Positions 1-64,000 of a DNA stretch of 64,000 bases are shown here, piece after piece. Within the stretch, counting starts at the first letter, position 1; each line of letters starts with the position of its first letter. The DNA comes from a virus. The notes below the pieces were generated by a model. It ran no database searches. It was not told the origin of the DNA and saw only the letters and a program-made list of their open reading frames with translations. Made by a program: the position numbers and the translations under genes. The DNA lies in the IMG/VR virus record IMGVR_UViG_3300043449_002191, positions 1 through 64,000 of that record. The stretch is one strand, 5' to 3'.

Positions 1-3000
1 ATGTTAGAAAAGCAATAGCTTCAAACCCAAACCTTGATCCTGTACATCATGCTAAACTAGTTAATGATGCAAAGCCTGATGTTAGAGAAGCAATAGCTGA
101 AAATCCATCTTACATAAAATGGTTAGAAAACCAAAAAAACGAATCTCTAATTAAAATGTCTAGACCTAAAATCACATTCCCTCAAATGGGAGTTGGAACT
201 AGACCCGACCAAGAAGTTCAGTTGGTAGAGACTCCTAGACAAAAGAAGCTTTTTGCTCGCAAAGTTGCTCAACAAAAAATACCAGACAAAGTAGCTACAA
301 CACTTACTGCGGATTATCAACCTAAAGAAGTAAAAGTTTCTATGCAGGCTTCTAGAGATAGAGAAACAAAGAAACTCGTAAACACCCTTTCCGGCAGGAC
401 TTTAGGACTAAGTGCTACTACGCCTACAAAACCTTTTTCAGTTACTTTAGCCGGAAAAGAGCGCTCTAAGTTCGAAGAAGGCGATGAAGAGTACAAAAAG
501 AAATTAAGTGAACATGAACAAAAAACAAAAGCACTAAAGTTAGGCTATAAGCAAGCGTTAGATGAATGGTGGAATAAAAAATATCAAGCAACCCTCAGAG
601 GCGACCCTGGCGCTCTTACAATAGAAGAGTTAAAAACAACAAAGCCTGTAGAGCCCAAATACCCCAGGAGACCGTCTAAAAAGAAAGTTGACACTAGCAA
701 ACTTTCACCTGAGAAAATTAAAGCCCGTGGCCAATCAGTTGATTCAACCATACATCATGAAGCTTTCCATGATAGTTTAGCTAGAATTAAAGCAAAACAC
801 GGACAAAAGGCTTATTCTGGAGTACTCCAAGGGCTTTTGAGTCATTATGACAAAGACACTCTTACTCATGTAGGCACATTTATAAGCAAAGTCCTTGGGT
901 ATAAACCTAGAACCCCATCCTTTTCAGAAGAACTTGTTACCCATAGCAGAGATATTTTAGCAAACGATGCTAAAAGAAAAAAGTTCGTAGAATTCATTAA
1001 AAAGATGAATCCTGAAAAAGGTGAAGAAAAAGCTAAAGAAGTTATCCAAAAAATGAAAAAAGGCCATCAAAAGGCTTATGAGTGGTCACAAAAATTAAAG
1101 CCAGAAGATGTATTAAAGTCTATACTTTTGTCGGATAATCTCAACAAAGCAGAAGACTTAGAAAAAGGTGCAGCTAGACGTTTATATGGAAAATTTAATC
1201 CACAAAAAGAGCTGGAAGAAACTGACAACGAAATGTCAGATTGGGTTACTGGAAATAGTGAATCCCGTGAAAAAATCCCAGATCCATCGCCAAACGCTAA
1301 ATTAAGGATGATGAATAAGCTTTCATCAAAAGCTCAAGTAAGAATTAATCCACAAACAAAACAAAGAGAGTTTTTACTGCACAGACAAATGTCTGATTAT
1401 GAATATGATGAAAACGCAAAAAATGGCAGAATAAATCATAATCCGTCAACTGATAACAGCGGCCACACCTCTTGGAGTTCAAACTTGGACAAAATTTACT
1501 CTGGAATATATTCCAGAGATTCTTTTGATAAAGATGACAACCAAAGTTATAATCATATAGTTTCTGCATGGATTCCAGAATCTCATATAAAAACTATACC
1601 CATTCAATACGGTGCTGCAGGAACTCAAAGTCGCAAAAAAGAAAACGGACCCCCAACAAGCACTTCTCAGAAAGAGCAAGAAGTTATCGTGAATCCAGGC
1701 CATAATTCTGAAATACATGAAGTATATAAAGATACTGGCGCAGATCCTGAAAACTGGAATTGGCAGAAAACTTTCCAAAAATCAGAATCATTAGAAAAAG
1801 GCTTAAAAGGCGATTGGCAAAAAGAAGGCTACACAATGCAGCATTCCCATAATTCTGATTTAAACCAACACAGAATTACAGCTTTTACCCCAAAAGGCGA
1901 TGTAGCTGGCTCATTTATATTTGAGCAAGGTCCAACTGGATTTATGGCTACATCTGCCCACGTAAAACCAGAGCATCAGCGAAAAGGTCTTGCCTCATCA
2001 GCTTACCAGCTATTTGAAAATAGATCTGGACAAAAGTTGATGCCTCATACAGGCAGATTTGGTGAAAGTAAACAGTCCCCAGATGCTGAAGCACTATGGG
2101 CTAATCCAAATAAAACTTTCGGTAAATCAGAAGATTTTGGAAAAAACAATTATTCTTTTGTTGGAACTTGTATAGATATTGGCAAAGAAAATCACCAATT
2201 AACTAATATTGGCGATGCATCTGATTGGGACAGAATGACGACAGAAGAATCTGTACCTATTTCAAAACAAAAATTTGAAAACTATACAGGTAAAAAATAT
2301 AAAAATGCTATATCTTTTGGAATACATCCAGAACATAAATTTATATGGGCAGAACTTCCACATTCAGATGGGGTTGGGACAGTACATCATTATTATTTTA
2401 AAAACTTCGGTAAATCAGAAGATTTAATTAAAACAGAAACAAAGATTAAACAGCTAGCAAATCAGTATGCTACCAATAAAGGCATGAAGTTAAGCCATAA
2501 CTACCAAGTCAATCTTAATCCAGATCACGGTAAAGCTGTAGCTCATGCTTACGACCAAATGAAGCATGACCCAGAACATCCAGAAACAAAAGCCGCATAT
2601 AATGCCCTTATCGGTGAAACTGGTGACCAATTCCAGCATCTAATGAATAGTGGGCTTAAAATATCTAGAATGCAGCCTGGGCAGGAAAATCCATACAAAT
2701 CTTCTAAAGATATGCTACATGACCTCCATGTAAATAATCATTTATGGTATTATCCTACTGAACAAGGATTTGGAGATAGTGAACAAGAAAAGGCGCACCC
2801 CATGCTCCAAACTACTAAATTCTCTGACAACAAAAACCCACTTTTAGCTAATGATATTTTTAGAATTGTCCATGACGCTTTTGGACATGGATTAACTAAT
2901 TCTACTTTTGGGCCTAAAGGCGAACACGCTAGTTATTTAGCGCATAAAGAAATGTTTAGCCCTCTAGCTCAAAAGGCACTAACTACTGAGACTTTAGGCC

Positions 3001-3128
3001 AGAACAGTTGGGTAAACTTTGGACCTAAAGGTGAACATAACAGGAAAAATCCTGAGCAAACGATTTTCGCAGAACAAAAAGCCGGACTTTTACCTGAATC
3101 TATTTTAAAAGGTAAATGGCATGAATAG
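1..3128 (+). CDS. Polyvalent-type multidomain virion protein (5' partial): zincin, ADP-ribosyltransferase-like, GNAT
   Basis: The reading frame is open from base 3 with no stop, so the gene runs off the left edge; the ATG at 156 is probably internal. Bases 3-110 encode VR-x-AIA-x-NP repeats like leucine-rich-variant/HEAT repeats. Next come a zinc-peptidase motif HEAFH (756-770); an ART-like domain at about 1370-1720, with an R in LHR, a TSWSS segment as the S-T-S element, and EQEVIVNPG as the E-x-E element; a GNAT-like acetyl-CoA loop QRKGLA (about 1978-1995); an unassigned domain (2150-2400); and a C-terminal domain with HDAFGH and GQNSWVNFGP that I associate with phage polyvalent proteins. 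K-S/A-E linkers separate the modules. Polyvalent proteins are known as multi-enzyme proteins delivered with mobile DNA. Virion packaging and injection, as for T4 Alt, is inferred. Catalytic activity is unproven. Confidence 0.75.
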   Translation, partial: VRKAIASNPNLDPVHHAKLVNDAKPDVREAIAENPSYIKWLENQKNESLIKMSRPKITFPQMGVGTRPDQEVQLVETPRQKKLFARKVAQQKIPDKVATTLTADYQPKEVKVSMQASRDRETKKLVNTLSGRTLGLSATTPTKPFSVTLAGKERSKFEEGDEEYKKKLSEHEQKTKALKLGYKQALDEWWNKKYQATLRGDPGALTIEELKTTKPVEPKYPRRPSKKKVDTSKLSPEKIKARGQSVDSTIHHEAFHDSLARIKAKHGQKAYSGVLQGLLSHYDKDTLTHVGTFISKVLGYKPRTPSFSEELVTHSRDILANDAKRKKFVEFIKKMNPEKGEEKAKEVIQKMKKGHQKAYEWSQKLKPEDVLKSILLSDNLNKAEDLEKGAARRLYGKFNPQKELEETDNEMSDWVTGNSESREKIPDPSPNAKLRMMNKLSSKAQVRINPQTKQREFLLHRQMSDYEYDENAKNGRINHNPSTDNSGHTSWSSNLDKIYSGIYSRDSFDKDDNQSYNHIVSAWIPESHIKTIPIQYGAAGTQSRKKENGPPTSTSQKEQEVIVNPGHNSEIHEVYKDTGADPENWNWQKTFQKSESLEKGLKGDWQKEGYTMQHSHNSDLNQHRITAFTPKGDVAGSFIFEQGPTGFMATSAHVKPEHQRKGLASSAYQLFENRSGQKLMPHTGRFGESKQSPDAEALWANPNKTFGKSEDFGKNNYSFVGTCIDIGKENHQLTNIGDASDWDRMTTEESVPISKQKFENYTGKKYKNAISFGIHPEHKFIWAELPHSDGVGTVHHYYFKNFGKSEDLIKTETKIKQLANQYATNKGMKLSHNYQVNLNPDHGKAVAHAYDQMKHDPEHPETKAAYNALIGETGDQFQHLMNSGLKISRMQPGQENPYKSSKDMLHDLHVNNHLWYYPTEQGFGDSEQEKAHPMLQTTKFSDNKNPLLANDIFRIVHDAFGHGLTNSTFGPKGEHASYLAHKEMFSPLAQKALTTETLGQNSWVNFGPKGEHNRKNPEQTIFAEQKAGLLPESILKGKWHE

Positions 3129-3675
3129 GCATAAAAGGTCTACCGAAGAGTATAAAAAAGAATTAAACCAAATGAATAGCGATCACACCTTATCTAAAGC
3201 GGCCCCTGATTATAAGACTCAGGCCAGCTCAGGAGTAATTGCTTACTATCCAGTTTCATTTCGTGGCAAAAAGCTTTCTGATGAAGGTGTCCCGTTCCAC
3301 ATGACTGTAAAATTTTTTGGACATAAAGACTCCCTAGATCTTAATGATGTTAAGCAAAGAGTGGAAAAACACAGAGCATTACTGTCCCAGCCTGTAGATG
3401 AAAAAGATATAATGGCTATTCCTCACAAGTTTAAAACTCAGACAGGCATCACTCATCACGTTTTATTGTTACATGGTGTTCCAGACCATGTTAAGCAAGT
3501 ATATGAAAACAATAAGGATATTGGAGCTACTTATAAAAGTTTTGCCCCACATATCACTGTTTCTGAAGAAATCTATAACCAATTAAACGGTAAACCAGCC
3601 AGAGCTACAGACTTAGGTATTAAGTTTCATCCTGCTGAGTTCAAGGTAGGCGACCAAGTACATAAGACTTTTTAG
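3121..3675 (+). CDS. 2H phosphoesterase-like protein
   Basis: This 184-residue protein has two H-x-T motifs about 80 residues apart (FHMTVKFFG and APHITVS), the signature of the 2H phosphoesterase superfamily (LigT, 2',3'-cyclic phosphodiesterases, phage T4 57B/Acb1). The active site would be formed by the two His/Thr pairs. The ATG overlaps the end of the preceding polyvalent gene by 8 bases, so the two are translationally coupled and probably co-packaged or co-expressed. Phage 2H enzymes include Acb1, which cleaves the cyclic nucleotides of CBASS immunity. Its use here against host nucleotide second messengers is inference; RNA-end or ADP-ribose 1'',2''-cyclic phosphate processing are alternatives. 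Confidence 0.72.
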   Translation: MNRHKRSTEEYKKELNQMNSDHTLSKAAPDYKTQASSGVIAYYPVSFRGKKLSDEGVPFHMTVKFFGHKDSLDLNDVKQRVEKHRALLSQPVDEKDIMAIPHKFKTQTGITHHVLLLHGVPDHVKQVYENNKDIGATYKSFAPHITVSEEIYNQLNGKPARATDLGIKFHPAEFKVGDQVHKTF

Positions 3676-3679
3676 AAAC

Positions 3680-3688
3680 CCTAATCTT
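3680..3688 (+). promoter_or_regulatory. Late motif CCTAATCTT
   Basis: Exact 9-mer ending 23 bases before the ATG of the 3712 gene, in the gap after the 2H gene. One of 15 copies; proposed phage late promoter. Confidence 0.65.
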
Positions 3689-3711
3689 TTTAATAGAATA
3701 TTGGGGAGCTT

Positions 3712-6700
3712 ATGGCTGAGCGTAAAGAAGAAAAGAAGATTTCTATTCCTAAAAAAGAATTAGTCCAGGAACACAAGCATTTAGTTAGTGTCCTTGAATC
3801 CCCTTCTCATAAAGATGATATTGCAGAAGCTACAAAGCAACGTAAAGAATTAAAGGGATATACTAAAAAAGCAGACCCACTTGCATCAGAACTTACATCT
3901 GAAAAAGGTGTTTCAGAATCTGGCATTGAAGCAAGAAGAGCCGACCCAAAACAAAAAGGTCTAGTGTCACATGGATATGCTAGAATTACTTCACCAGAAA
4001 AGCATGGCGAAAGAGCTAAAAACTATTTCAGGCAGACGTTAAATAAACTTAAAGCTCAAGCTAAGCCAAATCTCCCTAAATCTGAAGAAGCCATGGAAAA
4101 GTCTACAGCCCTAGAAAGATACCTTAAAGCAAAAGGTAAAAGTAAATGGGAAGCGAGAGCTAAAAGATCAGCAGGTACTCCAAAAGGTGTTCATACCCCC
4201 ACAAAAGTTAAAGGTGGAAATAGTGAAGCTGGTGATTTTGCTATAGGAAGAAAAGTTCCAGCAAACGATTACGATTTTTCTCCAAACAGAACAGCCGGAA
4301 AAGAAAAAGCAAGATCTTTACACGCAAACAAATTAAAAGAACTTCGCAATATGCCTAAGCCAAATCTACCTAAATCTGAATATGAAGATATTGATAATGA
4401 TGGCAAGAATGATGCACAAGAATCTCATGGCCAGATTAATAGAAAAAAAGCTGATTTAAATCAAGATGGCAAAATTACTCACAAAGAAGCTGTAAAAGCA
4501 TCTAGCATGAAAAAAGAAGAGCTAGACAAAAAAGATAGATGCTGGGATGGATATAAACCAGTCCCTGGTAAAAAGCCGTATGAAAAAGGTTCTTGCGCCC
4601 CAATTGAAAAGTCAGAAGAAGTTCCATGCACCTGTGGAGCTGAAGATATCAAAAAAGACGAAAAGCCTTTTCATGGGTACAATAAAGAAAAGCATTCAAA
4701 GTCTGGCGGATTAAATGATAAATACCGTAAAAAGTATAATCGTGAAACTGGCTCTAATTTACAACGTCCAAGTAAAGATAAAGACAATTCTAGGCATAAA
4801 TCATTTTGTGCAAGAATGTCTGGAGTAAAAGGTCCAACTTCAAAAGAAGGAAAACTTACCCCTAAAGGCGCAGCTTTAAAAAGATGGAATTGCTCTAAAA
4901 ACGATGACGCTAAAAATCTTACTAAAGATGAATCAGCAGCAACTGCCGTTGCACCAAAAATCTGGTCTATTAAGCATCAGCCAACAGAACAGGGCGGTTT
5001 TGTACATTTTTCTCATCCACAACACGGAACTGTAACAATTAAGAAAAACCCAAGACCTGGACTTGCTACTGAAAACCCGTATGTTGCTGTTCACAATGGA
5101 GCCCCTGTTGGTAGATATAAGGATATCCATACTGCGGTCCATGGTGTAAAAAATTATGTTAGTACTTTGGGTAAACAGACTAATACTAGAATGATTAACA
5201 GACCAGTTGCAAAATCTGAATATTTTAAGCTTAAGCTTGAATCATTAAAAAAAGCTGGGTGGGGATTTGGACTTGGCGGAACTTGGGGATTTCACACTAT
5301 TAATAATGATGAAAGCTCTAATAGATTTGGTAAAGATGATCAAGACCCTAAAGTTTGGCCAGAAGATCACCCAGACTACCGTCATCATTCAAAAAACGCA
5401 ACTCCATATACAGGAGCTGGAGTAACTCGTAATAGTCGTGGCGGAGCTAGCGTTTCAGTTGGTAGTAGAGGTCATTATATTGATGCAGATCAAGTTCCGC
5501 ATATAATTAACGCTCTTACTAGAGGTAAAAAGGCAACAGTAGAATCTAAAGGTTTTGGAAGAAAAGCTGAATACGGGCCAGAGCATCTTGAAGAGTTTAA
5601 GAAAGTTTTTTCTAAAAAGACAGAAGGCTTAGGTAAATCAGAAAAGCTAAAAAAAGATGAAGGCAGTTCATCTTATGTAGATGGCTATTTAAATAAGATG
5701 GACAAATCCCTAAAGACTTTTCTTTTACACAAAGACCGAAATGTTGATTCTATAGTTAATTCTGCATTAAATAAAGGGCAAAAAGAAAAAGCTTTACATA
5801 AATTAAAATCTCAAGAAAAATATTTAAGACGAGGATATGAATTTTCAAAATTTGTTAAAGATTCTAAAAATTCTCAAACGGGTCCTCAAATTAAAACTGG
5901 AACTTTAAGTGGAGCAAAATATAAAGATCGCCCAATTCCAAAATTCGGTATTGTCGCTGGCCATACTTGCCCACAAAAAGGTAATTGTTTTGGTACTTGT
6001 TATGCATTGCAAGGCCAATATGATATGAATAAAAATCTTATTACAAATAATGTCAATAATTGGGCTGCAGCAGAGAGAGATGATTTTGTACCTAAAATGT
6101 CAGAACATATTAGCAAAACTGTTCACCCAGGCTCTCTTTTTAGAATTCATGATTCTGGAGATTTTTATAGTCAAGATTACCTAGACAAATGGAGAGATAT
6201 CGCAAAAAACCATCCAGATAAAACCTTTTATGCATATACTAAATCATTAAATTTAAACTTTGATGATATCGATAAGCTTCCAAATTTTAAGATAATTAGA
6301 TCTATTGGAGGTCAGCAAGATGATAAGATTGACCCAAGTAAGCCCCATGCTGTAATTTTTCCTAATATAGAAGAGCTGCACAAGAACGGATACACCTATG
6401 TTGGCGATAACGATGCTTTAGCCGCAGATCCAAATGTCACAAAAATAGGACTAGTCCATCACGGTACTAAAGGTAGAGATTTTCATCCAAATATTTATTC
6501 ACATTTAGGGATAAATCTAGCTGATACAAAAGTTAGAAAAGCCCCTAAAGCAGATAAAAAACCTAAATTAAAACAAGAGTCTAGTCCAAGTTTTGATGTT
6601 AAACTCATTAAAAATGAAATAGCTAATAACCAAGAAAGTTTATCTGGACATACTTTAGACCAGCCAGATTTAATGAATAGACTTATGGATGATTATAAAT

Positions 6701-6750
6701 TGAATAATTATTTTAAAGCTAAATTGGCTAAAAACCCTAATCTTAAGTAG
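3712..6750 (+). CDS. Polyvalent-type modular protein with EF-hand, Cys-rich and GP88-like domains
   Basis: A 1012-residue, Lys-rich modular protein. Two EF-hand/dockerin-like Ca loops lie near residues 226 and 248 (DIDNDGKND, DLNQDGKIT). A short RCWDGY...GSC module is near 276. A Cys/Arg module at about 318-395 (GGL...NRETGSNL...SFCARMSG...RWNC) resembles one I know from uncharacterised phage structural proteins. From about residue 745 to 940 there is a GP88-like domain ('gene product 88' of mycobacteriophages and plasmids) with clustered cysteines (CPQKGNCFGTC), then RIHDSGDFYS and YAYTKS. Five K-S-E linkers separate segments. RBS GGGGAG precedes the ATG and a CCTAATCTT motif lies just upstream. 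It is probably a structural or packaged head protein; no enzymatic role is established. Confidence 0.65.
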   Translation: MAERKEEKKISIPKKELVQEHKHLVSVLESPSHKDDIAEATKQRKELKGYTKKADPLASELTSEKGVSESGIEARRADPKQKGLVSHGYARITSPEKHGERAKNYFRQTLNKLKAQAKPNLPKSEEAMEKSTALERYLKAKGKSKWEARAKRSAGTPKGVHTPTKVKGGNSEAGDFAIGRKVPANDYDFSPNRTAGKEKARSLHANKLKELRNMPKPNLPKSEYEDIDNDGKNDAQESHGQINRKKADLNQDGKITHKEAVKASSMKKEELDKKDRCWDGYKPVPGKKPYEKGSCAPIEKSEEVPCTCGAEDIKKDEKPFHGYNKEKHSKSGGLNDKYRKKYNRETGSNLQRPSKDKDNSRHKSFCARMSGVKGPTSKEGKLTPKGAALKRWNCSKNDDAKNLTKDESAATAVAPKIWSIKHQPTEQGGFVHFSHPQHGTVTIKKNPRPGLATENPYVAVHNGAPVGRYKDIHTAVHGVKNYVSTLGKQTNTRMINRPVAKSEYFKLKLESLKKAGWGFGLGGTWGFHTINNDESSNRFGKDDQDPKVWPEDHPDYRHHSKNATPYTGAGVTRNSRGGASVSVGSRGHYIDADQVPHIINALTRGKKATVESKGFGRKAEYGPEHLEEFKKVFSKKTEGLGKSEKLKKDEGSSSYVDGYLNKMDKSLKTFLLHKDRNVDSIVNSALNKGQKEKALHKLKSQEKYLRRGYEFSKFVKDSKNSQTGPQIKTGTLSGAKYKDRPIPKFGIVAGHTCPQKGNCFGTCYALQGQYDMNKNLITNNVNNWAAAERDDFVPKMSEHISKTVHPGSLFRIHDSGDFYSQDYLDKWRDIAKNHPDKTFYAYTKSLNLNFDDIDKLPNFKIIRSIGGQQDDKIDPSKPHAVIFPNIEELHKNGYTYVGDNDALAADPNVTKIGLVHHGTKGRDFHPNIYSHLGINLADTKVRKAPKADKKPKLKQESSPSFDVKLIKNEIANNQESLSGHTLDQPDLMNRLMDDYKLNNYFKAKLAKNPNLK
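6736..6744 (+). promoter_or_regulatory. Late motif CCTAATCTT
   Basis: The motif sits inside the last codons of the preceding gene (encoding P-N-L) and ends 22 bases before the next ATG at 6767. Confidence 0.6.
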
Positions 6751-6766
6751 GTAAAGAGGTAATAAA

Positions 6767-7366
6767 ATGGATAAAAAACAACTTTTAGAAATGACTAAAG
6801 CTTTACTTATTAAAGCTCAAAAAGATGGCCTTAAAAAAGATGATATGCCACATCCTGCTAATTCCCCAGAAGACAAGGCTCATGATATCGTAGAAGAGGA
6901 TGAAAGCATTAAGCAAGCCTTGGCTATCCTAGATACTCCTGAAAAACAAGCTAAAATGTTTGAACACCTCCGCTCTTTGTCTGATAAAGAAAGTCTCCGT
7001 TCACCTGAAAATCAAGAAGCAGGTAAGGAAATGGAAAAATCAGCAATTGAGATCGTAAAAGGATTGCTTAAGAAGTCCCAAGAAAACCCTGCTGAGTTTG
7101 AAGAAATGGCTAAGGCTTTGATGCCAGCCCCTGCTACACCCCCTGCTGCTCCAAAAGGCACCGCAAAAGCTCCTGCAGCTAAAATGCCTAAAGCACCTAA
7201 AATGCCTAAAAGTCCAGCTGCTCCTGCTCCTCAGATGATGAAAGAGGAAAAAAAGGAAAAAAAGGAAGAAATGGAAAAATGCGGTCCAATGAAGATGAGC
7301 AAAGAAGAGATTAAAGAAGATTTAAAGAAGGAATGGAAGCCTAAATTCAAAAAGGAATCTAAATAA
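6767..7366 (+). CDS. Lys/Ala/Pro-rich low-complexity phage protein
   Basis: A 199-residue protein that I do not recognise. The N-terminal half is helical and charged. The middle (about residues 120-160) is an Ala-Pro-Lys linker with repeated PKAPKMPK elements, and the C-terminus is highly basic (KEEKKEKKEE, KPKFKKESK). An EKSA segment recalls the K-S-E linker of the two large proteins upstream, so it may belong to the same head-associated set. The composition would suit a scaffold-like or DNA-binding internal head protein, but that is speculation. A late motif lies upstream, and the RBS is GAGGT. The stop overlaps the next start as TAATG. Confidence 0.6.
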   Translation: MDKKQLLEMTKALLIKAQKDGLKKDDMPHPANSPEDKAHDIVEEDESIKQALAILDTPEKQAKMFEHLRSLSDKESLRSPENQEAGKEMEKSAIEIVKGLLKKSQENPAEFEEMAKALMPAPATPPAAPKGTAKAPAAKMPKAPKMPKSPAAPAPQMMKEEKKEKKEEMEKCGPMKMSKEEIKEDLKKEWKPKFKKESK

Positions 7367-7629
7367 TGTCACAAAAGAAACGTGAGATTAAAAAAGAATA
7401 TACCATTGTTGGCCAGAAAGCTGAAGAAAATCAAACTCTTACAGCTAATCAGCCACAGCCTATGCATATTCAAATTTCTTTTGATCAATGGTGGTTACAA
7501 ACGCAACAAAAATATAACTTTAAAACTGACCTTAAAGAGGCCCTGAAGAAACACTTTGAAGCCAAAGGTTTCATGGACGATAGTAGGAATTTCGATAAAG
7601 GGTTGAAAGATTTTGGGTTTAATACCTAA
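7366..7629 (+). CDS. Small conserved-looking phage protein, unknown function
   Basis: An 87-residue protein, basic at the N-terminus with a Trp/Gln-rich centre (DQWWLQTQQKY). It is coupled to the preceding gene through a TAATG overlap and ends within the late motif before the tail sheath gene: its TAA stop is part of CCTAATCTT. The position just before the sheath would suit a head-tail connector or neck component, but I see no family signature. Confidence 0.55.
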   Translation: MSQKKREIKKEYTIVGQKAEENQTLTANQPQPMHIQISFDQWWLQTQQKYNFKTDLKEALKKHFEAKGFMDDSRNFDKGLKDFGFNT

Positions 7630-7633
7630 TCTT
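7625..7633 (+). promoter_or_regulatory. Late motif CCTAATCTT
   Basis: Overlaps the TAA stop of the 7366 gene and ends 25 bases before the tail sheath ATG (7659), which has its own GGAGG ribosome site. Confidence 0.65.
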
Positions 7634-7658
7634 TTATATAGGCAGTGGAGGATTAAAA

Positions 7659-10433
7659 ATGGCTCAATCATTTACTAACGAAGACGGTATTACGCTGATA
7701 AATCCAGGTACTTATGTATCAGTATCTGTTAAATCTGGACAAGGAGCTATTGCTTCTGCCGGAGTTGTTACACTCATCGGTGAAGCTGATGAAGGAGACG
7801 GATTCCTTTCTGAATCTGATCTCGCTGATGTAGCATTTACCCCTGATCAATATGGTAAAGTATTGCTCAAGTACGGTTCTGGTCGCATCGTTGATGCCTT
7901 CAGAGCTATTGTTGCTGCTGCTAACGATCCTAATATCGCAGGCGCTGTAACACTAGTAAGAATTTTAAAAACAAACCAATCAACTGCTGCCTCTGCATTG
8001 ATGTCAAAAATCCAAGCTGACTACGCTGAACTTAAAGCTCGTAAAGCTGGTGCCCCTGGAAATACTATCCGCTTTAAATCAGAAGCTGTATCTGTAGAAG
8101 TTGCTCCTGAAACAGGAAAAATCTCTTACGCTCCTCTTTTGACTGGAAGCGCATCTTTGGGAGTTCGTGCTAACGGATTGATCAACTCTTCTATTTCTGT
8201 ATCTGCTAAACAATCTGCTGAAGCTCTTGTAGCTTCTATTGAAGATTTACAAAAAGGTATCCTAGCTAAAGGTGGGCAAGAAAAACTTATCTTGCCTGCT
8301 GCTGGAACTACAATTAGTTTAGCCGCTGCCGATGCATCTACAATTGTAATCACACTTGCTACTGGCTCTCAATGGACAGAAGTTCCTGAAGCTGGCGATA
8401 CTCTTGTTATCCCTGCTAACGGTGATTACTCTGCTGCTCAAGATTCTGCTATCTCTGGTGCTGCTGGAGAAAACGTAGGTACATACATCGTTCAAGATGC
8501 TACAAATACTTTGACTTCAGCTACTATCACTGCTAAGAAAATTTCTGCTGCAGGATCTCTTGCTGGAGATTCTGGCACAGTAAGTGTAGATAAGCGTGAT
8601 ATCGTTATCTACAAACAAATCGAAATCAAAAACCTTTCTGGTCAAGACCTTAAAGCCCTTGTAGGAGTCGATGGGTCTTACCAATCTACTCTCAATGATG
8701 GTGTTAACGCAAAAATCCAACTTCCTGCTGGAAAAGTTTTTGCAACTCAACCTAAAGCTGGAGACATTGCGGTATTAGAAGCTGCTTTCTGTTCTGTTGC
8801 TGCTGGTTTCTACCAAGTTGTTAGCGCTACAACTAACACTGTAACTTTAACTAGACTTTCAGAAGGAAGCTCTGGATCTACCACTTCTTCTGAAGCTGTA
8901 GCTGCTCCAGTAGAAGAAGCTACTCAACCTATGAAATTGATGCAAAAAGAGATCGATGGACTCGGTAAAACTCTTTGTATCGAAGGTGACGTAGAAGCTA
9001 TCTTCAAAAAAGCTGATGGGTCTGCTGCTGGACTTTCTAACAAACAACTTATTTCTGCTTCTGAATATAAGAACCAAATGACATACACTAAAGGTGATGC
9101 TTCTGAGTCTCTTAAAGCTGGCGGTGAAGTTGTACTCCTCGTTGGATGCTCTGAAGAAGATGCTACAATGGTTATCGATGATTCTAAAATTGACTTTAAA
9201 GTTGCATCTGTAACTAGATTTTCTGCCTCCTATAAAGACTTTAAAACACTTTCTGACCTTGCTTCTTATATCAGCTCTCAGACTAACTTCTCTGCGTCAG
9301 TTGCTTCTTCTAAGTACGCTGCAGCTAAACCTGCTGACTTAGATAACGGCACATTTGCTATCTCTGGACTTGAGTCTCATAAGAACGGAAGAATTAAGAG
9401 AGATGCTTCTGAGTGGGCTAAAGCAAACGCTGGGTCTACACTTGTAGCTGTTACTCTTAAGGCTGAAGCTGGTCTTCCTGTTACTTCTGCTGACAAGTTC
9501 TTGACTGGTGGAGCTAAGAACGGAACTACTTCTGCTCTTATCACTACAGCTATTGACGCTGCAGAAAAACTTGAAACAAACTTTGTTGTACCTCTTTTCT
9601 CAGTAGATGCTGATGCAGACATCGAGCAGAGCGAAACTGAAAGCTCTTCCACTTATACAATTGATGCCATCAATGCTTACGCTAAAGCACACGTCATCAA
9701 AATGTCTGCCATCAAAATGAAGAAAAACAGAGTAGCACTTCTTTCTAAAGAATCATCTTACGATGCTGCTAAGGAAGCTGCCGGAGAACTTTCTTCTTAC
9801 AGAACTTATCTCTGCGTACAAAAAGCTAAAAACGTATCTTCTACTGGTGAAATCAAGATGTACCAACCTTGGATGTCTGCAATTATCGCTGCTGGAATGC
9901 AAGCTGCTGCAGGTTACAAAGGTATTGTTAAGAAGTTTGCCAATGTAACTGGTATCGCTACTCCAGAAGGCGACTTCGACCCGAACCTCCCTGGTGATTC
10001 TGAAGATGCATTGAAAGCCGGAATCCTTTTTATGGAAAAAGTTCCAACTGGTGGATTCCGCTGGGTATCTGATCAATCTACATACAGCTTAGACAATAAC
10101 TTTGTCTATAACAGCTTACAAGCTGTCTATATCAGCGACCTTATCACACTTACTCTTATTGATCGTTTTGATAAGCTTGTTGTTGGTAAATCAGTTGCTC
10201 AAATGACTGCAAATGCCGCTCTTTCAATCCTTGAAGCTGAAATGTTTAACTTCCAGCGTCTACGTTGGATTGCTTCTTCCGATGATGCTCCTAAAGGATA
10301 CAAGAATGCAACTGCCACACTTAACGGTGGAGTAATGGAAATTGCTGTAGAAATCAAATTGGCAGGACTTATTTACTTTGTTCCTATCAGCCTTTCTATC
10401 AGTCAAGTTACTCAGACAGCGGCTCAACAATAA
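7659..10433 (+). CDS. Contractile tail sheath protein
   Basis: A 924-residue protein whose start matches phage tail sheath N-termini (INPGTYVSV followed by a small-residue stretch and VTLIGEADEG). The C-terminal about 190 residues (from MYQPWMSAII to FVPISLSIS) match the conserved sheath core that packs on the tube and links neighbouring subunits. T4 gp18 is about 660 residues, so this is a long sheath. The extra length lies in the middle, where Ala/Ser/Thr-rich beta-type segments and a Ser/Thr/Glu linker near residue 405 suggest inserted outward-facing domains. RBS GGAGG and the late motif precede it, and a hairpin terminator follows. It contracts to drive the tube through the host envelope. 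Confidence 0.85.
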   Translation: MAQSFTNEDGITLINPGTYVSVSVKSGQGAIASAGVVTLIGEADEGDGFLSESDLADVAFTPDQYGKVLLKYGSGRIVDAFRAIVAAANDPNIAGAVTLVRILKTNQSTAASALMSKIQADYAELKARKAGAPGNTIRFKSEAVSVEVAPETGKISYAPLLTGSASLGVRANGLINSSISVSAKQSAEALVASIEDLQKGILAKGGQEKLILPAAGTTISLAAADASTIVITLATGSQWTEVPEAGDTLVIPANGDYSAAQDSAISGAAGENVGTYIVQDATNTLTSATITAKKISAAGSLAGDSGTVSVDKRDIVIYKQIEIKNLSGQDLKALVGVDGSYQSTLNDGVNAKIQLPAGKVFATQPKAGDIAVLEAAFCSVAAGFYQVVSATTNTVTLTRLSEGSSGSTTSSEAVAAPVEEATQPMKLMQKEIDGLGKTLCIEGDVEAIFKKADGSAAGLSNKQLISASEYKNQMTYTKGDASESLKAGGEVVLLVGCSEEDATMVIDDSKIDFKVASVTRFSASYKDFKTLSDLASYISSQTNFSASVASSKYAAAKPADLDNGTFAISGLESHKNGRIKRDASEWAKANAGSTLVAVTLKAEAGLPVTSADKFLTGGAKNGTTSALITTAIDAAEKLETNFVVPLFSVDADADIEQSETESSSTYTIDAINAYAKAHVIKMSAIKMKKNRVALLSKESSYDAAKEAAGELSSYRTYLCVQKAKNVSSTGEIKMYQPWMSAIIAAGMQAAAGYKGIVKKFANVTGIATPEGDFDPNLPGDSEDALKAGILFMEKVPTGGFRWVSDQSTYSLDNNFVYNSLQAVYISDLITLTLIDRFDKLVVGKSVAQMTANAALSILEAEMFNFQRLRWIASSDDAPKGYKNATATLNGGVMEIAVEIKLAGLIYFVPISLSISQVTQTAAQQ

Positions 10434-10460
10434 TAAATAAAGCTCAATAAAGCGCAAATG

Positions 10461-10496
10461 ACCTATCCTATACTTTAGGGTAGGTTTTTTGTTTTT
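10461..10496 (+). terminator. Rho-independent terminator after tail sheath gene
   Basis: Nine-pair stem (ACCTATCCT pairing with AGGGTAGGT, one G-T pair) with a short loop, followed by TTTTTTGTTTTT. It lies 27 bases after the sheath stop codon. Confidence 0.85.
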
Positions 10497-10521
10497 AAGG
10501 GTATAATTATAAGTGCAATAA

Positions 10522-10530
10522 CCTAATCTT
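10522..10530 (+). promoter_or_regulatory. Late motif CCTAATCTT
   Basis: Lies downstream of the sheath terminator and 35 bases before the 10566 gene. Being just after a terminator supports a transcription-start role. Confidence 0.7.
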
Positions 10531-10565
10531 AATAGAGACAAACCTTGCTTATATAAGGGGGCAAA

Positions 10566-10907
10566 ATGGCTATTCTTAGTGGGTTATCTGGGGTACAAAA
10601 AGGCGAATTAAGTACAGTAACTCTGGATAAAGCTGCCTTATTTGCTTTGCCAGCAATTACAGGATATTACGCAGTTCAAGCAAATGTAAAAAAGGCAATT
10701 TTTTACTACAAAGAGACTACTGTAGGTCAAAAAGAAGTATTAACTTTTGATCTTTCACAAGCTACACCGTCTACTACAACTACATTTTCTTTAAAAGCTG
10801 AAAATCAATGGGAAATCTTTAAAATTATTCTAGAAGACTTCGATAGCGGCTTTTTTGTAATTGAGGGTAACGACCTACCTTCTGATATTGATATTAACTT
10901 TGTATAA
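10566..10907 (+). CDS. Small virion-associated domain protein, paralogue 1 of 3
   Basis: A 113-residue protein of predicted beta-sandwich character. It is clearly paralogous to the first about 117 residues of the next gene and to the 116-residue gene at 13774. Shared features are LSG/S-x-x-KG, TLDKA-x-LFAL, a YK-x-x-x-x-x-QKE-L-x-FD core, and DFD-x-x-x-F-V then DLP-x-D-I near the end. The three are consecutive between the sheath and the tube. A decoration or docking domain on the tail or head is inferred; function is unknown. RBS is GGGGG just before the ATG. Confidence 0.6.
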   Translation: MAILSGLSGVQKGELSTVTLDKAALFALPAITGYYAVQANVKKAIFYYKETTVGQKEVLTFDLSQATPSTTTTFSLKAENQWEIFKIILEDFDSGFFVIEGNDLPSDIDINFV

Positions 10908-10925
10908 GATTAAACGAGGACTAAA

Positions 10926-13760
10926 ATGACGATATTAAGCGGATTAAGTGCTTTAGAAAAAGGTCAACAAGGTACAGCTACTTTAGATAAGGCTGGACTA
11001 TTTGCCTTAGCTCCAATAGCTGCTGACCCATATTTTTCTGTACAATCAAACGTAGATAAAGCTTTATTTTTCTATAAAGCTACAAATTCTACCCAAAAAG
11101 AAATTCTGATTTTTGACTTAAGCCAAGCTCAACCAGAGGCTATAGCTAGTTTTTCAGAAACGGCACTAAATGATTGGGAAATTGAAAAAATTATTTTAAC
11201 TGATTTTGACGGCGGATCTTTTATTGTACAAAATGGTGATTTACCGACAGACATACAAATTCAATTACCTAACTTAGTGACATTTACTGAAACAATTTCT
11301 GGCGTATCTAAAATTAATGCTGTAGTAAGAACATCAGCAATCCAATCAGATGGTAAGATTTTATTGGGTGGAGATTTTACAAATTATGGAGGCACAATAG
11401 GCAGAAATAAGCTTATTAGATTAAATGCTGACGGTACATTAGATACAGCATTTTGTGTAAACGCTGTTGATGGATATAAATTTAGCAATATAGTTTGGGC
11501 AATAGCAGTTCAATCAGATGGTAAGATTCTTGTTGGTGGAGATTTTACAAATTATGGATTCACATCAGGTAGAGGCAGGCTTATTAGATTAAATGCTGAC
11601 GGTACATTAGATTTAGATACAAGTACTCCTAATGGTCAGCATTTTCATACTAATGCAGTTGATGCAACCAAGTTTAACAATACAGTTTACTCAATAGCAG
11701 TCCAGTCAGACGGTAAGATTCTAGTAGGCGGAAACTTTTCAAACTATGCAGGTACAACAAATAGAAATAGGCTTATTAGATTAAATGCCCATGGTACATT
11801 AGATTTAGATACAAATACCCCTAATACTGCACATTTTCATACTAATGCAGTTGATGCAGCTAAGTTTAGCAATACAGTCTGGACAATAGCAGTCCAATCA
11901 GATGGTAAGATTCTAGTAGGCGGAAGCTTTTCAAACTATGCAGGTACAACAAATAGAAGCTATTTAATTAGATTAAATGCCCATGGTACATTAGATTTAG
12001 ATACAAATACCCCTAATACTGCACATTTTCATACTAATGCAGTTGATGCAGCTAAGTTTAACAATACAGTTTACTCAATAGCAGTTCAATCAGACGGTAA
12101 AATTCTTGTTGGTGGAGATTTTTCAAGTTATGCAAGTACATCAGGTAGAAATAGACTTGTTAGATTAAATGCTCATGGTACACTAGACACATCATTTTGT
12201 GCTAATGCATCTGATTCGTTTAAAATTAATAATATAGTTTTCTCAATAGCAGTCCAATCAGATGGTAAGATTCTAGTAGGCGGAGACTTCACTAATTATT
12301 CTTTTGTATCAAACAGAAATAGACTAATTAAATTAAATGCCGATGGAAGCTTAAATACTGCATTTTGTGCTAATGCATCTGATGGAGATAAATTTAATGC
12401 CATAGTTTATTCAATAAAGGTTCGATCAGATGACAGTTTGGCAGTAAGCGGATTTTTTAATGGCGGCTACGATAAAAATACTCGCTTTACAATAATTAAT
12501 TCTGACGGAACATTTAATCAAACGACTTTAGAAATATCGGGAATTGGAGCTAAAGTTCCAGTTGGTACAATTTTGGCAATAGCAGTACAGTCAGACGGTA
12601 AGATTCTAGTAGGCGGAGCATTTCAACGATATGGGGGAGTATTAAACAGAAACTATTTAGTTAGATTAAATGCTGATGGTACATTAGATACAGCATTTTG
12701 CACTAATGCAGTTGATGGAGCCAAGTTTAGCAATACAGTCTGGGCAATAGCAGTCCAGTCAGACGGTAAGATTCTAGTAGGTGGATCATTTACAAGTTAT
12801 GGTACGGCAGGTAGAAACTATTTAATTAGGTTAAACTCCACTGGAACTTTAGATTTAGATACAAGTACTCCTAATAGTCAGCATTTTCATACTAATGCAG
12901 TTGATGGAGCCAAGTTTAACAATACAGTTTACTCAATAGCAGTCCAGTCAGACGGTAAGATTCTAGTAGGTGGAGATTTTATAAATTATGCAGGTACAAC
13001 AAATAGAAATAGGCTTATTAGATTAAATGCTCACGGTACATTAGATTTAGATACAAATACTTCTAATAGTCAGCATTTTCATACTAATGCAGTTGATGCA
13101 ACCAAGTTTAACAATACAGTTTACTCAATAGCAGTCCAATCAGATGGTAAGATTCTTGTTGGTGGAGCCTTTTCAAGTTATGCAGGTACAACAAATAGAA
13201 GCTATTTAATTAGATTAAATGCTCACGGTACATTAGATTTAGATACAAGTACTCCTAATAGTCAGCATTTTCATACTAATGCAGTTGATGCAGCTAAGTT
13301 TGGTGCAATAATTAGGACTGTATACGTACAGTCTGATGGAACAATTCTAGTAGGTGGAGACTTTTTTCATTATGGAGGCACAACAGGTAGAAGTAAGGTT
13401 GTTAAATTAAATGCTCACGGTACACTAGACACATCATTTTGTGCTAATGCAGTTGATGGATCTAAATTAAATGGAAGTATCTATATAGCTAAACCACAAT
13501 TAGATGGCAAAATTTTAATAGGTGGAGGGCTTATAAATTATGCAGGCGTAACAGGTAGAAACTACTTAGTTCGATTAAATGCTGATGGTACATTAGACAC
13601 AGCATTTTGCACTAGTGCAATTGATGTAGGAAAATTTAACAATCCGCCTTATACAGCAGTTGATCAATTAGATGGCAAATTGTTTATAGGTGGAGAATTT
13701 ACCACTTATGCAGGTAAATACGATAGATTAATCGTATTAAAAAATGGTCAAATATTTTAA
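10926..13760 (+). CDS. Delta-60-type repeat protein with virion-docking N-terminal domain
   Basis: A 944-residue protein. Residues 1 to about 117 are a paralogue of the small proteins encoded on either side. From about residue 135 to the end there are 14 repeats of 50-66 residues with the core AVQSDGKILVGG-x-F-x-x-Y, then R-L-x-RLNADGTLDT-x-F, matching the delta-60 repeat family of predicted beta-propeller blades. The seventh repeat is degenerate (KVRSDDSLAVSG), splitting the array in half. Several repeats carry an extra segment with HFHTNAVD. It is likely a surface-exposed adhesion or receptor-binding protein anchored by its N-terminal domain. RBS CGAGGA precedes the ATG. Confidence 0.7.
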   Translation: MTILSGLSALEKGQQGTATLDKAGLFALAPIAADPYFSVQSNVDKALFFYKATNSTQKEILIFDLSQAQPEAIASFSETALNDWEIEKIILTDFDGGSFIVQNGDLPTDIQIQLPNLVTFTETISGVSKINAVVRTSAIQSDGKILLGGDFTNYGGTIGRNKLIRLNADGTLDTAFCVNAVDGYKFSNIVWAIAVQSDGKILVGGDFTNYGFTSGRGRLIRLNADGTLDLDTSTPNGQHFHTNAVDATKFNNTVYSIAVQSDGKILVGGNFSNYAGTTNRNRLIRLNAHGTLDLDTNTPNTAHFHTNAVDAAKFSNTVWTIAVQSDGKILVGGSFSNYAGTTNRSYLIRLNAHGTLDLDTNTPNTAHFHTNAVDAAKFNNTVYSIAVQSDGKILVGGDFSSYASTSGRNRLVRLNAHGTLDTSFCANASDSFKINNIVFSIAVQSDGKILVGGDFTNYSFVSNRNRLIKLNADGSLNTAFCANASDGDKFNAIVYSIKVRSDDSLAVSGFFNGGYDKNTRFTIINSDGTFNQTTLEISGIGAKVPVGTILAIAVQSDGKILVGGAFQRYGGVLNRNYLVRLNADGTLDTAFCTNAVDGAKFSNTVWAIAVQSDGKILVGGSFTSYGTAGRNYLIRLNSTGTLDLDTSTPNSQHFHTNAVDGAKFNNTVYSIAVQSDGKILVGGDFINYAGTTNRNRLIRLNAHGTLDLDTNTSNSQHFHTNAVDATKFNNTVYSIAVQSDGKILVGGAFSSYAGTTNRSYLIRLNAHGTLDLDTSTPNSQHFHTNAVDAAKFGAIIRTVYVQSDGTILVGGDFFHYGGTTGRSKVVKLNAHGTLDTSFCANAVDGSKLNGSIYIAKPQLDGKILIGGGLINYAGVTGRNYLVRLNADGTLDTAFCTSAIDVGKFNNPPYTAVDQLDGKLFIGGEFTTYAGKYDRLIVLKNGQIF
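11330..13757 (+). repeat. Coding tandem array of 14 delta-60-type repeats
   Basis: The repeat core (CAATCAGATGGTAAGATT and close variants) recurs at intervals of roughly 150-200 bases. Repeats 3, 4, 10 and 11 are nearly identical at DNA level, which indicates recent duplication or homogenisation. Confidence 0.85.
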
Positions 13761-13773
13761 TTAGGAGATTAAA

Positions 13774-14124
13774 ATGGCATTGATAAATGGAATAAATTCC
13801 GTAACAAAAGGCTCATCAGCGTCTTTGACTTTAGATAAAGCAGTCTTATTTGCACTACCCTCAGTAGTGGCTAGCGCACATTTTAGCGATCAGACAAATG
13901 TTAAGTTGGTAAAAATTAAATATAAATCTAGTCCAGGTAACCAAACCAAAGTCTTGACTTTTGAAGCTTCTCAGACTACCCCATCTGCGTCAATTCTTTT
14001 TTCTCTTAAGGCTAGAGATTTATTTCAAGTAGAAGAAATTATTCTCGTTGACTTTGACGATGCCTTTTTGTTAGTACAAAGTGTCGATATTCCTACTGGA
14101 TTAAATATTGAATTTGGACCATAA
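13774..14124 (+). CDS. Small virion-associated domain protein, paralogue 3 of 3
   Basis: A 116-residue stand-alone copy of the domain found at 10566 and at the N-terminus of the delta-60 protein. It keeps KGSSASLTLDKAVLFALP, the KIKYKS strand and the VDFDDAFLLVQ-x-x-D-IPTG ending. RBS AGGAG lies 8 bases before the ATG, and the gene follows the repeat protein closely (13-base gap), so they are probably co-transcribed. It could form mixed assemblies with the repeat-bearing version, setting how many propellers a virion carries; this is inference. Confidence 0.6.
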   Translation: MALINGINSVTKGSSASLTLDKAVLFALPSVVASAHFSDQTNVKLVKIKYKSSPGNQTKVLTFEASQTTPSASILFSLKARDLFQVEEIILVDFDDAFLLVQSVDIPTGLNIEFGP

Positions 14125-14198
14125 ACATTAATAAAATTAAATAGATAGAGTGCCTAAAAATATTCTATTTATTTTCCTACCCATAACACATTAAAAAA

Positions 14199-14207
14199 CC
14201 TAATCTT
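14199..14207 (+). promoter_or_regulatory. Late motif CCTAATCTT
   Basis: Ends 21 bases before the tail tube ATG at 14229, in a non-coding gap of about 100 bases. Confidence 0.7.
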
Positions 14208-14228
14208 TTCAGTATATAGGAGTTAATC

Positions 14229-14705
14229 ATGGCTAAAGCTCAAATTTTAACAGGTGCGAGGGCAAAAATCCTAATCAACGGTAACCCCGTCGGCCTTTTT
14301 ACACAATGCAGCTGGTCTATCAGACAAGATAAACAACCTGCTTTTATTCTTGGCAGACACAATCCTGCTGAACTTGTACCTACATCACAAGAGCCTGTTT
14401 CTATCAGCTTAACTGGCTACAGAGTTATAGATGCTGGACCTTACAAAGTTGCTAATGCTACACTTTTAAGAAATCTTTTAAATGAAGAAGATTTTACAGT
14501 TGAAATTATTGATCGTCAAACTGGTAAGCCAATTTTTAAAGCTGAAGGTTGTCGTGTTACTGGATGGTCTTCTGGTGTTGCTGCAAGGTCTACTAGCGAT
14601 ATCCGTGTAGATATTACTGCAATCAGAGCCGAAGATGAGTATGGCTCTTCTGTAGGTGGAGATGACGAAACTAATAGCGCATCTAACCTAAGCGATGGAA
14701 CGTAA
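14229..14705 (+). CDS. Tail tube protein
   Basis: A 158-residue protein with the size and strand pattern of contractile-tail tube proteins (T4 gp19 is 163 residues). Features include an early FTQCSWSI strand, PVSISLTGYRV, a helix NATLLRNLLN, and a beta-hairpin-rich C-terminal half ending DIRVDITAIRAEDE. It should form the inner tube of stacked hexamers inside the sheath. It has its own late motif, RBS TAGGAG and a strong terminator just after, giving a monocistronic, highly expressed unit as expected for a major tail protein. Confidence 0.75.
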   Translation: MAKAQILTGARAKILINGNPVGLFTQCSWSIRQDKQPAFILGRHNPAELVPTSQEPVSISLTGYRVIDAGPYKVANATLLRNLLNEEDFTVEIIDRQTGKPIFKAEGCRVTGWSSGVAARSTSDIRVDITAIRAEDEYGSSVGGDDETNSASNLSDGT

Positions 14706-14734
14706 TTAGTTACAATAAACAATTATTAAATCAA

Positions 14735-14759
14735 AAGGGTGCCTAACGGTGCCCTTTTT
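14735..14759 (+). terminator. Rho-independent terminator after tail tube gene
   Basis: Stem AAGGGTGCC / GGTGCCCTT (9 pairs with two G-T pairs), loop TAAC, then a T-run. It sits in the convergent gap between the tube gene and the minus-strand Rrf2-like gene; the reverse strand has AAAAGGGCACC, so it may serve both directions poorly. Confidence 0.85.
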
Positions 14760-14762
14760 AGT

Positions 14763-15095
14763 TTAAAGCAGCAAATCTTTTAAAAACTTAGTTAATGCTG
14801 CATCTATTTTAGAGCTTTTTTCTCCCACAGATTCAGATTGTTTAATATGATTTAATACAGATAATACATCATACAGACTAACGTCTTTGCCACTATCTAT
14901 TAATCCACCGCCTGGGCCACGAATAACAGTAACTAAACCATTTTTAGCCAATAATCTTACTGTTTTATGTAGAAAAAACTTAGTGGTCCCAATTTTAGCT
15001 GCTAAAGCATCAACATTCATTGGTTTACCAGTAGTATCATTTTTGAGTATCTCAAGCAGCTCTATAGATATTTTAACATCTTGAGGAATTTTCAT
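14763..15095 (-). CDS. Rrf2-family winged-helix transcription regulator
   Basis: A 110-residue protein with the Rrf2 winged helix: N-terminal ISIELLEIL, a recognition region ALAAKIGTTKFFLHKTVRLLAKNGLV, and the wing signature RGPGGGLI. Family members such as IscR and NsrR bind Fe-S clusters through three Cys after residue 90. This protein contains no cysteine at all, so it cannot be an Fe-S sensor of that type. It is the last gene of a minus-strand operon with the 285-residue gene (4-base overlap) and thyA. It may control host or phage early genes; the target is unknown. Confidence 0.75.
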   Translation of the reverse strand: MKIPQDVKISIELLEILKNDTTGKPMNVDALAAKIGTTKFFLHKTVRLLAKNGLVTVIRGPGGGLIDSGKDVSLYDVLSVLNHIKQSESVGEKSSKIDAALTKFLKDLLL

Positions 15096-15949
15096 TTAGA
15101 ATCCTTTTTAATATAAAATCTTCCAGTAGCCCATTTAGGGTCTGCAGGATAAAAATTTCTAGGGGCATCTAAACTAGCATAGGCTAAGGTTTTGTCTATT
15201 TCATATTTATCTACATCAGGATATTGACGTTTAATCCAATCAATAGACGCCTTTTCAAAAGCCTTCCGCTCTTTTCTTGTCCATAAAAGACTATCATATA
15301 ATGCCTGAGCTTTTTCTTTATCTCCCTTACATAGGCTAATGACTTTTTTCTGAAGCTGATCTAAAGGGCTTAAATCTTTAGTTACTGCATACCTAATACC
15401 TATCTTAACTTCTATGTAATCATTAGCTTTTAATAAAGCTAATTCATCTCTTAGAAGCTTAGCTTTTACGGCTTTAATAGCCTTATAATACGAAGGATAA
15501 AGCTTTTTATGTTGTTCTATTGTGTATACTCTAGGAACTCCAGTAATATCTAAATAAAATTGATTAGGTGCAGTCACAACATTACCTTTTAAGTCTTTAG
15601 TCTTAAGGGGTTGTTCTAGTAGTTTAATTTTTACAGCAGAAATCATAGCTACATAATCTTTTAGCTTGGGAGAATGCTCTCTATCAAAGCGAGCATCACT
15701 TTCATATAAAACATAAACTTCGCAGCCAATCCTTTGAGATAAATCCATTAGATCCAAATAATCATTTGTAAGGTTGAGGTCACCGTACCAGATTTTCCCA
15801 TGATCTTCAGTACATACGTTTGCATTAAAAACAATCAAATCTTTAGGATTTTCTTTTCTATATCTGCCCTTAGAATAGCAGATCAATCGACCCAAGTGAC
15901 CTAACAGTAGATTTGCGGTTTCTAAAGCTTCTTTTCTTGTAACTAACAT
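15092..15949 (-). CDS. Hypothetical phage protein, 285 aa
   Basis: I do not assign a family. The N-terminal half has alternating strand/helix character (DLIVFNANVC, KIWYGDLNLT, IGCEVYVLYE, DARFDRE), like a small alpha/beta domain with conserved acidic residues. The C-terminal half is Lys-rich and helical (KAIKAVKAKLL, DQLQKKVISLC), with a final WATGRFYI. Overlap of 4 bases with the Rrf2-like gene downstream and a GGAGG ribosome site with a nearby TATAAT upstream place it in a regulated minus-strand unit separate from, or following, thyA. Confidence 0.55.
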   Translation of the reverse strand: MLVTRKEALETANLLLGHLGRLICYSKGRYRKENPKDLIVFNANVCTEDHGKIWYGDLNLTNDYLDLMDLSQRIGCEVYVLYESDARFDREHSPKLKDYVAMISAVKIKLLEQPLKTKDLKGNVVTAPNQFYLDITGVPRVYTIEQHKKLYPSYYKAIKAVKAKLLRDELALLKANDYIEVKIGIRYAVTKDLSPLDQLQKKVISLCKGDKEKAQALYDSLLWTRKERKAFEKASIDWIKRQYPDVDKYEIDKTLAYASLDAPRNFYPADPKWATGRFYIKKDSK

Positions 15950-15966
15950 ACATCCTCCACAGGTAT

Positions 15967-15972
15967 ATTATA
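15967..15972 (-). promoter_or_regulatory. -10 box (TATAAT) before the 15949 gene
   Basis: On the minus strand the sequence reads TGTGGTATAAT, 17 bases before the start codon at 15949 and followed by GGAGG. The same TGWGGTATAAT context recurs before the genes starting at 59939 and 36047, with close variants elsewhere. No good -35 box is visible. Confidence 0.55.
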
Positions 15973-15985
15973 CCACAAAAATAGA

Positions 15986-16816
15986 CTATACACTAACTTT
16001 TCCCCCAAGGGACGGGTGAGATTCATAGCCTTCCAATTGAATATCTTCCATTTTAAAATCATCAATATTTTTAACATCAGGATTAAGTTTTAATTTACAC
16101 ATAGGAAAAGGCTTCCTGGCCATCTGCTCTTTAACTTGATCAATATGATTAGTATAAATATGAGCATCGCCAATTACATGAACAAAATCGCCTACCTCTA
16201 AACCGCAGACTTGAGCTATCATATGAGTTAATAAGGCGTAGCTAGCTATATTAAATGGAACTCCTAAGAATATGTCACCACTACGCTGATAAAGTTGACA
16301 GCTAAGTTTATTGTCACGAACATAGAACTGAAACATAGTATGACAAGCAGGCAGGCTTTGTTTGCTTAGGTCTGCAGGATTCCATGCACTTACAATTAAT
16401 CTGCGAGATTCAGGATTAGTTTTAATTTGCCCTATAACCTGAGCAATTTGATCAATAGTGCTGCCATCGGGAGATTGCCATGAACGCCATTGTTTCCCAT
16501 AAATGGGACCTAAGTCACCATCTTCTTTAGCCCATTCATCCCAAATGTTTACGCCCAGAGCTTTTAAATCATTATTGTTTGTGGAGCCAGACAAAAACCA
16601 AAGAAGCTCACCTTTAATACCTTTAAAAAATACTTTTTTTGTTGAAAGTAAAGGAAAGCCTTCACTTAGAGGAAACCGCATTCTTACCCCAAACAGACTA
16701 AGGGTTCCAGTGCCAGTCCTGTCCTTAGACTCTATTCCATGAATTAAAATTTCATTACATAAGTCTAGGTATTGATCATCAGCAATATTTATATCAAATT
16801 CGTAATCGTTAAACAT
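15986..16816 (-). CDS. thyA: Thymidylate synthase ThyA
   Basis: A 276-residue enzyme that methylates dUMP to dTMP using methylenetetrahydrofolate. Visible signatures: [13 protein letters not shown] near the N-terminus, the [10 protein letters not shown] segment, the active-site Cys in [13 protein letters not shown], the dUMP-binding arginines in [11 protein letters not shown] and [20 protein letters not shown], and the [13 protein letters not shown] tract. The length matches bacterial ThyA (about 264). It supplies dTTP for phage DNA synthesis. It is preceded by a 38-residue membrane protein gene only 7 bases away, in a minus-strand operon inserted among late structural genes. Confidence 0.97.
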
Positions 16817-16823
16817 AAAACCC

Positions 16824-16940
16824 TCAATTCATTACCCACCATAAAATTTCAAGCCATTTCCAGATGCCAAAACAAAGAGTTACAAACATTAACGCTATGT
16901 GAGGTACAAGTAAATATTTTCTATAAAACAATCGACTCAT
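16824..16940 (-). CDS. Small single-pass membrane protein
   Basis: A 38-residue ORF fully bracketed by neighbours: its ATG overlaps the stop of the upstream gene as ATGA (16937-16940), and its TGA is 7 bases before the thyA start. The sequence is hydrophobic and aromatic ([26 protein letters not shown]), predicting one transmembrane helix with a basic N-terminus (MSRLFYRKY). The tight coupling is the main support for it being real. Function is unknown. Confidence 0.6.
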
Positions 16941-17167
16941 ACTATAAACAACTTTCTTAGGTTTTTAGGAACAAGACTCATAGCTTTAGTTCTTTTTTTA
17001 ACTATAGGAGCAGTTTCTTCAACGATTCTTTCAATTTGAATCCTCATTTGCTCACAAAGTTCTTTATCTTTTGATTCCTTACCTTTTTTGTAATATTTTA
17101 CAAAGTGAGATAAAAGACTCATTTTAAAAATAAAATCTCGCTTACTCATAAATACCTCACATATCAT
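16937..17167 (-). CDS. Small basic helical protein, unknown function
   Basis: A 76-residue protein rich in Lys (KYYKKGKESKDKELCEQM, KKRTKAMSLVPKNLRK). It overlaps the upstream gene by 11 bases and the downstream membrane peptide gene by 4, so it is translated as part of the thyA operon. An in-frame ATG five codons in (MSKRDF) with GAGGT upstream is a likely alternative start. No family recognised. Confidence 0.5.
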   Translation of the reverse strand: MICEVFMSKRDFIFKMSLLSHFVKYYKKGKESKDKELCEQMRIQIERIVEETAPIVKKRTKAMSLVPKNLRKLFIV

Positions 17168-17387
17168 CCAAAGGGGTTTGTTCTATAGCTTTTTTAGGAG
17201 TATCAACTAGCTCAAATGGGACTTCAATACCCTTAGTTTTTAAGAACTCTTCCAATCCTGAGATAATCAAAAAAACTTGATTATTACGACTATTGTCGTA
17301 TGGAAGTGCAATATGTTCATTAAAAACCGATTGTGCTGCATCTGATATTTTAATGATATCAGACATTGTGATAGCTAATTTACTCAT
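17157..17387 (-). CDS. Small acidic phage protein, unknown function
   Basis: A 76-residue protein with an N-terminal helix (ITMSDIIKISDAAQSVFNEHI) and an ILE-rich middle. AAGGA lies 7 bases before the ATG. It is the first gene of the minus-strand run that ends in thyA, and lies directly downstream of the Leu-type tRNA on the same strand, so tRNA and operon may share a transcript. Confidence 0.5.
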   Translation of the reverse strand: MSKLAITMSDIIKISDAAQSVFNEHIALPYDNSRNNQVFLIISGLEEFLKTKGIEVPFELVDTPKKAIEQTPLDDM

Positions 17388-17405
17388 TTTGTATCCTTAT
17401 ATAAG

Positions 17406-17494
17406 ATCTTTAGGGCGGATTCGCACCGCCTGCTCGGTTATTAGCCGAACTTGCCACTTTTAAGGCCGCAGAGTTCCTACCTCTGTGCTAAAGA
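17406..17494 (-). tRNA. tRNA-Leu(UAA)-like, divergent
   Basis: On the minus strand the sequence folds with a 7-pair acceptor stem (TCTTTAG/CTAAAGA), a D-arm AGAG/CTCT, an anticodon loop CTTAAAA (anticodon TAA) on an imperfect stem, a long variable arm (TTCGG/CCGAG-like, loop CTAATAA) and a T-arm GGCGG/CCGCC. A long variable arm plus TAA fits class II tRNA-Leu. Odd points are C instead of T at position 8, T-loop TGCGAAT (G at position 55), a mismatch in the anticodon stem and no encoded CCA. It may be functional but diverged, or decaying. Confidence 0.6.
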
Positions 17495-17499
17495 AAGTT

Positions 17500-17790
17500 T
17501 TAAGCCACTTTTTTTATCTTTGCCTTAACATCTAATTTAACATAAGTAGACTTAGTAATCAAGTCTAATTCTGTACATTTTACAATCCCAACACGCTCTA
17601 ATAAAGTATCAGCTCCAACTACTCGATTTTGCTCGATTTCTTTAAGAATTACAGCAAAACCTTCTGTTTCCATAGAACCTAAAGCCTTCAAAGTCGAGGC
17701 TATCTCTTCTTTTTTAGTCTCCAAAAGCTTAATTTGATCTCGCAATTGCATATATTGTTCACACATTTCGTTTATTTGACTTAATTTCAT
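17500..17790 (-). CDS. Small coiled-coil protein
   Basis: A 96-residue protein with an N-terminal heptad-like helix (QYMQLRDQIKLLETKKEEIASTLKAL) and a beta-type C-terminal half ending in a basic tail (KLDVKAKIKKVA). RBS AGGAGGT is 4 bases from the ATG. A sigma70-type promoter is visible upstream. It lies just before the Leu-type tRNA on the same strand. No family recognised. Confidence 0.6.
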   Translation of the reverse strand: MKLSQINEMCEQYMQLRDQIKLLETKKEEIASTLKALGSMETEGFAVILKEIEQNRVVGADTLLERVGIVKCTELDLITKSTYVKLDVKAKIKKVA

Positions 17791-17813
17791 ACCTACCTCC
17801 TAATTACAAAACC

Positions 17814-17842
17814 AGGATATCAAGTAATACTTTAAAAGTCAA
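17814..17842 (-). promoter_or_regulatory. Candidate sigma70 promoter for the minus-strand thyA island
   Basis: On the minus strand TTGACT and TATCCT are separated by exactly 17 bases, ahead of the coiled-coil gene, the tRNA and the thyA operon. The -10 box is weak. Confidence 0.4.
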
Positions 17843-17874
17843 CTATTTGTCTCATTTCAATACTTTGGCTATAT

Positions 17875-17883
17875 CCTAATCTT
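17875..17883 (+). promoter_or_regulatory. Late motif CCTAATCTT
   Basis: Followed by ATTGTAG and located 49 bases before the GTG start at 17933; it starts the tail-fibre block right after the opposite-strand island. Confidence 0.65.
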
Positions 17884-17932
17884 ATTGTAGATACTTACAG
17901 TATTATAGCTTTAAAAAAAATAAAGGTACAAA

Positions 17933-19846
17933 GTGTCTAAATTGCCTACAATTTTTCAGACTAAATGGCCGTCCGTTCTTTTGGGGCCTATTTCTGTATC
18001 TAACTATATAGTTACAGTCCCATCTACTTATGGATTAGCTGTTAATCAAATCGTAGTATTAAGACTTGGCACAAAAGCTAAAGAATTTGAAATTAAACGA
18101 GTATTATCTGACACAGAGCTTCAACTTGGCCAAACAAACTCAGGTTTAAAAACTTTTCTGAATCCCACTGAATTTGATGGTGGAACTTTGGAAATGTCAG
18201 AACAGGAAAGAAATAAGCTAGGGTTTGAATACGTGCTTAGGGCTGTTTATCAAGAAGAGCCTGCAGTTGCACTTAGAAGCATTTTAGTTGACTGGATGGG
18301 TCAACATTACAGCGAAACTAATCCACTACCTGTTTCCGGCTCTCTTACTGTTGATATAGGAAATGAAGTAGAAATTAAAAATGACAGCGGTAATCCTGTA
18401 CCTGTATCTGGTGAAGTTTCAATTAGTTCCTTGCCTGAAGTAGAAATTAAAAATGACATTAATAATCCAATTCCATCTAGCATTTATACTCCAGACGGTA
18501 ATCCAAACGCATCTACAAATCCTGTTTGGGTTACTGGTGAAATGAACGCAAATATTACAAGCGGATTTAGTTTAGACGCATTTTCTAGACTAAGAGTTAG
18601 TGAGCCCTTTACTTTAGGTGATTACAAGCATTTATATGGAATTGACCCTAACTTTAATGATAATTTAATTAATGGTGGAACTGCAGTATACAATGCAAAT
18701 AAGGCTTCAGCCACATTATCAACCTCAAGTGATCCGAGTTCAAGAGCTACCCACCAAACTAAAATGTATCACCATTATCAGCCTGGAAAAAGCCAACTAA
18801 TACTTTCATCTGTAGTTTTTGGCCATGCTCAGCAAAACGTAACAAAGCGAACAGGTTATTTTGACGATAAAAACGGTATATTTTTTGAGCAAGTTGGAAG
18901 CAGTATATCAGACAATACAGACAATGGTACATTGAATTGGGTAATACGCTCCTATACTTCTGGCCTTGCAGATGAATCTGATATAGGCACATATAAAAGG
19001 CGAGTTCCCCAATCTGAATGGAACGTAGATAAATGTGACGGAACTGGGCCATCTGGTTTTAATATTGACACTTCAAAAACACAGTTAATCTGGACAGACT
19101 TTCAATGGTTAGGAGTTGGACGAGTAGAATGCGGTTTTGTTCATGACGGTAAATTTGTTTTAGCTCATAGATATTATCACTCAAATATATTGCCAGAAGT
19201 GTATTTAAGCAACCCCAATTTGCCAGTAAGATGCGAAATACTTAATACGGGAGCTACCACAGGTGGTTCTATGGATCAAATTTGCTCTACTGTTGCTACT
19301 GAAGGTGGATATATTGAAAGCGGTATTGATTTTTCTGTGTACTCCCCAATAAGAGCTACAATTGGCAATGGGCAAACAACATTTCCTTTAATGGCCGTTA
19401 GACTAAAAAATTCATTTAATGGATATGATAATAGAGTAAGTGCTAGAGCCAACCAAACAAGTTTTTACGTGGAAAACAATAGTATAGTGTATGAGATTAT
19501 AAAATTACCATCAGCGGCCAGCCTATCTACTACTTTAAACGGTGGCGTACTTACATGGGTTTCTGCAGATGCCTCTAGTGCAGTAGAATATTGCGTAAAT
19601 GCCACAGATTTTGTTAGTGTTGACGCTGATAGGCTTTCGTCTGGCTTTGTTCCATCTGGAGCTAGTCAAAATAGTTTATCCCCAGTTGCAAGCGGATCTA
19701 TATCTTCAGCTAAAAAGAATGTTATATCTCAAAACTTTGATAGCACAAGCTCGGAAGTATACGTTATTGTTGTCAGTACTGTCCTTGCTGGTAACAACCT
19801 ATCAGCAAACGTAGCCTGTGCCTTTCAATGGAGAGAAATCTATTAA
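17933..19846 (+). CDS. Tail structural / fibre protein
   Basis: A 637-residue protein beginning at GTG. Residues about 110-185 contain short repeats of the type VEIKND-x-x-NP-x-P-x-SG. They lead into a conserved phage virion domain (FSLDAFSRLRVSEPFTLGD, then FQWLGVGRVECGFVHDGKFVLAHRYYH and LPVRCEI) that I know from structural proteins of large phages. The C-terminal part is Ser/Ala-rich beta. It lies first in the fibre cluster, so an adaptor or proximal fibre role is likely. The stop overlaps the next small ORF as TAATG. The weak RBS (AAAGGT) and GTG suggest modest expression. Confidence 0.65.
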   Translation: MSKLPTIFQTKWPSVLLGPISVSNYIVTVPSTYGLAVNQIVVLRLGTKAKEFEIKRVLSDTELQLGQTNSGLKTFLNPTEFDGGTLEMSEQERNKLGFEYVLRAVYQEEPAVALRSILVDWMGQHYSETNPLPVSGSLTVDIGNEVEIKNDSGNPVPVSGEVSISSLPEVEIKNDINNPIPSSIYTPDGNPNASTNPVWVTGEMNANITSGFSLDAFSRLRVSEPFTLGDYKHLYGIDPNFNDNLINGGTAVYNANKASATLSTSSDPSSRATHQTKMYHHYQPGKSQLILSSVVFGHAQQNVTKRTGYFDDKNGIFFEQVGSSISDNTDNGTLNWVIRSYTSGLADESDIGTYKRRVPQSEWNVDKCDGTGPSGFNIDTSKTQLIWTDFQWLGVGRVECGFVHDGKFVLAHRYYHSNILPEVYLSNPNLPVRCEILNTGATTGGSMDQICSTVATEGGYIESGIDFSVYSPIRATIGNGQTTFPLMAVRLKNSFNGYDNRVSARANQTSFYVENNSIVYEIIKLPSAASLSTTLNGGVLTWVSADASSAVEYCVNATDFVSVDADRLSSGFVPSGASQNSLSPVASGSISSAKKNVISQNFDSTSSEVYVIVVSTVLAGNNLSANVACAFQWREIY

Positions 19847-19968
19847 TGATATCAAATATTTGCAAAAAAATGGCAAATAATCCTAATCTTAGAATTGATG
19901 TGTCTCGTTACATAAATGGGAAAAACATAAATAAACTTAACACTTTAGGGGTGGAAATAGATGAGTAG
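19846..19968 (+). CDS. Small ORF bridging two fibre genes
   Basis: A 40-residue ORF whose ATG overlaps the preceding stop (TAATG) and whose TAG overlaps the start of the next gene. It encodes an N-P-N-L stretch where the CCTAATCTT motif passes through. It may be a real small protein or merely a translational bridge that delivers ribosomes to the 19961 gene. Confidence 0.4.
   Translation: MISNICKKMANNPNLRIDVSRYINGKNINKLNTLGVEIDE
19882..19890 (+). promoter_or_regulatory. Late motif CCTAATCTT
   Basis: Lies 70 bases before the 19961 gene, the second-longest spacing among the copies, and inside the 40-residue ORF. Confidence 0.55.
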
Positions 19969-20635
19969 AGTTAGATTAGAAAAGATATCTGCATCTTTGA
20001 TTCCTATTCCACCTACCGGAAAAGCTAGTTTATTTTTAGATGGCTTAGATGGAAATTTAAAGCTTAAATTAGATGATGGTAATACTATCATCCTAAATAG
20101 CAGTGAAGAGTATATCCAGGACTTAGTTGCTAACTTTTTTGCAGATTCAGCTAGCTTGGAAGTATCTTATGATGATTTGGGCGACTCCATTTCTATCAAT
20201 ATTAAGCCAAATGTTATAAATGATTATTATGTGGACAAAATTAGTCCAGTAAAAATAACTGATACCCAGAATGGAAGGTATCAAAGCTCGTTGACAACAA
20301 CGAATAGTACACCAACATTGATTCAAAGCATATCTTGTGCTGTAGATGGGTCGTGGATGGTAGAAGCGAGGGTTACGTGTAGGAGAATAGGCGGTTTATC
20401 GGGGTCTGCAGGAGATTCTGCAGTATTTAAAAGGAGCTTTCGAATCAAGTCCGAAGGTTCAACGGTAACAGTGCATGACATTCAGGCTGACTATACATCG
20501 AGAGACTTACCTAATATGCAAACTACTGAGGTAAGTATTTCTGTAAGCAGTACGAATGTTAACATTTCTGTAGTCGGGATTAGTGATACCGACCTTAAAT
20601 GGAATGCTGATACGATAACAAATATTAATACATAA
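19961..20635 (+). CDS. Short tail-fibre protein with shared C-terminal domain
   Basis: A 224-residue protein. The N-terminal part (MSRVRLEKISASLIPIPPTGK, then LFLDGLDGNLKLKLDDG) resembles phage fibre attachment segments that describe a grid of properties. The last about 110 residues are homologous to the C-terminus of the 1272-residue fibre that follows: both keep V-x-x-x-R-x-x-R-x-K then a TV or VSLGT strand, IQADYTS, and end with a D/N-x-K-W-N/K-A motif. That domain is probably a trimerising or receptor-binding tip. RBS is GGGGTGGAAA. The presence of two proteins with the same tip suggests alternative or layered fibres. Confidence 0.6.
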   Translation: MSRVRLEKISASLIPIPPTGKASLFLDGLDGNLKLKLDDGNTIILNSSEEYIQDLVANFFADSASLEVSYDDLGDSISINIKPNVINDYYVDKISPVKITDTQNGRYQSSLTTTNSTPTLIQSISCAVDGSWMVEARVTCRRIGGLSGSAGDSAVFKRSFRIKSEGSTVTVHDIQADYTSRDLPNMQTTEVSISVSSTNVNISVVGISDTDLKWNADTITNINT

Positions 20636-20652
20636 TAGGGGAGAAATAAATT

Positions 20653-23600
20653 ATGGCTATTATTTTATCACAAATTACAATAGGCGATCATAGAATAATG
20701 ATCACCGACAGCGCACCAAATACAGGCGCTGGAATTACAGCTGAAATTGGTTCAATGATCATCGTTTCAGGAGTTGCTCCTGAAGGTGCTATTTGGCTAA
20801 AAACTGGATCTAACGATACAGACTGGAAAGTTAGTACAGTTGATAAAGCAGCATTAGATCTACAAATTCTTGGCATAGAAAATGACATTGCTCAAGAAAT
20901 TCTTGATCGTGTTGCTCAAGATGCTGCCACATTAGCTTCTGCAAATTCTTACACAGATGGTGAAATTGCTCAAGAAGTAATTGACAGGAATGCTGCTATT
21001 GCTGCAGGTGATGCTGCCACATTAGCTTCTGCAAATTCTTACACAGATGGTGAAATTGCTCAAGAAGTAATTGACAGAAACGCTGCTATTGCTGCAGTAA
21101 GCCTTGATCTTACCGCATTGCAAGGAGATCTTGACGCATTAGACGGTAGAGTTATTTCTGTTGAATCTGATCTTGCTCAAGAAATTCTTGATCGTGCTGC
21201 AGATGTAGATGCTGAAGAATCTGCTCGTATTGCTGCAGATAACGCATTAGATGGACGTTTGGACATTATCGAAGGCATTGGTGAAGGTTCCGTAGCTAAA
21301 GCAGAACAAGATGCCAAAGACTATGCAGATGCTGCCGTACTAGTAGAAACTAATGCTCGTATTGCTGCTGACGATGCTCTTGATGGCCGTCTTGATGTTA
21401 TCGAAGGCATTGGTGAAGGTTCCGTAGCTAAAGCAGAACAAGATGCCAAAGACTATGCAGATGCTGCTGTAGCAGTAGAAGCTGGTGATAGAGCCGCAGA
21501 AGATCTCACATTCTTAAAACTTGACGGTTCTAGACCAATGACTGGTGCCCTTAATATGGGTAACCATAAAATTGAGTTTCTTCATGCTCCAGAAAATGCA
21601 TCTGATGCAGCTACTAAAGAGTACGTTGATGACTTGCTTGCTGGTCTTTCATGGAAAGAAGCAGTACACTCTGCTACAGTTGCTAGCGAAAACATTAACA
21701 TTGCTAATCCTGGTACAGCTACAATTGGTGGACATTTGTTGGAGCAGGGTCAAAGAGTTCTCCTTAAAGATCAAACTGACCTTAGCGAAAATGGTATCTA
21801 TATCTTTGATACTTCTTCTACAGCTTTAGTTCGTTCTTCAGACGCTGATGTTTGGGCTGAGCTTGAAGGTGCAGTTGTGTACGTTCAAGAAGGTACAAAT
21901 GCTGGCGGTAAGTTTGTTGCTACCATTCCTCCAACTGGAGTTGTTGGTGTAGACGACATCACATTTACAATGTTTTCTGCTGCAAGTGCCCTTGATGGTG
22001 TTGGAACTGCTGATACCGTCGCTATCTGGACAGATGTCCACACTCTTGGTTCTTCTCTAGTTACTACTCAAGAACTTGAATATGTTTCTGGCGTAACTTC
22101 TGGAATTCAGGCGCAAATCGATGCTGAAGAATCTGCTCGTATTTCTGCAGATAACGCATTAGACGGTAGACTTGATATTATTGAAGGTGCTGATACAGTT
22201 GAAGGTTCTGTCGCTAAAGCAGAAAAAGATGCTAAAGACTATGCAGATGCTGCAGTTGCTCAAGAAGTTATTGACAGGAATGCTGCTATTGCCGCAGGTG
22301 ATGCTCTTAAAGTAGACAAAGCTGGCGATACAATGACTGGCAACTTAGTTGTGGATAGCGGAACTGGATCGTCCTCTACTCTTAGCACATCCAGTTTATC
22401 TATTTCAGGAATGTTTGGCCCGACTTCTGAATTGTCAGATGGTGCCTTATCTATAGCCGATTCAATGCTGGGATCTTTGGGGCAATTACAGGCTGGAAGT
22501 TTAAATTTATCAAATCTTCCACAAGGTAAAAATATTACGTTAGCTGGTGGGGAAATTGAAACTTCTATACGGCAATTAGACCTTACATTTAATAAAATAA
22601 GTACAGATAATGGAAAAATCCGTTTATATAATTATAATGGATCTACTTATACCCCTATTCTTCCAACTCAACCAGAACACGTTACTACTAAATCATATGT
22701 TGATGCTGCTGATTCTGCGCTTGATGCCCGTTTAGATCTTCTTGAAGCTGACGATGTAACTAAGACTTATGTTGACAGCCAAGATGCTCTTAAAGTATCT
22801 AAAGCTGGCGATACAATGTCTGGTGATCTAATTGTTGATCTTGGCGCTGGCCAAACTTCAACTGTTGGACAAAATGTTGTTGTGACAGCTTCTGATGGAA
22901 GCAGTAGTACAGTAGATGCCTTATCTAATACGATTGCTGCTGGCGATGGGCTATCTGAAAGTTCTTTATCTTCTAACTCATTAACAATGTACCTTGATGA
23001 CGGTACAGGCGATTATGACGCAGTTGATATTTACACTAATGCAATTAAACTTTACCATTGGGATGGTTCGGCTCAAACGCCAATCATGCCTGTTAATGAT
23101 GAAGACGTTACTGTAAAAAAGTACGTTGATGACTCTATTGCTGCTCTTGGATCTGGCTCTCTTACTGCTATCCAAAACGAACTTGATGCTACTCAATTAG
23201 GTGCTGGTCTTGGAACAGGTGGTTCCTACATCCCTCATATTGGTACTAATTATATTGATGGACAGTCTTCTTTAGATGCTGCTGACGTTGCTTTAGACCA
23301 AGCATTAAAAGCTGAAGAAACTGCCCGTATCGCTGGTGATGCTGCTTCTCAAAGCTATGCCGATGGGGTAGTAGCTGCTGAACAGTTAAGAGCTTTAGCT
23401 GCAGAAGGTGTATTGCAAGATAATATCGATGATGAAGCTTCTGCACGTGCCCTTGCTGACGGACTTCTTCAAGGTGAAATTGATGCTATTCAAGATGACT
23501 ATGGTGCTGCTAATGGTCTAGCTACTCTTGATGGTGGTGGAAAAGTTCCTTTGAGTCAGTTGCCTAATTCTATTATGCAATATCAAGGCGTATGGGATGC

Positions 23601-24471
23601 TTCTACTAACACTCCTGCTTTGGCAGATGGTGCTGGAAACGCTGATGAGGCTATCGGTGATGTATACAGAGTAAGCGTTGCTGGCTCTCATAACTTAGGA
23701 TCTGGATTAATTTCATTTGAAGTTGGCGATTATGTAATCCTTAATGCTTCTAAAGTGTGGGAAAAGTCTGATACTACAGATGCAGTTGCCACTGTAAATG
23801 GATACACTGGAAACGTAGTTCTTGACGCTGCAGATTTGCTTATGGTTTCTAAACCAGCTCAAACTGTTGAATCTGAACTTGTTCAGTTGCAATTAAATAT
23901 CGATGCAGAAGAAGCAAGAGCTTTAGCTGCAGAAGGTGTACTGCAAGGTAACATTGACGCAGAAGAAGCTGCTCGTATTGCCGCTGACTTGTTGAAACTT
24001 GATCTTGCTGGCGGAACAATGTCTGGCGACATCAACATGGGAAGCAATGACCTTGTTAATGCTTCTAGCGTAGTTGTCGGTGCTGCTTCTGGCGATAGCA
24101 TTTTCCAATTGCAAGAAAACAACGTCAAATACAACGTATCTGCGCATGCTGCACAGACTACTGATGGAACTCAGATTACTATGTTCTCTGAGACTCCAGC
24201 TGATAACTCTGTTGGATTATACAAAGTAATGGTTACTGGTATTGATGCTGCAAACAATGACTCAGTTGCTTACGAAAGAACTGTCCGTGTTAAGAAAGTT
24301 AGTGGAGTAGTTTCTCTTGGAACTATTCAGGCCGACTATACTAGCGAAGACCCTTCTTTGAGTCAGTGTAGTATTGATATTCAAGGTGTTAGCGGAACAG
24401 TTGCAGTTAAAGTTGCAGGTGTTAATACTAAAACTATTAACTGGAAAGCTGTACTTGAAAAAGTAAGATAA
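20653..24471 (+). CDS. Long tail fibre protein
   Basis: A 1272-residue repeat-rich fibre. Residues about 60-310 are coiled-coil-like repeats (EESARIAADNALDGRLDIIEG, SVAKAEQDAKDYADAA). At about 325-445 lies a common phage fibre domain (LAGLSWKEAV ... LLKDQTDLSENGIYIF ... ALVRSSDAD). A shorter related domain (YQGVWDASTN ... EVGDYVILN) is at about 975-1065. KAGDTMTG/MSGDLIVD elements mark shaft segments. The last 110 residues form the tip domain shared with the preceding gene. A 90-base tandem duplication at 20920 shows recent repeat expansion. It probably recognises the host surface. Confidence 0.8.
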   Translation: MAIILSQITIGDHRIMITDSAPNTGAGITAEIGSMIIVSGVAPEGAIWLKTGSNDTDWKVSTVDKAALDLQILGIENDIAQEILDRVAQDAATLASANSYTDGEIAQEVIDRNAAIAAGDAATLASANSYTDGEIAQEVIDRNAAIAAVSLDLTALQGDLDALDGRVISVESDLAQEILDRAADVDAEESARIAADNALDGRLDIIEGIGEGSVAKAEQDAKDYADAAVLVETNARIAADDALDGRLDVIEGIGEGSVAKAEQDAKDYADAAVAVEAGDRAAEDLTFLKLDGSRPMTGALNMGNHKIEFLHAPENASDAATKEYVDDLLAGLSWKEAVHSATVASENINIANPGTATIGGHLLEQGQRVLLKDQTDLSENGIYIFDTSSTALVRSSDADVWAELEGAVVYVQEGTNAGGKFVATIPPTGVVGVDDITFTMFSAASALDGVGTADTVAIWTDVHTLGSSLVTTQELEYVSGVTSGIQAQIDAEESARISADNALDGRLDIIEGADTVEGSVAKAEKDAKDYADAAVAQEVIDRNAAIAAGDALKVDKAGDTMTGNLVVDSGTGSSSTLSTSSLSISGMFGPTSELSDGALSIADSMLGSLGQLQAGSLNLSNLPQGKNITLAGGEIETSIRQLDLTFNKISTDNGKIRLYNYNGSTYTPILPTQPEHVTTKSYVDAADSALDARLDLLEADDVTKTYVDSQDALKVSKAGDTMSGDLIVDLGAGQTSTVGQNVVVTASDGSSSTVDALSNTIAAGDGLSESSLSSNSLTMYLDDGTGDYDAVDIYTNAIKLYHWDGSAQTPIMPVNDEDVTVKKYVDDSIAALGSGSLTAIQNELDATQLGAGLGTGGSYIPHIGTNYIDGQSSLDAADVALDQALKAEETARIAGDAASQSYADGVVAAEQLRALAAEGVLQDNIDDEASARALADGLLQGEIDAIQDDYGAANGLATLDGGGKVPLSQLPNSIMQYQGVWDASTNTPALADGAGNADEAIGDVYRVSVAGSHNLGSGLISFEVGDYVILNASKVWEKSDTTDAVATVNGYTGNVVLDAADLLMVSKPAQTVESELVQLQLNIDAEEARALAAEGVLQGNIDAEEAARIAADLLKLDLAGGTMSGDINMGSNDLVNASSVVVGAASGDSIFQLQENNVKYNVSAHAAQTTDGTQITMFSETPADNSVGLYKVMVTGIDAANNDSVAYERTVRVKKVSGVVSLGTIQADYTSEDPSLSQCSIDIQGVSGTVAVKVAGVNTKTINWKAVLEKVR
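20920..21099 (+). repeat. 90-base tandem duplication inside fibre gene
   Basis: Two consecutive 90-base units (20920-21009 and 21010-21099) are nearly identical (differences at AGGAAT/AGAAAC and at the 3' end), encoding a duplicated helical shaft segment in frame. Confidence 0.85.
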
Positions 24472-24488
24472 TTATTCAAACTATGGTA

Positions 24489-24515
24489 GGCCGCTTCTCT
24501 GATGGGGAGGCGGCT
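24489..24515 (+). terminator. Hairpin after long fibre gene
   Basis: GCCGCTTCTC pairs with GGGGAGGCGGC (G-T pairs included) around a short loop, followed by a weak pyrimidine tract TTTCCTCTT. It is in the short gap between two fibre genes and is probably a partial terminator. Confidence 0.6.
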
Positions 24516-24540
24516 TTCCTCTTAACTTTAGGACTTACAT

Positions 24541-26151
24541 ATGGCTGTGTTAGGTACTTTAACTCTAAATGAAATTGTAATCTATGAAGTGGATGAAAAT
24601 CCTACAATAGCCGGATTAGAGGCAGCTTCTGGATCACTAGCTATTATGACCGATGGGTCAGCTATTTTTCATAAAGGAGAAGGGGATCAATTTAACTGGG
24701 TAAACCATTCAGTTAGTGATCACGGAAATCTAAGTGGTCTTAGCGATGACGACCACATACAATACTTATTAACTGACGGCACAAGACAAATGAGCGGCTC
24801 ATTAGATATGGGCAGTAATGATGTTACCAATGCTGGTGACTATAATGGAGTGACTGTCGAGGCTCATGCTTCTAGACACTTACCAGATGGCGCTGACCCT
24901 TTAGCGACATCAACCCCAGTTTCTACTGGAGTAGAAAATTCAGAAGGATCAGCAAATTCTTTTGCTAGAGCTGATCATATTCATAAAACTTTAATAAATT
25001 CAAATTTTATTTTTATAAACACAAAAACAGATTTTCCTGCGGCAGTTGGCGGAGTAATTACTCTTGCTAATAATACCACATATTTTATAACTACTGCTAT
25101 CGATCTTACTGGCGATAGGTTAGTTGCAGGACAAAATACTACTATTATCGGCGGTTCGTCCGAAAACTGTTCAATAACATCAACTGGACTAAGCTCAAGT
25201 ACGGCGCTAATCACATCTAACTACTCTTTACCGATGAGGAATATATCAATTACCCATGGAAAAGCATTAGATCTTGATGGTACTGGTAATGCGTCAGCGG
25301 CTTTAGATTGGTTTGGAGTAAACTTTGTTAATTGTGCAACAGTTGGAACAATCAAAACTTATACAAACTTTATTATGACTGATTGTGCATTATTAAATTC
25401 AGCTAATATGACATTTGATGGCACAATTCAAACCGTAGGATTTATCAGCTGCTTGTTTTCTGGAATAGCAGGACAAACAACCTTAAATTTTCCGTCAACA
25501 TTAACAATTACTAGAAGAATACGAGCAGTATTTTCATCATTTGTCGCATTTGGCGGAGCAACAGCAATATACGTAGATCCAGCCGTTACATTTAGTGCTG
25601 GCGCAGAAAACTACATTTTAATTACTTGTAACTTTAGCGGTGGTGCTACCTATGTAGGTGGTACAAATTACACAAGCAATAACGCATTATTCCAAAACTG
25701 TAGGGGGATAACCAATTCAGCCAATGTTGGTCAAATGTATTTTATAAATGATGCTACCCCAAATTCAATTGCCTCTCAAGGGGTATTTGAAAAGATCGAG
25801 GGCACTACTATAGCATCCTCGATTAATCAAAAATTCTCACATTCATTGAATAGATTGACTTATGTAGGCGGTTTAACAAAAGAATTCGTCATAACAGCAT
25901 CATGTTCAGCCAATTCAGTAACAACTCCTTCAGCAGTTCTTCTTGTTAGAATAGCAAAAAATGGCGCTACTATAGCCGAATCTGAATCACAAGTTACTAC
26001 GTCTAACATAGGGAGAAACGAAAACTTTTACTGTCAAGCAATAGTAAATCTTGCCCCAAATGACTATATTGAACTTTTTATTGCAAACGATACAAGTACA
26101 AATAGCGTAATTGTAACAGATTTAAATCTTTTAGCAAGAGCGTCAGGATAA
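24541..26151 (+). CDS. Tail fibre/spike protein with beta-helix-like region
   Basis: A 536-residue protein. The N-terminal 150 residues contain the phage fibre segment LSGLSDDDHIQYLL ... MSGSLDMGSNDVTN ... VEAHASRHLPDGADP ... FARADHIHK, also present in the next gene. Residues about 165-400 have the rung-like pattern of a parallel beta-helix (repeated NNTTYFI, ISITHGKAL, FVNCATV, FIMTDCALLN, FISCLFSG), as in pectate-lyase-like spikes. The last about 115 residues look like a jelly-roll tip. No catalytic pair for polysaccharide cleavage is evident, so binding rather than depolymerase activity is the cautious reading. The start is close to a GGAC sequence; RBS is weak. Confidence 0.7.
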   Translation: MAVLGTLTLNEIVIYEVDENPTIAGLEAASGSLAIMTDGSAIFHKGEGDQFNWVNHSVSDHGNLSGLSDDDHIQYLLTDGTRQMSGSLDMGSNDVTNAGDYNGVTVEAHASRHLPDGADPLATSTPVSTGVENSEGSANSFARADHIHKTLINSNFIFINTKTDFPAAVGGVITLANNTTYFITTAIDLTGDRLVAGQNTTIIGGSSENCSITSTGLSSSTALITSNYSLPMRNISITHGKALDLDGTGNASAALDWFGVNFVNCATVGTIKTYTNFIMTDCALLNSANMTFDGTIQTVGFISCLFSGIAGQTTLNFPSTLTITRRIRAVFSSFVAFGGATAIYVDPAVTFSAGAENYILITCNFSGGATYVGGTNYTSNNALFQNCRGITNSANVGQMYFINDATPNSIASQGVFEKIEGTTIASSINQKFSHSLNRLTYVGGLTKEFVITASCSANSVTTPSAVLLVRIAKNGATIAESESQVTTSNIGRNENFYCQAIVNLAPNDYIELFIANDTSTNSVIVTDLNLLARASG

Positions 26152-26155
26152 TAAA

Positions 26156-29100
26156 ATGAAAAAAATTAACGTATATGTAAATTCAGTTTTAAGATGGGAA
26201 GCTTTTAAAGATGAAGATGAATATCAGGCATGGCTTGACTCCTGTATAGCAGCCAATATCTGGGGTGCCCCTGGGACTTATACCTATGAAGTTTTAGATG
26301 GAAACGCAGAGTGGGCACAGGTAGTTTTAAAGAATGAAGTAATCACTAAGATATACGCTGACGAGAACTACTATAAAAAGAGTGACATCCTTGGGGCTGT
26401 TTCAACAATTGTTGAAGATAACTTACCTCTTGATAAAGCGTTAATCTCAAACTCACAGGGAAAAGTTGCAGCATCTTCAACAACTTCATCTGAAATTGGA
26501 CATTTGTCTGGTGTTACTTCAGCTATTCAGACTCAAATTGACTCTAAAGAGCCAACAATTACATTGACAACTAACAGAGCTGTTGTTTCAGATACAAATG
26601 GTAAGGTTTCAGCGTCTACTGTTACCTCATCTGAATTAGAACATTTGTCGGGTGTTACTTCAGCTGTTCAAACTCAAATTGACTCTAAAGCAAACCATAC
26701 CAATCCTACGTTAACAGGAACTATTAACTGGAGAAGTGATGCGCTAGAAGACACCGTTGATATCTCTGAGTTAATTTCTTTTACTTCTACAATGGGCTTA
26801 CTTGAGGGCGGTCAAATTACTGTTAATAGTGGTCTAACTATAAATGTAGCTAGAACTATTGGATATGCTTCTAATAGTGAAGATTACGCAACTCAGTTGT
26901 TAAAGAAAATTGATGCTGCTGCCACAACACTACTTTTACCTGCTAATTCAAATGTTTATATTTACTATACTGCTGGATCAGTCCTTAGTTATAACGTGAC
27001 AATGCCTAATGGAAGATCTAATGTTATCCTTGGAAGAGTTGTTACAAATGCAACGGATGTTGTTTATATTGAAAAAAGTGAAGTAGACGCTCACCATTGG
27101 TCAAACCATGCTGACATTATGCTTAAAGATGCATTTGGTCCTATATTTTCTAGCGGTTCAATTATCACTGAAAACGGTACAAACGCTAGACAGTTAGATA
27201 TGACTAACGGTGTTTATTTTTATGGTGAGCATCGTTTAACTTTAGCTGAAGAAACTAGCCTATCATTTAATGCTTATTACAGTAATGGCTCTGGCGGCTA
27301 TACTGTTGAATCAGCTTCGTCTACCGTGTCTAACTCTCTCTATGATGATGGTTCAGGTACATTGGCATCAATTCCAACAGATAAATATGTAAAACATTTA
27401 CTGGTAGCTATCAAAGAGCAAACTGGAACTCAGAAGTTCTTACTGTTTTACGGTGATTCAAACTGGACTACTGAAGCGGAAGCTTTGGCTGCAAATCTAC
27501 CAGCTACGCCAGACTTTATTAAAAACACATTTGTTCGTTTGGCTAGTATTGTTGTAAAGCAGGGTGTAAGTGCTATCCAGCAAATAGTCGATGAAAGACC
27601 AAGAGTCGGCTTTTCTCCAAGTGCTGTTTCTGCAGCAGTTGTTACCGACCACGGCGCTCTTTCTGGCTTATCTGACGATGACCATATTCAGTACTTTCTT
27701 GCTAATGGCTCTAGGGCTATGAGTGGCAATCTTGATATGAACGGAAATGATATTATCTCACTTGATACGGTAAACGGTGTTGTCGTTGAGGCTCATGCAA
27801 GTAGACATCAGCCAGGAGGCGCAGATGCTATCCCAACAGCTACAGCAGTCTCTATAGCTACCGCTAACGCTGAAGGAACTTCAACTTCACTTGCAAGGGC
27901 TGACCATACCCATAAAATTGATGATAGTTTTATTACAAGTTCAATGCTTGCTGGGTCTATTGATGCCGCAAAAATTGCATCTGGGGCTGTATCAAATACT
28001 GAGTTTGAATACCTTGATGGTGTTACATCAGCTATTCAGACTCAGATAGATAGTAAAGAGCCAACAATTACTGGAGCTGCGACATCAATAACATCCTCAG
28101 ACCTTACCGCTTCTAGAGCATTAGCTTCAGATGCTTCAGGTAAAGTCGCTGTATCAGCTACAACCTCAACTGAATTAGGATATGTTTCTGGAGTTACTTC
28201 TGCCATCCAAACTCAACTTGACGGAAAACAAGCAACTATTACTGGTGCAGCTACGACTATTACTAATTCAAATTTGACTGCAAGCAGAGCTGTGGTATCC
28301 GATGCAAGCGGTAAGATTGATATATCCCCAACAACTTCAGATGAAATTGCATTTGTATCGGGCGTTACTTCAGCTATTCAGACTCAACTTAATGGTAAAC
28401 AGGCGACTATAACAGGTGCTGCTTCTACAATAACAACGGCAAATTTGTCTAACGATAAGGCATTAGTTTCAGATGCAGGCGGTAAGGTTTCGGCTTCTGC
28501 TGTAACTTCTACAGAACTTGGATATGTTTCTGGAGTTACTTCTGCCATCCAAACTCAACTTGACGGAAAACAAGCAACTGGAAATTATATTACTGACCTG
28601 ACTGGTGATGTAACTGCATCAGGCCCTGGATCTGCTGCTGCAACATTGGCAAATTCTGGAGTTGTTGCTGGTACATATAGCTTAGTTACAGTAGACGCCA
28701 AAGGCCGTGTAACGGATGGCTCTAATTCTGGCTCAATAACTCGGTACTCTTATTTTACTTCAGCGTCAACATCCTCAACATCTACTACATACGCAACGGT
28801 AACGGGGCTTACTACAATCAGTCTTCCAACTGGTTTATATAAAATTAAAGTTTTAGGTAAAGCTCAAACGGCGTCAACAACCAGTGGTCTTGGATTAAGA
28901 ATAGCTGCTGGAACAGCTACAATATCAAATGTTGGCGTAGCATGGTCTTTTTCTCAAGGTGCTAACGGTGTTTCTAAAGATTTTAGATATGACCAGACTG
29001 CTACAGCAGATAACATTACTTCAGCGTCAACACAAGCAGCTAACACGGATTTTATGGTTAGAGGTGAGGGTTTTATTAGAGTGTCAGTTGCTGGAACTGT

Positions 29101-29179
29101 TGTTGTACAATTTAGATCAGAAAGCACTACTGCAGCTACGCTACAAGCCGATACATCTTTTATTTTGGAGTTAGTGTAA
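26156..29179 (+). CDS. Long tail fibre protein with SGVTSAIQTQ repeats
   Basis: A 1007-residue fibre starting 4 bases after the previous stop. The N-terminus (MKKINVYVNSVLRWEAF) is compact and probably docks to the baseplate or to a neighbouring fibre. The shaft carries at least six SGVTSAIQTQ(I/L)DSK-type repeats separated by T/S/A-rich strands. The middle includes LSGLSDDDHIQYFL ... VEAHASRHQPGGADA, shared with the preceding gene. A C-terminal domain of about 150 residues (SYFTSASTSSTSTTY onward) ends in a beta-rich tip. A 60-base segment occurs twice exactly (28178-28237 and 28520-28579), so recombination in the shaft is likely. Confidence 0.75.
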   Translation: MKKINVYVNSVLRWEAFKDEDEYQAWLDSCIAANIWGAPGTYTYEVLDGNAEWAQVVLKNEVITKIYADENYYKKSDILGAVSTIVEDNLPLDKALISNSQGKVAASSTTSSEIGHLSGVTSAIQTQIDSKEPTITLTTNRAVVSDTNGKVSASTVTSSELEHLSGVTSAVQTQIDSKANHTNPTLTGTINWRSDALEDTVDISELISFTSTMGLLEGGQITVNSGLTINVARTIGYASNSEDYATQLLKKIDAAATTLLLPANSNVYIYYTAGSVLSYNVTMPNGRSNVILGRVVTNATDVVYIEKSEVDAHHWSNHADIMLKDAFGPIFSSGSIITENGTNARQLDMTNGVYFYGEHRLTLAEETSLSFNAYYSNGSGGYTVESASSTVSNSLYDDGSGTLASIPTDKYVKHLLVAIKEQTGTQKFLLFYGDSNWTTEAEALAANLPATPDFIKNTFVRLASIVVKQGVSAIQQIVDERPRVGFSPSAVSAAVVTDHGALSGLSDDDHIQYFLANGSRAMSGNLDMNGNDIISLDTVNGVVVEAHASRHQPGGADAIPTATAVSIATANAEGTSTSLARADHTHKIDDSFITSSMLAGSIDAAKIASGAVSNTEFEYLDGVTSAIQTQIDSKEPTITGAATSITSSDLTASRALASDASGKVAVSATTSTELGYVSGVTSAIQTQLDGKQATITGAATTITNSNLTASRAVVSDASGKIDISPTTSDEIAFVSGVTSAIQTQLNGKQATITGAASTITTANLSNDKALVSDAGGKVSASAVTSTELGYVSGVTSAIQTQLDGKQATGNYITDLTGDVTASGPGSAAATLANSGVVAGTYSLVTVDAKGRVTDGSNSGSITRYSYFTSASTSSTSTTYATVTGLTTISLPTGLYKIKVLGKAQTASTTSGLGLRIAAGTATISNVGVAWSFSQGANGVSKDFRYDQTATADNITSASTQAANTDFMVRGEGFIRVSVAGTVVVQFRSESTTAATLQADTSFILELV

Positions 29180-29180
29180 T

Positions 29181-29306
29181 ATGACAATTAATGGAATTGA
29201 AATACAATCATTAGAGCATTTAGAAGATATAATAAAGGATATGGACGAAGATAGCAAGATTCACTTACGACTTATTTTTAATCAATATCAACTAAACGGA
29301 AATTAA
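29181..29306 (+). CDS. Small acidic protein between fibre block and 29307 gene
   Basis: A 41-residue ORF that exactly fills the gap: its ATG is 1 base after the fibre stop, with GGAG upstream, and its TAA abuts the next ATG. The sequence is acidic and helical (SLEHLEDIIKDMDEDSK). Function is unknown. Confidence 0.5.
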   Translation: MTINGIEIQSLEHLEDIIKDMDEDSKIHLRLIFNQYQLNGN

Positions 29307-29576
29307 ATGTCTATAAGCTTTAAAGAAGTAGATCACGCAAAGAAAAATTTGAATTCGATACATTTAACCGCAACTATAGAAGCCAAATACGACTTTCTTG
29401 TGGTTACAGGGGAAGACAGACAGTTTGTGGTTCAAGCTGAAAAATATTCAGAAGTAGGCCAAGCCATAGAAGATGCTGTTAGAATGATTTTTGAGGATGA
29501 AAGCATACTTTTTGTAAAAACTGCTATAATTACGGAGACTTTCGTTGTTATAGAAATTGCACTAGACGTAGCCTAA
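29307..29576 (+). CDS. Small protein of unknown function
   Basis: An 89-residue alpha/beta protein (LTATIEAKYDFLVVTGEDRQFVV, a helix EVGQAIEDAVRMIF, then VVIEIALDVA). It follows the 41-residue ORF with no gap and its TAA stop forms part of the next CCTAATCTT motif. No ribosome site is visible immediately upstream, so translation is probably coupled. No family recognised. Confidence 0.5.
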   Translation: MSISFKEVDHAKKNLNSIHLTATIEAKYDFLVVTGEDRQFVVQAEKYSEVGQAIEDAVRMIFEDESILFVKTAIITETFVVIEIALDVA

Positions 29577-29580
29577 TCTT
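29572..29580 (+). promoter_or_regulatory. Late motif CCTAATCTT
   Basis: Contains the stop of the preceding gene and is followed by ATTATT; 16 bases before the ATG at 29597. Confidence 0.65.
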
Positions 29581-29596
29581 ATTATTGAGGGTAGTC

Positions 29597-30043
29597 ATGG
29601 ATGATAAACTGAATATGATTTTAGATCAAATAGCTGATACGCAAGATAAACAAGCATCTTCGATTGAAGCCCTTAAAGAAAGCGTTATCCGTCAAGAGAT
29701 TTCGCTAGAGACTCATATTGATCAAACTCGTCAAATGAATTCTAAAATCTCTGATATTAACGATAGACTTAGTGAGTATAATGCTCAATTACAAATCCAC
29801 ATTGCAGGCGTACAGCAATTAAAGGAAATGAATACTCTTATCCGTGAAGAGCTTAAGCAAAGAGAAAAAGAGCTTGAAATTAAGCTTTCTGAGGCTCATG
29901 AAAAAATCAATTCTAGACTTGAAGTTGCAGAAGAGCCAATTAAATGGCTTAAAACAGCAGGCGTTTATGCTAAATGGGTAGGTAGTATCGGTAGTGCCAT
30001 AGGAATGATTTACGTTTTAGTTAAGTTTTTAGCAGCACTTTAG
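29597..30043 (+). CDS. Coiled-coil protein with C-terminal membrane helix (XhlA-like topology)
   Basis: I choose the ATG at 29597 because GAGGG lies 5 bases upstream; an in-frame TTG at 29585 is less likely. The 148 residues are mostly a long amphipathic coiled coil (roughly residues 15-110), then one hydrophobic segment (YAKWVGSIGSAIGMIYVLVKFLAAL) at the end. This layout is the one seen in XhlA-type lysis accessory proteins and some phage inner-membrane proteins. A predicted two-helix holin lies 700 bases downstream, which supports but does not prove a lysis role. Confidence 0.5.
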   Translation: MDDKLNMILDQIADTQDKQASSIEALKESVIRQEISLETHIDQTRQMNSKISDINDRLSEYNAQLQIHIAGVQQLKEMNTLIREELKQREKELEIKLSEAHEKINSRLEVAEEPIKWLKTAGVYAKWVGSIGSAIGMIYVLVKFLAAL

Positions 30044-30660
30044 TCTGTATGCTGTAAATCACACTCAACGACATCTTCTAAGCGATTAGCTCTATTTGCA
30101 GGCAATTGAAGCATAGGTCCTTGATAGTTAAATAATTCATTGATGTAGTATTCATAACTACCTTCAAAAACATCTCTTTTTAGAGCAAATTGATACATCA
30201 AGCTTTTAGGCACAAAAGGGTCTGTGAAATAATACCCAAAGTGAGGTCTAAGCTGAGCGCAATGACCCAATTCATGATAAATAATAAGCTCCCTACGACT
30301 TTGACTTGATGCATAAAACTTGTCACGATTAACAAAAACAACATTTTGACCATTCCGCAAAAAAGCACAAAAGGCCAATACCTTGGACCCTCTCCAATCT
30401 GTATCCCCAAATGTTACCACCACGTTTTGTGTGTTAATATTTTTACCAAAATCTGCAGCATAGTTTAAATATTTAATAAAGTAAGGCATTAATTCTAAAG
30501 AATTTTCAAACTCAATGTTAATAGGAGCGATCTCTTTTTTAGGAGTCTTAACTATGCCTTCAGAATCTTCAGGTAAATTTTCAGGGTCATAATTGGGATT
30601 ATGAAGTTGTTGACAGGCGGCATTTAATACTAATAGTAGGGTCAAAATTAAGTTTTTCAT
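30040..30660 (-). CDS. Putative lipoprotein with HExxHx6H zinc-peptidase motif (paralogue A)
   Basis: A 206-residue protein on the opposite strand. It begins with a signal peptide (MKNLILTLLLVLNAAC) ending in a Cys that would be lipidated, although the lipobox is not ideal. The motif HELGHCAQLRPH gives HExxH with a further His 7 residues later. A paralogue is encoded at 58394 with the same spacing and a shared YGK/FGK-x-I-D/N-T-x-N stretch. Such secreted HELxHC proteins are known as uncharacterised lipoproteins in Gram-negative bacteria. Placed in the envelope it could cleave an envelope or peptidoglycan-linked substrate, or block superinfection; both are inference. Confidence 0.6.
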   Translation of the reverse strand: MKNLILTLLLVLNAACQQLHNPNYDPENLPEDSEGIVKTPKKEIAPINIEFENSLELMPYFIKYLNYAADFGKNINTQNVVVTFGDTDWRGSKVLAFCAFLRNGQNVVFVNRDKFYASSQSRRELIIYHELGHCAQLRPHFGYYFTDPFVPKSLMYQFALKRDVFEGSYEYYINELFNYQGPMLQLPANRANRLEDVVECDLQHTD

Positions 30661-30698
30661 GATTTAAATATCTCATAGTATGGCCAATAAGTCAATAG

Positions 30699-30707
30699 CC
30701 TAATCTT
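30699..30707 (+). promoter_or_regulatory. Late motif CCTAATCTT
   Basis: Only 6 bases separate the motif from the ATG at 30714, so a transcript begun about one helical turn downstream would have almost no leader. Confidence 0.55.
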
Positions 30708-30713
30708 ATATAT

Positions 30714-31016
30714 ATGAAATTCTTAACAGCATTAAAACAGTCTATAAGCGAAAAAGGCTTAAAATTGCCACTAGCCTATGATCCAGTGACAAAAAAGGCT
30801 TCTATTACTATTTTATTTGCTTGGGTATCCTTTGCGTTAGCGCTATCGAGTATCATTTTGTTACACAAATTCCAGTCTATTCTTCCTGCTACAATAATGT
30901 CAGTTATTTTTTGGGTCATTTCAACTATATTCTATCTTATCAGAAAAATACAAAAAGCCAAAATTGACCTAGATGACAAAAGTATTGACATTGAAGGTGA
31001 AGAAAGTAAAGACTAA
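30714..31016 (+). CDS. Putative holin-like two-helix membrane protein
   Basis: A 100-residue protein with a soluble N-terminus (LKLPLAYDPVTKKASI), two hydrophobic helices (about residues 32-50 and 58-76), then a charged C-terminus (KIDLDDKSIDIEGEESKD). The size and topology fit class II holins, and I recall similar proteins in large myophages. There is no Shine-Dalgarno before the ATG; instead a late motif ends 6 bases upstream. A neighbouring membrane-anchored coiled-coil gene and a lipoprotein gene make this a possible lysis cassette, although no endolysin is recognisable in the window. Confidence 0.5.
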   Translation: MKFLTALKQSISEKGLKLPLAYDPVTKKASITILFAWVSFALALSSIILLHKFQSILPATIMSVIFWVISTIFYLIRKIQKAKIDLDDKSIDIEGEESKD

Positions 31017-31447
31017 TCCTTTTTCTTTTTTCTACCTTTTCGGCTACCAGAATTTTTATTAGATTCTTCAATAACTTCAGCCATAACTTGAGCAGCATCC
31101 TCTAAGGGCCTAACTTGTCGAAAAGCTACTCGTTCGGTAGGCAAGCATACTAACAAAGGCACACCTTCTTCGATTGATACTTCCCCATCAAGCGCCATGA
31201 AAGAGGCAGTAATACGACTTGCGTCTTTGTATGCACCGAGGAGAATAACCCCGTTTTCTGCAAGCATTCTTGAAGGTTTAAAATCTAAATCCATATTCCC
31301 ACCTGAAATGGGCTTAATAGCAAAATCAAAAGTTAAAAGAGTTACCTTCCCATCAGACATTGTAACAGGATTGCTTTGGCTCAAAGTAAACTCAGTGCCG
31401 CCATCTTCCTTAATTGCTTTGCTTTTTTCAAATACTACTAATCTCAT
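31013..31447 (-). CDS. Hypothetical beta-rich protein
   Basis: A 144-residue protein, convergent with the holin-like gene (4-base tail overlap). The body is predicted beta (KVTLLTFDFAIKP, NGVILLGAYKDA, VPLLVCLPTERVAFRQV). The C-terminus is a short helix and a basic tail (SGSRKGRKKKKD) that could bind nucleic acid. It lies just downstream of the 5'-3' exonuclease gene on the same strand (9-base gap), so a DNA-metabolism role is possible. GGAGGAC precedes the ATG. No family recognised. Confidence 0.5.
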   Translation of the reverse strand: MRLVVFEKSKAIKEDGGTEFTLSQSNPVTMSDGKVTLLTFDFAIKPISGGNMDLDFKPSRMLAENGVILLGAYKDASRITASFMALDGEVSIEEGVPLLVCLPTERVAFRQVRPLEDAAQVMAEVIEESNKNSGSRKGRKKKKD

Positions 31448-31456
31448 TGTGTCCTC

Positions 31457-32326
31457 CTATGTCCAATCAACTGTTCCAACTGCAACATTTGTGCTGTTTA
31501 GCTCTACTCTATCATATAAGGAATTAAATTCAAGCTTTTTAAAAACTTTTTTCAATTCTTCTTTTGATTGGTCCACTTTCATTAAAGGTACTTCAATATT
31601 TAATGATTTTTCCATAGTAACTAAATCTTTAGCTAAGAATACTTGATCATGACTTTTGATTAATTTTTCTTTAGTTTTTCCAACTGTATGGTCTATATTT
31701 TTATATATAGCATTTAAAGAACCGAAATCGTTTAGCAACTTAACAGCGCCTTTAGGACCAATTCCATCAATCCCTTTAATATTGTCAGAAGTATCTCCGA
31801 CTATAGCCAAATAATCAATAAATTGTTCTGGACTTATGCCATACTTAATATAAACATCAGATGGACCAATAAGAGTATCCTTGGAAATATCATAAATTTT
31901 AACAGTATTTGACACTAGTTGATTAAAGTCTTTGTCGCCGGATACAATATATACCTCATTATTTTCTTTATACTTTTCACATAACGAGGCAATTACATCA
32001 TCCCCTTCATACCCATCTACTGAAATAGCTGGATAGCCAAAACCAGACAAAAGTTCAGGAAGCATATTCAATTGAGTTTTAAGGTCTTCAGGCAACTCCT
32101 GTCTGTTGGCTTTATAGGCAGAGCTTTTTTGCTTTCTTAAATTTTTGGTTTTAGACTCCAAAGCAAATATTACTAGGTCAGGTTTATGGTCATCTAAAAT
32201 CATGTACACCATCTTGCAAAAACCATAAAGACCTTGGACTGGCAATCCATAAGAAGTTTTTAAAGGCTCGTTGCCCCAAAAAGCTCTGTGGAATAAATTC
32301 ATAGTATCTATCAAATATACCTTCAT
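31457..32326 (-). CDS. 5'-3' exonuclease / flap endonuclease
   Basis: A 289-residue enzyme of the polymerase I 5'-nuclease family (like T5 D15 and T4 RNase H). Visible hallmarks: YLIDTMNLFHRA, the helical arch region KSSAYKANR, metal-binding acidic residues in VDGYEGDDVIA and IVSGDKDFNQL, DTSDNIKGIDGIGPKGA with a helix-hairpin-helix, and FGSLNAIYKN. It removes RNA primers or flaps during phage DNA replication and recombination. It overlaps the upstream 151-residue gene by 4 bases (ATGA), so the two are translationally coupled. Confidence 0.92.
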   Translation of the reverse strand: MKVYLIDTMNLFHRAFWGNEPLKTSYGLPVQGLYGFCKMVYMILDDHKPDLVIFALESKTKNLRKQKSSAYKANRQELPEDLKTQLNMLPELLSGFGYPAISVDGYEGDDVIASLCEKYKENNEVYIVSGDKDFNQLVSNTVKIYDISKDTLIGPSDVYIKYGISPEQFIDYLAIVGDTSDNIKGIDGIGPKGAVKLLNDFGSLNAIYKNIDHTVGKTKEKLIKSHDQVFLAKDLVTMEKSLNIEVPLMKVDQSKEELKKVFKKLEFNSLYDRVELNSTNVAVGTVDWT

Positions 32327-32778
32327 GAAAGCACTTCTCTTTGAATCTTTTCAATTTCTTCAGATGTATACAAATACTTCGAGGTCTTTTCAATATATTC
32401 TTTGATTTCTTTAAGATATCTTTCAACCAAATCTCTATCGTCACTTGATAAATAGTTAGAAGAAGAGTGATATTCTTCAACTGCAGTTTTAATTATACCC
32501 ATCATTGGGGCCTTAGCAAGAAACATCTTAGTTTTACTGCCTTTTCTGTACCAATTATCTCTTGTGCATAATAGGTCTAAAAAATCATTATATCTATTAA
32601 ACATACGCAGCACTATATCTGACTTAGAAGTATAATTCTTTTCAATGTCTTCGCCAAGCTCAAGCCTAGTAATAGTGCGGTCAATATAGCCACTCATAGT
32701 GTTAAACAGTAAGCATCTAAGCACGACTTGATGTATAGGACGTAAGACTAGGCAATGTGTATCTAATTCTTCTTGCAT
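32323..32778 (-). CDS. Hypothetical helical protein upstream of exonuclease
   Basis: A 151-residue protein, predicted almost wholly helical (YIDRTITRLELGEDIEKNY, MFNRYNDFLDLLCTRDNWYRKGSKTKMFL, RYLKEIKEYIEKTSKYL). Its stop overlaps the exonuclease start by 4 bases, so a partnership in replication is plausible. A TATAAT -10 box and AGAGGTG ribosome site are found upstream. No family recognised. Confidence 0.55.
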   Translation of the reverse strand: MQEELDTHCLVLRPIHQVVLRCLLFNTMSGYIDRTITRLELGEDIEKNYTSKSDIVLRMFNRYNDFLDLLCTRDNWYRKGSKTKMFLAKAPMMGIIKTAVEEYHSSSNYLSSDDRDLVERYLKEIKEYIEKTSKYLYTSEEIEKIQREVLS

Positions 32779-32794
32779 TCTGCACCTCTATCGA

Positions 32795-32800
32795 ATTATA
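32795..32800 (-). promoter_or_regulatory. -10 box (TATAAT) for exonuclease operon
   Basis: Minus-strand AGTGGTATAAT lies 16 bases before the ATG at 32778 and matches the GGTATAAT context seen before other non-late genes. Confidence 0.55.
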
Positions 32801-32809
32801 CCACTTTTA

Positions 32810-32818
32810 CCTAATCTT
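32810..32818 (+). promoter_or_regulatory. Late motif CCTAATCTT
   Basis: Followed by ATTATT, 91 bases before the ATG at 32910, in the divergent gap with the exonuclease operon. This is the longest spacing of the set. Confidence 0.6.
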
Positions 32819-32852
32819 ATTATTATCCCACCTTAAAAAATCAAAAAAATGC

Positions 32853-32858
32853 TATAAT
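32853..32858 (+). promoter_or_regulatory. -10 box (TATAAT) before tail chaperone gene
   Basis: Reads ATGCTATAATAA (extended -10, TGCTATAAT), 51 bases before the ATG at 32910. The gene may therefore have both an ordinary and a late promoter. Confidence 0.45.
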
Positions 32859-32909
32859 AACATTGAAGCATTCAAAAATATGCTTAATAATACATATAGG
32901 AGTTAAGCA

Positions 32910-33299
32910 ATGGAAACTACTGTAAAAGTTGATTTTCACGAAATTGGGTCTGACACAGGACAAGTTTATGAAGGCCAGTTTGTAATTAAAACCTTGCTTT
33001 CACGCAGAGATCTTTTTATGGCTGATGAACGCCGCCGCCTAGTTATCGGATCTCTTGGTGAATCAGCGCCATCAATGATTAATGGCGAAGCATACATGAT
33101 CGGACAGCTTGCCGTAAGAATTGTGGATGCACCTAAATGGTTTAAAGAGTCGGACTTAGGTCTTGAGCTTAAAGATGAAAACATCATTCCAATGCTTTTT
33201 AAACTATGTATGGATAAAGAACAAGAGCGTAAGGATGAAATTAAAAAGAAATCTGAGGAAAGCTTAAAAAAGCTGTCTAAAAAGATCGAAAAAGCCTAG
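32910..33299 (+). CDS. Tail assembly chaperone (first of pair), putative
   Basis: A 129-residue protein immediately before a second small gene and the tape measure gene, the standard place of tail assembly chaperones. It has a beta-type N-terminus (TVKVDFHEIG, YEGQFVIKTLLSRRD), an R-rich helix (DERRRLVIGSLGE) and a charged helical tail of Lys/Glu. RBS TAGGAG is 8 bases upstream. Function comes from context and general features rather than from a firm motif. Confidence 0.55.
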   Translation: METTVKVDFHEIGSDTGQVYEGQFVIKTLLSRRDLFMADERRRLVIGSLGESAPSMINGEAYMIGQLAVRIVDAPKWFKESDLGLELKDENIIPMLFKLCMDKEQERKDEIKKKSEESLKKLSKKIEKA

Positions 33300-33310
33300 T
33301 AGAGTTTAAT

Positions 33311-33796
33311 ATGATGGACTTTGAGTTGTTGAGTGCTATTCGTATGATAGCACTCCATGATGCAATTGAAGGGAATTATGAGGCTTTCTACAGAAAAACC
33401 TGTAGATGGTACTCTAAGACATTTTATACCCCTCTAAAAGAAGTCATGGAAATGGCCGATGAAGAAGTTTTAAGGGTATATTTCGAGGAAACCATTCAAA
33501 CTATGAAGTCTCTAGGTGACGAAAAATTTGATGAATATGTCAAAGAAGTAGTCCAGCAAGAGCTAAATAAAAACAAAGATGAAGAAGAATTGGCAGCAGA
33601 AACTGCAGATGATGACGACTGGTACAAAGAAGAGCTTGAAAGGCTTAAAAAAGAAGATAGCAAGAAATCAAAGACTAAAAAATCCAAATCTACTAAAAAA
33701 GCCAATAAAAACGAAGATATAGATGAAAAGCCTAATCTTTTAGGTACAGACGATAGTGGCACATTTTATTTTAATGGCGAAGATAATATTGAATAG
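33311..33796 (+). CDS. Tail assembly chaperone (second of pair), putative
   Basis: A 161-residue protein. The first about 90 residues are helical and rich in aromatic residues (FYRKTCRWYSKTFYTPLKEVMEMADE). The rest is acidic then Lys/Ser-rich (SKKSKTKKSKSTKK), ending in DSGTFYFNGEDNIE. Two ATGs in a row at 33311 and 33314 have only a weak ribosome site. The frame is -1 relative to the previous gene and stays open from 33281, so a -1 shift near GAAAAAGCC could fuse the two, as happens in other tailed phages. Context supports a chaperone role. Confidence 0.5.
   Translation: MMDFELLSAIRMIALHDAIEGNYEAFYRKTCRWYSKTFYTPLKEVMEMADEEVLRVYFEETIQTMKSLGDEKFDEYVKEVVQQELNKNKDEEELAAETADDDDWYKEELERLKKEDSKKSKTKKSKSTKKANKNEDIDEKPNLLGTDDSGTFYFNGEDNIE
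33731..33739 (+). promoter_or_regulatory. Late motif CCTAATCTT (internal)
   Basis: Within the 33311 coding region (encoding P-N-L), 68 bases before the tape measure ATG. It could add late transcription for tape measure alone. Confidence 0.5.
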
Positions 33797-33807
33797 CAAG
33801 GTATATA

Positions 33808-36000
33808 ATGGCTAAGCTTACTTTTGAAGCCCAGATGAAGGGCTTTGAACAACTTAATGATATGTTCAAAAAAATCGAAGAAAGTCTTTACGATGTTTCT
33901 CATGCAGGAAACAAAGGCTTCGATGAAATGAACAGCAAAGTAAAAGCTTTGCATGATACCCTCGGCAATCTAACAAAATCTCAAGATTCAATTGGAAGAA
34001 TACTAAAAGAGTACACTAACGTAGGTGATGATACTATTGGTATCGTTAGAGATATGAACAAAGGTATTGTAAGTGCCATGAAAGAAGGCACAGCAGCCCT
34101 TAAAAACGAAATTTCTAATATTAGATCAATGATTAGAGATGAGCAGAACAATTTAGCCACATTAAAAGCTAATTCTAAGCTATTCACAGAAGAAGAGCGC
34201 CAACAAATGCATGGCGAAATCTCTAAAAGAATTACCACTTTACAGGGAATGCAAGTCACAGCAGCAACTTCAGTTGCTGATGCAGAACGCCAACAAGCTT
34301 ACAAAGCGTCTTTTGTTGGTAAAATGGGCGATTATTTGGGCACAAAAGTAAATTTGCCTTTTGGCGCTCAAATGACTAGAGGTGCATTGATAGGTGGAGC
34401 GGCTGCACTTCCTGGAGCTGTACTTGGAATATCTAGCTATGCAGTAACTGAACAGATGAATCCCCAAAGAACTTTTATGGCTCAAAGAGATTTAGCAATG
34501 CAAACTGCCGGAAGAGCTATGGAAGGCGACCCTACGTTATACATGATGCAGCAAATGGGTTTAGGGGCGGCTAATGCTACTGAACAGTCTATGGCATTTA
34601 AAGCTAAAACTTCTATGCAATTCTTAATGCAAAATCCTCTTGGCGGAGCCGTTATGGGAGGATTGGCAGGCTTTAAACTTGGTGGTCCATGGGGTGCGCT
34701 TGCAGGTGCTGCAGCAGGTGCTTTTGCTGCTCCGAATAAAACTTACGATACCGTATTAGCGGAAGCAAAAATGCAACTAAGAGAAGAAGATCAAAGAATG
34801 GGTGAAACGGTTTTTAAAACCGCAAGCGAAGGTTATAGAAGTGAATCCAGAAACTTAGACCTTGCACAAAGATCTATGGGTCGTGAAGAAGCCCAGCGTC
34901 TTACTAGAATTGGGTACAGAGCAGGTCTTTTATCTGAAGAAACCGCAGATGAAATAAATGCTATAGCAGGACTTGGCGCTTCTCCTTATATGTCAGCAAA
35001 TTATCTTAAATTAAGAAGACGTTACGGTGTATCTGGTGCTATGATGGATAGATTAAACCAGACAACAGCTCTTTCTGGAAATTCTGAAGTTGCAAGACAA
35101 GATATACTGCAAATGTATGCAAATGCTGGTATGTATGGATCAGAATCATATGGCTCTAGAATGGAGCTTTCTAACTTCATGGCCAGCATGATGCAAGGTC
35201 GTGGACCTGGAACTTCTGCAGCAGATGTTGGCGGCACAGTATCAACATTGATATCCCAAGGAACTGGGAATATCGGTCTTAGAACTAAATCTGCAATTCA
35301 AGCAGTTTCAACTCTTAATGAAATGAAAAAAGGCCCTACGGCTTTAAATGCCCTTGAAACATCTACCTTAATGAGCATGGGTATTACAGACCCATTTATT
35401 ATTCAGAGCCTTATTCGAAGAGGCTTAGGCACAAAAGAAGTCCAGCAAGATATAGCTAATGCTACAGGAATTCCTTTACCAGATGTTCAAGCAAAAATTG
35501 GCGGCATTAATACTACCATGTTAGAACAAGCTAAGAATTTTGGAACAGAGACATCTAGACAGCAAGCAGCTAAAATGAAAAGAGACTATGACACCATGGT
35601 ATTTATGGGGGATGAAGCTGCAGAAAGAGCGGCTCAAGGAGTAGGATATACCTATAAACAAACCCTTGCAGCAGAATATGGGACCAAAAGCGCAGGTAAA
35701 TTTAATTTAGTCCAAGAAACTTATAGTCAAGCAGATGTCCAAGCTGCCGGAAAAGCTTCGGAAATCGAAGCGTCTTATAAAAATATGGAAAAAATGATTA
35801 GCGAAGTTGGTGGAGATTTATCAAAAACTGTTATTCAAGCTATAAACGAATCAATTTCTTTTGGGTTTAATCAAGCAGTTATGCAGATGGATTTAACTAC
35901 AAAACAACTTTTAAGCGAAAAGAAAAGAGATCAGGCTAGTAAGAGTAAAGTTGAAGCTGAAGAAATCAAATATAATGCTCTTGATAAAACTCGATATTAA
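33808..36000 (+). CDS. Tail tape measure protein
   Basis: A 730-residue protein located after the chaperones and before the hub genes. The N-terminal about 180 residues are long coiled helices (FEQLNDMFKKIEESLYDV, EISNIRSMIRDEQNNLATLKANSK). Then come hydrophobic Gly/Ala stretches (GALIGGAAALPGAVLGISSYAV; GGAVMGGLAGFKLGGPWGALAGAAAGAFAA) typical of tape measure membrane-active parts. At the usual about 1.5 angstrom per residue the tail would be near 110 nm, in line with a contractile tail. It sets the tail length and probably helps DNA passage. Confidence 0.75.
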   Translation: MAKLTFEAQMKGFEQLNDMFKKIEESLYDVSHAGNKGFDEMNSKVKALHDTLGNLTKSQDSIGRILKEYTNVGDDTIGIVRDMNKGIVSAMKEGTAALKNEISNIRSMIRDEQNNLATLKANSKLFTEEERQQMHGEISKRITTLQGMQVTAATSVADAERQQAYKASFVGKMGDYLGTKVNLPFGAQMTRGALIGGAAALPGAVLGISSYAVTEQMNPQRTFMAQRDLAMQTAGRAMEGDPTLYMMQQMGLGAANATEQSMAFKAKTSMQFLMQNPLGGAVMGGLAGFKLGGPWGALAGAAAGAFAAPNKTYDTVLAEAKMQLREEDQRMGETVFKTASEGYRSESRNLDLAQRSMGREEAQRLTRIGYRAGLLSEETADEINAIAGLGASPYMSANYLKLRRRYGVSGAMMDRLNQTTALSGNSEVARQDILQMYANAGMYGSESYGSRMELSNFMASMMQGRGPGTSAADVGGTVSTLISQGTGNIGLRTKSAIQAVSTLNEMKKGPTALNALETSTLMSMGITDPFIIQSLIRRGLGTKEVQQDIANATGIPLPDVQAKIGGINTTMLEQAKNFGTETSRQQAAKMKRDYDTMVFMGDEAAERAAQGVGYTYKQTLAAEYGTKSAGKFNLVQETYSQADVQAAGKASEIEASYKNMEKMISEVGGDLSKTVIQAINESISFGFNQAVMQMDLTTKQLLSEKKRDQASKSKVEAEEIKYNALDKTRY

Positions 36001-36033
36001 TAATTAATTATCTAAAATTATAGCTCATTGAGG

Positions 36034-36039
36034 TATAAT
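36034..36039 (+). promoter_or_regulatory. -10 box (TATAAT) directly before hub gene
   Basis: Reads TTGAGGTATAATA, only 7 bases before the ATG at 36047. Transcription from it would start at or next to the initiation codon. Confidence 0.45.
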
Positions 36040-36046
36040 ATAACGT

Positions 36047-38275
36047 ATGAGCGCTAAAAAAACAGGTAAAAAACCTACTAAAACTCAAGATAAACCTAAA
36101 GGATCTCCTGGTCATCCATCGGTTTATTTAACACAAAATCAGTCTGATTCTCATCAAAGAAATCCTAGCTGGTGCGTTGCTTTTATTAGATTTAATGAAG
36201 TATCTGCGATGCATACGACTTCTTCAGATTTATTTGCTGAAAAAAAAGCGCTTATTATAGAAAACGATTGTGTAGGAGTTTCAATAAATAATCCAAAAGG
36301 ATCATTTGCAAAGACCTGCTCTTTAAGCATGAAAGTCGGTGAAATCTGGTATCAAAATGCAGTTTCTTGCGGTGATTGGGTTTTTGTTTGGATGTCTGAC
36401 AGTCAAGACCATATTGATAGAATTGTAGAAGCTTTATACGGTTCTGGGAAGGAGTCTTTGAATGGTTTTAATTCTGGCCTTAAATTTATAGGGAGAGTGA
36501 TTAGCACCGATAACTCTGATGTTATTGACTCAACTGGACATAGAACCATTTATCAAAATGTACATTGCCAAGCCTTTTTAGAAATGAATACTTCTATTTA
36601 TTACACATTCTTATCTCAATCTGTAATCGAAGCAAACAACAAAGAAAACCAAGTATCAGGTAATATTAATTTTGTAAAAAAATCTATTTCAGATATACAG
36701 AAAAGCAATGGAATGGGGGCAGCATTAACAAAACTTGGCGAAATTTTTGACAACTATTATAAAAATAGTGCGGATACAGCACCAGAAACAATCATAGGGA
36801 TGCTTTTTACTCTTATAATGGGCATCGAAAAAGAAAAAAATCTAGCAAATTCACTTGGAGATATAAAAGGATCTTTTTCTGATGCTATTGGAATACCAAA
36901 AACCGTAGCTAATATAATGGGTATTCCAGAAGCAACTAAACTTTGGGAACTTTATACTTTATACCTTGGTCTGCAAAAATATTCTAGTAAAAGAAATACG
37001 CTTGCTGGTAATTTAAGTCCAGATTTTTCATCAGAAACTGATCAAGCACCAAATTCAGTTTTTTATAGAACACCTTATCCTACAAAAGGATACGTGCCTT
37101 TTTATATGCCCCCAATCTGGGATAATAATACATTTTGGGGAGTTTTAAGCCAATTTGTGCATCCAATTGTAAACGAAATGTACACAGCACTTAGAATTAA
37201 TAAAGATGGTCAAATAAGACCTACCCTTATAGTTAGGGAACAACCTTTTAGTACTGGACTATATAATTATCTATACCAAAAGGCCCCAGAAATAATAAAA
37301 GTAGACTCTCTAAGTAGCGCACCTCCAAACGCAAAAGCTGGAGAAACAAACCAAAAACAAAGCGCTCAAAGTGCAATAAAAGAAAAAATTCAAAAAGCTC
37401 AATCATCAGGTAATAAAACAGAAAGTATTGTTTCATATGACGAAAAATCATCCTTAAAAAAAGATACGATTCCATCTGCGCCAGGTCCAAAGTATGATAA
37501 TGATAGAAGAACTTTTTTTCATAATTTACCTAGATGGGTAGTAGACGAAAGCGCTCTACACTCCATAAATGTTAGCACTGATGAAGGTGCCCGTGTAAAT
37601 TTTGTCCAAGTTTGGGGTAGATCTCAGGGTTTAGAGTTTAATCAAGCAAAAATTGATCAAGAGCAGTGGAAGATAATCCAGTTTATGTCACCAAACTATG
37701 TTTCTGATGATAGAGATATTAAAAGACACGGACTTAGGGCTGATATATCTGAATCACAATTTGATATGCCTTCAAATGATGCAGGTACATTGACACATCT
37801 GTTTTGCAGAATGAGAGCAGATTGGCTTTTTAATGGGCATTTAAAATTAAATGGTACAGCCAGTCTTCATGGTATTGTGGAACCTATAGTTGAGGGAGAC
37901 AATGCTCAAATCCGTGGGGTCCTTTATCATATTGAAGGCGTATCTCATAATGGTGTTTTAGGTGTTAATGGGCAAAAAACCTTCACAACCACATTGCAAT
38001 TATCTAGAGGGGTTCTTGCAAACGAATTTGATAAAGATTCTAGTCTTCCACGGTATGCCAAAGATTTGCCAGAAAGCCGAGCTGGTATGGATACTCAAAA
38101 AGGATTCAATCTACCAGGAAGCACAGATTTACAGGCAACTTCTTCTAGAAAAGGCCGTGACGTTGCTACTGGTGAAAAAATAAAAGCTCCAGAGAATACT
38201 GGTAAAAAGAAAAAGAAGAACCCTTTAGAAAAACTAAAAAAAGCATTACCTAAAGCTAAAAGGAAGGGCAAATAA
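36047..38275 (+). CDS. Baseplate hub-type protein
   Basis: A 742-residue protein following the tape measure gene and directly preceding a gp5-like spike gene (TAATG overlap), the T4 order of hub genes. A basic N-terminal tail is followed by beta-domains (SWCVAFIRFNEV, ISINNPKGSFAKTCSLSMKVG, VSCGDWVFVWMSD) with a hub-like N-terminal pattern, a central helical insertion, and a C-terminal domain (NVSTDEGARVNFVQVWGR, TQFDMPSND-type, HIEGVSHNG) resembling gp27-like second tube domains. The last residues are very basic (KKKKKNP, KAKRKGK). No strong ribosome site is present. Hub assignment is mainly by order. Confidence 0.6.
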   Translation: MSAKKTGKKPTKTQDKPKGSPGHPSVYLTQNQSDSHQRNPSWCVAFIRFNEVSAMHTTSSDLFAEKKALIIENDCVGVSINNPKGSFAKTCSLSMKVGEIWYQNAVSCGDWVFVWMSDSQDHIDRIVEALYGSGKESLNGFNSGLKFIGRVISTDNSDVIDSTGHRTIYQNVHCQAFLEMNTSIYYTFLSQSVIEANNKENQVSGNINFVKKSISDIQKSNGMGAALTKLGEIFDNYYKNSADTAPETIIGMLFTLIMGIEKEKNLANSLGDIKGSFSDAIGIPKTVANIMGIPEATKLWELYTLYLGLQKYSSKRNTLAGNLSPDFSSETDQAPNSVFYRTPYPTKGYVPFYMPPIWDNNTFWGVLSQFVHPIVNEMYTALRINKDGQIRPTLIVREQPFSTGLYNYLYQKAPEIIKVDSLSSAPPNAKAGETNQKQSAQSAIKEKIQKAQSSGNKTESIVSYDEKSSLKKDTIPSAPGPKYDNDRRTFFHNLPRWVVDESALHSINVSTDEGARVNFVQVWGRSQGLEFNQAKIDQEQWKIIQFMSPNYVSDDRDIKRHGLRADISESQFDMPSNDAGTLTHLFCRMRADWLFNGHLKLNGTASLHGIVEPIVEGDNAQIRGVLYHIEGVSHNGVLGVNGQKTFTTTLQLSRGVLANEFDKDSSLPRYAKDLPESRAGMDTQKGFNLPGSTDLQATSSRKGRDVATGEKIKAPENTGKKKKKNPLEKLKKALPKAKRKGK

Positions 38276-38994
38276 TGACTAATTTTAATCAAACTTTTTT
38301 TGGTCAAATCAAAGAAATTATAGCTCCTGACCATCCCAAAAATCCAACTAAATATCAATACTTATATCTAGTTGTAATTTCTGCTGGTGGATATTCACAA
38401 ATTACGGCACCGTGCATTAGAAATGACCCTTTTGGTGAAATTGATAACTACCAAGATTCAATTTTAAATGTAGGCGATAAAGTGTTTATATTATTCCCTA
38501 AAGGCGATAAGTCTATGGGTCTGATCATTGGCGGTGGTAGATACTATTCTAAGCCACAAGATAAGGCAAAAGGTAAATACTTTTTAAGACGTTTCAATAA
38601 AGTAGAGACATATATTGATTCTGCGTTTAATTACAGTGTTAAGTCTGATTCTGGACCTAACTTCCAATTAATGGTAGATAAAATCATTTTAGACGATTCA
38701 GTTGGTGAAAAGATTGTTTTAGATAAAAACGCTAAATCTATTACTATTGGGACTAAAGACCTGACAATTGATGCCAAAGGTAAAGCGAATATTACTGTAA
38801 AAGGTAATTTGACTATAAATGTGTCTGGCAATGCTGATATAAAAGTATCCAAAAATGCTAACATTAAGGCTAAAAAGATAGCCCTTAACGGTGAAAAGTC
38901 TGGTATTACAACTGAAATGTCCCATCAAGGTGTAATAGATTTGATCACAGGTGTACCAGTTAAAGCAAGTAAAACGGTTTTAGGTGACGTGTAA
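38275..38994 (+). CDS. gp5-like baseplate spike protein (OB-fold plus beta-helix)
   Basis: A 239-residue protein. Residues about 5-95 form an OB-fold domain (FFGQIKEIIAPDHPKNP, YLVVISAGGYSQITAPCIRNDPFG, VGDKVFILFPKGD, MGLIIGG). Residues about 150-205 are short alternating repeats (ITIGTKDLTIDAKGKANITV, GNLTINVSGNADIKVS) typical of the intertwined beta-prism of gp5/VgrG spikes. No lysozyme domain is inserted, unlike T4 gp5. It should trimerise as the membrane-piercing tip on the hub. Both flanks overlap neighbours as TAATG. Confidence 0.8.
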   Translation: MTNFNQTFFGQIKEIIAPDHPKNPTKYQYLYLVVISAGGYSQITAPCIRNDPFGEIDNYQDSILNVGDKVFILFPKGDKSMGLIIGGGRYYSKPQDKAKGKYFLRRFNKVETYIDSAFNYSVKSDSGPNFQLMVDKIILDDSVGEKIVLDKNAKSITIGTKDLTIDAKGKANITVKGNLTINVSGNADIKVSKNANIKAKKIALNGEKSGITTEMSHQGVIDLITGVPVKASKTVLGDV

Positions 38995-39707
38995 TGCCAG
39001 CAGTTCCAGCGGCTTTAATTTCAATGATAACTAAAAATGTTTCTGATAACATCAAAAAGTTATCTGGAAAATCACCATTGGAAACAAAAGCTGCTCCATA
39101 TTTTACTCAAATGTGTAAAGCCATAGGAATGGGTATCGCAAGTGGAACCCAAACATTAACTTTTGAAACTAAAGATCAAGGGTTTAAAGGTGAGCCCCCA
39201 GTTCCTGGGGTTGGTATGGGTATGGGGTTAGAAGTTGATGCAGATTATATGTCAGAAAAGATATATACAAACATTAGAAAAAGCATACTAAAAAGGTATA
39301 AAAAAACATCGCATAATCCATGGCCCCCAGAAAGCGAAAATTCTGGGGAATTCCTAAAGGCTTTCTCGGACGGAATAGCTAAAGCTGTAAAAGAGCATTA
39401 TAAGACTAGTTGGGTTTTAAACTCTAATCACCCATTGATCTATAGTGGAAGTGCCAAATGCGATAAGTTTAAAGGGGTACAAGCCCCTGCAGTTAAAAGT
39501 ATTATACTTGCAAATAAAGGCTCATTAAAAGGGCCATTTTTTGCGGATTTTGCAGAAGGTGTAGCTAAAGGCTATCAAGATACTATTGAAAAAAAGACCA
39601 CTGGAAAAGTAACAATTACGGGCATTTGTATAATTATTGTGCCTCCAGCAGGTTTCCAAATGTGTGGTATACCAGCAACTGGTAAAAGTACTGGCATAGC
39701 ATCCTAA
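38994..39707 (+). CDS. Baseplate-region protein, unknown function
   Basis: A 237-residue protein translated from a TAATG overlap with the spike gene. It has a Gly/Met-rich stretch (VPGVGMGMGLEVDADYMS), an amphipathic helical middle and a hydrophobic C-terminus (VTITGICIIIVPPAGFQMCGIP). Its position between spike and wedge genes indicates a baseplate or tail-tip part. Similar proteins occur in large myophages, to my recollection, without a described role. Its stop TAA is embedded in the following late motif. Confidence 0.5.
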   Translation: MPAVPAALISMITKNVSDNIKKLSGKSPLETKAAPYFTQMCKAIGMGIASGTQTLTFETKDQGFKGEPPVPGVGMGMGLEVDADYMSEKIYTNIRKSILKRYKKTSHNPWPPESENSGEFLKAFSDGIAKAVKEHYKTSWVLNSNHPLIYSGSAKCDKFKGVQAPAVKSIILANKGSLKGPFFADFAEGVAKGYQDTIEKKTTGKVTITGICIIIVPPAGFQMCGIPATGKSTGIAS

Positions 39708-39711
39708 TCTT
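39703..39711 (+). promoter_or_regulatory. Late motif CCTAATCTT
   Basis: Contains the upstream stop codon and continues as ATTAG; 41 bases before the wedge gene ATG at 39753. Confidence 0.65.
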
Positions 39712-39752
39712 ATTAGTATCTATATATCTGCCGATTCAGGAGCATATTGTAA

Positions 39753-42368
39753 ATGTCTATTCCAAAAAAGTCTATTCCAAAATCAGTATCTGACAAGATG
39801 CCATCTTCTGTTACTGAAAGTTTAAATAAAGCCCAAAAAGCAGTGACTTCTTCTATAGTAGATATATTAAAAGCTCAGACACAAGCTGCTATTGACTCAA
39901 ACTTAATGTCTAATTTTTCTCGATTAAAAAACACTGATTTTAATGCAAGTGTTAATGAAGATTTTTTTGTCAGATGGGAAGCTTTAGATAAAATTGATTA
40001 TAACGCCTCTTATTCTTATGATCTTCTTATTGTAGATAATGATACAAGCAAAATTAAGCATTCCTATACTTTCCCCATAAATCCTTCGTCAATAAGTATT
40101 AATGTACCAAGTGCGTCAAGTATTGAAACAACAATGAAGGGTATCGTGGTAACTGAAAATGGAGCGCCTCTCAGACAGATATCAATTAGCGGAACTACAG
40201 GTACAGCACCAGTTAGAAACTTTGGTACAACAGGGGCTGATAAAAGTGAAACAGAAAAAACATTAAATTATCTGTTTAAAAATACTATTAAAGCGGTAGA
40301 TACACTTAAAGAAACCTATAAAAAAGCTCAATCTGTCGGAAGTCAACCAAATGGAGGGTTTGAAGGCCCCTTAAATTTAGAATTCTCAGAAACTTATAAA
40401 ATATCTGTTACTGGATATGAAAGTATACACGATTTAGCCAGATTTTTAGATATTTATATGGCTCTTAAAAAACAATCTCAATACAGATCTTATAGGCTTA
40501 TTTTGGCCATGCATAAAGATCAAATGTATTATAAATGTAAATTAGACAATTATTCTATTACCAAACAGGCCGGAACATTAGAATATAGCTATAACATTAA
40601 TTTCACAGCTTTCCAAAGATTGCCAAATATAAATGAGTATATTGGTAAAAATGGAAGAAAGCCAAAGAATGGTTTAGGGGATTCAAGAAATGCATTAAGC
40701 GCAATAAGTCAGGCATTTGCTTCAATTAAAAAAACTAGACAAATACTTGCAGACGCTCGAAATGTTTTAAAAGGTATAAGAGGCGATATCAATGATAGTA
40801 TTATACAGCCAATGAGTGATATGAATTTAGCCTTAAAAGACATACTAGGGATTGCAATGGATGCATCTGATTTCTATAATCACGGTACAGCTCAGTTTAA
40901 TAATGCTATAATTCACGCCTTAGCTACAAATCAGGCTTTTACAGCAGAAGGTGTTCAAGGTGAGGATACTATCGGTGGAACTCCTAGTATGATAGGTTCT
41001 GCAAAAGAAGATTTAGATAATAAAAGAGCTGAAAATACCCCAGATGTGGAAGAATCCAGAACACCAAATGCAAGTCCGACTCAAATCATAAAACAAGACC
41101 CACTGGCATTTCAAAGGCTTCTAGAAAAGATTGATTTAGACACATTAGAGCTAACCGAAGAAACTAAAGATTTAATAGACCAAAGGCTGGATGAAGTTAG
41201 AGCATTAACTTCTGTTGATTTCATGCAAAGGCGTGAATTAGTAGCCGATTGCGTTAGATCTATATCTGAAGCTTTTGGCGGTGGTTCTACTACATATAAT
41301 AGAATCATGGGCGTAGAAGAGCCTAAATTTACATATAAAAAACTTACAGTTGATGACATTATCCTATTAAAATCCTTAAATGACGCTGTACTGGCATTTG
41401 ATTCTTTTTGTGCCCATCTAGAAGAAGCTGAAAATGAAGTACAGGAAGACTATTATAGTTTTTACCAAGACTATGCTATTTCTGCAGGAATTCCATTTGA
41501 AACTAACTCATCCAGATTCTTTGTGCCGTTTCCATATGAAGCCACATTAGAGCAAGTAGCCTCACAATATTTGGGTGACCCTGAAAGATGGATTGAAATT
41601 GCAGCAGTGAATGGATTGAAGGCACCATATATAGACGAAATTGGTATAGAAATACCAGTCACAGCTAGTTCGGGCGGCAATACCTTAACAGTCTCTTCAG
41701 ATTTAGGGTTTTACGTAGGACAAGTTGTACAAATATTCTCTGATACTCAAAAGACTATTAGACGAAAAGTCAGGTCATTAGATGTGTTTTCTGCAATAGA
41801 AACCATTATAACTTTTGAAGAATCAGACGATAGCGTTAATTTAAGCCTTTATAAACCTTCTCAAAACGCTAAAATCAGGCGATATGCACCTAATACGGTT
41901 AATTCTAATATGCTAATTGCTATTCCATCAAATACACCTGCTACATTTAAGAACATTAAAACTTCACCTGAAATATCTCAATTAAATGGGCTAGCTCGGA
42001 TGGCCGGAATAGATATGATGTTAAGCAGCTCAGGAGATATCATTTTAATGGGTGGTGGTGAAGTCAAAATGGCAACTGGACTAACTAATATAATTCAAGC
42101 GGCTATGCTGAAATTAAACACAAAGCTTGGTTCCATGATTCAGCATCCAGACTATGGTAATGGCATAGAAGCAGGCAACCCTACATCGGAAGTTGACTTA
42201 AATAGCGTTATTCAAGATATTAATAACTCATTTGGCGATGATGAAAGATTTAGCGATATAATAGGCGTAGAGGTTAAAAAAGAAGGCCCAAGTCTATCAG
42301 TCTCGATCTTAGTAGGGCTTAGTGAAACTGATGTAGTTTTACCTATTTCAGCACAAGTTCCGATTTAA
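39753..42368 (+). CDS. Baseplate wedge protein: LysM/gp53-like plus gp25-like
   Basis: An 871-residue protein. An early domain contains FPINPSSISINVPSASS and RQISISGTTG, a pattern of LysM-type baseplate and injection-system adaptor proteins. Near residues 590-630 a LysM/gp53-like segment is seen (YEATLEQVASQYLGDPERWIEIAAVN). The final about 95 residues resemble gp25, the sheath initiator (LNTKLGSMIQHPDYGNGIEAG ... INNSFGDDERFSDIIGVEV ... ISAQVPI). In T4 gp53 and gp25 are separate proteins of the inner wedge, so this looks like a fusion. It would connect the hub to the sheath and trigger contraction. Confidence 0.65.
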   Translation: MSIPKKSIPKSVSDKMPSSVTESLNKAQKAVTSSIVDILKAQTQAAIDSNLMSNFSRLKNTDFNASVNEDFFVRWEALDKIDYNASYSYDLLIVDNDTSKIKHSYTFPINPSSISINVPSASSIETTMKGIVVTENGAPLRQISISGTTGTAPVRNFGTTGADKSETEKTLNYLFKNTIKAVDTLKETYKKAQSVGSQPNGGFEGPLNLEFSETYKISVTGYESIHDLARFLDIYMALKKQSQYRSYRLILAMHKDQMYYKCKLDNYSITKQAGTLEYSYNINFTAFQRLPNINEYIGKNGRKPKNGLGDSRNALSAISQAFASIKKTRQILADARNVLKGIRGDINDSIIQPMSDMNLALKDILGIAMDASDFYNHGTAQFNNAIIHALATNQAFTAEGVQGEDTIGGTPSMIGSAKEDLDNKRAENTPDVEESRTPNASPTQIIKQDPLAFQRLLEKIDLDTLELTEETKDLIDQRLDEVRALTSVDFMQRRELVADCVRSISEAFGGGSTTYNRIMGVEEPKFTYKKLTVDDIILLKSLNDAVLAFDSFCAHLEEAENEVQEDYYSFYQDYAISAGIPFETNSSRFFVPFPYEATLEQVASQYLGDPERWIEIAAVNGLKAPYIDEIGIEIPVTASSGGNTLTVSSDLGFYVGQVVQIFSDTQKTIRRKVRSLDVFSAIETIITFEESDDSVNLSLYKPSQNAKIRRYAPNTVNSNMLIAIPSNTPATFKNIKTSPEISQLNGLARMAGIDMMLSSSGDIILMGGGEVKMATGLTNIIQAAMLKLNTKLGSMIQHPDYGNGIEAGNPTSEVDLNSVIQDINNSFGDDERFSDIIGVEVKKEGPSLSVSILVGLSETDVVLPISAQVPI

Positions 42369-42369
42369 T

Positions 42370-42378
42370 CCTAATCTT
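42370..42378 (+). promoter_or_regulatory. Late motif CCTAATCTT
   Basis: Directly after the TAA of the wedge gene and 28 bases before the ATG of the giant J-like gene. Confidence 0.65.
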
Positions 42379-42406
42379 ATAACTATATAAACCAAGAGAT
42401 TAAAGC

Positions 42407-45400
42407 ATGGCAAATACACCTGATTTACGTTCACAAGAACAGATTACGGCTCAAATTGTAGACTCATTCTTAGCTCGTTTAGGAAAAGACATTGATCTTA
42501 ACAAAGGTTCAGTCATTTCTCAATTAATCGAAGCTTTTGGTCGTAATATGTTTACATCTACTGCAGATATTATCATGATGATTGATGCATTGTCTGTAGA
42601 TAGAGCTGAAGGTGAATCACTCCAAAGATTAGCAAGAGATAAGAATGTACCAATCTTACCAGCTTTATCTTCTACTGGAAAAGTAACAGTAACTGATACT
42701 TCTTTCCAGAAAATCTCTAGTAGCGTATATGCTGGTCAACCAGCTCCAGTTGCAGGCAGCTTAAAGATCTATGTTTCAGATGCTTCTAAAATGCCAGATG
42801 CTGGTTCTATTTACTTAGGTCGTGGAACTAAAAACATTGAAGGTCCACTCGAATACACATCTAAGACTTCTGAAGCAAGCGGTGCATACTGGTCATTAAC
42901 TTTAGCTCCAACTTCCCCAACCACAAAGTTCCATAACATTGGTGAGCTAGTTATTTTAGCTCAAGGTGGTAACAGGGAAATTGCAATCGGTACAACTGTA
43001 CAAACTCCACAAGGTTCTGCTGCATCGGCTGTTGTTTTTACTACTACTTCAAAAGCTGTTATATTAGATGGTGAAACTACAGTCACCAACATCCCAGTCA
43101 AGTGTAAACAGCTTGGCTCAGTTGGTAACGTACCTAAAGGCGCAATTAAAGACGTAGTTGGTCTACCTTTCGAAGCATCTGTTACTAACGACTTTGCCTT
43201 TTCTAATGGTAGAGAAGCTGATACAGATGATGACATCAGAACACGTATTAAATTATATGAACAAGCTAAAGCAAAAGGTACTGAACTTGCTATTCAATAT
43301 GCAACTATCGGTGCATTTGCTAAAGACGAACTTAAAAAAGTTAAATCATCCTCGATAGTTCGTTATACTGATAACTCTACTGCCATTGTTTTTGATGATG
43401 GTAGCGGATATGAGCCTAATTATCAAGGTTCTACTTACGAAGTTATTATTGATTCCGCAGTAGGCGGAGAACGTGAAGTCCAGTTAAGACAAAAGCCATT
43501 AGCTCAGGCTAGAACTAAGTCTATCAATGCTGGACCTTATCCGATGACTGAAGGTTCATACATTGCCTGCGTCATTAATAATGTATACTCTGAGCATTTG
43601 TTTCAATTATCAGATTTCAAAGTCCCAAGCTCAGCTACAGTTGAAGAGATTGCTGCATCTATTAATGGTGACGTTAATTGTAACTTTCTCTGTTCTACAG
43701 CAGAAAACAGAACCAAGCTAGTTCTTTACCCTAAAGACAGAGATGCCAATAATATTAAAGTTGTTGTGCCATCTGACAGTAAACCAAATGCAAATGAAGT
43801 CTTAGGATTCTCAGCTGCAGAAGAAGTTACTATTAGACTATATATCAATGATGTGCCATTATTTCAAGATGGTCTATACGCTAAAGTTACTACTTTACCT
43901 AAGTCTGAGTGGGGAGTTATCATTGAAGGCGAAACACTTTCATACATTGTTGATGGAACTACTGAAGTTTCTGTTACATTTATGGATTCGCATTTCCAAG
44001 CAGTAGACTCAAATGCTACGGCAAGTTCTTTGACTGATATTGAAACATGGGCTCAAGTTATGACTAACTTGATGCCTGGGGTTACTGCAAACGTGGTAGG
44101 GGATAAGATTGACCTTATTTCCAACAAAGCCAATGATGATTCTGCGGCTATTGAAATCACAGGCGGAACTCTTAGGAATCTTGTGTTCTCAGTAGATGAA
44201 ACACTATACCAAACTGGTAGAACTCCTGACTTCACATTAAATAAACAAACTGGCCAAATTGCTTTCAAGAATCCCTTGTCAACAAAAGATAAGCTTACTG
44301 CAGGTTCACAGTTCACTAGAGCAAACGTATTTACTTCATCGCTTCCAGTAGGTGCTGGTTCTGATGGAAGATTCTGGGCAGTAATTGATGGCGATGCTAA
44401 ATCTATCAATAACACTTTAAAGCCCACTACTCAGTTAACCTTTGGAAAAATTGGCACTAAACTTACACTTACAGCCACTACACCTGGCCTTGATCCAGAA
44501 GGTTTTGATGATGTGCAAAAAGGCGACTGGCTACTTGTTTGGGCCAATTCTACTGATAACTCAGCCCTTATTGCTAACCAAGGTTTTTGGCGAGTAGAGT
44601 CTACTCAAGTTGGCGAGATCATTGTTGATGATGGCATCACACCTAGATCATCTTTGCTTACTTCTTTCAATTCTATTTCTAGCCGCATTGTTATTGTTAG
44701 ATCTACTGCACCTATGCAGAAAGTGACATATACTTCAGGCATGACTTTACCACAACTTAGAGCCCATATTGAAGATACTTTAATTGGGTCTGAAGTTGAT
44801 ATCGTAGGGTCTAAGCTTAGAATTAGCACTAAATCATATGACTCAAACGGCGAAGTGTTTATTGTTGCTGCAGATCTTGGTGGAGAAGCTTTAGGTCTAA
44901 CTCTTTCAACAGCATATAAAAACGTAACTTCGCATTATGCTTATATCACTCAATCTGCCGAAGCTAACGTAAATACATTTACCCATGGCGCATTTGGTCC
45001 AGCTATTTCTTATACTGAATTTAAAGATCTTAATTATGAGAATATTGGCGGAACTGCTGATGACATTATAACTATCCTACCTAAGCATGATTTAGCAAAC
45101 GATACCTTTTTACCTGAAACTAATGAAAAACGTAGAGCATTTGTTACAAGTTTTGAGAAACAATCTCTTACAGACTATCGTCTAAGCTTAAAGGTTCCTA
45201 ACTTTCTAAACAGTGAAGGAAGCGTAATCCAAGAGGACGACAGGTATTATCTAAGATCTGCATATAAATTTGATTCAAGGGACAATACAACTATAGTAAT
45301 TGACGGAGACAATGTAACTAAAGCTTACTCCTTACCAGTTTCTAGAAAGTTATATGTATCTGACCACTCAACTCCTACACCTAATGACTTCAGTGCCGCT

Positions 45401-48400
45401 GACCTAGAATCCAGTCTAGACCTTAATGATCAAGCTTCATTTTATGATTTTGATTTCTCTAACTTTAAAGTTCATAGACAAGCTTCTCAGATTTTAACTG
45501 ACGGTACATACTCTATTAAGTTTAAATCAGCTGAGTTTGGACCTGTTGGTAACTCGATGAGAGTTGGATTCGTCTATCCATCATCTACAGCACAGCAAGA
45601 ACTTTCCCACTCATTCAGCGTAAGTGATGCGATTGATACCTCGATTGTTTTGCCTGTTACCGAAGATAAAACAGCTACATGGGATTCAACCAGTTCTTTC
45701 ACTGTAGAAGTATTATCCACTTCAGGTGGTAAAGATGCTGTTAAATTTACATGGAGAGCAGGCACCGAGCCAGACTTTTCTTCAACAGGAACAGCTGCAC
45801 AAGAAGGCGATATTCTTATTATTACAGACCTTGCCAACTTTTTAGAAGCCAATAAAGGTATCACCGCTAAGATTACTGAAGTTAATCCTACGTCATTAAC
45901 TATTGAAATGCCTACAGGAAAAGCCCAGACTGATAATATGTCTGCTTCAAGTATGGTAAACTATAATGGCAAAATCACTATTACTTTCGCATCTGCCCAT
46001 AATATAATAGATGGCCAAAGAGTAGGACTTTGGAACACTTCTTCGCCAAACGGTGCTACATTTCCATTTAATCAAAGCTATGTAGCTAAAGTTTTAAACG
46101 CTACACAAATTGAACTTCAGACTCCATTGTCAACTCCAGGTGGTTCAATTGCAACTATTTCTAGAACTAGCAATATTGTTACAGTTAAAACAAACCAAGA
46201 TCATGGTCTAGCTGCTGGCAATATTATTAATATCAGCGGATTAAGCGATAACTCATTAAATGGAACTGTATCTGTATTTTCAGTTTCAATTACCGACCCA
46301 CAGGTATTCAAGTATATCAAATCTGGCTCTAATACAGCTTTCACTAACACTGGACGCTTTGATTATCAGTCTTATGTAGACGGAACTACTTCTGCAGTTA
46401 TCAGTACAGTATCTAAGTCTGGAACTACAGTCACAGCAACTACCGCAGCAAATCATGGCTTTCAAATCGGTGATTTAGTTAAAATTCAGAATATCACTAT
46501 TGGTGCATGGAACAATGCAACGTCTTATGCTATTGATGATGTCGTGTCTACAGCTGGAAATAATTATATAGCTAGGGCCGCAAATACAAACTCTGACCCA
46601 TTATCAAATCCAGCAATCTGGGATATTACAACAATAGACCTAACTGGTACATTTATTGTTGAAACTACTCCAGCATTAAATCAATTTACATATTTCTATG
46701 GATATAGTGGAGCCGCAACTGGTACAGGAGGCTCGGCTACTGAACAAGTATCTTCTGCTTCTGTGGCTAGATCATTAGGCGCTGCAGTTACTTCTAATAT
46801 GCAAATTGGTGCAGTAGGAACTACGGTTCAAGAAGTTATTGATTATTGTGCATCTAATATCAGTGATAAGCTTTTGGCAGAACTTGGTTCAGGGTCTGCT
46901 TTAGCTACAATCAGTGAGTCTACTGCAGATACCTTGGGACTTGCTAGTGACTATATTTCTACTACTATTTCAAAGATTAAAACTGTCCAAAATAGCCGTA
47001 AAGCAAGTTTTGTTACAGCAGATCTTATCCTAAAAGGTTCGTCTATCACAGTGACTGGTCTAGCTACTTCAAGCTACAACAATACTTATACTGTACTAGA
47101 TTCGTATATTGATCCATTGACTTCTGAAAAAATTGCAGTAGTTCAAACAACTGTTACTGGAGCATTAACTCAAACTATTACTGATGTAGGCTCTGTAGGT
47201 GGAACGACTCCGATGCTGATGCTTGAGGATGGTGAGAATTCAATCGAATCTAATAATCTCACTACTTTATCCGGCATCCCAATGTTTTACGTTAAAACTC
47301 CTTGGAAGTCTGCTCCTACTATTAGTGATGAAATTAGGCTTGTAGCTAAAACTAATGACCATATCAATAGACTTTGGAACAAGCTTATTGTAACTGGATT
47401 AAGCAATATCGCTAAAGTTGATCAGTCTAAGTATGATGAAAGCTTACAGCTAACCACTAAACTTTTTGGTGGTGCAGGTAGCATTGAAATGGTTGGCGGT
47501 ACAGCAAACACTTTGAATCTGGCTCTTTCATCTGCAGGTAAAGAGTATAATGGCAAATTCGGTCAAATCCAAGTTCCTTACGAGATCCGCAGAGGTCTAG
47601 TCAATGGCCAATGGATTAATATCAATAATACCGTTAAAAATAATAAGAGTCTTGGTCTTAGCACAAATACGGCTATTACATTGACTGGCTCTACCGCTGC
47701 TATCGCATCAGGCACTGGCACTTTCCAAACTATTAGAGCTTCTACTCACACTGCTGCAACTAAAGTTAAGTTTGAAAAGCAAGGCGACTTTGTTGCTATC
47801 ATTGCAGTCGATGGACCTACTTTTGGTTTTAGCTCTGCTGGCATCAAAGAGGGTGACTGGCTCAGAATTGATAATGAGGCTGGTTTAAATACTTCAGGAG
47901 ATTCTACTGGACTTTGGTCTTCCAGCACTACTTATCCATTAAGCGCAAGAATTAAGTACAACAATACTTATTACATCAGCCTTCAGAATGGTAACCTTAA
48001 TAAAAATCCTGCAGCATTTCCTGCTTATTGGGAAGTCAATGAAGTCAGCGCTAATAATGAGGGTATCTTCCAAGTCGTAAGAGTTTTTGGTGATGACACT
48101 GTATATATTCAGATAAGCAATCCTGTTGAAGAAATAGTTGAGCTTGGCCACGTAGATGCATTGACTTTTTACAGCTATGACTCTGTAATGCCTGGAGATA
48201 AACTGATCATAAGTACTAATGCTTTTGGTGTACAAAATACTGGCACTTATACTGTAGCGGATTTTAATATCCAATCAAGCAACTTGACTTCAACCGTAAT
48301 TACCTTGGACGATGTTGTCCCTAATCCTCCTACAGGTTCAGTTGGGTTAGCTGGAGACTTTGGTCAATTCAACGTGGAGGCTAAGAGCTTTGTTTCCTTG

Positions 48401-48979
48401 TGGAAGCGTATCGCAGCTATGGGGCCATCGCTTAACAATGAGCTTATTATTTTACTTGATAGCCCTGAGTTAACTGATCGTGTTGGTGAAAACTTCGGTT
48501 CATACTTGTCAGGTAAGTCTAAGCTTGAGTTCCCTGAGTCTATCGCAGTTGGTGTTGACGCTTATAACTACTACAAAGGTCTAATCAAAGAATTGAATAA
48601 AATCATTTACGGAGATTCTACCGATTCAGTCAACTATCCAGGCGTTCGTGCTGCAGGAACTTACATCGACATCAAGCAAGCAATCTTGAAGCGTATCAAA
48701 GTATCCTTCTCAGTAAGACTTAAAACTGGTATCCCATTTGTGGAAGTCCGTGAGCGTATTAAAGCAGCCGTTGCAGGATATGTAAATAACTTAGACGTTG
48801 GTGAATCTGTATCTATTTCTAGAATGATTTCAGCAGCTAATACAGTTGTAGGCGTTATCGCAGTTGCCGTAACTTACCCTACTTACGATGCATCAAATGA
48901 TTTGATCACTGTATCACCGGACGAAAGAGCGTATATTCTTGATACAACGTCCGACATTACCGTATCTGTTATCGAATAA
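42407..48979 (+). CDS. Giant baseplate J / gp6-like wedge protein with inserted domains
   Basis: A 2190-residue protein. The N-terminal about 330 residues match baseplate J/gp47/gp6 (NKGSVISQLIEAFGRN, VDRAEGESLQRLARDKNV, then FSNGREADTDDDIRTRIK). The C-terminal about 120 residues match the J end (AILKRIKVSFSVRLKTGIPFVEVRERI ... ISRMISAANTVVGV). T4 gp6 is about 660 residues, so over 1500 residues are inserted between the halves. The insert holds beta-domains with HG-x-x-x-G-x-x-V/I elements and two carbohydrate-binding-like modules (near residues 1365-1405 and 1834-1880, W...Y...W pattern). It builds the wedge ring and may also bind host glycans. An initiator-like tRNA begins 1 base after its stop. 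Confidence 0.78.
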   Translation: MANTPDLRSQEQITAQIVDSFLARLGKDIDLNKGSVISQLIEAFGRNMFTSTADIIMMIDALSVDRAEGESLQRLARDKNVPILPALSSTGKVTVTDTSFQKISSSVYAGQPAPVAGSLKIYVSDASKMPDAGSIYLGRGTKNIEGPLEYTSKTSEASGAYWSLTLAPTSPTTKFHNIGELVILAQGGNREIAIGTTVQTPQGSAASAVVFTTTSKAVILDGETTVTNIPVKCKQLGSVGNVPKGAIKDVVGLPFEASVTNDFAFSNGREADTDDDIRTRIKLYEQAKAKGTELAIQYATIGAFAKDELKKVKSSSIVRYTDNSTAIVFDDGSGYEPNYQGSTYEVIIDSAVGGEREVQLRQKPLAQARTKSINAGPYPMTEGSYIACVINNVYSEHLFQLSDFKVPSSATVEEIAASINGDVNCNFLCSTAENRTKLVLYPKDRDANNIKVVVPSDSKPNANEVLGFSAAEEVTIRLYINDVPLFQDGLYAKVTTLPKSEWGVIIEGETLSYIVDGTTEVSVTFMDSHFQAVDSNATASSLTDIETWAQVMTNLMPGVTANVVGDKIDLISNKANDDSAAIEITGGTLRNLVFSVDETLYQTGRTPDFTLNKQTGQIAFKNPLSTKDKLTAGSQFTRANVFTSSLPVGAGSDGRFWAVIDGDAKSINNTLKPTTQLTFGKIGTKLTLTATTPGLDPEGFDDVQKGDWLLVWANSTDNSALIANQGFWRVESTQVGEIIVDDGITPRSSLLTSFNSISSRIVIVRSTAPMQKVTYTSGMTLPQLRAHIEDTLIGSEVDIVGSKLRISTKSYDSNGEVFIVAADLGGEALGLTLSTAYKNVTSHYAYITQSAEANVNTFTHGAFGPAISYTEFKDLNYENIGGTADDIITILPKHDLANDTFLPETNEKRRAFVTSFEKQSLTDYRLSLKVPNFLNSEGSVIQEDDRYYLRSAYKFDSRDNTTIVIDGDNVTKAYSLPVSRKLYVSDHSTPTPNDFSAADLESSLDLNDQASFYDFDFSNFKVHRQASQILTDGTYSIKFKSAEFGPVGNSMRVGFVYPSSTAQQELSHSFSVSDAIDTSIVLPVTEDKTATWDSTSSFTVEVLSTSGGKDAVKFTWRAGTEPDFSSTGTAAQEGDILIITDLANFLEANKGITAKITEVNPTSLTIEMPTGKAQTDNMSASSMVNYNGKITITFASAHNIIDGQRVGLWNTSSPNGATFPFNQSYVAKVLNATQIELQTPLSTPGGSIATISRTSNIVTVKTNQDHGLAAGNIINISGLSDNSLNGTVSVFSVSITDPQVFKYIKSGSNTAFTNTGRFDYQSYVDGTTSAVISTVSKSGTTVTATTAANHGFQIGDLVKIQNITIGAWNNATSYAIDDVVSTAGNNYIARAANTNSDPLSNPAIWDITTIDLTGTFIVETTPALNQFTYFYGYSGAATGTGGSATEQVSSASVARSLGAAVTSNMQIGAVGTTVQEVIDYCASNISDKLLAELGSGSALATISESTADTLGLASDYISTTISKIKTVQNSRKASFVTADLILKGSSITVTGLATSSYNNTYTVLDSYIDPLTSEKIAVVQTTVTGALTQTITDVGSVGGTTPMLMLEDGENSIESNNLTTLSGIPMFYVKTPWKSAPTISDEIRLVAKTNDHINRLWNKLIVTGLSNIAKVDQSKYDESLQLTTKLFGGAGSIEMVGGTANTLNLALSSAGKEYNGKFGQIQVPYEIRRGLVNGQWININNTVKNNKSLGLSTNTAITLTGSTAAIASGTGTFQTIRASTHTAATKVKFEKQGDFVAIIAVDGPTFGFSSAGIKEGDWLRIDNEAGLNTSGDSTGLWSSSTTYPLSARIKYNNTYYISLQNGNLNKNPAAFPAYWEVNEVSANNEGIFQVVRVFGDDTVYIQISNPVEEIVELGHVDALTFYSYDSVMPGDKLIISTNAFGVQNTGTYTVADFNIQSSNLTSTVITLDDVVPNPPTGSVGLAGDFGQFNVEAKSFVSLWKRIAAMGPSLNNELIILLDSPELTDRVGENFGSYLSGKSKLEFPESIAVGVDAYNYYKGLIKELNKIIYGDSTDSVNYPGVRAAGTYIDIKQAILKRIKVSFSVRLKTGIPFVEVRERIKAAVAGYVNNLDVGESVSISRMISAANTVVGVIAVAVTYPTYDASNDLITVSPDERAYILDTTSDITVSVIE

Positions 48980-49058
48980 AGCGGAGTGGACTGGAAGTAG
49001 TGCCAGCTCAGGCTCATAACCTGAATTCATGGAGGTGCAAGTCCTCCCTCCGCAACCA
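48980..49058 (+). tRNA. tRNA-Met(CAU), initiator-like, divergent
   Basis: Acceptor stem GCGGAG/CTCCGC with an A-A mismatch at the 1-72 position, anticodon arm TCAGG-CTCATAA-CCTGA (anticodon CAT), T-arm GGAGG-TGCAAGT-CCTCC and an encoded CCA. The unpaired 1-72 position and the general pattern recall bacterial fMet tRNA. Odd points are four bases between acceptor and D stems, a D-loop without the usual GG, and T-loop TGC (G at 55). It starts 1 base after the J-like gene stop. A modified Ile2 (lysidine) identity cannot be excluded. Confidence 0.7.
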
Positions 49059-49069
49059 ATTTATGGCCT

Positions 49070-49228
49070 TTACCCTCGTAGACCTGAAATGTAAGAAATT
49101 GATACATTATCATAGCCTAATTTTTTTAATTCTTTTCTGATTTTACTTACAGACCAAGTATTTGTTGCAAAAAACTTTACTGAAACGGGGGAATACTTTT
49201 TTGAATAAAACTCTACATAAAAATTCAT
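49070..49228 (-). CDS. Small 52-residue protein
   Basis: An ATG at 49228 is preceded by AGGAGGCTTTT, a strong ribosome site identical to that of the 59161 small ORF. The product is basic with an alpha/beta pattern (VSVKFFATNTWSVSKIRKELKKLGYDNVSISYIS), resembling short phage proteins that process sensory or positional strand-helix-strand folds. It lies between the CAU tRNA and the non-coding RNA, on the opposite strand. Function is unknown. Confidence 0.6.
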   Translation of the reverse strand: MNFYVEFYSKKYSPVSVKFFATNTWSVSKIRKELKKLGYDNVSISYISGLRG

Positions 49229-49295
49229 AAAAGCCTCCTGATATATAAATCTTACTAAATAATGCTGTATAAGTCAATAGTCTAGGTTAATTTTG

Positions 49296-49304
49296 TGCTA
49301 TAAT
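49296..49304 (+). promoter_or_regulatory. Extended -10 promoter of the structured RNA
   Basis: TGCTATAAT (extended -10 form) in the context TTTTGTGCTATAATACTT; transcription would start near 49311. There is no good -35 box and no late motif. Confidence 0.6.
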
Positions 49305-49310
49305 ACTTCT

Positions 49311-49861
49311 ATCAGGATGATACTTGACTTAGGATGAGTCCCCAGGGAAGAGTGTTCTCCAAGCTTATGGAAGAGCTTATTTTTGTTTGTATTATTTTGA
49401 GACCAAGGCGTGAAGTCGCTGTGGACGTAAAGATCGGTATAGCCATTAAAATTCGTGACAGGCACAATACCCCACTGGGACACGCAGAGAGAAGACAATA
49501 CTCGGAGCCGAATGCGAGGGTAATCGGTGGTGCCTCTTTCGTAAGGTTAACTTTTGCGTCCGGTGCGTAATAGCATAGGATAGCAGCCACTTGAACCTCA
49601 GTACGCTCATAGCCGTGGTAGCGTACGGCTGGTCTCGCTTTGTTTATTTTATATGTGGTAGCGGCATGGAGAGCTGTGGACGATAGTGAAGTTGAAATAT
49701 GACCCAAACGAAATCCACTGGAGACACGCATGGAGAATACGGAAGCAGCGATTTACACTAACAGTGCAGGTATCTGAGGTGTATTTTTAGCGGAAGCAGA
49801 CCGACAGTCCGTAGGGGATACGACTATGGAGCCAGAGTAGCGACTGGCCTACCACGCTTTT
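49311..49861 (+). ncRNA. Large structured non-coding RNA, candidate ROOL/GOLLD-like
   Basis: About 550 bases without a convincing gene. GC is 45-58% in the 60-base lines counted, against about 22% just upstream. A TGCTATAAT promoter precedes it, and a T-run plus ribosome site of the next gene follows. Visible pairings: GACT 49326/AGTC 49337, AAGCT 49361/AGCTT 49374, GGTAT 49436/ATACC 49467, and GTACGCT 49601/AGCGTAC 49620. In the last, loop bases AGCC (49611) can pair with GGCT (49627) as a pseudoknot. Size, phage setting and a tRNA 250 bases away resemble the ROOL (about 580 nt) and GOLLD large RNA classes. The class assignment is a guess; that this is a structured RNA is better supported. 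Confidence 0.65.
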
Positions 49862-49873
49862 TTAGGAGGATTT

Positions 49874-50179
49874 ATGACTGAACGAGAATATGAAATTGTA
49901 GAAGAAACCGTTGTCCATTTTGAAGAAGAAGGCGGTTGGGCTATAGCTGTCACAAAACAAGAAGCGATTGTTCTCTATAAATACCTTAAAACTTACCTTA
50001 AGTTCACTGAAACAAATAAGCACAAAGGCCGACCAGTCCTAATCAGTAAGAAGAAAAACGCCGTATTACCTAAAAAAGTTGGCGTTAAAGTCTATAATTG
50101 CTTATATAATGATTATAAAGACCTTGCTGATAGCACCTATGTTAAATTAAATGGATTTATTAGTGAATGGGAAAACTAA
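49874..50179 (+). CDS. Small protein downstream of the structured RNA
   Basis: A 101-residue protein with RBS AGGAGG 4 bases before the ATG, starting only about 12 bases after the RNA region. The N-terminal part is acidic (ETVVHFEEEGGWAIAVTKQE). The middle has a conserved-looking helix and a basic strand (RPVLISKKKNAVLPKKVGVKVYN). If the RNA terminates inefficiently, this gene is read from the RNA promoter. A functional link with the RNA is possible but not shown. No family recognised. Confidence 0.55.
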   Translation: MTEREYEIVEETVVHFEEEGGWAIAVTKQEAIVLYKYLKTYLKFTETNKHKGRPVLISKKKNAVLPKKVGVKVYNCLYNDYKDLADSTYVKLNGFISEWEN

Positions 50180-50322
50180 TAGTAGGACTTTTATTGTTAC
50201 ACTGGTTAATTATTGTGTTTAAATGGAGCCCATTTGAATACTGCTCTGCTATAAATCCCGACAACATGAACGCAGCAGTAAGCTGCATGGAAAGCCCATT
50301 CTGGCTTTGGAGGAGGTACTAA
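50167..50322 (+). CDS. Small membrane or secreted protein
   Basis: A 51-residue ORF overlapping the end of the previous gene by 13 bases, whose TAA overlaps the next ATG (TAATG). It starts with a hydrophobic segment (LIVGLLLLHWLIIVF) and then a short polar part with two cysteines (EYC...SC) ending WLWRRY. It could be a single-pass membrane or signal-anchored peptide. Support comes from the overlaps and composition. Confidence 0.5.
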   Translation: MGKLIVGLLLLHWLIIVFKWSPFEYCSAINPDNMNAAVSCMESPFWLWRRY

Positions 50323-50633
50323 TGAAAATCGTTATTGGAGATTTTATTAAACATAAAAGCTTTATGGACGTTTGTCTAGAAGTTAAAAAAGTATATGATT
50401 ATGGCCATGGAATCGAAGTGTCAGGCATTTGGTGGAATTTAGCTTATGTTAACAGCTTTTGTATTAATGAAAGGCAAAAAATTAATATAGCTAAAACAAA
50501 AGAAAGCATTAAACCAGAGAGCCAAAGGACCACAGACTTAAGCGAATGGGAAGTTTTGAGCAAAGAATGCCGTACAGACAATTGCTTTAGATACTCTTCT
50601 TGGTTCCCAATTAAAAGTGAGCCACTATTATAG
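50322..50633 (+). CDS. Small protein of unknown function
   Basis: I place the start at the ATG at 50322 rather than the TTG at 50307 because GGAGGAGG lies directly upstream. This gives 103 residues beginning MKIVIGDFIKHKSFMDVCLEV. The first half looks like a small beta-barrel (YDYGHGIEVSGIWWNLAYVNSFCI) and the second is polar. The gene is coupled to the 51-residue ORF. No family recognised. Confidence 0.5.
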   Translation: MKIVIGDFIKHKSFMDVCLEVKKVYDYGHGIEVSGIWWNLAYVNSFCINERQKINIAKTKESIKPESQRTTDLSEWEVLSKECRTDNCFRYSSWFPIKSEPLL

Positions 50634-50671
50634 TAGCCTAAAAATGACAAAAACCTTCACATTGGACTAAT

Positions 50672-50848
50672 ATGTTACCTCAAAAAAGAAATACTCAAGC
50701 CCCAGCTGCTAAAATAAAAGAAGTGTACATTTTAGAAGACTATGATTTTACTCCTGAAAACTCTACCAAAACAGTAGAAGATGATTCTTGGGTAGGGTTT
50801 GAGGTCATTCCTTTCCTGAAAGAATTGGCCAAAAATACAGAGAAATAA
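50672..50848 (+). CDS. Small acidic protein
   Basis: A 58-residue ORF ending 3 bases before the next late motif. It is polar and acidic (YILEDYDFTPENSTKTVEDD), with a hydrophobic helix near the end (VIPFLKELA). No clear ribosome site precedes it (the sequence before the ATG is TTGGACTAAT), so confidence is moderate. Confidence 0.4.
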   Translation: MLPQKRNTQAPAAKIKEVYILEDYDFTPENSTKTVEDDSWVGFEVIPFLKELAKNTEK

Positions 50849-50851
50849 GAG

Positions 50852-50860
50852 CCTAATCTT
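50852..50860 (+). promoter_or_regulatory. Late motif CCTAATCTT
   Basis: Followed by ATTAAT; 31 bases before the baseplate gene ATG at 50892, restarting structural transcription after the RNA/small-ORF interruption. Confidence 0.7.
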
Positions 50861-50891
50861 ATTAATATCTAAAATATTCCCATAGGTATCA

Positions 50892-53114
50892 ATGGACAAG
50901 GTTAAAGCACTCAGACAATATATATCAAATTTTGTAAAAGGTGAAAACGTAGATGCCCTTTTAGGTGCATTAGGGGATTCATTACAATCTTTAGAAGATT
51001 TGTCTATTGCCGTTAACGATCAGCTAACAATTTCAACAGCTTCCGGCGTTTATTTAGATAAAAGATTGTCTGAACTTGGCATCACTAGACCTGCAGAACT
51101 TGGTATGGATGACCTTGCCTTCAGAAAAATGGGTATCCAAATCAATGCTCAAAAGCAAGTAACTGAGGCAATTCATACTGTACTCGGTACATTTTATGGT
51201 GAAGAGACTGTTAGAGCTTTCACTACATCTAGCATTGCTGGACCATACTTTCTGGAAGATGGCGACGACTTAATTTTTGAACTTGAAGACGGCGTACAGC
51301 AAACTATCGTAATCAATGAAGCAGATTTTTTAAACGTACAAGAAGCTACTGCAGAAGAATTAGCTGATGTAATTACTCGATCAATTAGAGCAGTCGGATA
51401 TGACAGCTATGCGCTAGTATATTTAGATATGGATACAGGTTTAAAGTATATTAGATTTTTTGGTGGAGCCAAAGGTCCGTATTCATTTATTAAGATCTTA
51501 GGCGGTAAACTTCAGTCTAAGTTAGAGTTCCCAGATATGCGTGGAACTTTTGTGCCAAATCTTATCAATACTCCAATCATTTGGCAAATCACTAGAACTA
51601 CTGGTTCAACTCACAGATTCAGATGGGTAGGTGGACCACAACCTGCATTGGATAAAGTTTCCCCTGAAGATTCAGTTCTAATCTATGGCCAACAATTGGC
51701 ATCAATCGGTATTGAAGGTACATTTACTGTGACAGGTGTTAGGCCTGCTCAACCGTTTGTTAGTCCTGATGCTGGTTATTTTGAAATAGAACTTGAAGGT
51801 TACGGCGCACTTAAATCTAGCACTCCAGACCTTATTCCACCAACTAATACCCCCACTGACACTTTCAGTATTGATATTAGTCAAGCTTACCATGATGACC
51901 TAAAATTCTTTTTGCCTAAGAAAAATACTCCTTATTCAAATACTAGGTATGCGCTTGCTTGGGAACCAGCTATAAATCTTTTGAGAGTTTATATGCCAGC
52001 TACAACTAAAGTTGTTCGCAGGGAAATCATTGGCGCTGCTCACTTACATTTGCTTTATTTGAATAATGAACTTAATGGCTCTTTCACAGATATTGAGATT
52101 CTTTCTGATAGATCATTCAGATACCCACAAAATGGCTACGATGTTATTGCAAGCGGTGGAACTGTTACGCATGGCTCTAATACCTATGATATAGAGTACA
52201 TTTTCAGGGAAAACTTCATGACTACAGTAGTATTAACCCCTGAGACTACACATAGTCTAACTGGAACGCTAGATGAATTCGGTAGACTAATGTCAACTGA
52301 AGTTGTAAGTATTTCTGTGCCTGATATGCCACAAGATGACTACTCTAATCCTTACAAAGGTCCTTACATCCTAGATCCGGCAGCAGAATATACGCTTACT
52401 GATAAGTTTGTAAAATTGAGAGAAGATGTCATTGGCGGCCAAACTAAAAACACAATTGTAGTAGAAGGCGTATTGCCAAACGAAGCTGGAATACTATTAT
52501 TCTCCTTAAACAAAGACGATCAAGAAGGTCCTGTCAGGTATTTAGCCACACAAACTGCCTCTGATGCTTTACCAAATCCAATCGTAAGTATTTCACAGTT
52601 TGGCACTACTGTAACAGTTACCACAACCACACCACATGGCGCAGCTGTAGGCGAAATGGTCGTAATTGCTGGCACTGCTAATTTCGATGGCTCATGGGAA
52701 GTTACTAGTACTCCTAGTTCAACAGTTTATAAGTTTATTAAAACTCCTGCTGCTACATTGTTTGAAAATACTGGTACATCAACTACTGTTGTCAATGGAG
52801 TTCTAAGCACACTTGTACTAGACCCTAGCTATGTTTTCCAGAATACCCACAGAATAAATGACGATGTTACCCTTATTTCTGATGATAAAGTTTATGAGCC
52901 TAGAGCAGATGGCTCAGACTATGGTCCATATGTTACAGGGACTGCAGAAGGCCAAGCTTTTGCTGAAAAATTGATTAAACAAATCACAGCTCTTGGAATT
53001 AACCTTGAAATAGTCATAGTATATCCAGATGATATCGGCTTAGGAAATGAGGGCGGTTCAGCTTCATTATCCGAACCACCGACTTCTGATAAGCTATTTG
53101 TTTGGGGCGTATAA
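50892..53114 (+). CDS. Baseplate protein (wedge or fibre connector)
   Basis: A 740-residue protein. The N-terminal about 100 residues are helical and similar in style to phage tail proteins that count or position on the baseplate (SLEDLSIAVNDQLTISTASGVYLDKRLSELGI, which resembles the J-like start). The rest is beta-rich. An HG-x-x-x-G-x-M-V-x-I element near residue 580 (TTPHGAAVGEMVVIAG ... FDGSWEV) is also present in the giant J-like protein, showing domain sharing. No ribosome site of strength is visible before the ATG (CATAGGTATCA). It is a structural protein by position; the exact role is not determined. Confidence 0.6.
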   Translation: MDKVKALRQYISNFVKGENVDALLGALGDSLQSLEDLSIAVNDQLTISTASGVYLDKRLSELGITRPAELGMDDLAFRKMGIQINAQKQVTEAIHTVLGTFYGEETVRAFTTSSIAGPYFLEDGDDLIFELEDGVQQTIVINEADFLNVQEATAEELADVITRSIRAVGYDSYALVYLDMDTGLKYIRFFGGAKGPYSFIKILGGKLQSKLEFPDMRGTFVPNLINTPIIWQITRTTGSTHRFRWVGGPQPALDKVSPEDSVLIYGQQLASIGIEGTFTVTGVRPAQPFVSPDAGYFEIELEGYGALKSSTPDLIPPTNTPTDTFSIDISQAYHDDLKFFLPKKNTPYSNTRYALAWEPAINLLRVYMPATTKVVRREIIGAAHLHLLYLNNELNGSFTDIEILSDRSFRYPQNGYDVIASGGTVTHGSNTYDIEYIFRENFMTTVVLTPETTHSLTGTLDEFGRLMSTEVVSISVPDMPQDDYSNPYKGPYILDPAAEYTLTDKFVKLREDVIGGQTKNTIVVEGVLPNEAGILLFSLNKDDQEGPVRYLATQTASDALPNPIVSISQFGTTVTVTTTTPHGAAVGEMVVIAGTANFDGSWEVTSTPSSTVYKFIKTPAATLFENTGTSTTVVNGVLSTLVLDPSYVFQNTHRINDDVTLISDDKVYEPRADGSDYGPYVTGTAEGQAFAEKLIKQITALGINLEIVIVYPDDIGLGNEGGSASLSEPPTSDKLFVWGV

Positions 53115-53569
53115 TGAGATCAATTGCTTTAACTAGTGCAAGTTTATTGTTAAAAGTAGCTTACGAAGACGGTAAAGAGAAAGTCATCGGGTTCGCCAAA
53201 GGTCTAAGTGTTGCAGTCTCCCAAGGCCATAAAAACACTTTTGTAGTAGATAGCCCGTTTCCAGCTGAAATGGCTCAAGGCACCCAACCGATGATCGTAA
53301 AAGGCTCACTTACCACTTATTTACCTAAAGGTTCTACGCCAGAATCATCAGGTCTAGTTCCATATAGACTAAGCTTGAGGAATGATGAAAATGCCTCAAC
53401 TTCTAAATTTATGCATCTTCGGGTATACGATAGAACGACAGATACCTTAGTTTTTTCTGCCGATTATTGTAAAGTAACGAGCTATAATATAAATATGATG
53501 GCCAGAGGCATAGTCGAGGTCCAGTTCCAATTTGACGGGATGTACCTGACCCCTGGAAATACTGTTTAA
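53114..53569 (+). CDS. Small baseplate/tail protein
   Basis: I choose the ATG at 53114, overlapping the previous stop as TAATG, over the upstream TTG at 53102. The product has 151 residues and a beta-sandwich look (SLLLKVAYEDGKEKVIGFAKGLSVAVSQGHKN, FMHLRVYDRTTDTLVFSADY, MARGIVEVQFQFDGMYL). It resembles small tube-like or tail-terminator-type proteins, and the QGHKNTFVVDSPFPAEMAQG tract is characteristic. The position suggests a tube-initiator or wedge-completing role, but this is inference. Confidence 0.55.
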   Translation: MRSIALTSASLLLKVAYEDGKEKVIGFAKGLSVAVSQGHKNTFVVDSPFPAEMAQGTQPMIVKGSLTTYLPKGSTPESSGLVPYRLSLRNDENASTSKFMHLRVYDRTTDTLVFSADYCKVTSYNINMMARGIVEVQFQFDGMYLTPGNTV

Positions 53570-53570
53570 A

Positions 53571-53579
53571 CCTAATCTT
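53571..53579 (+). promoter_or_regulatory. Late motif CCTAATCTT
   Basis: Two bases after the preceding TAA, followed by ATTAG; 21 bases before the ATG at 53601. Confidence 0.65.
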
Positions 53580-53600
53580 ATTAGTACAACGGAGTATTAA

Positions 53601-56600
53601 ATGTCAGTCAAAAGACGCTTAAGTTTTTATAGTGGAATGCGTATAGATATCCCACACATAAGATCATTAGAATCTTCTGTGTCACATGACTTTGATATGA
53701 TGGCCAGAGGTTTAATTACAGGCCTAAATAATCCGTATTTAATCAGAGGTTTCAAAATCTCTATCCCTACCGCAGCCGTTAATGCTTCCTCACTTAGTAT
53801 TGAAGTTGCTGACTCCGCACTTTTACATTCTTCCGCAACTGAGTCCGGCACTATCCTTTTGATTGATCCTACAGAGCCATTACAGGTTTTAGATAGCACC
53901 AATACAAAAGTTATTGGTTCATTCCAGCCTAATACAGTTAACTATATCGGCTTGGATTACCGCAGAGTTTCCGACACTACCACGCTTGATCAAACGGCAG
54001 GGTGGTCTGCATCCCAAAATCTAGAATACCAAAGGTCAGTCCCAATCGGGAGAATCTTAGACTACAGATTTGTAGTATCTACTAACGGATTCGGGAAGAA
54101 TCTGCCTTTATATTTAGTAAAAACGACCTCAACTAATGCGGTAGAATGGATATCGAAAGCTTCCCCAAATTTGTTCAGGCTGGGTAGTGGCGGAGCTAAT
54201 CCTGATCCTTATCATTCATTTAATTTTGGTGTAGAGCCACTTTCAGGCGAACGCTCTGAATATTTATCTACTAATCCTAATCATCCAAATCCAGTAACAA
54301 CTGGACCTAATCCAGATTCGAATGTTTTTGAGTATGGCGATTTTGCTATCAAGAATTTGAAAGAGTGGATGGATGCCGTAATGACCAGATTCAAAGAAAT
54401 TGGTAACTCCACTTTCTGGTACAAGTCTAGTCTTTTACCTGATTCGGCTGCAAATACTTCTGATATCTGGAATGATGCCCTTGGTTCAGTTTTAACTGGT
54501 GTTGGTAACTTATCGTACAATCTTATTTTAGAATCTTCATTGCCATCAACTGGTGCCTTTCAGTCAAGAGTTAAATACCCAGATATTTCTGCTGGAGATG
54601 TCTTTGTTAAAGGGTTAACTTCTAGTGCCAAGGCAACTCTATCATCTTACTCTAACGGCAAGCTTGTTGTAAATAGCTTGACTGGCGGCACATTTATCTA
54701 CAATGAAGATCTTAAAACATACAGATCATTGAATCCTGATAAGAATTTGTTTGAAATCATGGATGCTAACTGGAATGGTAGTAAATTTGCCCACATGAGA
54801 ATGCTTGAGCCTACGCCTTCCACTTTAAGCAATATTGTATCTTGGTCATATGAAAATATGACAGATTCTGATGAATTCAGCTTTTCTGTTATTAAAGCTA
54901 TTGTAACTGATGCATCAGCTATGCAAGCTGGTGACCTGATGTTTGTAACTGGGCTATTACTTCCAGACCCTGAATATCATATCGAAAACGTAGTACAGCT
55001 ACAGGAAGTCAATACTTCTACAAATGAAGTTACATTTATTTGGGGTGAGCATTTATACTTAAGTTCAGGTGTCCCCACTGTTGAGTCTGGAAACTCATTA
55101 GGACCAGCATCCCATTCAAGTGTTTACCCTTTTATGCCTAGATTCTTAGTAGATTCTTGGGAACTTGATGGAACTAATGCTAAAATTACCACCAATGGTC
55201 AGCACAATATCAGACCTATCAGAACATATGTCTGTGACACTAACTTAGGCTCAAACATTATCACTACAGTTTCTACAGCAGAGTTGGTTCCTGGTGATGT
55301 CATCGTAGGTGCAGGTATTGCTGATTACTCAGTTGTAGCAACAGTTGATAGTTTGACTCAATTTACTATCAACAAAAATGCTACTGCTACAGCTTCAGGC
55401 GTTACTTTAGAGGCTCGTCACAGAATTTTAGTTTCTGGACTTGAGACTAGCAATAGCGATTTCCCTAAAACATCCTGGTTTGACGCTGATGTTGACTCAG
55501 AAAACTATGTTATTATTGATGTAGGTAGTGCTAGCGGTACACCACAAGTTGCTTCAGGCGCTCACATTAAATCTGTTTTCCATAAGTCTGAGATCTCTGT
55601 TTTTGAGGCAACTCCGTCTGAATACTCAGTTGGCTCCCAAGCATTGTACTTAATGGGTGAGACTGCTGGTGTTTACTACGTAGGTCCAGATACATTACCT
55701 GTACTTAACCAAGCTTCTGGTCCATACTATATGGAAGTTGTGGTAGCTGAATCAATCGTACAAGATCCAGCTAAAGTTTCTACTATTTCTAACGCAGCTT
55801 CTGGTTGGTGGTCTTCTACCTATGCTAATCCTGAGTATATTAAAGTAGAAATAGAGCCTGGGCATTCACATAACTTGTCCACTAGCGGCAGCGGATTTAC
55901 CTCCTCTGTTACAATTTACGGTGATAGCACTAAGTCTGTATTTATTAAATCTTACAGCAACGTAAATATTATTGTTATAGATTCTGAGCATTTTATCATT
56001 CAAGATCAGGCTGTTACTTCAGTTCAAGCCGATTACACTAATTCTGGCTTAGCTGATTCTACTTTCGTGAATTTTGCTGATAACCCATACTCTGGTCCTA
56101 TTGCTTGGGATGCAGACATGGTAATCAAGTCTATTGTAGGCGATAAGCGTGTAGTTATCCCTGCTACTGCAACTTGTTATGATTCTACAGTTGAAAACCA
56201 AAGTTCTGCAGCTAACCAGTTCAATATCAATGGTATCACAGGAACTGCTTACCTACAAGATGGCGAAGTTGCTTACATTATTCTCGATAGAAATAAAGTG
56301 GTCAGTAGCGGAGCTTATTGGTCTGTAAACGAAGCTAGCAATACCATTATCGGCTCTACTTTGGCTTTAGATAAAGATAATTTGCCACTTGAAGAAGGCG
56401 ACTTCGTTAAATTTGAAGATGAAGATGACTCTAAATGGATTAGAATTTCTAGTGTTGGCGCAACTAGCATCAGTATAACTACCGACGATAATCAAACTCC
56501 TACAGCCTTGCAACGTCCAGCTAAGAGCGGCAGACTTGTTTATGCTAAGGGAACTTACAACAAGCTTTATGTTAAGCCTCACCATGCAGTAGAACCATCA

Positions 56601-58397
56601 GCTGATGTTTATTGGCTAGCCGTTCGTCGTGATAACTATGGGTATAAATCTAAAGTTTATTTCCGTGGTCTTGAGCTTACTATCGGGGAAGTCCGTGAGA
56701 TCAGTGCCCCTACATCTAGCAATATCCTATTATACATTGGTGCGGAGTCAGAAGCTTCTGTTAATCCGACTTATACAGCTATCGACAGCTCTGGTGATTA
56801 CAAGTATTCTGAAGACTTCTTGATCACACAGATTGATAATGCTACTAAAATGGTTACATTGAATAACCCAGTTCCGCTTGGACCTCAAGTTCAAGATAGA
56901 ATTGTTAAAATTACTGGTACAACTGAGCAAGTCTGGACAATCAAACATTTAGTGACCTCTAAGACTTTTATTGTAACTGAGGATACAGCCGATCTTTCTG
57001 CTGGAGATGCAGTTAAGTACAGACAAATGAACCAAAACATTCAAGATTCTGACAACCTTACTTTGGCTATCAGAAAAGAAGATCGTAATCTTGGTTCAGT
57101 ACAAACAGCCTTATCTAAGCCTGTTTATGATGAAAGCGTTTATATACAACAGATCATTTTAACTTCAGGTGATAACGTAAAATCTGGCAGCTATATCTAT
57201 CAAGGCCCACAATATAATCCTACTGCTCTTGCATGGGTGTTACATGGAAACCAAACTGGACAAACAGATACAGTTGAGGGAGCAAGCTTAGCACTTCCAG
57301 GCGGACATCCTAGTCTTCCTACCGATGCAGCTTTAATCCATGTTTATTCTGGCACATTTTCTAGCGGAGATGTAGTTTACCAAAATAGTTCTGCTGTAGG
57401 TACAATTACTGGCTCAATTACTGCCCCTGCCCTTTACGGCAACACGACTGCTGGTGGAGTAGAGCTTATTTTACCTCCTAATAGAAGAACAGAAGTCAAA
57501 GGCTCTGGCGGATACGTGACTTTCGGTACTCATTCTTTCTATAAAGCTAGCGAAGAGGAGACTTTAGCTGGCGAAGAATTGATGGTATTTGTTAATGATA
57601 CTGCTCGCCAAGCTGCTGTTGATTACGATGAAACTTTCGGTGGTCCTAAAGCTAAGATCAGACTCAGAAGAACTACCCCTCCAAACACTAGAATGCGTTT
57701 CCGTGTAATGTCATCTTTTGGTAGCGTAGTTGCTGCTAAAGCTGGTGATGTCACTCTGCAATCTGCTTATAACTCAGGTGCCACTATTGGCACATCTGCT
57801 GGAAGACCTGTAACTATTACTTCTAATGATACTGCTTCAGGTGCTGTTGGACAATTGATTAGAGGCTCCCTGCAAATTAACGGCGGTGTCAATCAACTTG
57901 GTGGTATCTATAATGAAACAGGCGCAGGTGATCAGACTTTTGTCGTAGGTAATGAAAACGATAAGCCTAAAGAAGTTTGGTCTGGCTTAGAGGCAGTTAA
58001 AACCCACACTTCGCACCCAGGTTCTGCTTGGATTCGTAAGACTGCAGCTCAGATCGTTATTGGTGACGCTGCTACTGCTATTACTGGCTCAGCTATTACT
58101 CTTGAAGATAATACAACCTACAGAATTAAAATTAGTGCTGTAGGCCGTAGGTCGGATGGAACTTTTGGTGCTGGATCTTTCAGCATCGAAGGTACATTCT
58201 ACAGAAGTCTAGGCGGTTCAGCTCAAGCTGCTGGAATGCCAGTCTCTTACATTATCGGTGCTGATGGCGATGGCCAAAACTGGGCTATTGTTTTCGGTGT
58301 AAGCGGTAACGATGTGACTATGATGGTTTACGGCTCAGCAGGTGCAACAATCCAATGGGTTTGCTCTATTGATTACCAAGCCGTAGCTTCGACTTAA
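53601..58397 (+). CDS. Large baseplate/tail-fibre structural protein
   Basis: A 1598-residue protein starting with a baseplate-like N-terminus (SFYSGMRIDIPHIRSLES, DMMARGLITGLNNPYLIRGFKISIPT). A long series of beta domains follows, including EPGHSHNLSTSG and paired HG/D-x-V modules. The C-terminal about 100 residues (ALTITG-type strand, DNTTYRIKISAVGRRSDGTFG, GADGDGQNWAIVFGV, ATIQWVCSIDYQAVA) form a beta-rich domain typical of the receptor-facing end of phage fibres. RBS GGAG lies 8 bases before the ATG. It closes the baseplate operon and is likely the peripheral wedge or a fibre that docks to it. Confidence 0.6.
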   Translation: MSVKRRLSFYSGMRIDIPHIRSLESSVSHDFDMMARGLITGLNNPYLIRGFKISIPTAAVNASSLSIEVADSALLHSSATESGTILLIDPTEPLQVLDSTNTKVIGSFQPNTVNYIGLDYRRVSDTTTLDQTAGWSASQNLEYQRSVPIGRILDYRFVVSTNGFGKNLPLYLVKTTSTNAVEWISKASPNLFRLGSGGANPDPYHSFNFGVEPLSGERSEYLSTNPNHPNPVTTGPNPDSNVFEYGDFAIKNLKEWMDAVMTRFKEIGNSTFWYKSSLLPDSAANTSDIWNDALGSVLTGVGNLSYNLILESSLPSTGAFQSRVKYPDISAGDVFVKGLTSSAKATLSSYSNGKLVVNSLTGGTFIYNEDLKTYRSLNPDKNLFEIMDANWNGSKFAHMRMLEPTPSTLSNIVSWSYENMTDSDEFSFSVIKAIVTDASAMQAGDLMFVTGLLLPDPEYHIENVVQLQEVNTSTNEVTFIWGEHLYLSSGVPTVESGNSLGPASHSSVYPFMPRFLVDSWELDGTNAKITTNGQHNIRPIRTYVCDTNLGSNIITTVSTAELVPGDVIVGAGIADYSVVATVDSLTQFTINKNATATASGVTLEARHRILVSGLETSNSDFPKTSWFDADVDSENYVIIDVGSASGTPQVASGAHIKSVFHKSEISVFEATPSEYSVGSQALYLMGETAGVYYVGPDTLPVLNQASGPYYMEVVVAESIVQDPAKVSTISNAASGWWSSTYANPEYIKVEIEPGHSHNLSTSGSGFTSSVTIYGDSTKSVFIKSYSNVNIIVIDSEHFIIQDQAVTSVQADYTNSGLADSTFVNFADNPYSGPIAWDADMVIKSIVGDKRVVIPATATCYDSTVENQSSAANQFNINGITGTAYLQDGEVAYIILDRNKVVSSGAYWSVNEASNTIIGSTLALDKDNLPLEEGDFVKFEDEDDSKWIRISSVGATSISITTDDNQTPTALQRPAKSGRLVYAKGTYNKLYVKPHHAVEPSADVYWLAVRRDNYGYKSKVYFRGLELTIGEVREISAPTSSNILLYIGAESEASVNPTYTAIDSSGDYKYSEDFLITQIDNATKMVTLNNPVPLGPQVQDRIVKITGTTEQVWTIKHLVTSKTFIVTEDTADLSAGDAVKYRQMNQNIQDSDNLTLAIRKEDRNLGSVQTALSKPVYDESVYIQQIILTSGDNVKSGSYIYQGPQYNPTALAWVLHGNQTGQTDTVEGASLALPGGHPSLPTDAALIHVYSGTFSSGDVVYQNSSAVGTITGSITAPALYGNTTAGGVELILPPNRRTEVKGSGGYVTFGTHSFYKASEEETLAGEELMVFVNDTARQAAVDYDETFGGPKAKIRLRRTTPPNTRMRFRVMSSFGSVVAAKAGDVTLQSAYNSGATIGTSAGRPVTITSNDTASGAVGQLIRGSLQINGGVNQLGGIYNETGAGDQTFVVGNENDKPKEVWSGLEAVKTHTSHPGSAWIRKTAAQIVIGDAATAITGSAITLEDNTTYRIKISAVGRRSDGTFGAGSFSIEGTFYRSLGGSAQAAGMPVSYIIGADGDGQNWAIVFGVSGNDVTMMVYGSAGATIQWVCSIDYQAVAST

Positions 58398-58993
58398 CGG
58401 GTCATTGATTCGTAAGTTTCTGTAGCCCATACACTTGAGGGCAAGGCAGTTTTCTTATCAAGGTATGTCTGATATGAGAACCAAACTTGAGCCTTGCCCG
58501 TGAACATATTTTCAACCAACCCATCCCAATACTTAGCGTAAATTCTCTGATAATAAGTACTTGATACTAAGTATGAGTATGTTGACATAATCTTTTCAAT
58601 TTCATTGCCTTCAATAAGTACCCCACTATCGTCATGATCAGCATTACGTACACAATGATCTAACTCATGATATATTAAAGTATATTTACCGATCTCCTTA
58701 AATCTATCCCAATAGTCAGTACTGATAGTGACAGTCTTTATAACTTTAGAAGTAGCTGTAATTCCTTCCATAGATCGTTCTTCACCGAGTACACATTGAC
58801 CTAAACGGTTTTCAGGCAACTTACCACTTTTAATTATAAGGTTTTCGGTATCAATACGTTTGCCGTAAGATGCAGCATCAGTGAAGTAAGCCTTAGCGTA
58901 TTTTTTGTACTTTTCTTCCATTTTAGGGTTGAAAGTAACTTCTTTAGAGCAGGCTGAGAGTAAAAGCAATAAAACAACAAATAAAAGTCTCAT
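58394..58993 (-). CDS. Lipoprotein with HExxHx6H zinc-peptidase motif (paralogue B)
   Basis: A 199-residue protein with a clear lipoprotein signal peptide: MRLLFVVLLLLLSAC, lipobox LSAC. The motif HELDHCVRNADH has the same spacing (HExxH, then His 7 later) as the protein encoded at 30040. The region before it also aligns (YGKRIDTENLII versus FGKNINTQNVVV), so the two are paralogues separated by 28 kb. It is tail-to-tail with the large structural gene and is preceded by a small membrane protein gene. Its lipid anchor would place it in the cell envelope. A peptidase role is predicted from the motif only. Confidence 0.65.
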   Translation of the reverse strand: MRLLFVVLLLLLSACSKEVTFNPKMEEKYKKYAKAYFTDAASYGKRIDTENLIIKSGKLPENRLGQCVLGEERSMEGITATSKVIKTVTISTDYWDRFKEIGKYTLIYHELDHCVRNADHDDSGVLIEGNEIEKIMSTYSYLVSSTYYQRIYAKYWDGLVENMFTGKAQVWFSYQTYLDKKTALPSSVWATETYESMTR

Positions 58994-59002
58994 AATTACT
59001 CC

Positions 59003-59161
59003 TTACGACAAAATAAAAGTTAAGATTGCAGGTAAAATTACAGTTGAGATAACCATAATTAAGCCCATAGCGAACATGACATTGCCTTGGGGCGTAGAGA
59101 TATAAGTATTGCCGTTTTCGTCCGTGAACACGTAATCTTCGGGTTTACATTCTTTAAACAT
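59003..59161 (-). CDS. Small single-pass membrane protein
   Basis: A 52-residue ORF starting 11 codons before any other ATG, with GGAGGCTTTT before it. The N-terminal half is polar (CKPEDYVFTDENGNTYISTPQG) and the C-terminal half is one hydrophobic helix (VMFAMGLIMVISTVILPAILTFILS). It sits 9 bases before the lipoprotein start, so it is probably co-translated. An upstream AGCCTC can pair with the GAGGCT of its ribosome site, so translation may be controlled. Confidence 0.65.
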   Translation of the reverse strand: MFKECKPEDYVFTDENGNTYISTPQGNVMFAMGLIMVISTVILPAILTFILS

Positions 59162-59240
59162 AAAAGCCTCCATACACATACAGATTAACGTGCTTAGAGG
59201 CTATTGTCAATAATAAATATAACAATGTATCGGTTTGATA

Positions 59241-59483
59241 CTATTCTTCGTGGTAATCGGTTCTAAAAGTGGTTTTTACTCTTGTTAAGAGTTCTTTTGA
59301 TTCTAGGTAAAATTCGTCTTTCCATTCAACTTGATAGCTATCTGCTGTTTTTTGAGACACAGGTCTAGTATGAGTCACCATTCTGAGCATGGATAATATT
59401 TGCCCAAATCTTCCATCAGGAAATTTTTCCACTGCTTCAGTCAGGATTTTAAGTAGCTCTCTATTTGCTTCTAACCTAGTCAT
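59241..59483 (-). CDS. Small conserved phage protein, unknown function
   Basis: An 80-residue helical protein. The segment REL..I..AVEKFPDGRFGQILSMLRMV followed by DEFYLESKELL resembles a small family common in phage genomes (typical core FP-x-x-RFGQIL then DPFYEES). Its function is unknown. It overlaps the upstream gene by one base (ATGA-type junction), so translational coupling is likely. Confidence 0.6.
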   Translation of the reverse strand: MTRLEANRELLKILTEAVEKFPDGRFGQILSMLRMVTHTRPVSQKTADSYQVEWKDEFYLESKELLTRVKTTFRTDYHEE

Positions 59484-59713
59484 TAAAATCGCCCACTGTT
59501 AAGTTTTAGCAAAGCTTCCATAGTCCTGATTTCTTTCTTGATGGGCTCGTAATACCCTACGAAATAAGGTTTGCTGTTAAAGTAATAATACGGGCCAGGG
59601 ATCTCAACCACATTGATCTTTGCGTACAATGCGTAATAATTTCTAAAACCCAGGTCAGCCAAAAGCTTTTCTCGTACCTCTTCATTGCAAAATATATCGT
59701 AAGGCTTACTCAT
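59483..59713 (-). CDS. Small protein of unknown function
   Basis: A 76-residue protein rich in Tyr/Phe and Pro in the middle (VEIPGPYYYFNSKPYFVGYYE) with a helical C-terminus. It begins 1 base after the LuxR-type gene stops and touches the next gene, forming one transcript with the HTH regulator. No family recognised. Confidence 0.5.
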   Translation of the reverse strand: MSKPYDIFCNEEVREKLLADLGFRNYYALYAKINVVEIPGPYYYFNSKPYFVGYYEPIKKEIRTMEALLKLNSGRF

Positions 59714-59714
59714 A

Positions 59715-59939
59715 TTACTGTCCTTGTGTTACTGTATATACAATAAACTGAGAACGACTTTTAGTGTTAGTCTTTTTAAAGATATTAGTCAAATGAAATT
59801 TAACTGTTTTCTCCGAGACATAGAGCTGACTGGCAACTTCCTTGTTAGAAAGCCCAGTTGCAACTAGTTGTGCAACTTCCAATTCACGTCCACTTAGTCC
59901 TGCCGTCCTTAAAAGATCTGTAGCTTTTTGTGTTAGCAT
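59715..59939 (-). CDS. Stand-alone LuxR/GerE-type HTH regulator
   Basis: A 74-residue protein that is almost only a GerE/LuxR DNA-binding domain: LSGRELEVAQLVATGLSNKEVASQLYVSEKTVKFHLTNIFKKTNTKSR. It has no sensor or receiver domain, unlike most LuxR-type proteins. RBS TAGGAGG and a TGAGGTATAAT promoter precede it, so it heads its own operon. Such short HTH proteins in phages usually act on phage or host transcription; the target is unknown. Confidence 0.85.
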   Translation of the reverse strand: MLTQKATDLLRTAGLSGRELEVAQLVATGLSNKEVASQLYVSEKTVKFHLTNIFKKTNTKSRSQFIVYTVTQGQ

Positions 59940-59958
59940 AATTTCCTCCTATATTAGT

Positions 59959-59964
59959 ATTATA
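59959..59964 (-). promoter_or_regulatory. -10 box (TATAAT) before LuxR-type gene
   Basis: Minus-strand TTGAGGTATAATAC lies 19 bases before the ATG at 59939. It matches the promoter-like element before the hub gene at 36034 nearly base for base. Confidence 0.55.
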
Positions 59965-59990
59965 CCTCAAAAACTAAACTTTAATCTAGA

Positions 59991-60203
59991 TTAATCACCA
60001 TTTCCATGGATTTCTTCCAAAACTTCATCACCAATTTCTGTAACGCTAATTATTCTTTCGTAAATCGGTGGATACATAAGCTTTTTTACACCGTCACCGA
60101 TTCTTGGTGCATAGCGTTTATCACCAACTGAAACTGTTAAACTCTTAGTATATGCCTCTTGGCCTTCTTGGGTCACTTCTATTGTTATATGATACTTTGC
60201 CAT
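59991..60203 (-). CDS. Small protein downstream of AAA+ ATPase
   Basis: Start chosen at the ATG at 60203 (MAKYHITIEV); the longer open frame to 60284 only runs through the ATPase coding region. It encodes 70 residues with a beta-type N-terminal half (YHITIEVTQEGQEAYTKSLTVSVGD). It begins 1 base after the ATPase stop, indicating co-expression. No family recognised. Confidence 0.55.
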   Translation of the reverse strand: MAKYHITIEVTQEGQEAYTKSLTVSVGDKRYAPRIGDGVKKLMYPPIYERIISVTEIGDEVLEEIHGNGD

Positions 60204-60204
60204 A

Positions 60205-61092
60205 TTATCTACGCCTTCTGCCAATCTTTTTGTATGAAAAGTTGTTACCATTATAGTCGTCGTCATCTTTAGGTGGAGCTTCAACTCTAGTATTCAAAAG
60301 GCGTTCGATAGTTTCCTCTAAATCTTCGTTTAAAATAAACACGGCCTGGATAATTTCCTTTAATTCATCTACAGTCAAGCCTTCGGTGCGGTCTGACCAT
60401 AAGTCCAAATCCTTGAATTTTTCGCCAAGTTTTTGTTTGAAATAGCTATACCTAACATCTCTTGATGGATAAGTGACACATACCACTGAGGACATACGTC
60501 CAGGTCTCACTAAGCGTTTGGGGATTTCTTCAAAATAGTTAGTAGTAGCTAAAAAGATCACGTTATTGCGTTGTATTTGGCCATCTAGCAACAACAGTAA
60601 ATCTTCCTCATCTTCTTGCGCCAATCTGTCAAACTCTTCGAAAACCACTACCAGCAATTGGTCTGGCTGACTTTGATTCAAGTGTTCATACGCTTTCTTT
60701 AAAGCAGAGATATTATCCACAAATAAGCAGATGGCCTTATTTTTAGTTACGGCGTGTTCAACAATCCTATTTACTAGAATAGTCTTACCTGAGCCTGGAG
60801 GTCCATACAAAAGAACCCCACGTTTATATAGGAAATCTAAATCATCAAACTTTTTTCTTGTCTCATCTGACATAAAGAGTTCCATTTGATTGATAATAGT
60901 CATGTACTCTTTTGAGGGAAGGGATAGGATTTTATCGTTTTTAAAAGTAACTTCATCAAAAAGAAGGATGTCCTTCATTCCGTCATAAAAAAGTTTATAA
61001 ATACCGGAAGCAAGAGTATCTGTAGCAATAGCTGGCGATGTTTCTACGATAACTTTGGAGCCAATTTTAATGTAAGATAGTTTAGTTTTCAC
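60205..61092 (-). CDS. AAA+ ATPase
   Basis: About 295 residues. Walker A GPPGSGKT, Walker B LLVVVFEEFD (E-E-F-D rather than D-E), sensor 1 FLATTN and an arginine finger in RLVRPGRM are present, the classic AAA+ order also seen in FtsH, BCS1 and 26S-type proteins. The N-terminal about 90 residues are a distinct beta-rich substrate or adaptor domain. I place the start at GTG 61092 (GGAG just upstream) rather than the ATG at 61116. It could remodel protein complexes, perhaps in phage assembly or host takeover; there is no evidence for the substrate. It is tail-gene-free and set in a cluster of minus-strand small genes. Confidence 0.8.
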   Translation of the reverse strand: MKTKLSYIKIGSKVIVETSPAIATDTLASGIYKLFYDGMKDILLFDEVTFKNDKILSLPSKEYMTIINQMELFMSDETRKKFDDLDFLYKRGVLLYGPPGSGKTILVNRIVEHAVTKNKAICLFVDNISALKKAYEHLNQSQPDQLLVVVFEEFDRLAQEDEEDLLLLLDGQIQRNNVIFLATTNYFEEIPKRLVRPGRMSSVVCVTYPSRDVRYSYFKQKLGEKFKDLDLWSDRTEGLTVDELKEIIQAVFILNEDLEETIERLLNTRVEAPPKDDDDYNGNNFSYKKIGRRRR

Positions 61093-61270
61093 TTTTCTTC
61101 TCCAATTCTTCCACACGTCTTTTTACTTGCATTAACTCCTCAATTAGCGCAGGAATAAGCAGTGATTCCATTTGCGTGAGTAATTCTGGCTTCATTCTAC
61201 TGATAGCAAGCTGGAATGGTGTATTTTCTGCTAACAAAACATCGTCGTATTTTTGATTTTCGTCCAACAT
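61082..61270 (-). CDS. Small coiled-coil protein before AAA+ gene
   Basis: A 62-residue protein ending in a Glu/Lys heptad helix (LIEELMQVKRRVEELEKKSEN). It overlaps the AAA+ gene start, so it is translated with it and may be its adaptor. RBS GGAGG precedes the ATG. No family recognised. Confidence 0.5.
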   Translation of the reverse strand: MLDENQKYDDVLLAENTPFQLAISRMKPELLTQMESLLIPALIEELMQVKRRVEELEKKSEN

Positions 61271-61281
61271 AGCTGCCCTCC

Positions 61282-61479
61282 TTAAAGTAAATCAGTCTTT
61301 TTAATCTTAGGCATCATGCTGCCATTTTCATACAAAACGATTTCTACTTGGGCTTCATATTTATCCAGAGTAGAAACAGTTAACTTATTGTCACCCATGT
61401 ACAAGTTAACGGACTCAGAGTGAGTATTTGCTTCAAGCCACTGCAATGCCTTTTTAAGATCTTTTATATCAATTTTCAT
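61282..61479 (-). CDS. Small alpha/beta protein
   Basis: A 65-residue protein (helix KDLKKALQWLEAN, then strands VNLYMGDNKLTVSTL and VEIVLYENGSMMPKI). It ends 11 bases before the coiled-coil gene. RBS AAGGGC is weak. No family recognised. Confidence 0.5.
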   Translation of the reverse strand: MKIDIKDLKKALQWLEANTHSESVNLYMGDNKLTVSTLDKYEAQVEIVLYENGSMMPKIKKTDLL

Positions 61480-61497
61480 ACGTTTGCCCTTTATTTT

Positions 61498-61653
61498 TTA
61501 GATATTTAAAAGTCCAATCCCATAGCCGATAGCCCCACCAACAAGTCCAGCTATTAAATGTCTAGAAATGGCAGGAATATTGAATTCTTTGCCTAGTTGG
61601 TGGATTGCCTGCCCTGTAACAAACGCTAAAAATAATGCTAAAGCCAGTTTCAT
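61498..61653 (-). CDS. Small membrane protein with two hydrophobic segments
   Basis: A 51-residue ORF: an N-terminal hydrophobic segment (LALALFLAFVTGQAI), a short polar linker, and a Gly-rich hydrophobic helix (LIAGLVGGAIGYGIGLL). RBS GGAGGATGT lies before the ATG. Size and topology suit a small holin-like or antiholin-like peptide, but no test is possible here. Confidence 0.55.
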   Translation of the reverse strand: MKLALALFLAFVTGQAIHQLGKEFNIPAISRHLIAGLVGGAIGYGIGLLNI

Positions 61654-61691
61654 ACATCCTCCGAGCCTTTAATCTATTATATCGCAAAACC

Positions 61692-61919
61692 TTAGTCCTG
61701 ATTTAGCTTTTCTAAATCTTTTTTAGCTTCATTTAATTCTGCGATAATTTTGTCGATACTCAGAATAACGCCGTTTAAAACGTCTTCTTTGCTGAATCCA
61801 TAAACGTAATCTTTAATAAGTATGTGCCCATCCAGTGATGTATCTTTACCTTTGCCATCATCTTCTATGCGTACACTAACAGGACTATTGTATTGTTTTT
61901 TATTTTCCCAGACTTTCAT
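61692..61919 (-). CDS. Small acidic protein of unknown function
   Basis: A 75-residue protein with a beta-like N-terminal half (VSVRIEDDGKGKDTSLDGHILI) and a C-terminal helix (VILSIDKIIAELNEAKKDLEKLNQD). RBS TAGGAGG is 6 bases upstream, and a TTTATAATG box lies about 35 bases further. The helical end suggests oligomerisation. Confidence 0.5.
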   Translation of the reverse strand: MKVWENKKQYNSPVSVRIEDDGKGKDTSLDGHILIKDYVYGFSKEDVLNGVILSIDKIIAELNEAKKDLEKLNQD

Positions 61920-61984
61920 CTTGGCCTCCTATTCATTTTAATCTACTATTCATTATAAAGTGAATAGACCAATTAATATGCTTT

Positions 61985-62200
61985 TTAGTAATAATACACC
62001 TCAGAACTAGTAGACTCCCCTTCAGGCTTTTCAAACAAATCTAAGCAATCCAAAAAGCACTGATGTATGCTCATATGTTTTTGCTTAGTTTCTTTGTTTA
62101 ACTTTTTGACAGTTGCACTAATATGATCTATAGATGTGTAAATTTGCTTATCTTTTTGCTTCCATTCCCCATTATCGAATACTATCACGACCCATTTCAT
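61985..62200 (-). CDS. Small phage protein, unknown
   Basis: A 71-residue protein (MKWVVIVFDNGEWKQKDKQIYT) with a helical C-terminal half and a Tyr-rich end (SSEVYYY). Its ATG overlaps the upstream stop by 4 bases (ATGA), so the four genes from 62773 to 61985 are translated in a chain. No family recognised. Confidence 0.5.
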   Translation of the reverse strand: MKWVVIVFDNGEWKQKDKQIYTSIDHISATVKKLNKETKQKHMSIHQCFLDCLDLFEKPEGESTSSEVYYY

Positions 62201-62394
62201 TCAGGCTCCCAGTCATTTGCCCATTCCAGCCACGAAAATTCATGGACTGCTTTCCTAATTTGACGTTTAGGTGCTTCCATCTTAACATTTTGCTCCATAA
62301 AGTCAAGGATATTTTCTAATACCTCTTCTCTTACGTCTACATTATTATTACTAAGATGCGCTTTTAGCTGTTTAATTGCTTCACTTCGTTTCAT
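62197..62394 (-). CDS. Small helical protein, unknown
   Basis: A 65-residue, mainly helical protein with a basic N-terminus (MKRSEAIKQLKAHLS) and a Trp-rich end (FSWLEWANDW). It overlaps both neighbours by 4 bases. Confidence 0.5.
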   Translation of the reverse strand: MKRSEAIKQLKAHLSNNNVDVREEVLENILDFMEQNVKMEAPKRQIRKAVHEFSWLEWANDWEPE

Positions 62395-62648
62395 CGTTGA
62401 CCCCTCATTTCTTTAATTTGATCTTCTAATTCGCTAATGGTATTTAATAAAACCGAAATAATTCTGTAATTTGAAGGAGGTGTATCTAGCCATTCAAATT
62501 CATAGCCCTTACACTTAGATTGTAAATCAATTTTTAGCCATGTATAATTTGAACTTGCGCGGCACCCTAAAAATTTGCCATCCTCACTTATAACCATGCC
62601 AAAACAATTATCATGGTCTGGTGTCATCGGAAATCCATATGCTTTCAT
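62391..62648 (-). CDS. Small phage protein, unknown
   Basis: An 85-residue protein. The N-terminal half is beta-like (FGMVISEDGKFLGCRASSNYTWLKID), and the end is a coiled helix (ISVLLNTISELEDQIKEMRG). Its ATG lies in an ATGA overlap with the upstream 42-residue ORF. Confidence 0.5.
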   Translation of the reverse strand: MKAYGFPMTPDHDNCFGMVISEDGKFLGCRASSNYTWLKIDLQSKCKGYEFEWLDTPPSNYRIISVLLNTISELEDQIKEMRGQR

Positions 62649-62773
62649 TTTAATCTCCTGACAAAATAATAAGTTAGCCCAAACCAGCGAACGGATGGTT
62701 TATCTGCATTAAGGATAATAATTTTACCGCTGGGGGTTTTGTATAGTGATCTGGCGGCCTTTAGGTCATTCAT
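62645..62773 (-). CDS. Small basic ORF
   Basis: A 42-residue ORF overlapping its neighbours at both ends (8 bases at 62766-62773, and ATGA at 62645-62648). It encodes MNDLKAARSLYKTPSGKII and ends FVRRLK. The tight packing is the main evidence for translation. Confidence 0.5.
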   Translation of the reverse strand: MNDLKAARSLYKTPSGKIIILNADKPSVRWFGLTYYFVRRLK

Positions 62774-63044
62774 GAACAATCCTCCTGATAGCCTTCCAGC
62801 AGATATACCCAGCCTCACCATTCACATCATCGGTATTATGGTATTCAGATGCTTCCTCCAGTGCCTCAATAGCAAGGTCTAGTTTTTTCTGTAATTCTTC
62901 ATAGGCGGAATATTCAATAACGTGAATAGCATTGCCACGGAACTTTTCAGTATCTTGTTCGTAAATATATGCAGATTTAACAGAGGGGTTGTCTACATTT
63001 AAAATGCTGTCAATCCAAAACTGTTCAGGCTTTTGATTGCTCAT
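62766..63044 (-). CDS. Small phage protein, unknown
   Basis: A 92-residue protein with a C-terminal helix (YEELQKKLDLAIEALEEASEY), a common style in small early phage proteins. It overlaps the upstream gene by 20 bases. RBS GGAGA lies just upstream. No function known. Confidence 0.5.
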   Translation of the reverse strand: MSNQKPEQFWIDSILNVDNPSVKSAYIYEQDTEKFRGNAIHVIEYSAYEELQKKLDLAIEALEEASEYHNTDDVNGEAGYICWKAIRRIVHE

Positions 63045-63252
63045 CTTCAGATTCTCCTCTATTGGCTGTTAATATTTTAAGGAAATTGTCTGCTGCGGTA
63101 TTTGCTAAGTCATACTGGTCTGGGAGCTTATAGCCTCTTTTAGACAACTCATCAACAAATGCCACGGCAATATTTGACTGCCAAGCAAACCAATACCCAA
63201 TATCTTTTTTCAATTCAGCAGATAAATGATCTATAGCTTCTTTAGTTTCCAT
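63025..63252 (-). CDS. Small conserved phage protein, unknown
   Basis: A 75-residue protein with a helical core (LKKDIGYWFAWQSNIAVAFVDEL) similar to a short conserved protein present in many phages; its function is not known to me. It overlaps the genes on both sides. Confidence 0.55.
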   Translation of the reverse strand: METKEAIDHLSAELKKDIGYWFAWQSNIAVAFVDELSKRGYKLPDQYDLANTAADNFLKILTANRGESEDEQSKA

Positions 63253-63505
63253 CTTTAAGCTCCTTTAAAACAATTCTAGCTAATTTTCCACCATACATCA
63301 TGTAGCTATCATGGGGCTCAAGGTCTCTATTTGTGATGTTTTTGTACACGTCTTTCCAGTTAGGGGTAAGACCACCCTCAGCAACTAGCTCCCCTCGGTC
63401 ATTGTACATTCCATTATAGTTCCAATTGTTTTTGTCTGCATAGAATTCTAACGCTTCAATAGCTTTTCGTAGTTTAAATTTAAGATCTTTAGTAGAATCG
63501 GGCAT
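63242..63505 (-). CDS. Small phage protein, unknown
   Basis: An 87-residue protein beginning with a helix typical of small early phage proteins (LRKAIEALEFYADKNNWNYN) and a compact hydrophilic middle. Its ATG touches the stop of the upstream gene (overlap of 1 base). No family recognised. Confidence 0.5.
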   Translation of the reverse strand: MPDSTKDLKFKLRKAIEALEFYADKNNWNYNGMYNDRGELVAEGGLTPNWKDVYKNITNRDLEPHDSYMMYGGKLARIVLKELKDGN

Positions 63506-63732
63506 TATCTACCTGCCTTTTTAAGGATTTCTCGTAAATCATGCTGTAAGTCCTTGTATTTACTGTAAACTTCCTTATATTGAGCAATAAATGTATCATC
63601 CAATTCGATGCCATATTCTTCTAAATAGTCTTCGCCAAACATTTCAATAACTTCTTCTTGATCTTTTAGGTACAGCTTAAACCTATCTTCTTCATTTATA
63701 ACGACTTTACGTTTCATCTTTATACTCTCCAC
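63505..63732 (-). CDS. Small acidic helical protein, unknown
   Basis: A 75-residue, charged protein (VVINEEDRFKLYLKDQEEVIEMFGEDYLEEYGIELDD) ending in a helical basic part. It overlaps the upstream gene by 26 bases; the ATG four codons in (MKRKVV) with GAGAG upstream is also a possible start and would reduce the overlap. Confidence 0.45.
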   Translation of the reverse strand: MESIKMKRKVVINEEDRFKLYLKDQEEVIEMFGEDYLEEYGIELDDTFIAQYKEVYSKYKDLQHDLREILKKAGR

Positions 63733-63925
63733 CAGTCATTAAAAAGCCAATTTGATTGGCAAGTTTAGTATTGCCAGCTCTAATTAATGAGTTAATTAGA
63801 GCCACTGAACTATACTCTCGTCCAGTTCTCTCGGCATCATATCTATCTAAAACAGATTGTGCCTCCTCATCAGTGTAGCTTTTTTGAATAACATAGTCAA
63901 GTAAAATTTGTTCAGGTGTTTTCAC
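63707..63925 (-). CDS. Small helical protein, GTG start
   Basis: A 72-residue protein with the pattern helix-turn-helix-helix (EQILLDYVIQKSYTDEEAQSVLDRYDAERTG, then SLIRAGNTKLANQIGFLM). It starts at GTG with AGGAGC upstream and overlaps the end of the partial gene to the right by 14 bases. No family recognised. Confidence 0.5.
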   Translation of the reverse strand: MKTPEQILLDYVIQKSYTDEEAQSVLDRYDAERTGREYSSVALINSLIRAGNTKLANQIGFLMTGGEYKDET

Positions 63926-64000
63926 GGTCTAGCTCCTGTAAATAAAAACTAATAAACGAAAATGCGAGAAGAGGTGACATTATCGCAAGGATTCCTAAAT
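63912..64000 (-). CDS. Small membrane protein (5' partial)
   Basis: An open frame enters from the right edge and ends with TGA at 63912. The last 28 codons encode a hydrophobic segment (LGILAIMSPLLAFSFISFYL) and a short polar tail (QELDRENT), giving at least one membrane helix. It overlaps the next minus-strand gene, as in the rest of the cluster. The start is outside the window. Confidence 0.5.
   Translation of the reverse strand, partial: LGILAIMSPLLAFSFISFYLQELDRENT

Follow-up and report, generated by a model that had tools for sequence, protein, structure and literature searches.

Layout of the gene

The window analysed here covers the opening 64 kb of a virus record of 157,341 bp and starts inside a gene. 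A single open frame (3..3128, + strand, 1041 aa) has no 5' end inside the window, the actual gene being larger than had been described. The last 68 bases of the record are identical to its first 68, an exact overlap through which the record self-closes with the same frame across the junction; the full gene starts at record position 155335 and its full-length product has 1,688 aa. Since the junction sits within a 78-bp tandem array, the true repeat number is uncertain, and the copy number of the 26-aa repeats may be collapsed because the overlap falls in the repeat. From the N to the C terminus, the chain consists of a Nudix domain, an unknown domain, about ten LRV-like repeats, a zincin-like region, an ADP-ribosyltransferase (ART), a GNAT module, an orphan domain and a domain that we call HDAFGH. 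The features are (window positions unless marked as record positions):

record 155335-157341, across the contig junction: 5' part of the gene (Nudix, unknown domain, LRV-like repeats)
3..3128, +: 3' part of the 1,688-aa polyvalent protein gene (ORF and junction analysis)
3..137, +: final copies of the 26-aa LRV-like repeat (NPNLDPVHHAKLVND...)
135..1115, +: zincin-like metallopeptidase region (conserved motifs; fold not confirmed)
756-770, +: HEAFH
927-953, +: EELVTHSRD
1146..1169, +: linker motif variant KAEDLEKG, ahead of the ART
1170..1742, +: ADP-ribosyltransferase, R-S-E type (motifs, conservation, fold match)
1779..1787, +: KSE junction FQKSESLEKG, between ART and GNAT
1797..2123, +: GNAT acetyltransferase module (paralogue homology, motif A)
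1974-1994, +: GNAT motif A, HQRKGLA
2124..2132, +: KSE junction FGKSEDFGK, after the GNAT
2145..2411, +: orphan domain, ~90 aa (no relatives found)
2412..2420, +: KSE junction FGKSEDLIK, ahead of HDAFGH
2421..3125, +: HDAFGH domain, phrog_3170 (profile match, alignment, model)
3712..6750, +: modular neighbour (GP88, DUF6321) whose segments have five KSE motifs between them

All the motifs that the preliminary description had placed in one chain were found in ORF 3..3128. They are not chance occurrences, as their residues are conserved in homologue alignments of the zincin, ART, GNAT and C-terminal domains. A scan of viral contigs with the whole protein found no relative, its patterns having fallen in variable stretches; domain-by-domain scans of viral contigs (HDAFGH, zincin, ART and GNAT) did yield relatives. 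The window part had no match among PDB sequences, and tblastn of the zincin, ART and orphan segments against isolated phages found no relative.

Several enzyme domains are joined in one chain

The Nudix domain at the N terminus of the full chain (PF00293, E 1.9e-13) lies outside the window, and hence could not be seen from the window alone; this part matches one PADLOC candidate family, PDC-S07. The ~250-aa unknown domain that follows also occurs in Salicola phage SCTP-2 (E 4e-30). The LRV match of the 26-aa repeats was below the cut-off, but the repeats themselves are present at the truncated start, as had been described.

The proposal of a HEAFH zinc peptidase stands for the motif and remains without a confirming fold match. 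In an alignment of seven sequences (identity down to ~32%), 7/7 homologues retain HExxH together with the downstream E and H-x-RD, with a single Q/E change beside the invariant Glu (frame residue 310). The AlphaFold model places HExxH and this Glu in two helices (192-222 and 263-276), the second of which bears the downstream motif E-x3-H-x-RD, and has a helix and a two-stranded hairpin ahead of the HExxH helix. The metallopeptidases (MPTases) of polyvalent proteins are described as carrying HExxH and the Glu in two helices (PMC5512222), as our model does; a three-stranded sheet core would complete the zincin-like fold. No zincin fold was among the matches listed for the region, which were coiled coils only, so that the fold is neither confirmed nor excluded.

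Support is broader for the ART, whose R/S-x-S/E-x-E set had been read from the sequence: R is 1383 (in LLHR, 1374-1385), S is 1470 (in HTSWS, 1464-1478), and ExE lies at 1674-1682 (in EQEV, 1674-1685). R is kept in 22/22 aligned rows, S in 20/22 and the W of the S-W motif in 22/22, while ExE is kept in all 14 rows that reach that part of the alignment. With VIA-align, the segment matches Tpt1 (Z 6.9, 3.3 A over 98 residues) and TreTu (Z 6.6); other matches to the segment (model residues 373-536) are mostly ART-fold proteins, including other toxins, so that the model matches this fold almost exclusively here. Support for the fold is moderate, because Z stays below 8.

The GNAT-type loop could be substantiated in two ways. 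Motif A (Q/R-x-x-G-x-A) is kept in 7/7 homologues, with R, K, G and A invariant, and the module is 43% identical to one in a neighbouring 860-aa protein that is itself recognised as GNAT by Pfam (this paralogue and one relative match PF00583). In one GNAT family of Iyer et al., the domain typically neighbours an ART in the same chain (PMC5512222). Overall, the Nudix, ART and GNAT calls in the 1,688-aa chain are well supported.

The gene belongs to a modular head region

Placement beside modular head-region genes had also been proposed, and the neighbourhood bears it out: the head module contains a maturation protease (phrog_1028), the MCP (phrog_752) and a tail sheath protein (phrog_279), and several neighbours carry GNAT or kinase domains. 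The protease (record 123467-125173, L009:1968-3674) is fused to a PI3/4-kinase-like domain and has relatives in 5/6 related records. Modules are shuffled among neighbouring head genes, and among relatives too, which is new as far as we could find.

Other features of this region deserve mention in their own right. The 860-aa neighbour (record 144917-147499, L005:5918-8500) joins a PI3/4-kinase-like domain to its GNAT module and also has KSE linkers. The N terminus of the MCP (record 133932-135320) and the phrog_1028 protease have in common a ~25-aa motif, KTL-x-AG-x-x-NVAPSQLV-x-G-x-AL, which is also found in relatives and may serve in delivery or cleavage. Besides the phrog_1028 protease, the head module encodes two ClpP-like homologues of head maturation proteases (record 141635-142246 and 142807-143574). 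The next gene (window 3121-3675) has weak 2H-phosphoesterase matches, all below cut-offs (Acb1 anti-CBASS, E 0.012; LigT, E 0.064), and a tail-region protein (window 10926-13760) is built of repeats, VQSDGKILVGGDF...RLNADGTLD.

The chain meets the multi-enzyme criterion for a polyvalent protein, with Nudix, ART, GNAT, zincin-like motifs and HDAFGH in one product. The polyvalent-type reading is therefore supported at the level of sequence, by the union of unrelated enzyme domains and by the location among late virion genes. One could argue instead that the segments are structural, non-enzymatic domains of the head or neck whose motifs are coincidental, given that some neighbours are structural and that a relative in Rhodococcus phage E3, gp205, is labelled as such. 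We give this next to no credence in view of the conserved catalytic residues and the ART fold, the Pfam-level homology of the GNAT and Nudix domains, and the metabolic operons, described below, in which bacteria carry HDAFGH as a solo gene.

A KSE/ASE motif marks the boundaries between modules

The motif found between modules is hydrophobic-x-[KA]-S-E, often followed by L-x-K-G. The head-module ORFs of the window phage contain 17 occurrences of [LFIM].KSE against 1.7 expected from shuffles, and its non-structural genes contain 1 against 1.8 expected. We surveyed 138 non-redundant phage ORFs bearing domains of the analysed chain and counted 71 sites at domain boundaries (3.2 expected), 3 in domain cores and 60 elsewhere (22 expected), the density being ~65 times higher at boundaries than in cores. 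Four control motifs gave 1 to 6 boundary sites, for 1.6 to 2.3 expected. The number of boundary sites overstates that of independent events, because sites are partly inherited among homologous modules. The proteins encoded upstream of the MCP in five phages, which we take to be the scaffolds, also carry 3-6 KSE each, compared to 0.3-0.9 expected, and at one locus (L025) two tandem GNATs have a single KSE junction in common.

Known prohead proteases cleave C-terminal to Glu at (S/A/G)-X-E (PMC5694885). ASE fits such a small-X-E site, while KSE mismatches it at P3. The excess of sites at boundaries and in scaffolds, the protease encoded by the phage and the known cuts after Glu make cleavage likely, though unproven, and hydrophobic-x-(K/A)-S-E is probably the site of the maturation protease. 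This rule is new as far as we could find; cleavage itself is inferred, without proteomics.

The main rival to cleavage is that the linkers stay uncut and act as capsid-targeting or scaffold-binding peptides that load module-bearing proteins into the prohead, the domains being released only in the host by the protein's own zincin. The presence of the motif in scaffold proteins would suit a targeting tag, the frequent trailing L-x-K-G looks like a short helix, and self-processing by the MPTase was proposed by Iyer et al. (PMC5512222). Yet the motifs lie between modules and not solely at termini, and the single KSE between tandem GNATs suits a cut site better, which leaves targeting an unlikely explanation, if one that cannot be dismissed.

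We favour cleavage, and likely have here a polyvalent virion protein that is cut into separate effectors. The protein would be made together with the head proteins and packed into the prohead, where the head maturation protease, perhaps aided by the protein's own zincin domain, would cut after glutamate at the hydrophobic-x-(K/A)-S-E linkers. The freed effectors (Nudix, ART, GNAT and the putative HDAFGH enzyme) would then enter the host with the DNA. Architecture, active-site residues of the ART, GNAT and zincin, ART fold, head location, linker placement and module shuffling were computed; packaging, cleavage, injection and anti-host action are inferences. If correct, this gives a simple, testable rule by which one long virion protein yields many injected enzymes through (K/A)SE cuts between modules.

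HDAFGH is a widespread and strictly conserved family

The C-terminal domain contains both signatures that had been singled out, NDIFRIVHDAFGH at 2850-2888 and TTETLGQNSWVNFGP from 2982. Its sole profile match is phrog_3170 (E 7.4e-18 over residues 819-1005), and ten residues are invariant across 113 aligned sequences (frame numbering: N950, R954, H957, D958, H962, G973, E974, H981, E996 and Q1000). From the conserved His, His, Glu, His and Glu we predict that HDAFGH is most likely a metal-dependent enzyme, the ligands being inferred from conservation only.

Relatives of HDAFGH matched no Pfam or NCBIfam model, the domain matched none of the Pfam LPD families, and its profile gave only weak matches to PDB sequences (best E 0.17). 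The AlphaFold model is very confident (pLDDT 95.5, pTM 0.92), but in the PDB Foldseek found nothing significant (best E 1.3), nor did VIA-align give a match with a Z of at least 2. In BFVD, the model matches phage proteins named polyvalent, ART-PolyVal, NAT or head-morphogenesis, plus small stand-alone phage proteins. The family is new as far as we could find; identity with an unnamed LPD domain of Iyer et al. is not excluded.

At least 587 phage stretches (587/600 candidates) encode a relative, and 48 of the best 80 relatives lie in ORFs of at least 1000 aa. The unrelated Rhodococcus phage E3 has HDAFGH in gp205, annotated 'structural protein'. The adjoining gp206 (L003:8259-9518), annotated 'putative aminotransferase', looks by eye like GNAT plus ART, and has weak GNAT Pfam matches. 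The description of the domain as phage-specific has to be relaxed: it is enriched in phages, as its membership in phrog_3170 indicates, and is not exclusive to them, since solo genes occur on bacterial chromosomes.

Among the BFVD matches, ORF7 (gp7) of phage LKA1 (Foldseek E 0.045) carries N-x-x-FR-x-x-HD-x-GH, an E and DT-x-x-Q. Its family reaches an hhalign probability of 87.5% with the HDAFGH profile, compared to 0.2-9.4% for three unrelated controls, over an alignment that spans only the 24-residue motif region. We take the LKA1 gp7 family to be a distant relative of HDAFGH. In phi15 the gp7-like gene comes second, within the early region that precedes the RNA polymerase, and many other T7-like Pseudomonas phages have similar genes close to a record end. 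The signature was seen in LKA1 gp7 family genes at L262:3662-4228 and in 123 phage records.

Bacterial operons hint at a possible role in the SAM/SAH cycle

In a genome collection, 110 stretches encode an HDAFGH relative. Twelve of 54 short-ORF loci are compact operons that include an adenosylhomocysteinase (SAHH)-like protein, mostly alongside DUF3293; they come from Bacteroidota and from Gamma- and Alphaproteobacteria. Another 14 of the 54 place HDAFGH with SufS-like and cystathionine-gamma-synthase (CGS)-like genes, often adding a homocysteine S-methyltransferase, a methyltransferase and SAHH; these are found in actinobacteria, Paraburkholderia and one gammaproteobacterium. SAH-linked enzymes are therefore common to both operon types, which suggests that HDAFGH acts on a compound of the SAM cycle, a view based on operon context and not on substrate evidence. 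HDAFGH forms a conserved bacterial cluster (L159, L164, L129, L133, L139, L128) with genes for SufS-like and CGS-like proteins, a homocysteine methyltransferase, a methyltransferase and SAHH. PADLOC assigned no defence family to HDAFGH or its operon partners, and no SAHH, SufS or CGS genes were among the phage neighbours of HDAFGH that we examined.

An enzyme of the SAM/SAH/homocysteine cycle could alter the host pool of SAM or SAH and, like the T3 SAMase, blunt SAM-dependent restriction or signalling, whether delivered with the DNA or made from an early gene. By inference, such a counter-restriction role would go well with an early gene and with a protein packaged together with the DNA. Both operon types speak for this possibility, as do the early position of the distant LKA1 gp7 family in T7-like phages and the fact that phages are known to use SAM lyases against host defences (PMC7877911). 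But the case is one of context only, the SufS/CGS-type cluster may merely support methylation in a biosynthetic pathway, and other solo HDAFGH genes (several in Micromonospora, and in Microbacterium) have no SAM-cycle neighbours. We hold it as a tentative idea, compatible with cleavage of the polyvalent protein into effectors.

A relationship to biopterin-dependent aromatic amino acid hydroxylases, with their HDxFGH ... TxE iron site, was considered because of the likeness of the motifs. hhalign does pair HD-x-FGH with hydroxylases from bacterial genomes that carry HDAFGH loci, but with a probability of only 24%, and none of these enzymes is among the Foldseek or VIA matches of the very confident model. 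This identity is not supported, and we regard it as very improbable.

Taken at its widest, the SAM-cycle idea would make HDAFGH a new enzyme family, possibly with a new fold, acting on a SAM-cycle metabolite and common to phage virion effectors, T7-like early genes and bacterial SAM/SAH-cycle operons. As a counter-defence it would be delivered before expression, and the cut of its carrier at (K/A)SE would free it. We consider so complete a scenario unlikely, though not ruled out. Irrespective of it, HDAFGH is a widespread family whose strictly conserved residues probably bind metal, whose confident model has no solved relative that we could detect, and whose operons offer clues to the chemistry involved.

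Comparison with known systems

The T3 and Svi3-3 SAM lyases counteract restriction by removing its cofactor (PMC7877911). HDAFGH would work alike if it acts on SAM; however, we found no match in fold or sequence to these lyases, and the activity of HDAFGH is unknown. The domain belongs to phrog_3170, for which PHROGs gives no function, and we found no earlier link from this family to bacterial solo forms or to T7-like early relatives.

T4 Alt and internal proteins, as well as head proteins of phiKZ and SPN3US, are packaged in the head and processed after Glu by the prohead protease (PMC5694885). The ASE form fits the A-X-E of these systems; in contrast to them, cuts in the chain described here would part entire enzyme modules from one another, and the usual form of the site is KSE.

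Phages and conjugative elements are already known to encode polyvalent proteins, in which zincin, ART, GNAT and other enzyme domains are joined among late virion genes (Iyer et al. 2017, PMC5512222). The protein described here has the same one-chain union of zincin, ART and GNAT and the same late virion gene location, while its 1,688-aa chain adds a Nudix domain, LRV-like repeats, HDAFGH and conserved [KA]SE linkers. As far as we could find, the HDAFGH family and the linker rule are what is new.

Follow-up and report, generated by a model that had tools for sequence, protein, structure and literature searches.

The window analysed here is a stretch of 64,000 nucleotides from a 157,341-base IMG/VR virus record. 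The region of interest (49296–49873) is non-coding and lies between a baseplate-J-type gene (2190 aa) and a tRNA-Met (CAU) (48980–49058, + strand) upstream and a 101-aa ORF (49874–50179, + strand; no PHROGs or Pfam match) downstream. A first-pass annotation had described the region as a large structured RNA of about 550 nt adjoining a divergent tRNA. The tRNA is adjacent, but it is on the same strand as the RNA units described below. Between tRNA-Met and the units, a 52-aa ORF (49070–49228, − strand) lies on the strand opposite the RNA and has no Pfam match. The GC content of the region is 47–50%, against 36–40% in its surroundings and 26–30% in the AT-rich stretch just upstream, so that the annotated 'twice the GC' applies only to the latter comparison. 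The extended −10 box that had been noted is present (TGCTATAAT, 49296–49304, + strand); judged from its sequence it is a plausible promoter of a two-unit transcript, and only plausible because a consensus promoter scan finds no −35/−10 pair at this box. Positions 49296–49397 form a leader outside the conserved element; the part between the extended −10 and the first unit (49311–49397) holds GGAUGAGUCCCCAGGGAAGAG, which is faintly hammerhead-like and matches no Rfam ribozyme model.

Positions 49398–49856 contain two tandem paralogous RNA units of roughly 200–240 nt each, not one RNA of about 550 nt. When the contig of origin was searched, a second place resembling part of the region came up, and its comparison with the internal repeats of the window gives a repeat of roughly 200 nt, present twice in tandem; the internal repeats and the second place together rule out a single 550-nt RNA. 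The second place is a third unit at 72044–72234 (− strand) of the same 157-kb contig, located between two ORFs, and both this copy and the window copy end in TTTTTTAGGAG ahead of an ATG.

Unit 1 (49398–49637, + strand, 240 nt) scores 43 bits (E = 6e-7) with R1, the covariance model of the family. Its P1 5′ strand UGAGACCA (49398–49405) pairs with 49630–49637, P2 GCGUG (49408–49412) with CACGC (49481–49485) and P3 GUGG (49421–49424) with CCAC (49472–49475). The variable domain, of a type denoted D-A (GAGAAGACAAUAC..GAGGGUAAUC..GAACCUCAGUA), spans 49484–49612 and contains two helices (49505–49508/49605–49608 and 49516–49519/49596–49599); it is followed by the P4 hairpin GCCGU-GGUAGCGU-ACGGC (49612–49629). 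Unit 1 is a variant, with AG in place of CG and with AAGUC-GCU and UGGGA in the internal loop, which accounts for its lower R1 score. Unit 2 (49654–49856, + strand, 203 nt) is of the canonical type and scores 72 bits (E = 1e-13). Its P1 5′ strand UGUGGUAG (49654–49661) pairs with 49849–49856, the P2/P3 arm with the conserved internal loop GAGAGCU/UGGAGA occupies 49664–49729 and the P4 hairpin GCCAG-AGUAGCGA-CUGGC lies at 49831–49848, all on the + strand. A U-run at 49858–49863 (+) is the probable 3′ end, given the family-wide enrichment of U-runs after P1′ reported below, and the ribosome-binding site of the next ORF (49864–49869) follows it directly.

The closest relative of unit 1, an orthologue, is found in L032, a further phage of 155 kb, where the tandem order is retained. 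Between the two, P4 changes from GCCGU/ACGGC to GCCAG/CUGGC, a compensatory exchange, and the variable hairpin B is unrelated. Indels of 4, 6, 26 and 9 nt separate the two sequences and break any reading frame. With these indels, and with lengths of 104–280 nt across the family, a protein-coding gene was rejected, in agreement with the earlier judgement that the region encodes no credible protein.

Homologues were found by exact core patterns in IMG/VR and then with R1, which was built with the variable regions shortened. Pattern scans and the covariance model together give roughly 85 copies on some 70 IMG/VR contigs (approximate counts that include related contigs), with up to three copies per genome, among dozens of diverse environmental phages. 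R1 recovered further copies outside its training set, often as tandem neighbours of known ones; its E-values are rough, and most bit scores fall between 30 and 90, compared with a chance level of under 8 in unrelated sequence. Scanning 85,000 prokaryote genomes with a core pattern yielded one match, on a contig of a Dependentiae metagenome-assembled genome (L076) that carries phage genes for primase, DNA polymerase and integrase. This is a possible host lead; Dependentiae as the typical host was rejected, as only one of 101 genomes has a match and the matching contig is the one with phage replication and integrase genes. Among the isolate phages of INPHARED, blastn with a family member, two core 30-mers and the window region gave chance matches only (blastn can miss short cores), and the sole candidate, a 485-kb uncultured phage, has no match to the model. 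The window and seven homologous loci were searched with the Rfam 15 library, and no family overlaps the element at E ≤ 10. A search of open papers for the core strings and the topic found no mention of the RNA; unpublished, subscription-only or preprint accounts are possible.

Folding of the region as a single sequence is no better than that of shuffled sequence (z = +0.5), so thermodynamic folding is uninformative and the structure is carried by comparison among homologues. The core of 41 non-identical units aligns readily and gives a consensus in the order P1 - CG - P2 (GCGUG) - GRAA-GCU - P3 (GUGG) - B - CCAC - UGGAGA - CACGC - D - P4 - P1′. P1 consists of 8 bp, freely changing in sequence, and joins the 5′ and 3′ ends. 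P2 and P3 flank a near-invariant internal loop (GRAA-GCU/UGGAGA), B is a variable hairpin and D a variable domain of 30–165 nt. P4 (5 bp, loop AGUMGCGN) abuts P1′, on which it is stacked. A pseudoknot between the P4 loop and B or D shows no enrichment.

The covariation on which this fold is based is strong: 94% of the cells are paired, 15 of 22 pairs carry double changes, and the covariation score is 0.532, as against 0.154 in shuffled alignments and 0.06–0.11 (maximum 0.108) when the pairing is slid. A mostly held-out alignment, fitted to the model and including four training members, is 96% paired, has double changes in 17 pairs and shows compensatory changes in all four helices, P2 (AUAUG/CAUAU) and P3 (AAAA/UUUU, UUGG/CCAA, GAGU/ACUC) included. 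Since the first extraction of homologues relied on P1 and P4 pairing and could have been biased, a control was run on loci picked solely by the 17-nt 5′ core, in which the complement of the 8 nt preceding the core was sought 60–340 nt downstream. A perfect 8-bp partner is found in 29% of the loci, against 0.2% after the 8-mers have been exchanged between loci, and seven or more pairs form in 77% (13% after exchange), the observed figures being lowered by a few chance core matches among these loci; the partner almost always lies directly 3′ of a P4 hairpin with the AGUMGCG loop. As defined by R1, the family thus combines covarying P1, P2, P3 and P4 with conserved loops; it is absent from Rfam 15 and is conserved as RNA rather than as protein across very diverse phages. 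The annotation's picture of a structured RNA holds in this compensatory pairing, and its fallback proposal of a new class gains strong support, whereas the RNA itself proves to be two tandem units behind a leader.

The D-A domain of unit 1 is a separable module common to nine elements. Its two helices are fully (100%) paired in the nine homologues, with double changes in seven of the eight pairs. In one locus (L160:6360–6480, + strand) the D-A domain is accompanied by P1 and by a hairpin that resembles P4 (loop AGUGACGA), and a plain GCGGA/UCCGC hairpin takes the place of the conserved P2/P3 core, which indicates that the RNA is modular. The element may represent a second type of RNA that uses the D-A module; Rfam searched at permissive thresholds on L160 gives nothing that overlaps it. 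The D domains of four other loci (L007, L012, L018 and L029) contain T-arm-like hairpins, for example GUCGGUUCAAAUCCGGC in L012, and this frequency (4/44 D domains) compares with 0.06 expected from shuffles. An embedded tRNA in D was rejected: ARAGORN makes two calls only, both dubious and with an intron, and Rfam makes none.

The element has no recurring neighbour gene, no protein family accounting for more than 4 of 121 neighbours. The nearest genes are mostly co-directional (upstream 31:13, downstream 33:8). Many copies start 4–16 nt past an upstream stop codon and are therefore probably co-transcribed, and the next ORF is often only 13–60 nt downstream, with some copies opposite to the next gene. 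In a related phage, whose flanking protein shows 47% identity, the syntenic place has no copy of the RNA, but one lies about 4 kb from there and is inverted; the genomic position of the element is not conserved. A U-run follows P1′ in 35 of 74 copies (47%), compared with 6% of random places (p ~ 1e-22). Boxes resembling a −10 element lie 8–17 nt before P1 in 25 of the 74, against 10–13 in other windows, an enrichment that is modest relative to shuffled upstream sequence (17 ± 3.4). Some copies have a full promoter before P1, such as TTGACA-17-TATAAT in L110.

On this evidence the reading we favour, and consider somewhat more likely than not, is that the family is a phage-encoded, stand-alone, trans-acting structured non-coding RNA whose conserved loops form a putative binding site. 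The absence of a recurring neighbour, the relocation and inversion, the U-runs after P1′ and the −10-like boxes before P1 all argue for such a discrete, trans-acting RNA. Transcription would start at a sigma-70-type promoter belonging to the element, directly ahead of P1, or would read through from an operon, and the RNA would end at the U-run after P1′. P1 would be a pure clamp, and the closed ends may protect the RNA. The junction could bring the P2/P3 internal loop and the P4 loop together into one binding surface, whose partner, protein or RNA, would presumably be a component that many hosts or phages share. B and D are best pictured as interchangeable, lineage-specific modules that might set target or stability, and tandem units would place two such platforms on each transcript.

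With one to three copies per phage genome and near absence from bacterial genomes, the RNA is likely to serve phage infection itself. It may well be, although we hold this with less assurance, that it represents an undescribed, modular, phage-specific class of trans-acting RNAs. Lytic and temperate phages of many unrelated kinds would carry it to target a conserved component of the host, for example a factor in defence, translation or RNA decay, and its invariant core with the two loops would bear B and D domains that can be exchanged. To our knowledge, only a small number of RNA classes are specific to phages, and the examples of ROOL and GOLLD illustrate how surprising the roles of such RNAs can be. 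On the basis of the covariance model and the two conserved loops, work on structure, partner and knockout can begin at once.

The main rival is a cis-acting attenuator, riboswitch or controlled terminator, in which closure of P1 beside the U-run, dependent on a ligand held by the conserved loops, would stop transcription of the downstream gene. A closing P1 helix, a conserved internal loop and a U-run near P1′ are features of riboswitches and attenuators as well, the internal loop and hairpin loop resemble a binding pocket, and the same-strand preference of the neighbours and the short distance to the next ORF would fit a cis element too. The gene regulated by such elements is conserved, however, unlike in the family here, which has no recurring downstream gene. 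Half of the copies lack the U-run, some promoters stand immediately before P1 and leave no upstream transcript to be regulated, some copies are opposite to the next gene, and the relocation and inversion in the related phage are hard to reconcile with control in cis. We therefore regard this explanation as unlikely.

Next in rank, and less probable again, is a self-cleaving ribozyme that trims phage operon transcripts. A compact invariant core with arms of variable length, scattered between unrelated genes, often within operons and at times in tandem, would suit such an activity. Yet neither a nested double pseudoknot nor a hammerhead core is present, the covariance models of Rfam for known self-cleaving ribozymes and for group I/II introns give no match, and the promoters and U-runs at the ends of the element suggest a transcript of its own.

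The first-pass annotation had likened the region to the giant ROOL and GOLLD RNAs and had proposed a search with their covariance models and with those of OLE, HEARO and ARRPOF. ROOL assembles as an RNA-only nanocage (PMC12286853), and an RNA of this kind would use the tandem units as subunits of a particle. Like ROOL and GOLLD, the family here is phage-borne, highly structured, non-coding and of unclear function, several units may share a transcript, and D sometimes contains the tRNA-like hairpins described above. ROOL and GOLLD have no match to the element either at their gathering thresholds or at E ≤ 10, and OLE, HEARO and ARRPOF have none in the search of the whole Rfam 15 library. ROOL and GOLLD measure ~550–850 nt, far more than the conserved unit of ~130–280 nt, and AGUAGCG variants of the P4 loop lack a palindromic kissing loop. 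Phage origin and tRNA proximity (PMC12286853) are common to the window copy, but the latter does not extend to the family, a tRNA being found within 3 kb of just 4 of 45 loci. Assembly into RNA-only particles is accordingly a very doubtful explanation. A mobile or repeat element (MITE-like or an intron remnant), to which the multiple copies per genome and their variable position might point, is hardly credible, as the copies of a given genome have nothing but the core and helices in common and the compensatory evolution denotes selection on RNA structure.

Two further kinds of small RNA were compared with the family. Bacterial Y RNAs (YrlA), which act with Ro60, have a stem that closes the 5′ and 3′ ends, a modular second domain and occasional T-arm-like hairpins. 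The family shares these traits but has no Rfam match to Y RNAs, and a Ro60/TROVE gene is found in none of 22 RNA-bearing records (the control was positive), which makes a Y RNA unlikely. Species 1 RNA (rnaC) of phage T4 is a small stable phage RNA containing an octamer, AGUAGCGU, identical to the P4 loop, but it lacks P1 and the P2/P3 core and scores 7.4 bits (E = 0.6) with R1 with filters off. In T4 (L107, 1409–1672, − strand) this RNA contains GAGUAGCGU twice. A hairpin of the adjoining species 2 (rnaD) carries the loop GUCGCUAC, which is complementary to GUAGCG, and the two T4 RNAs could therefore kiss.
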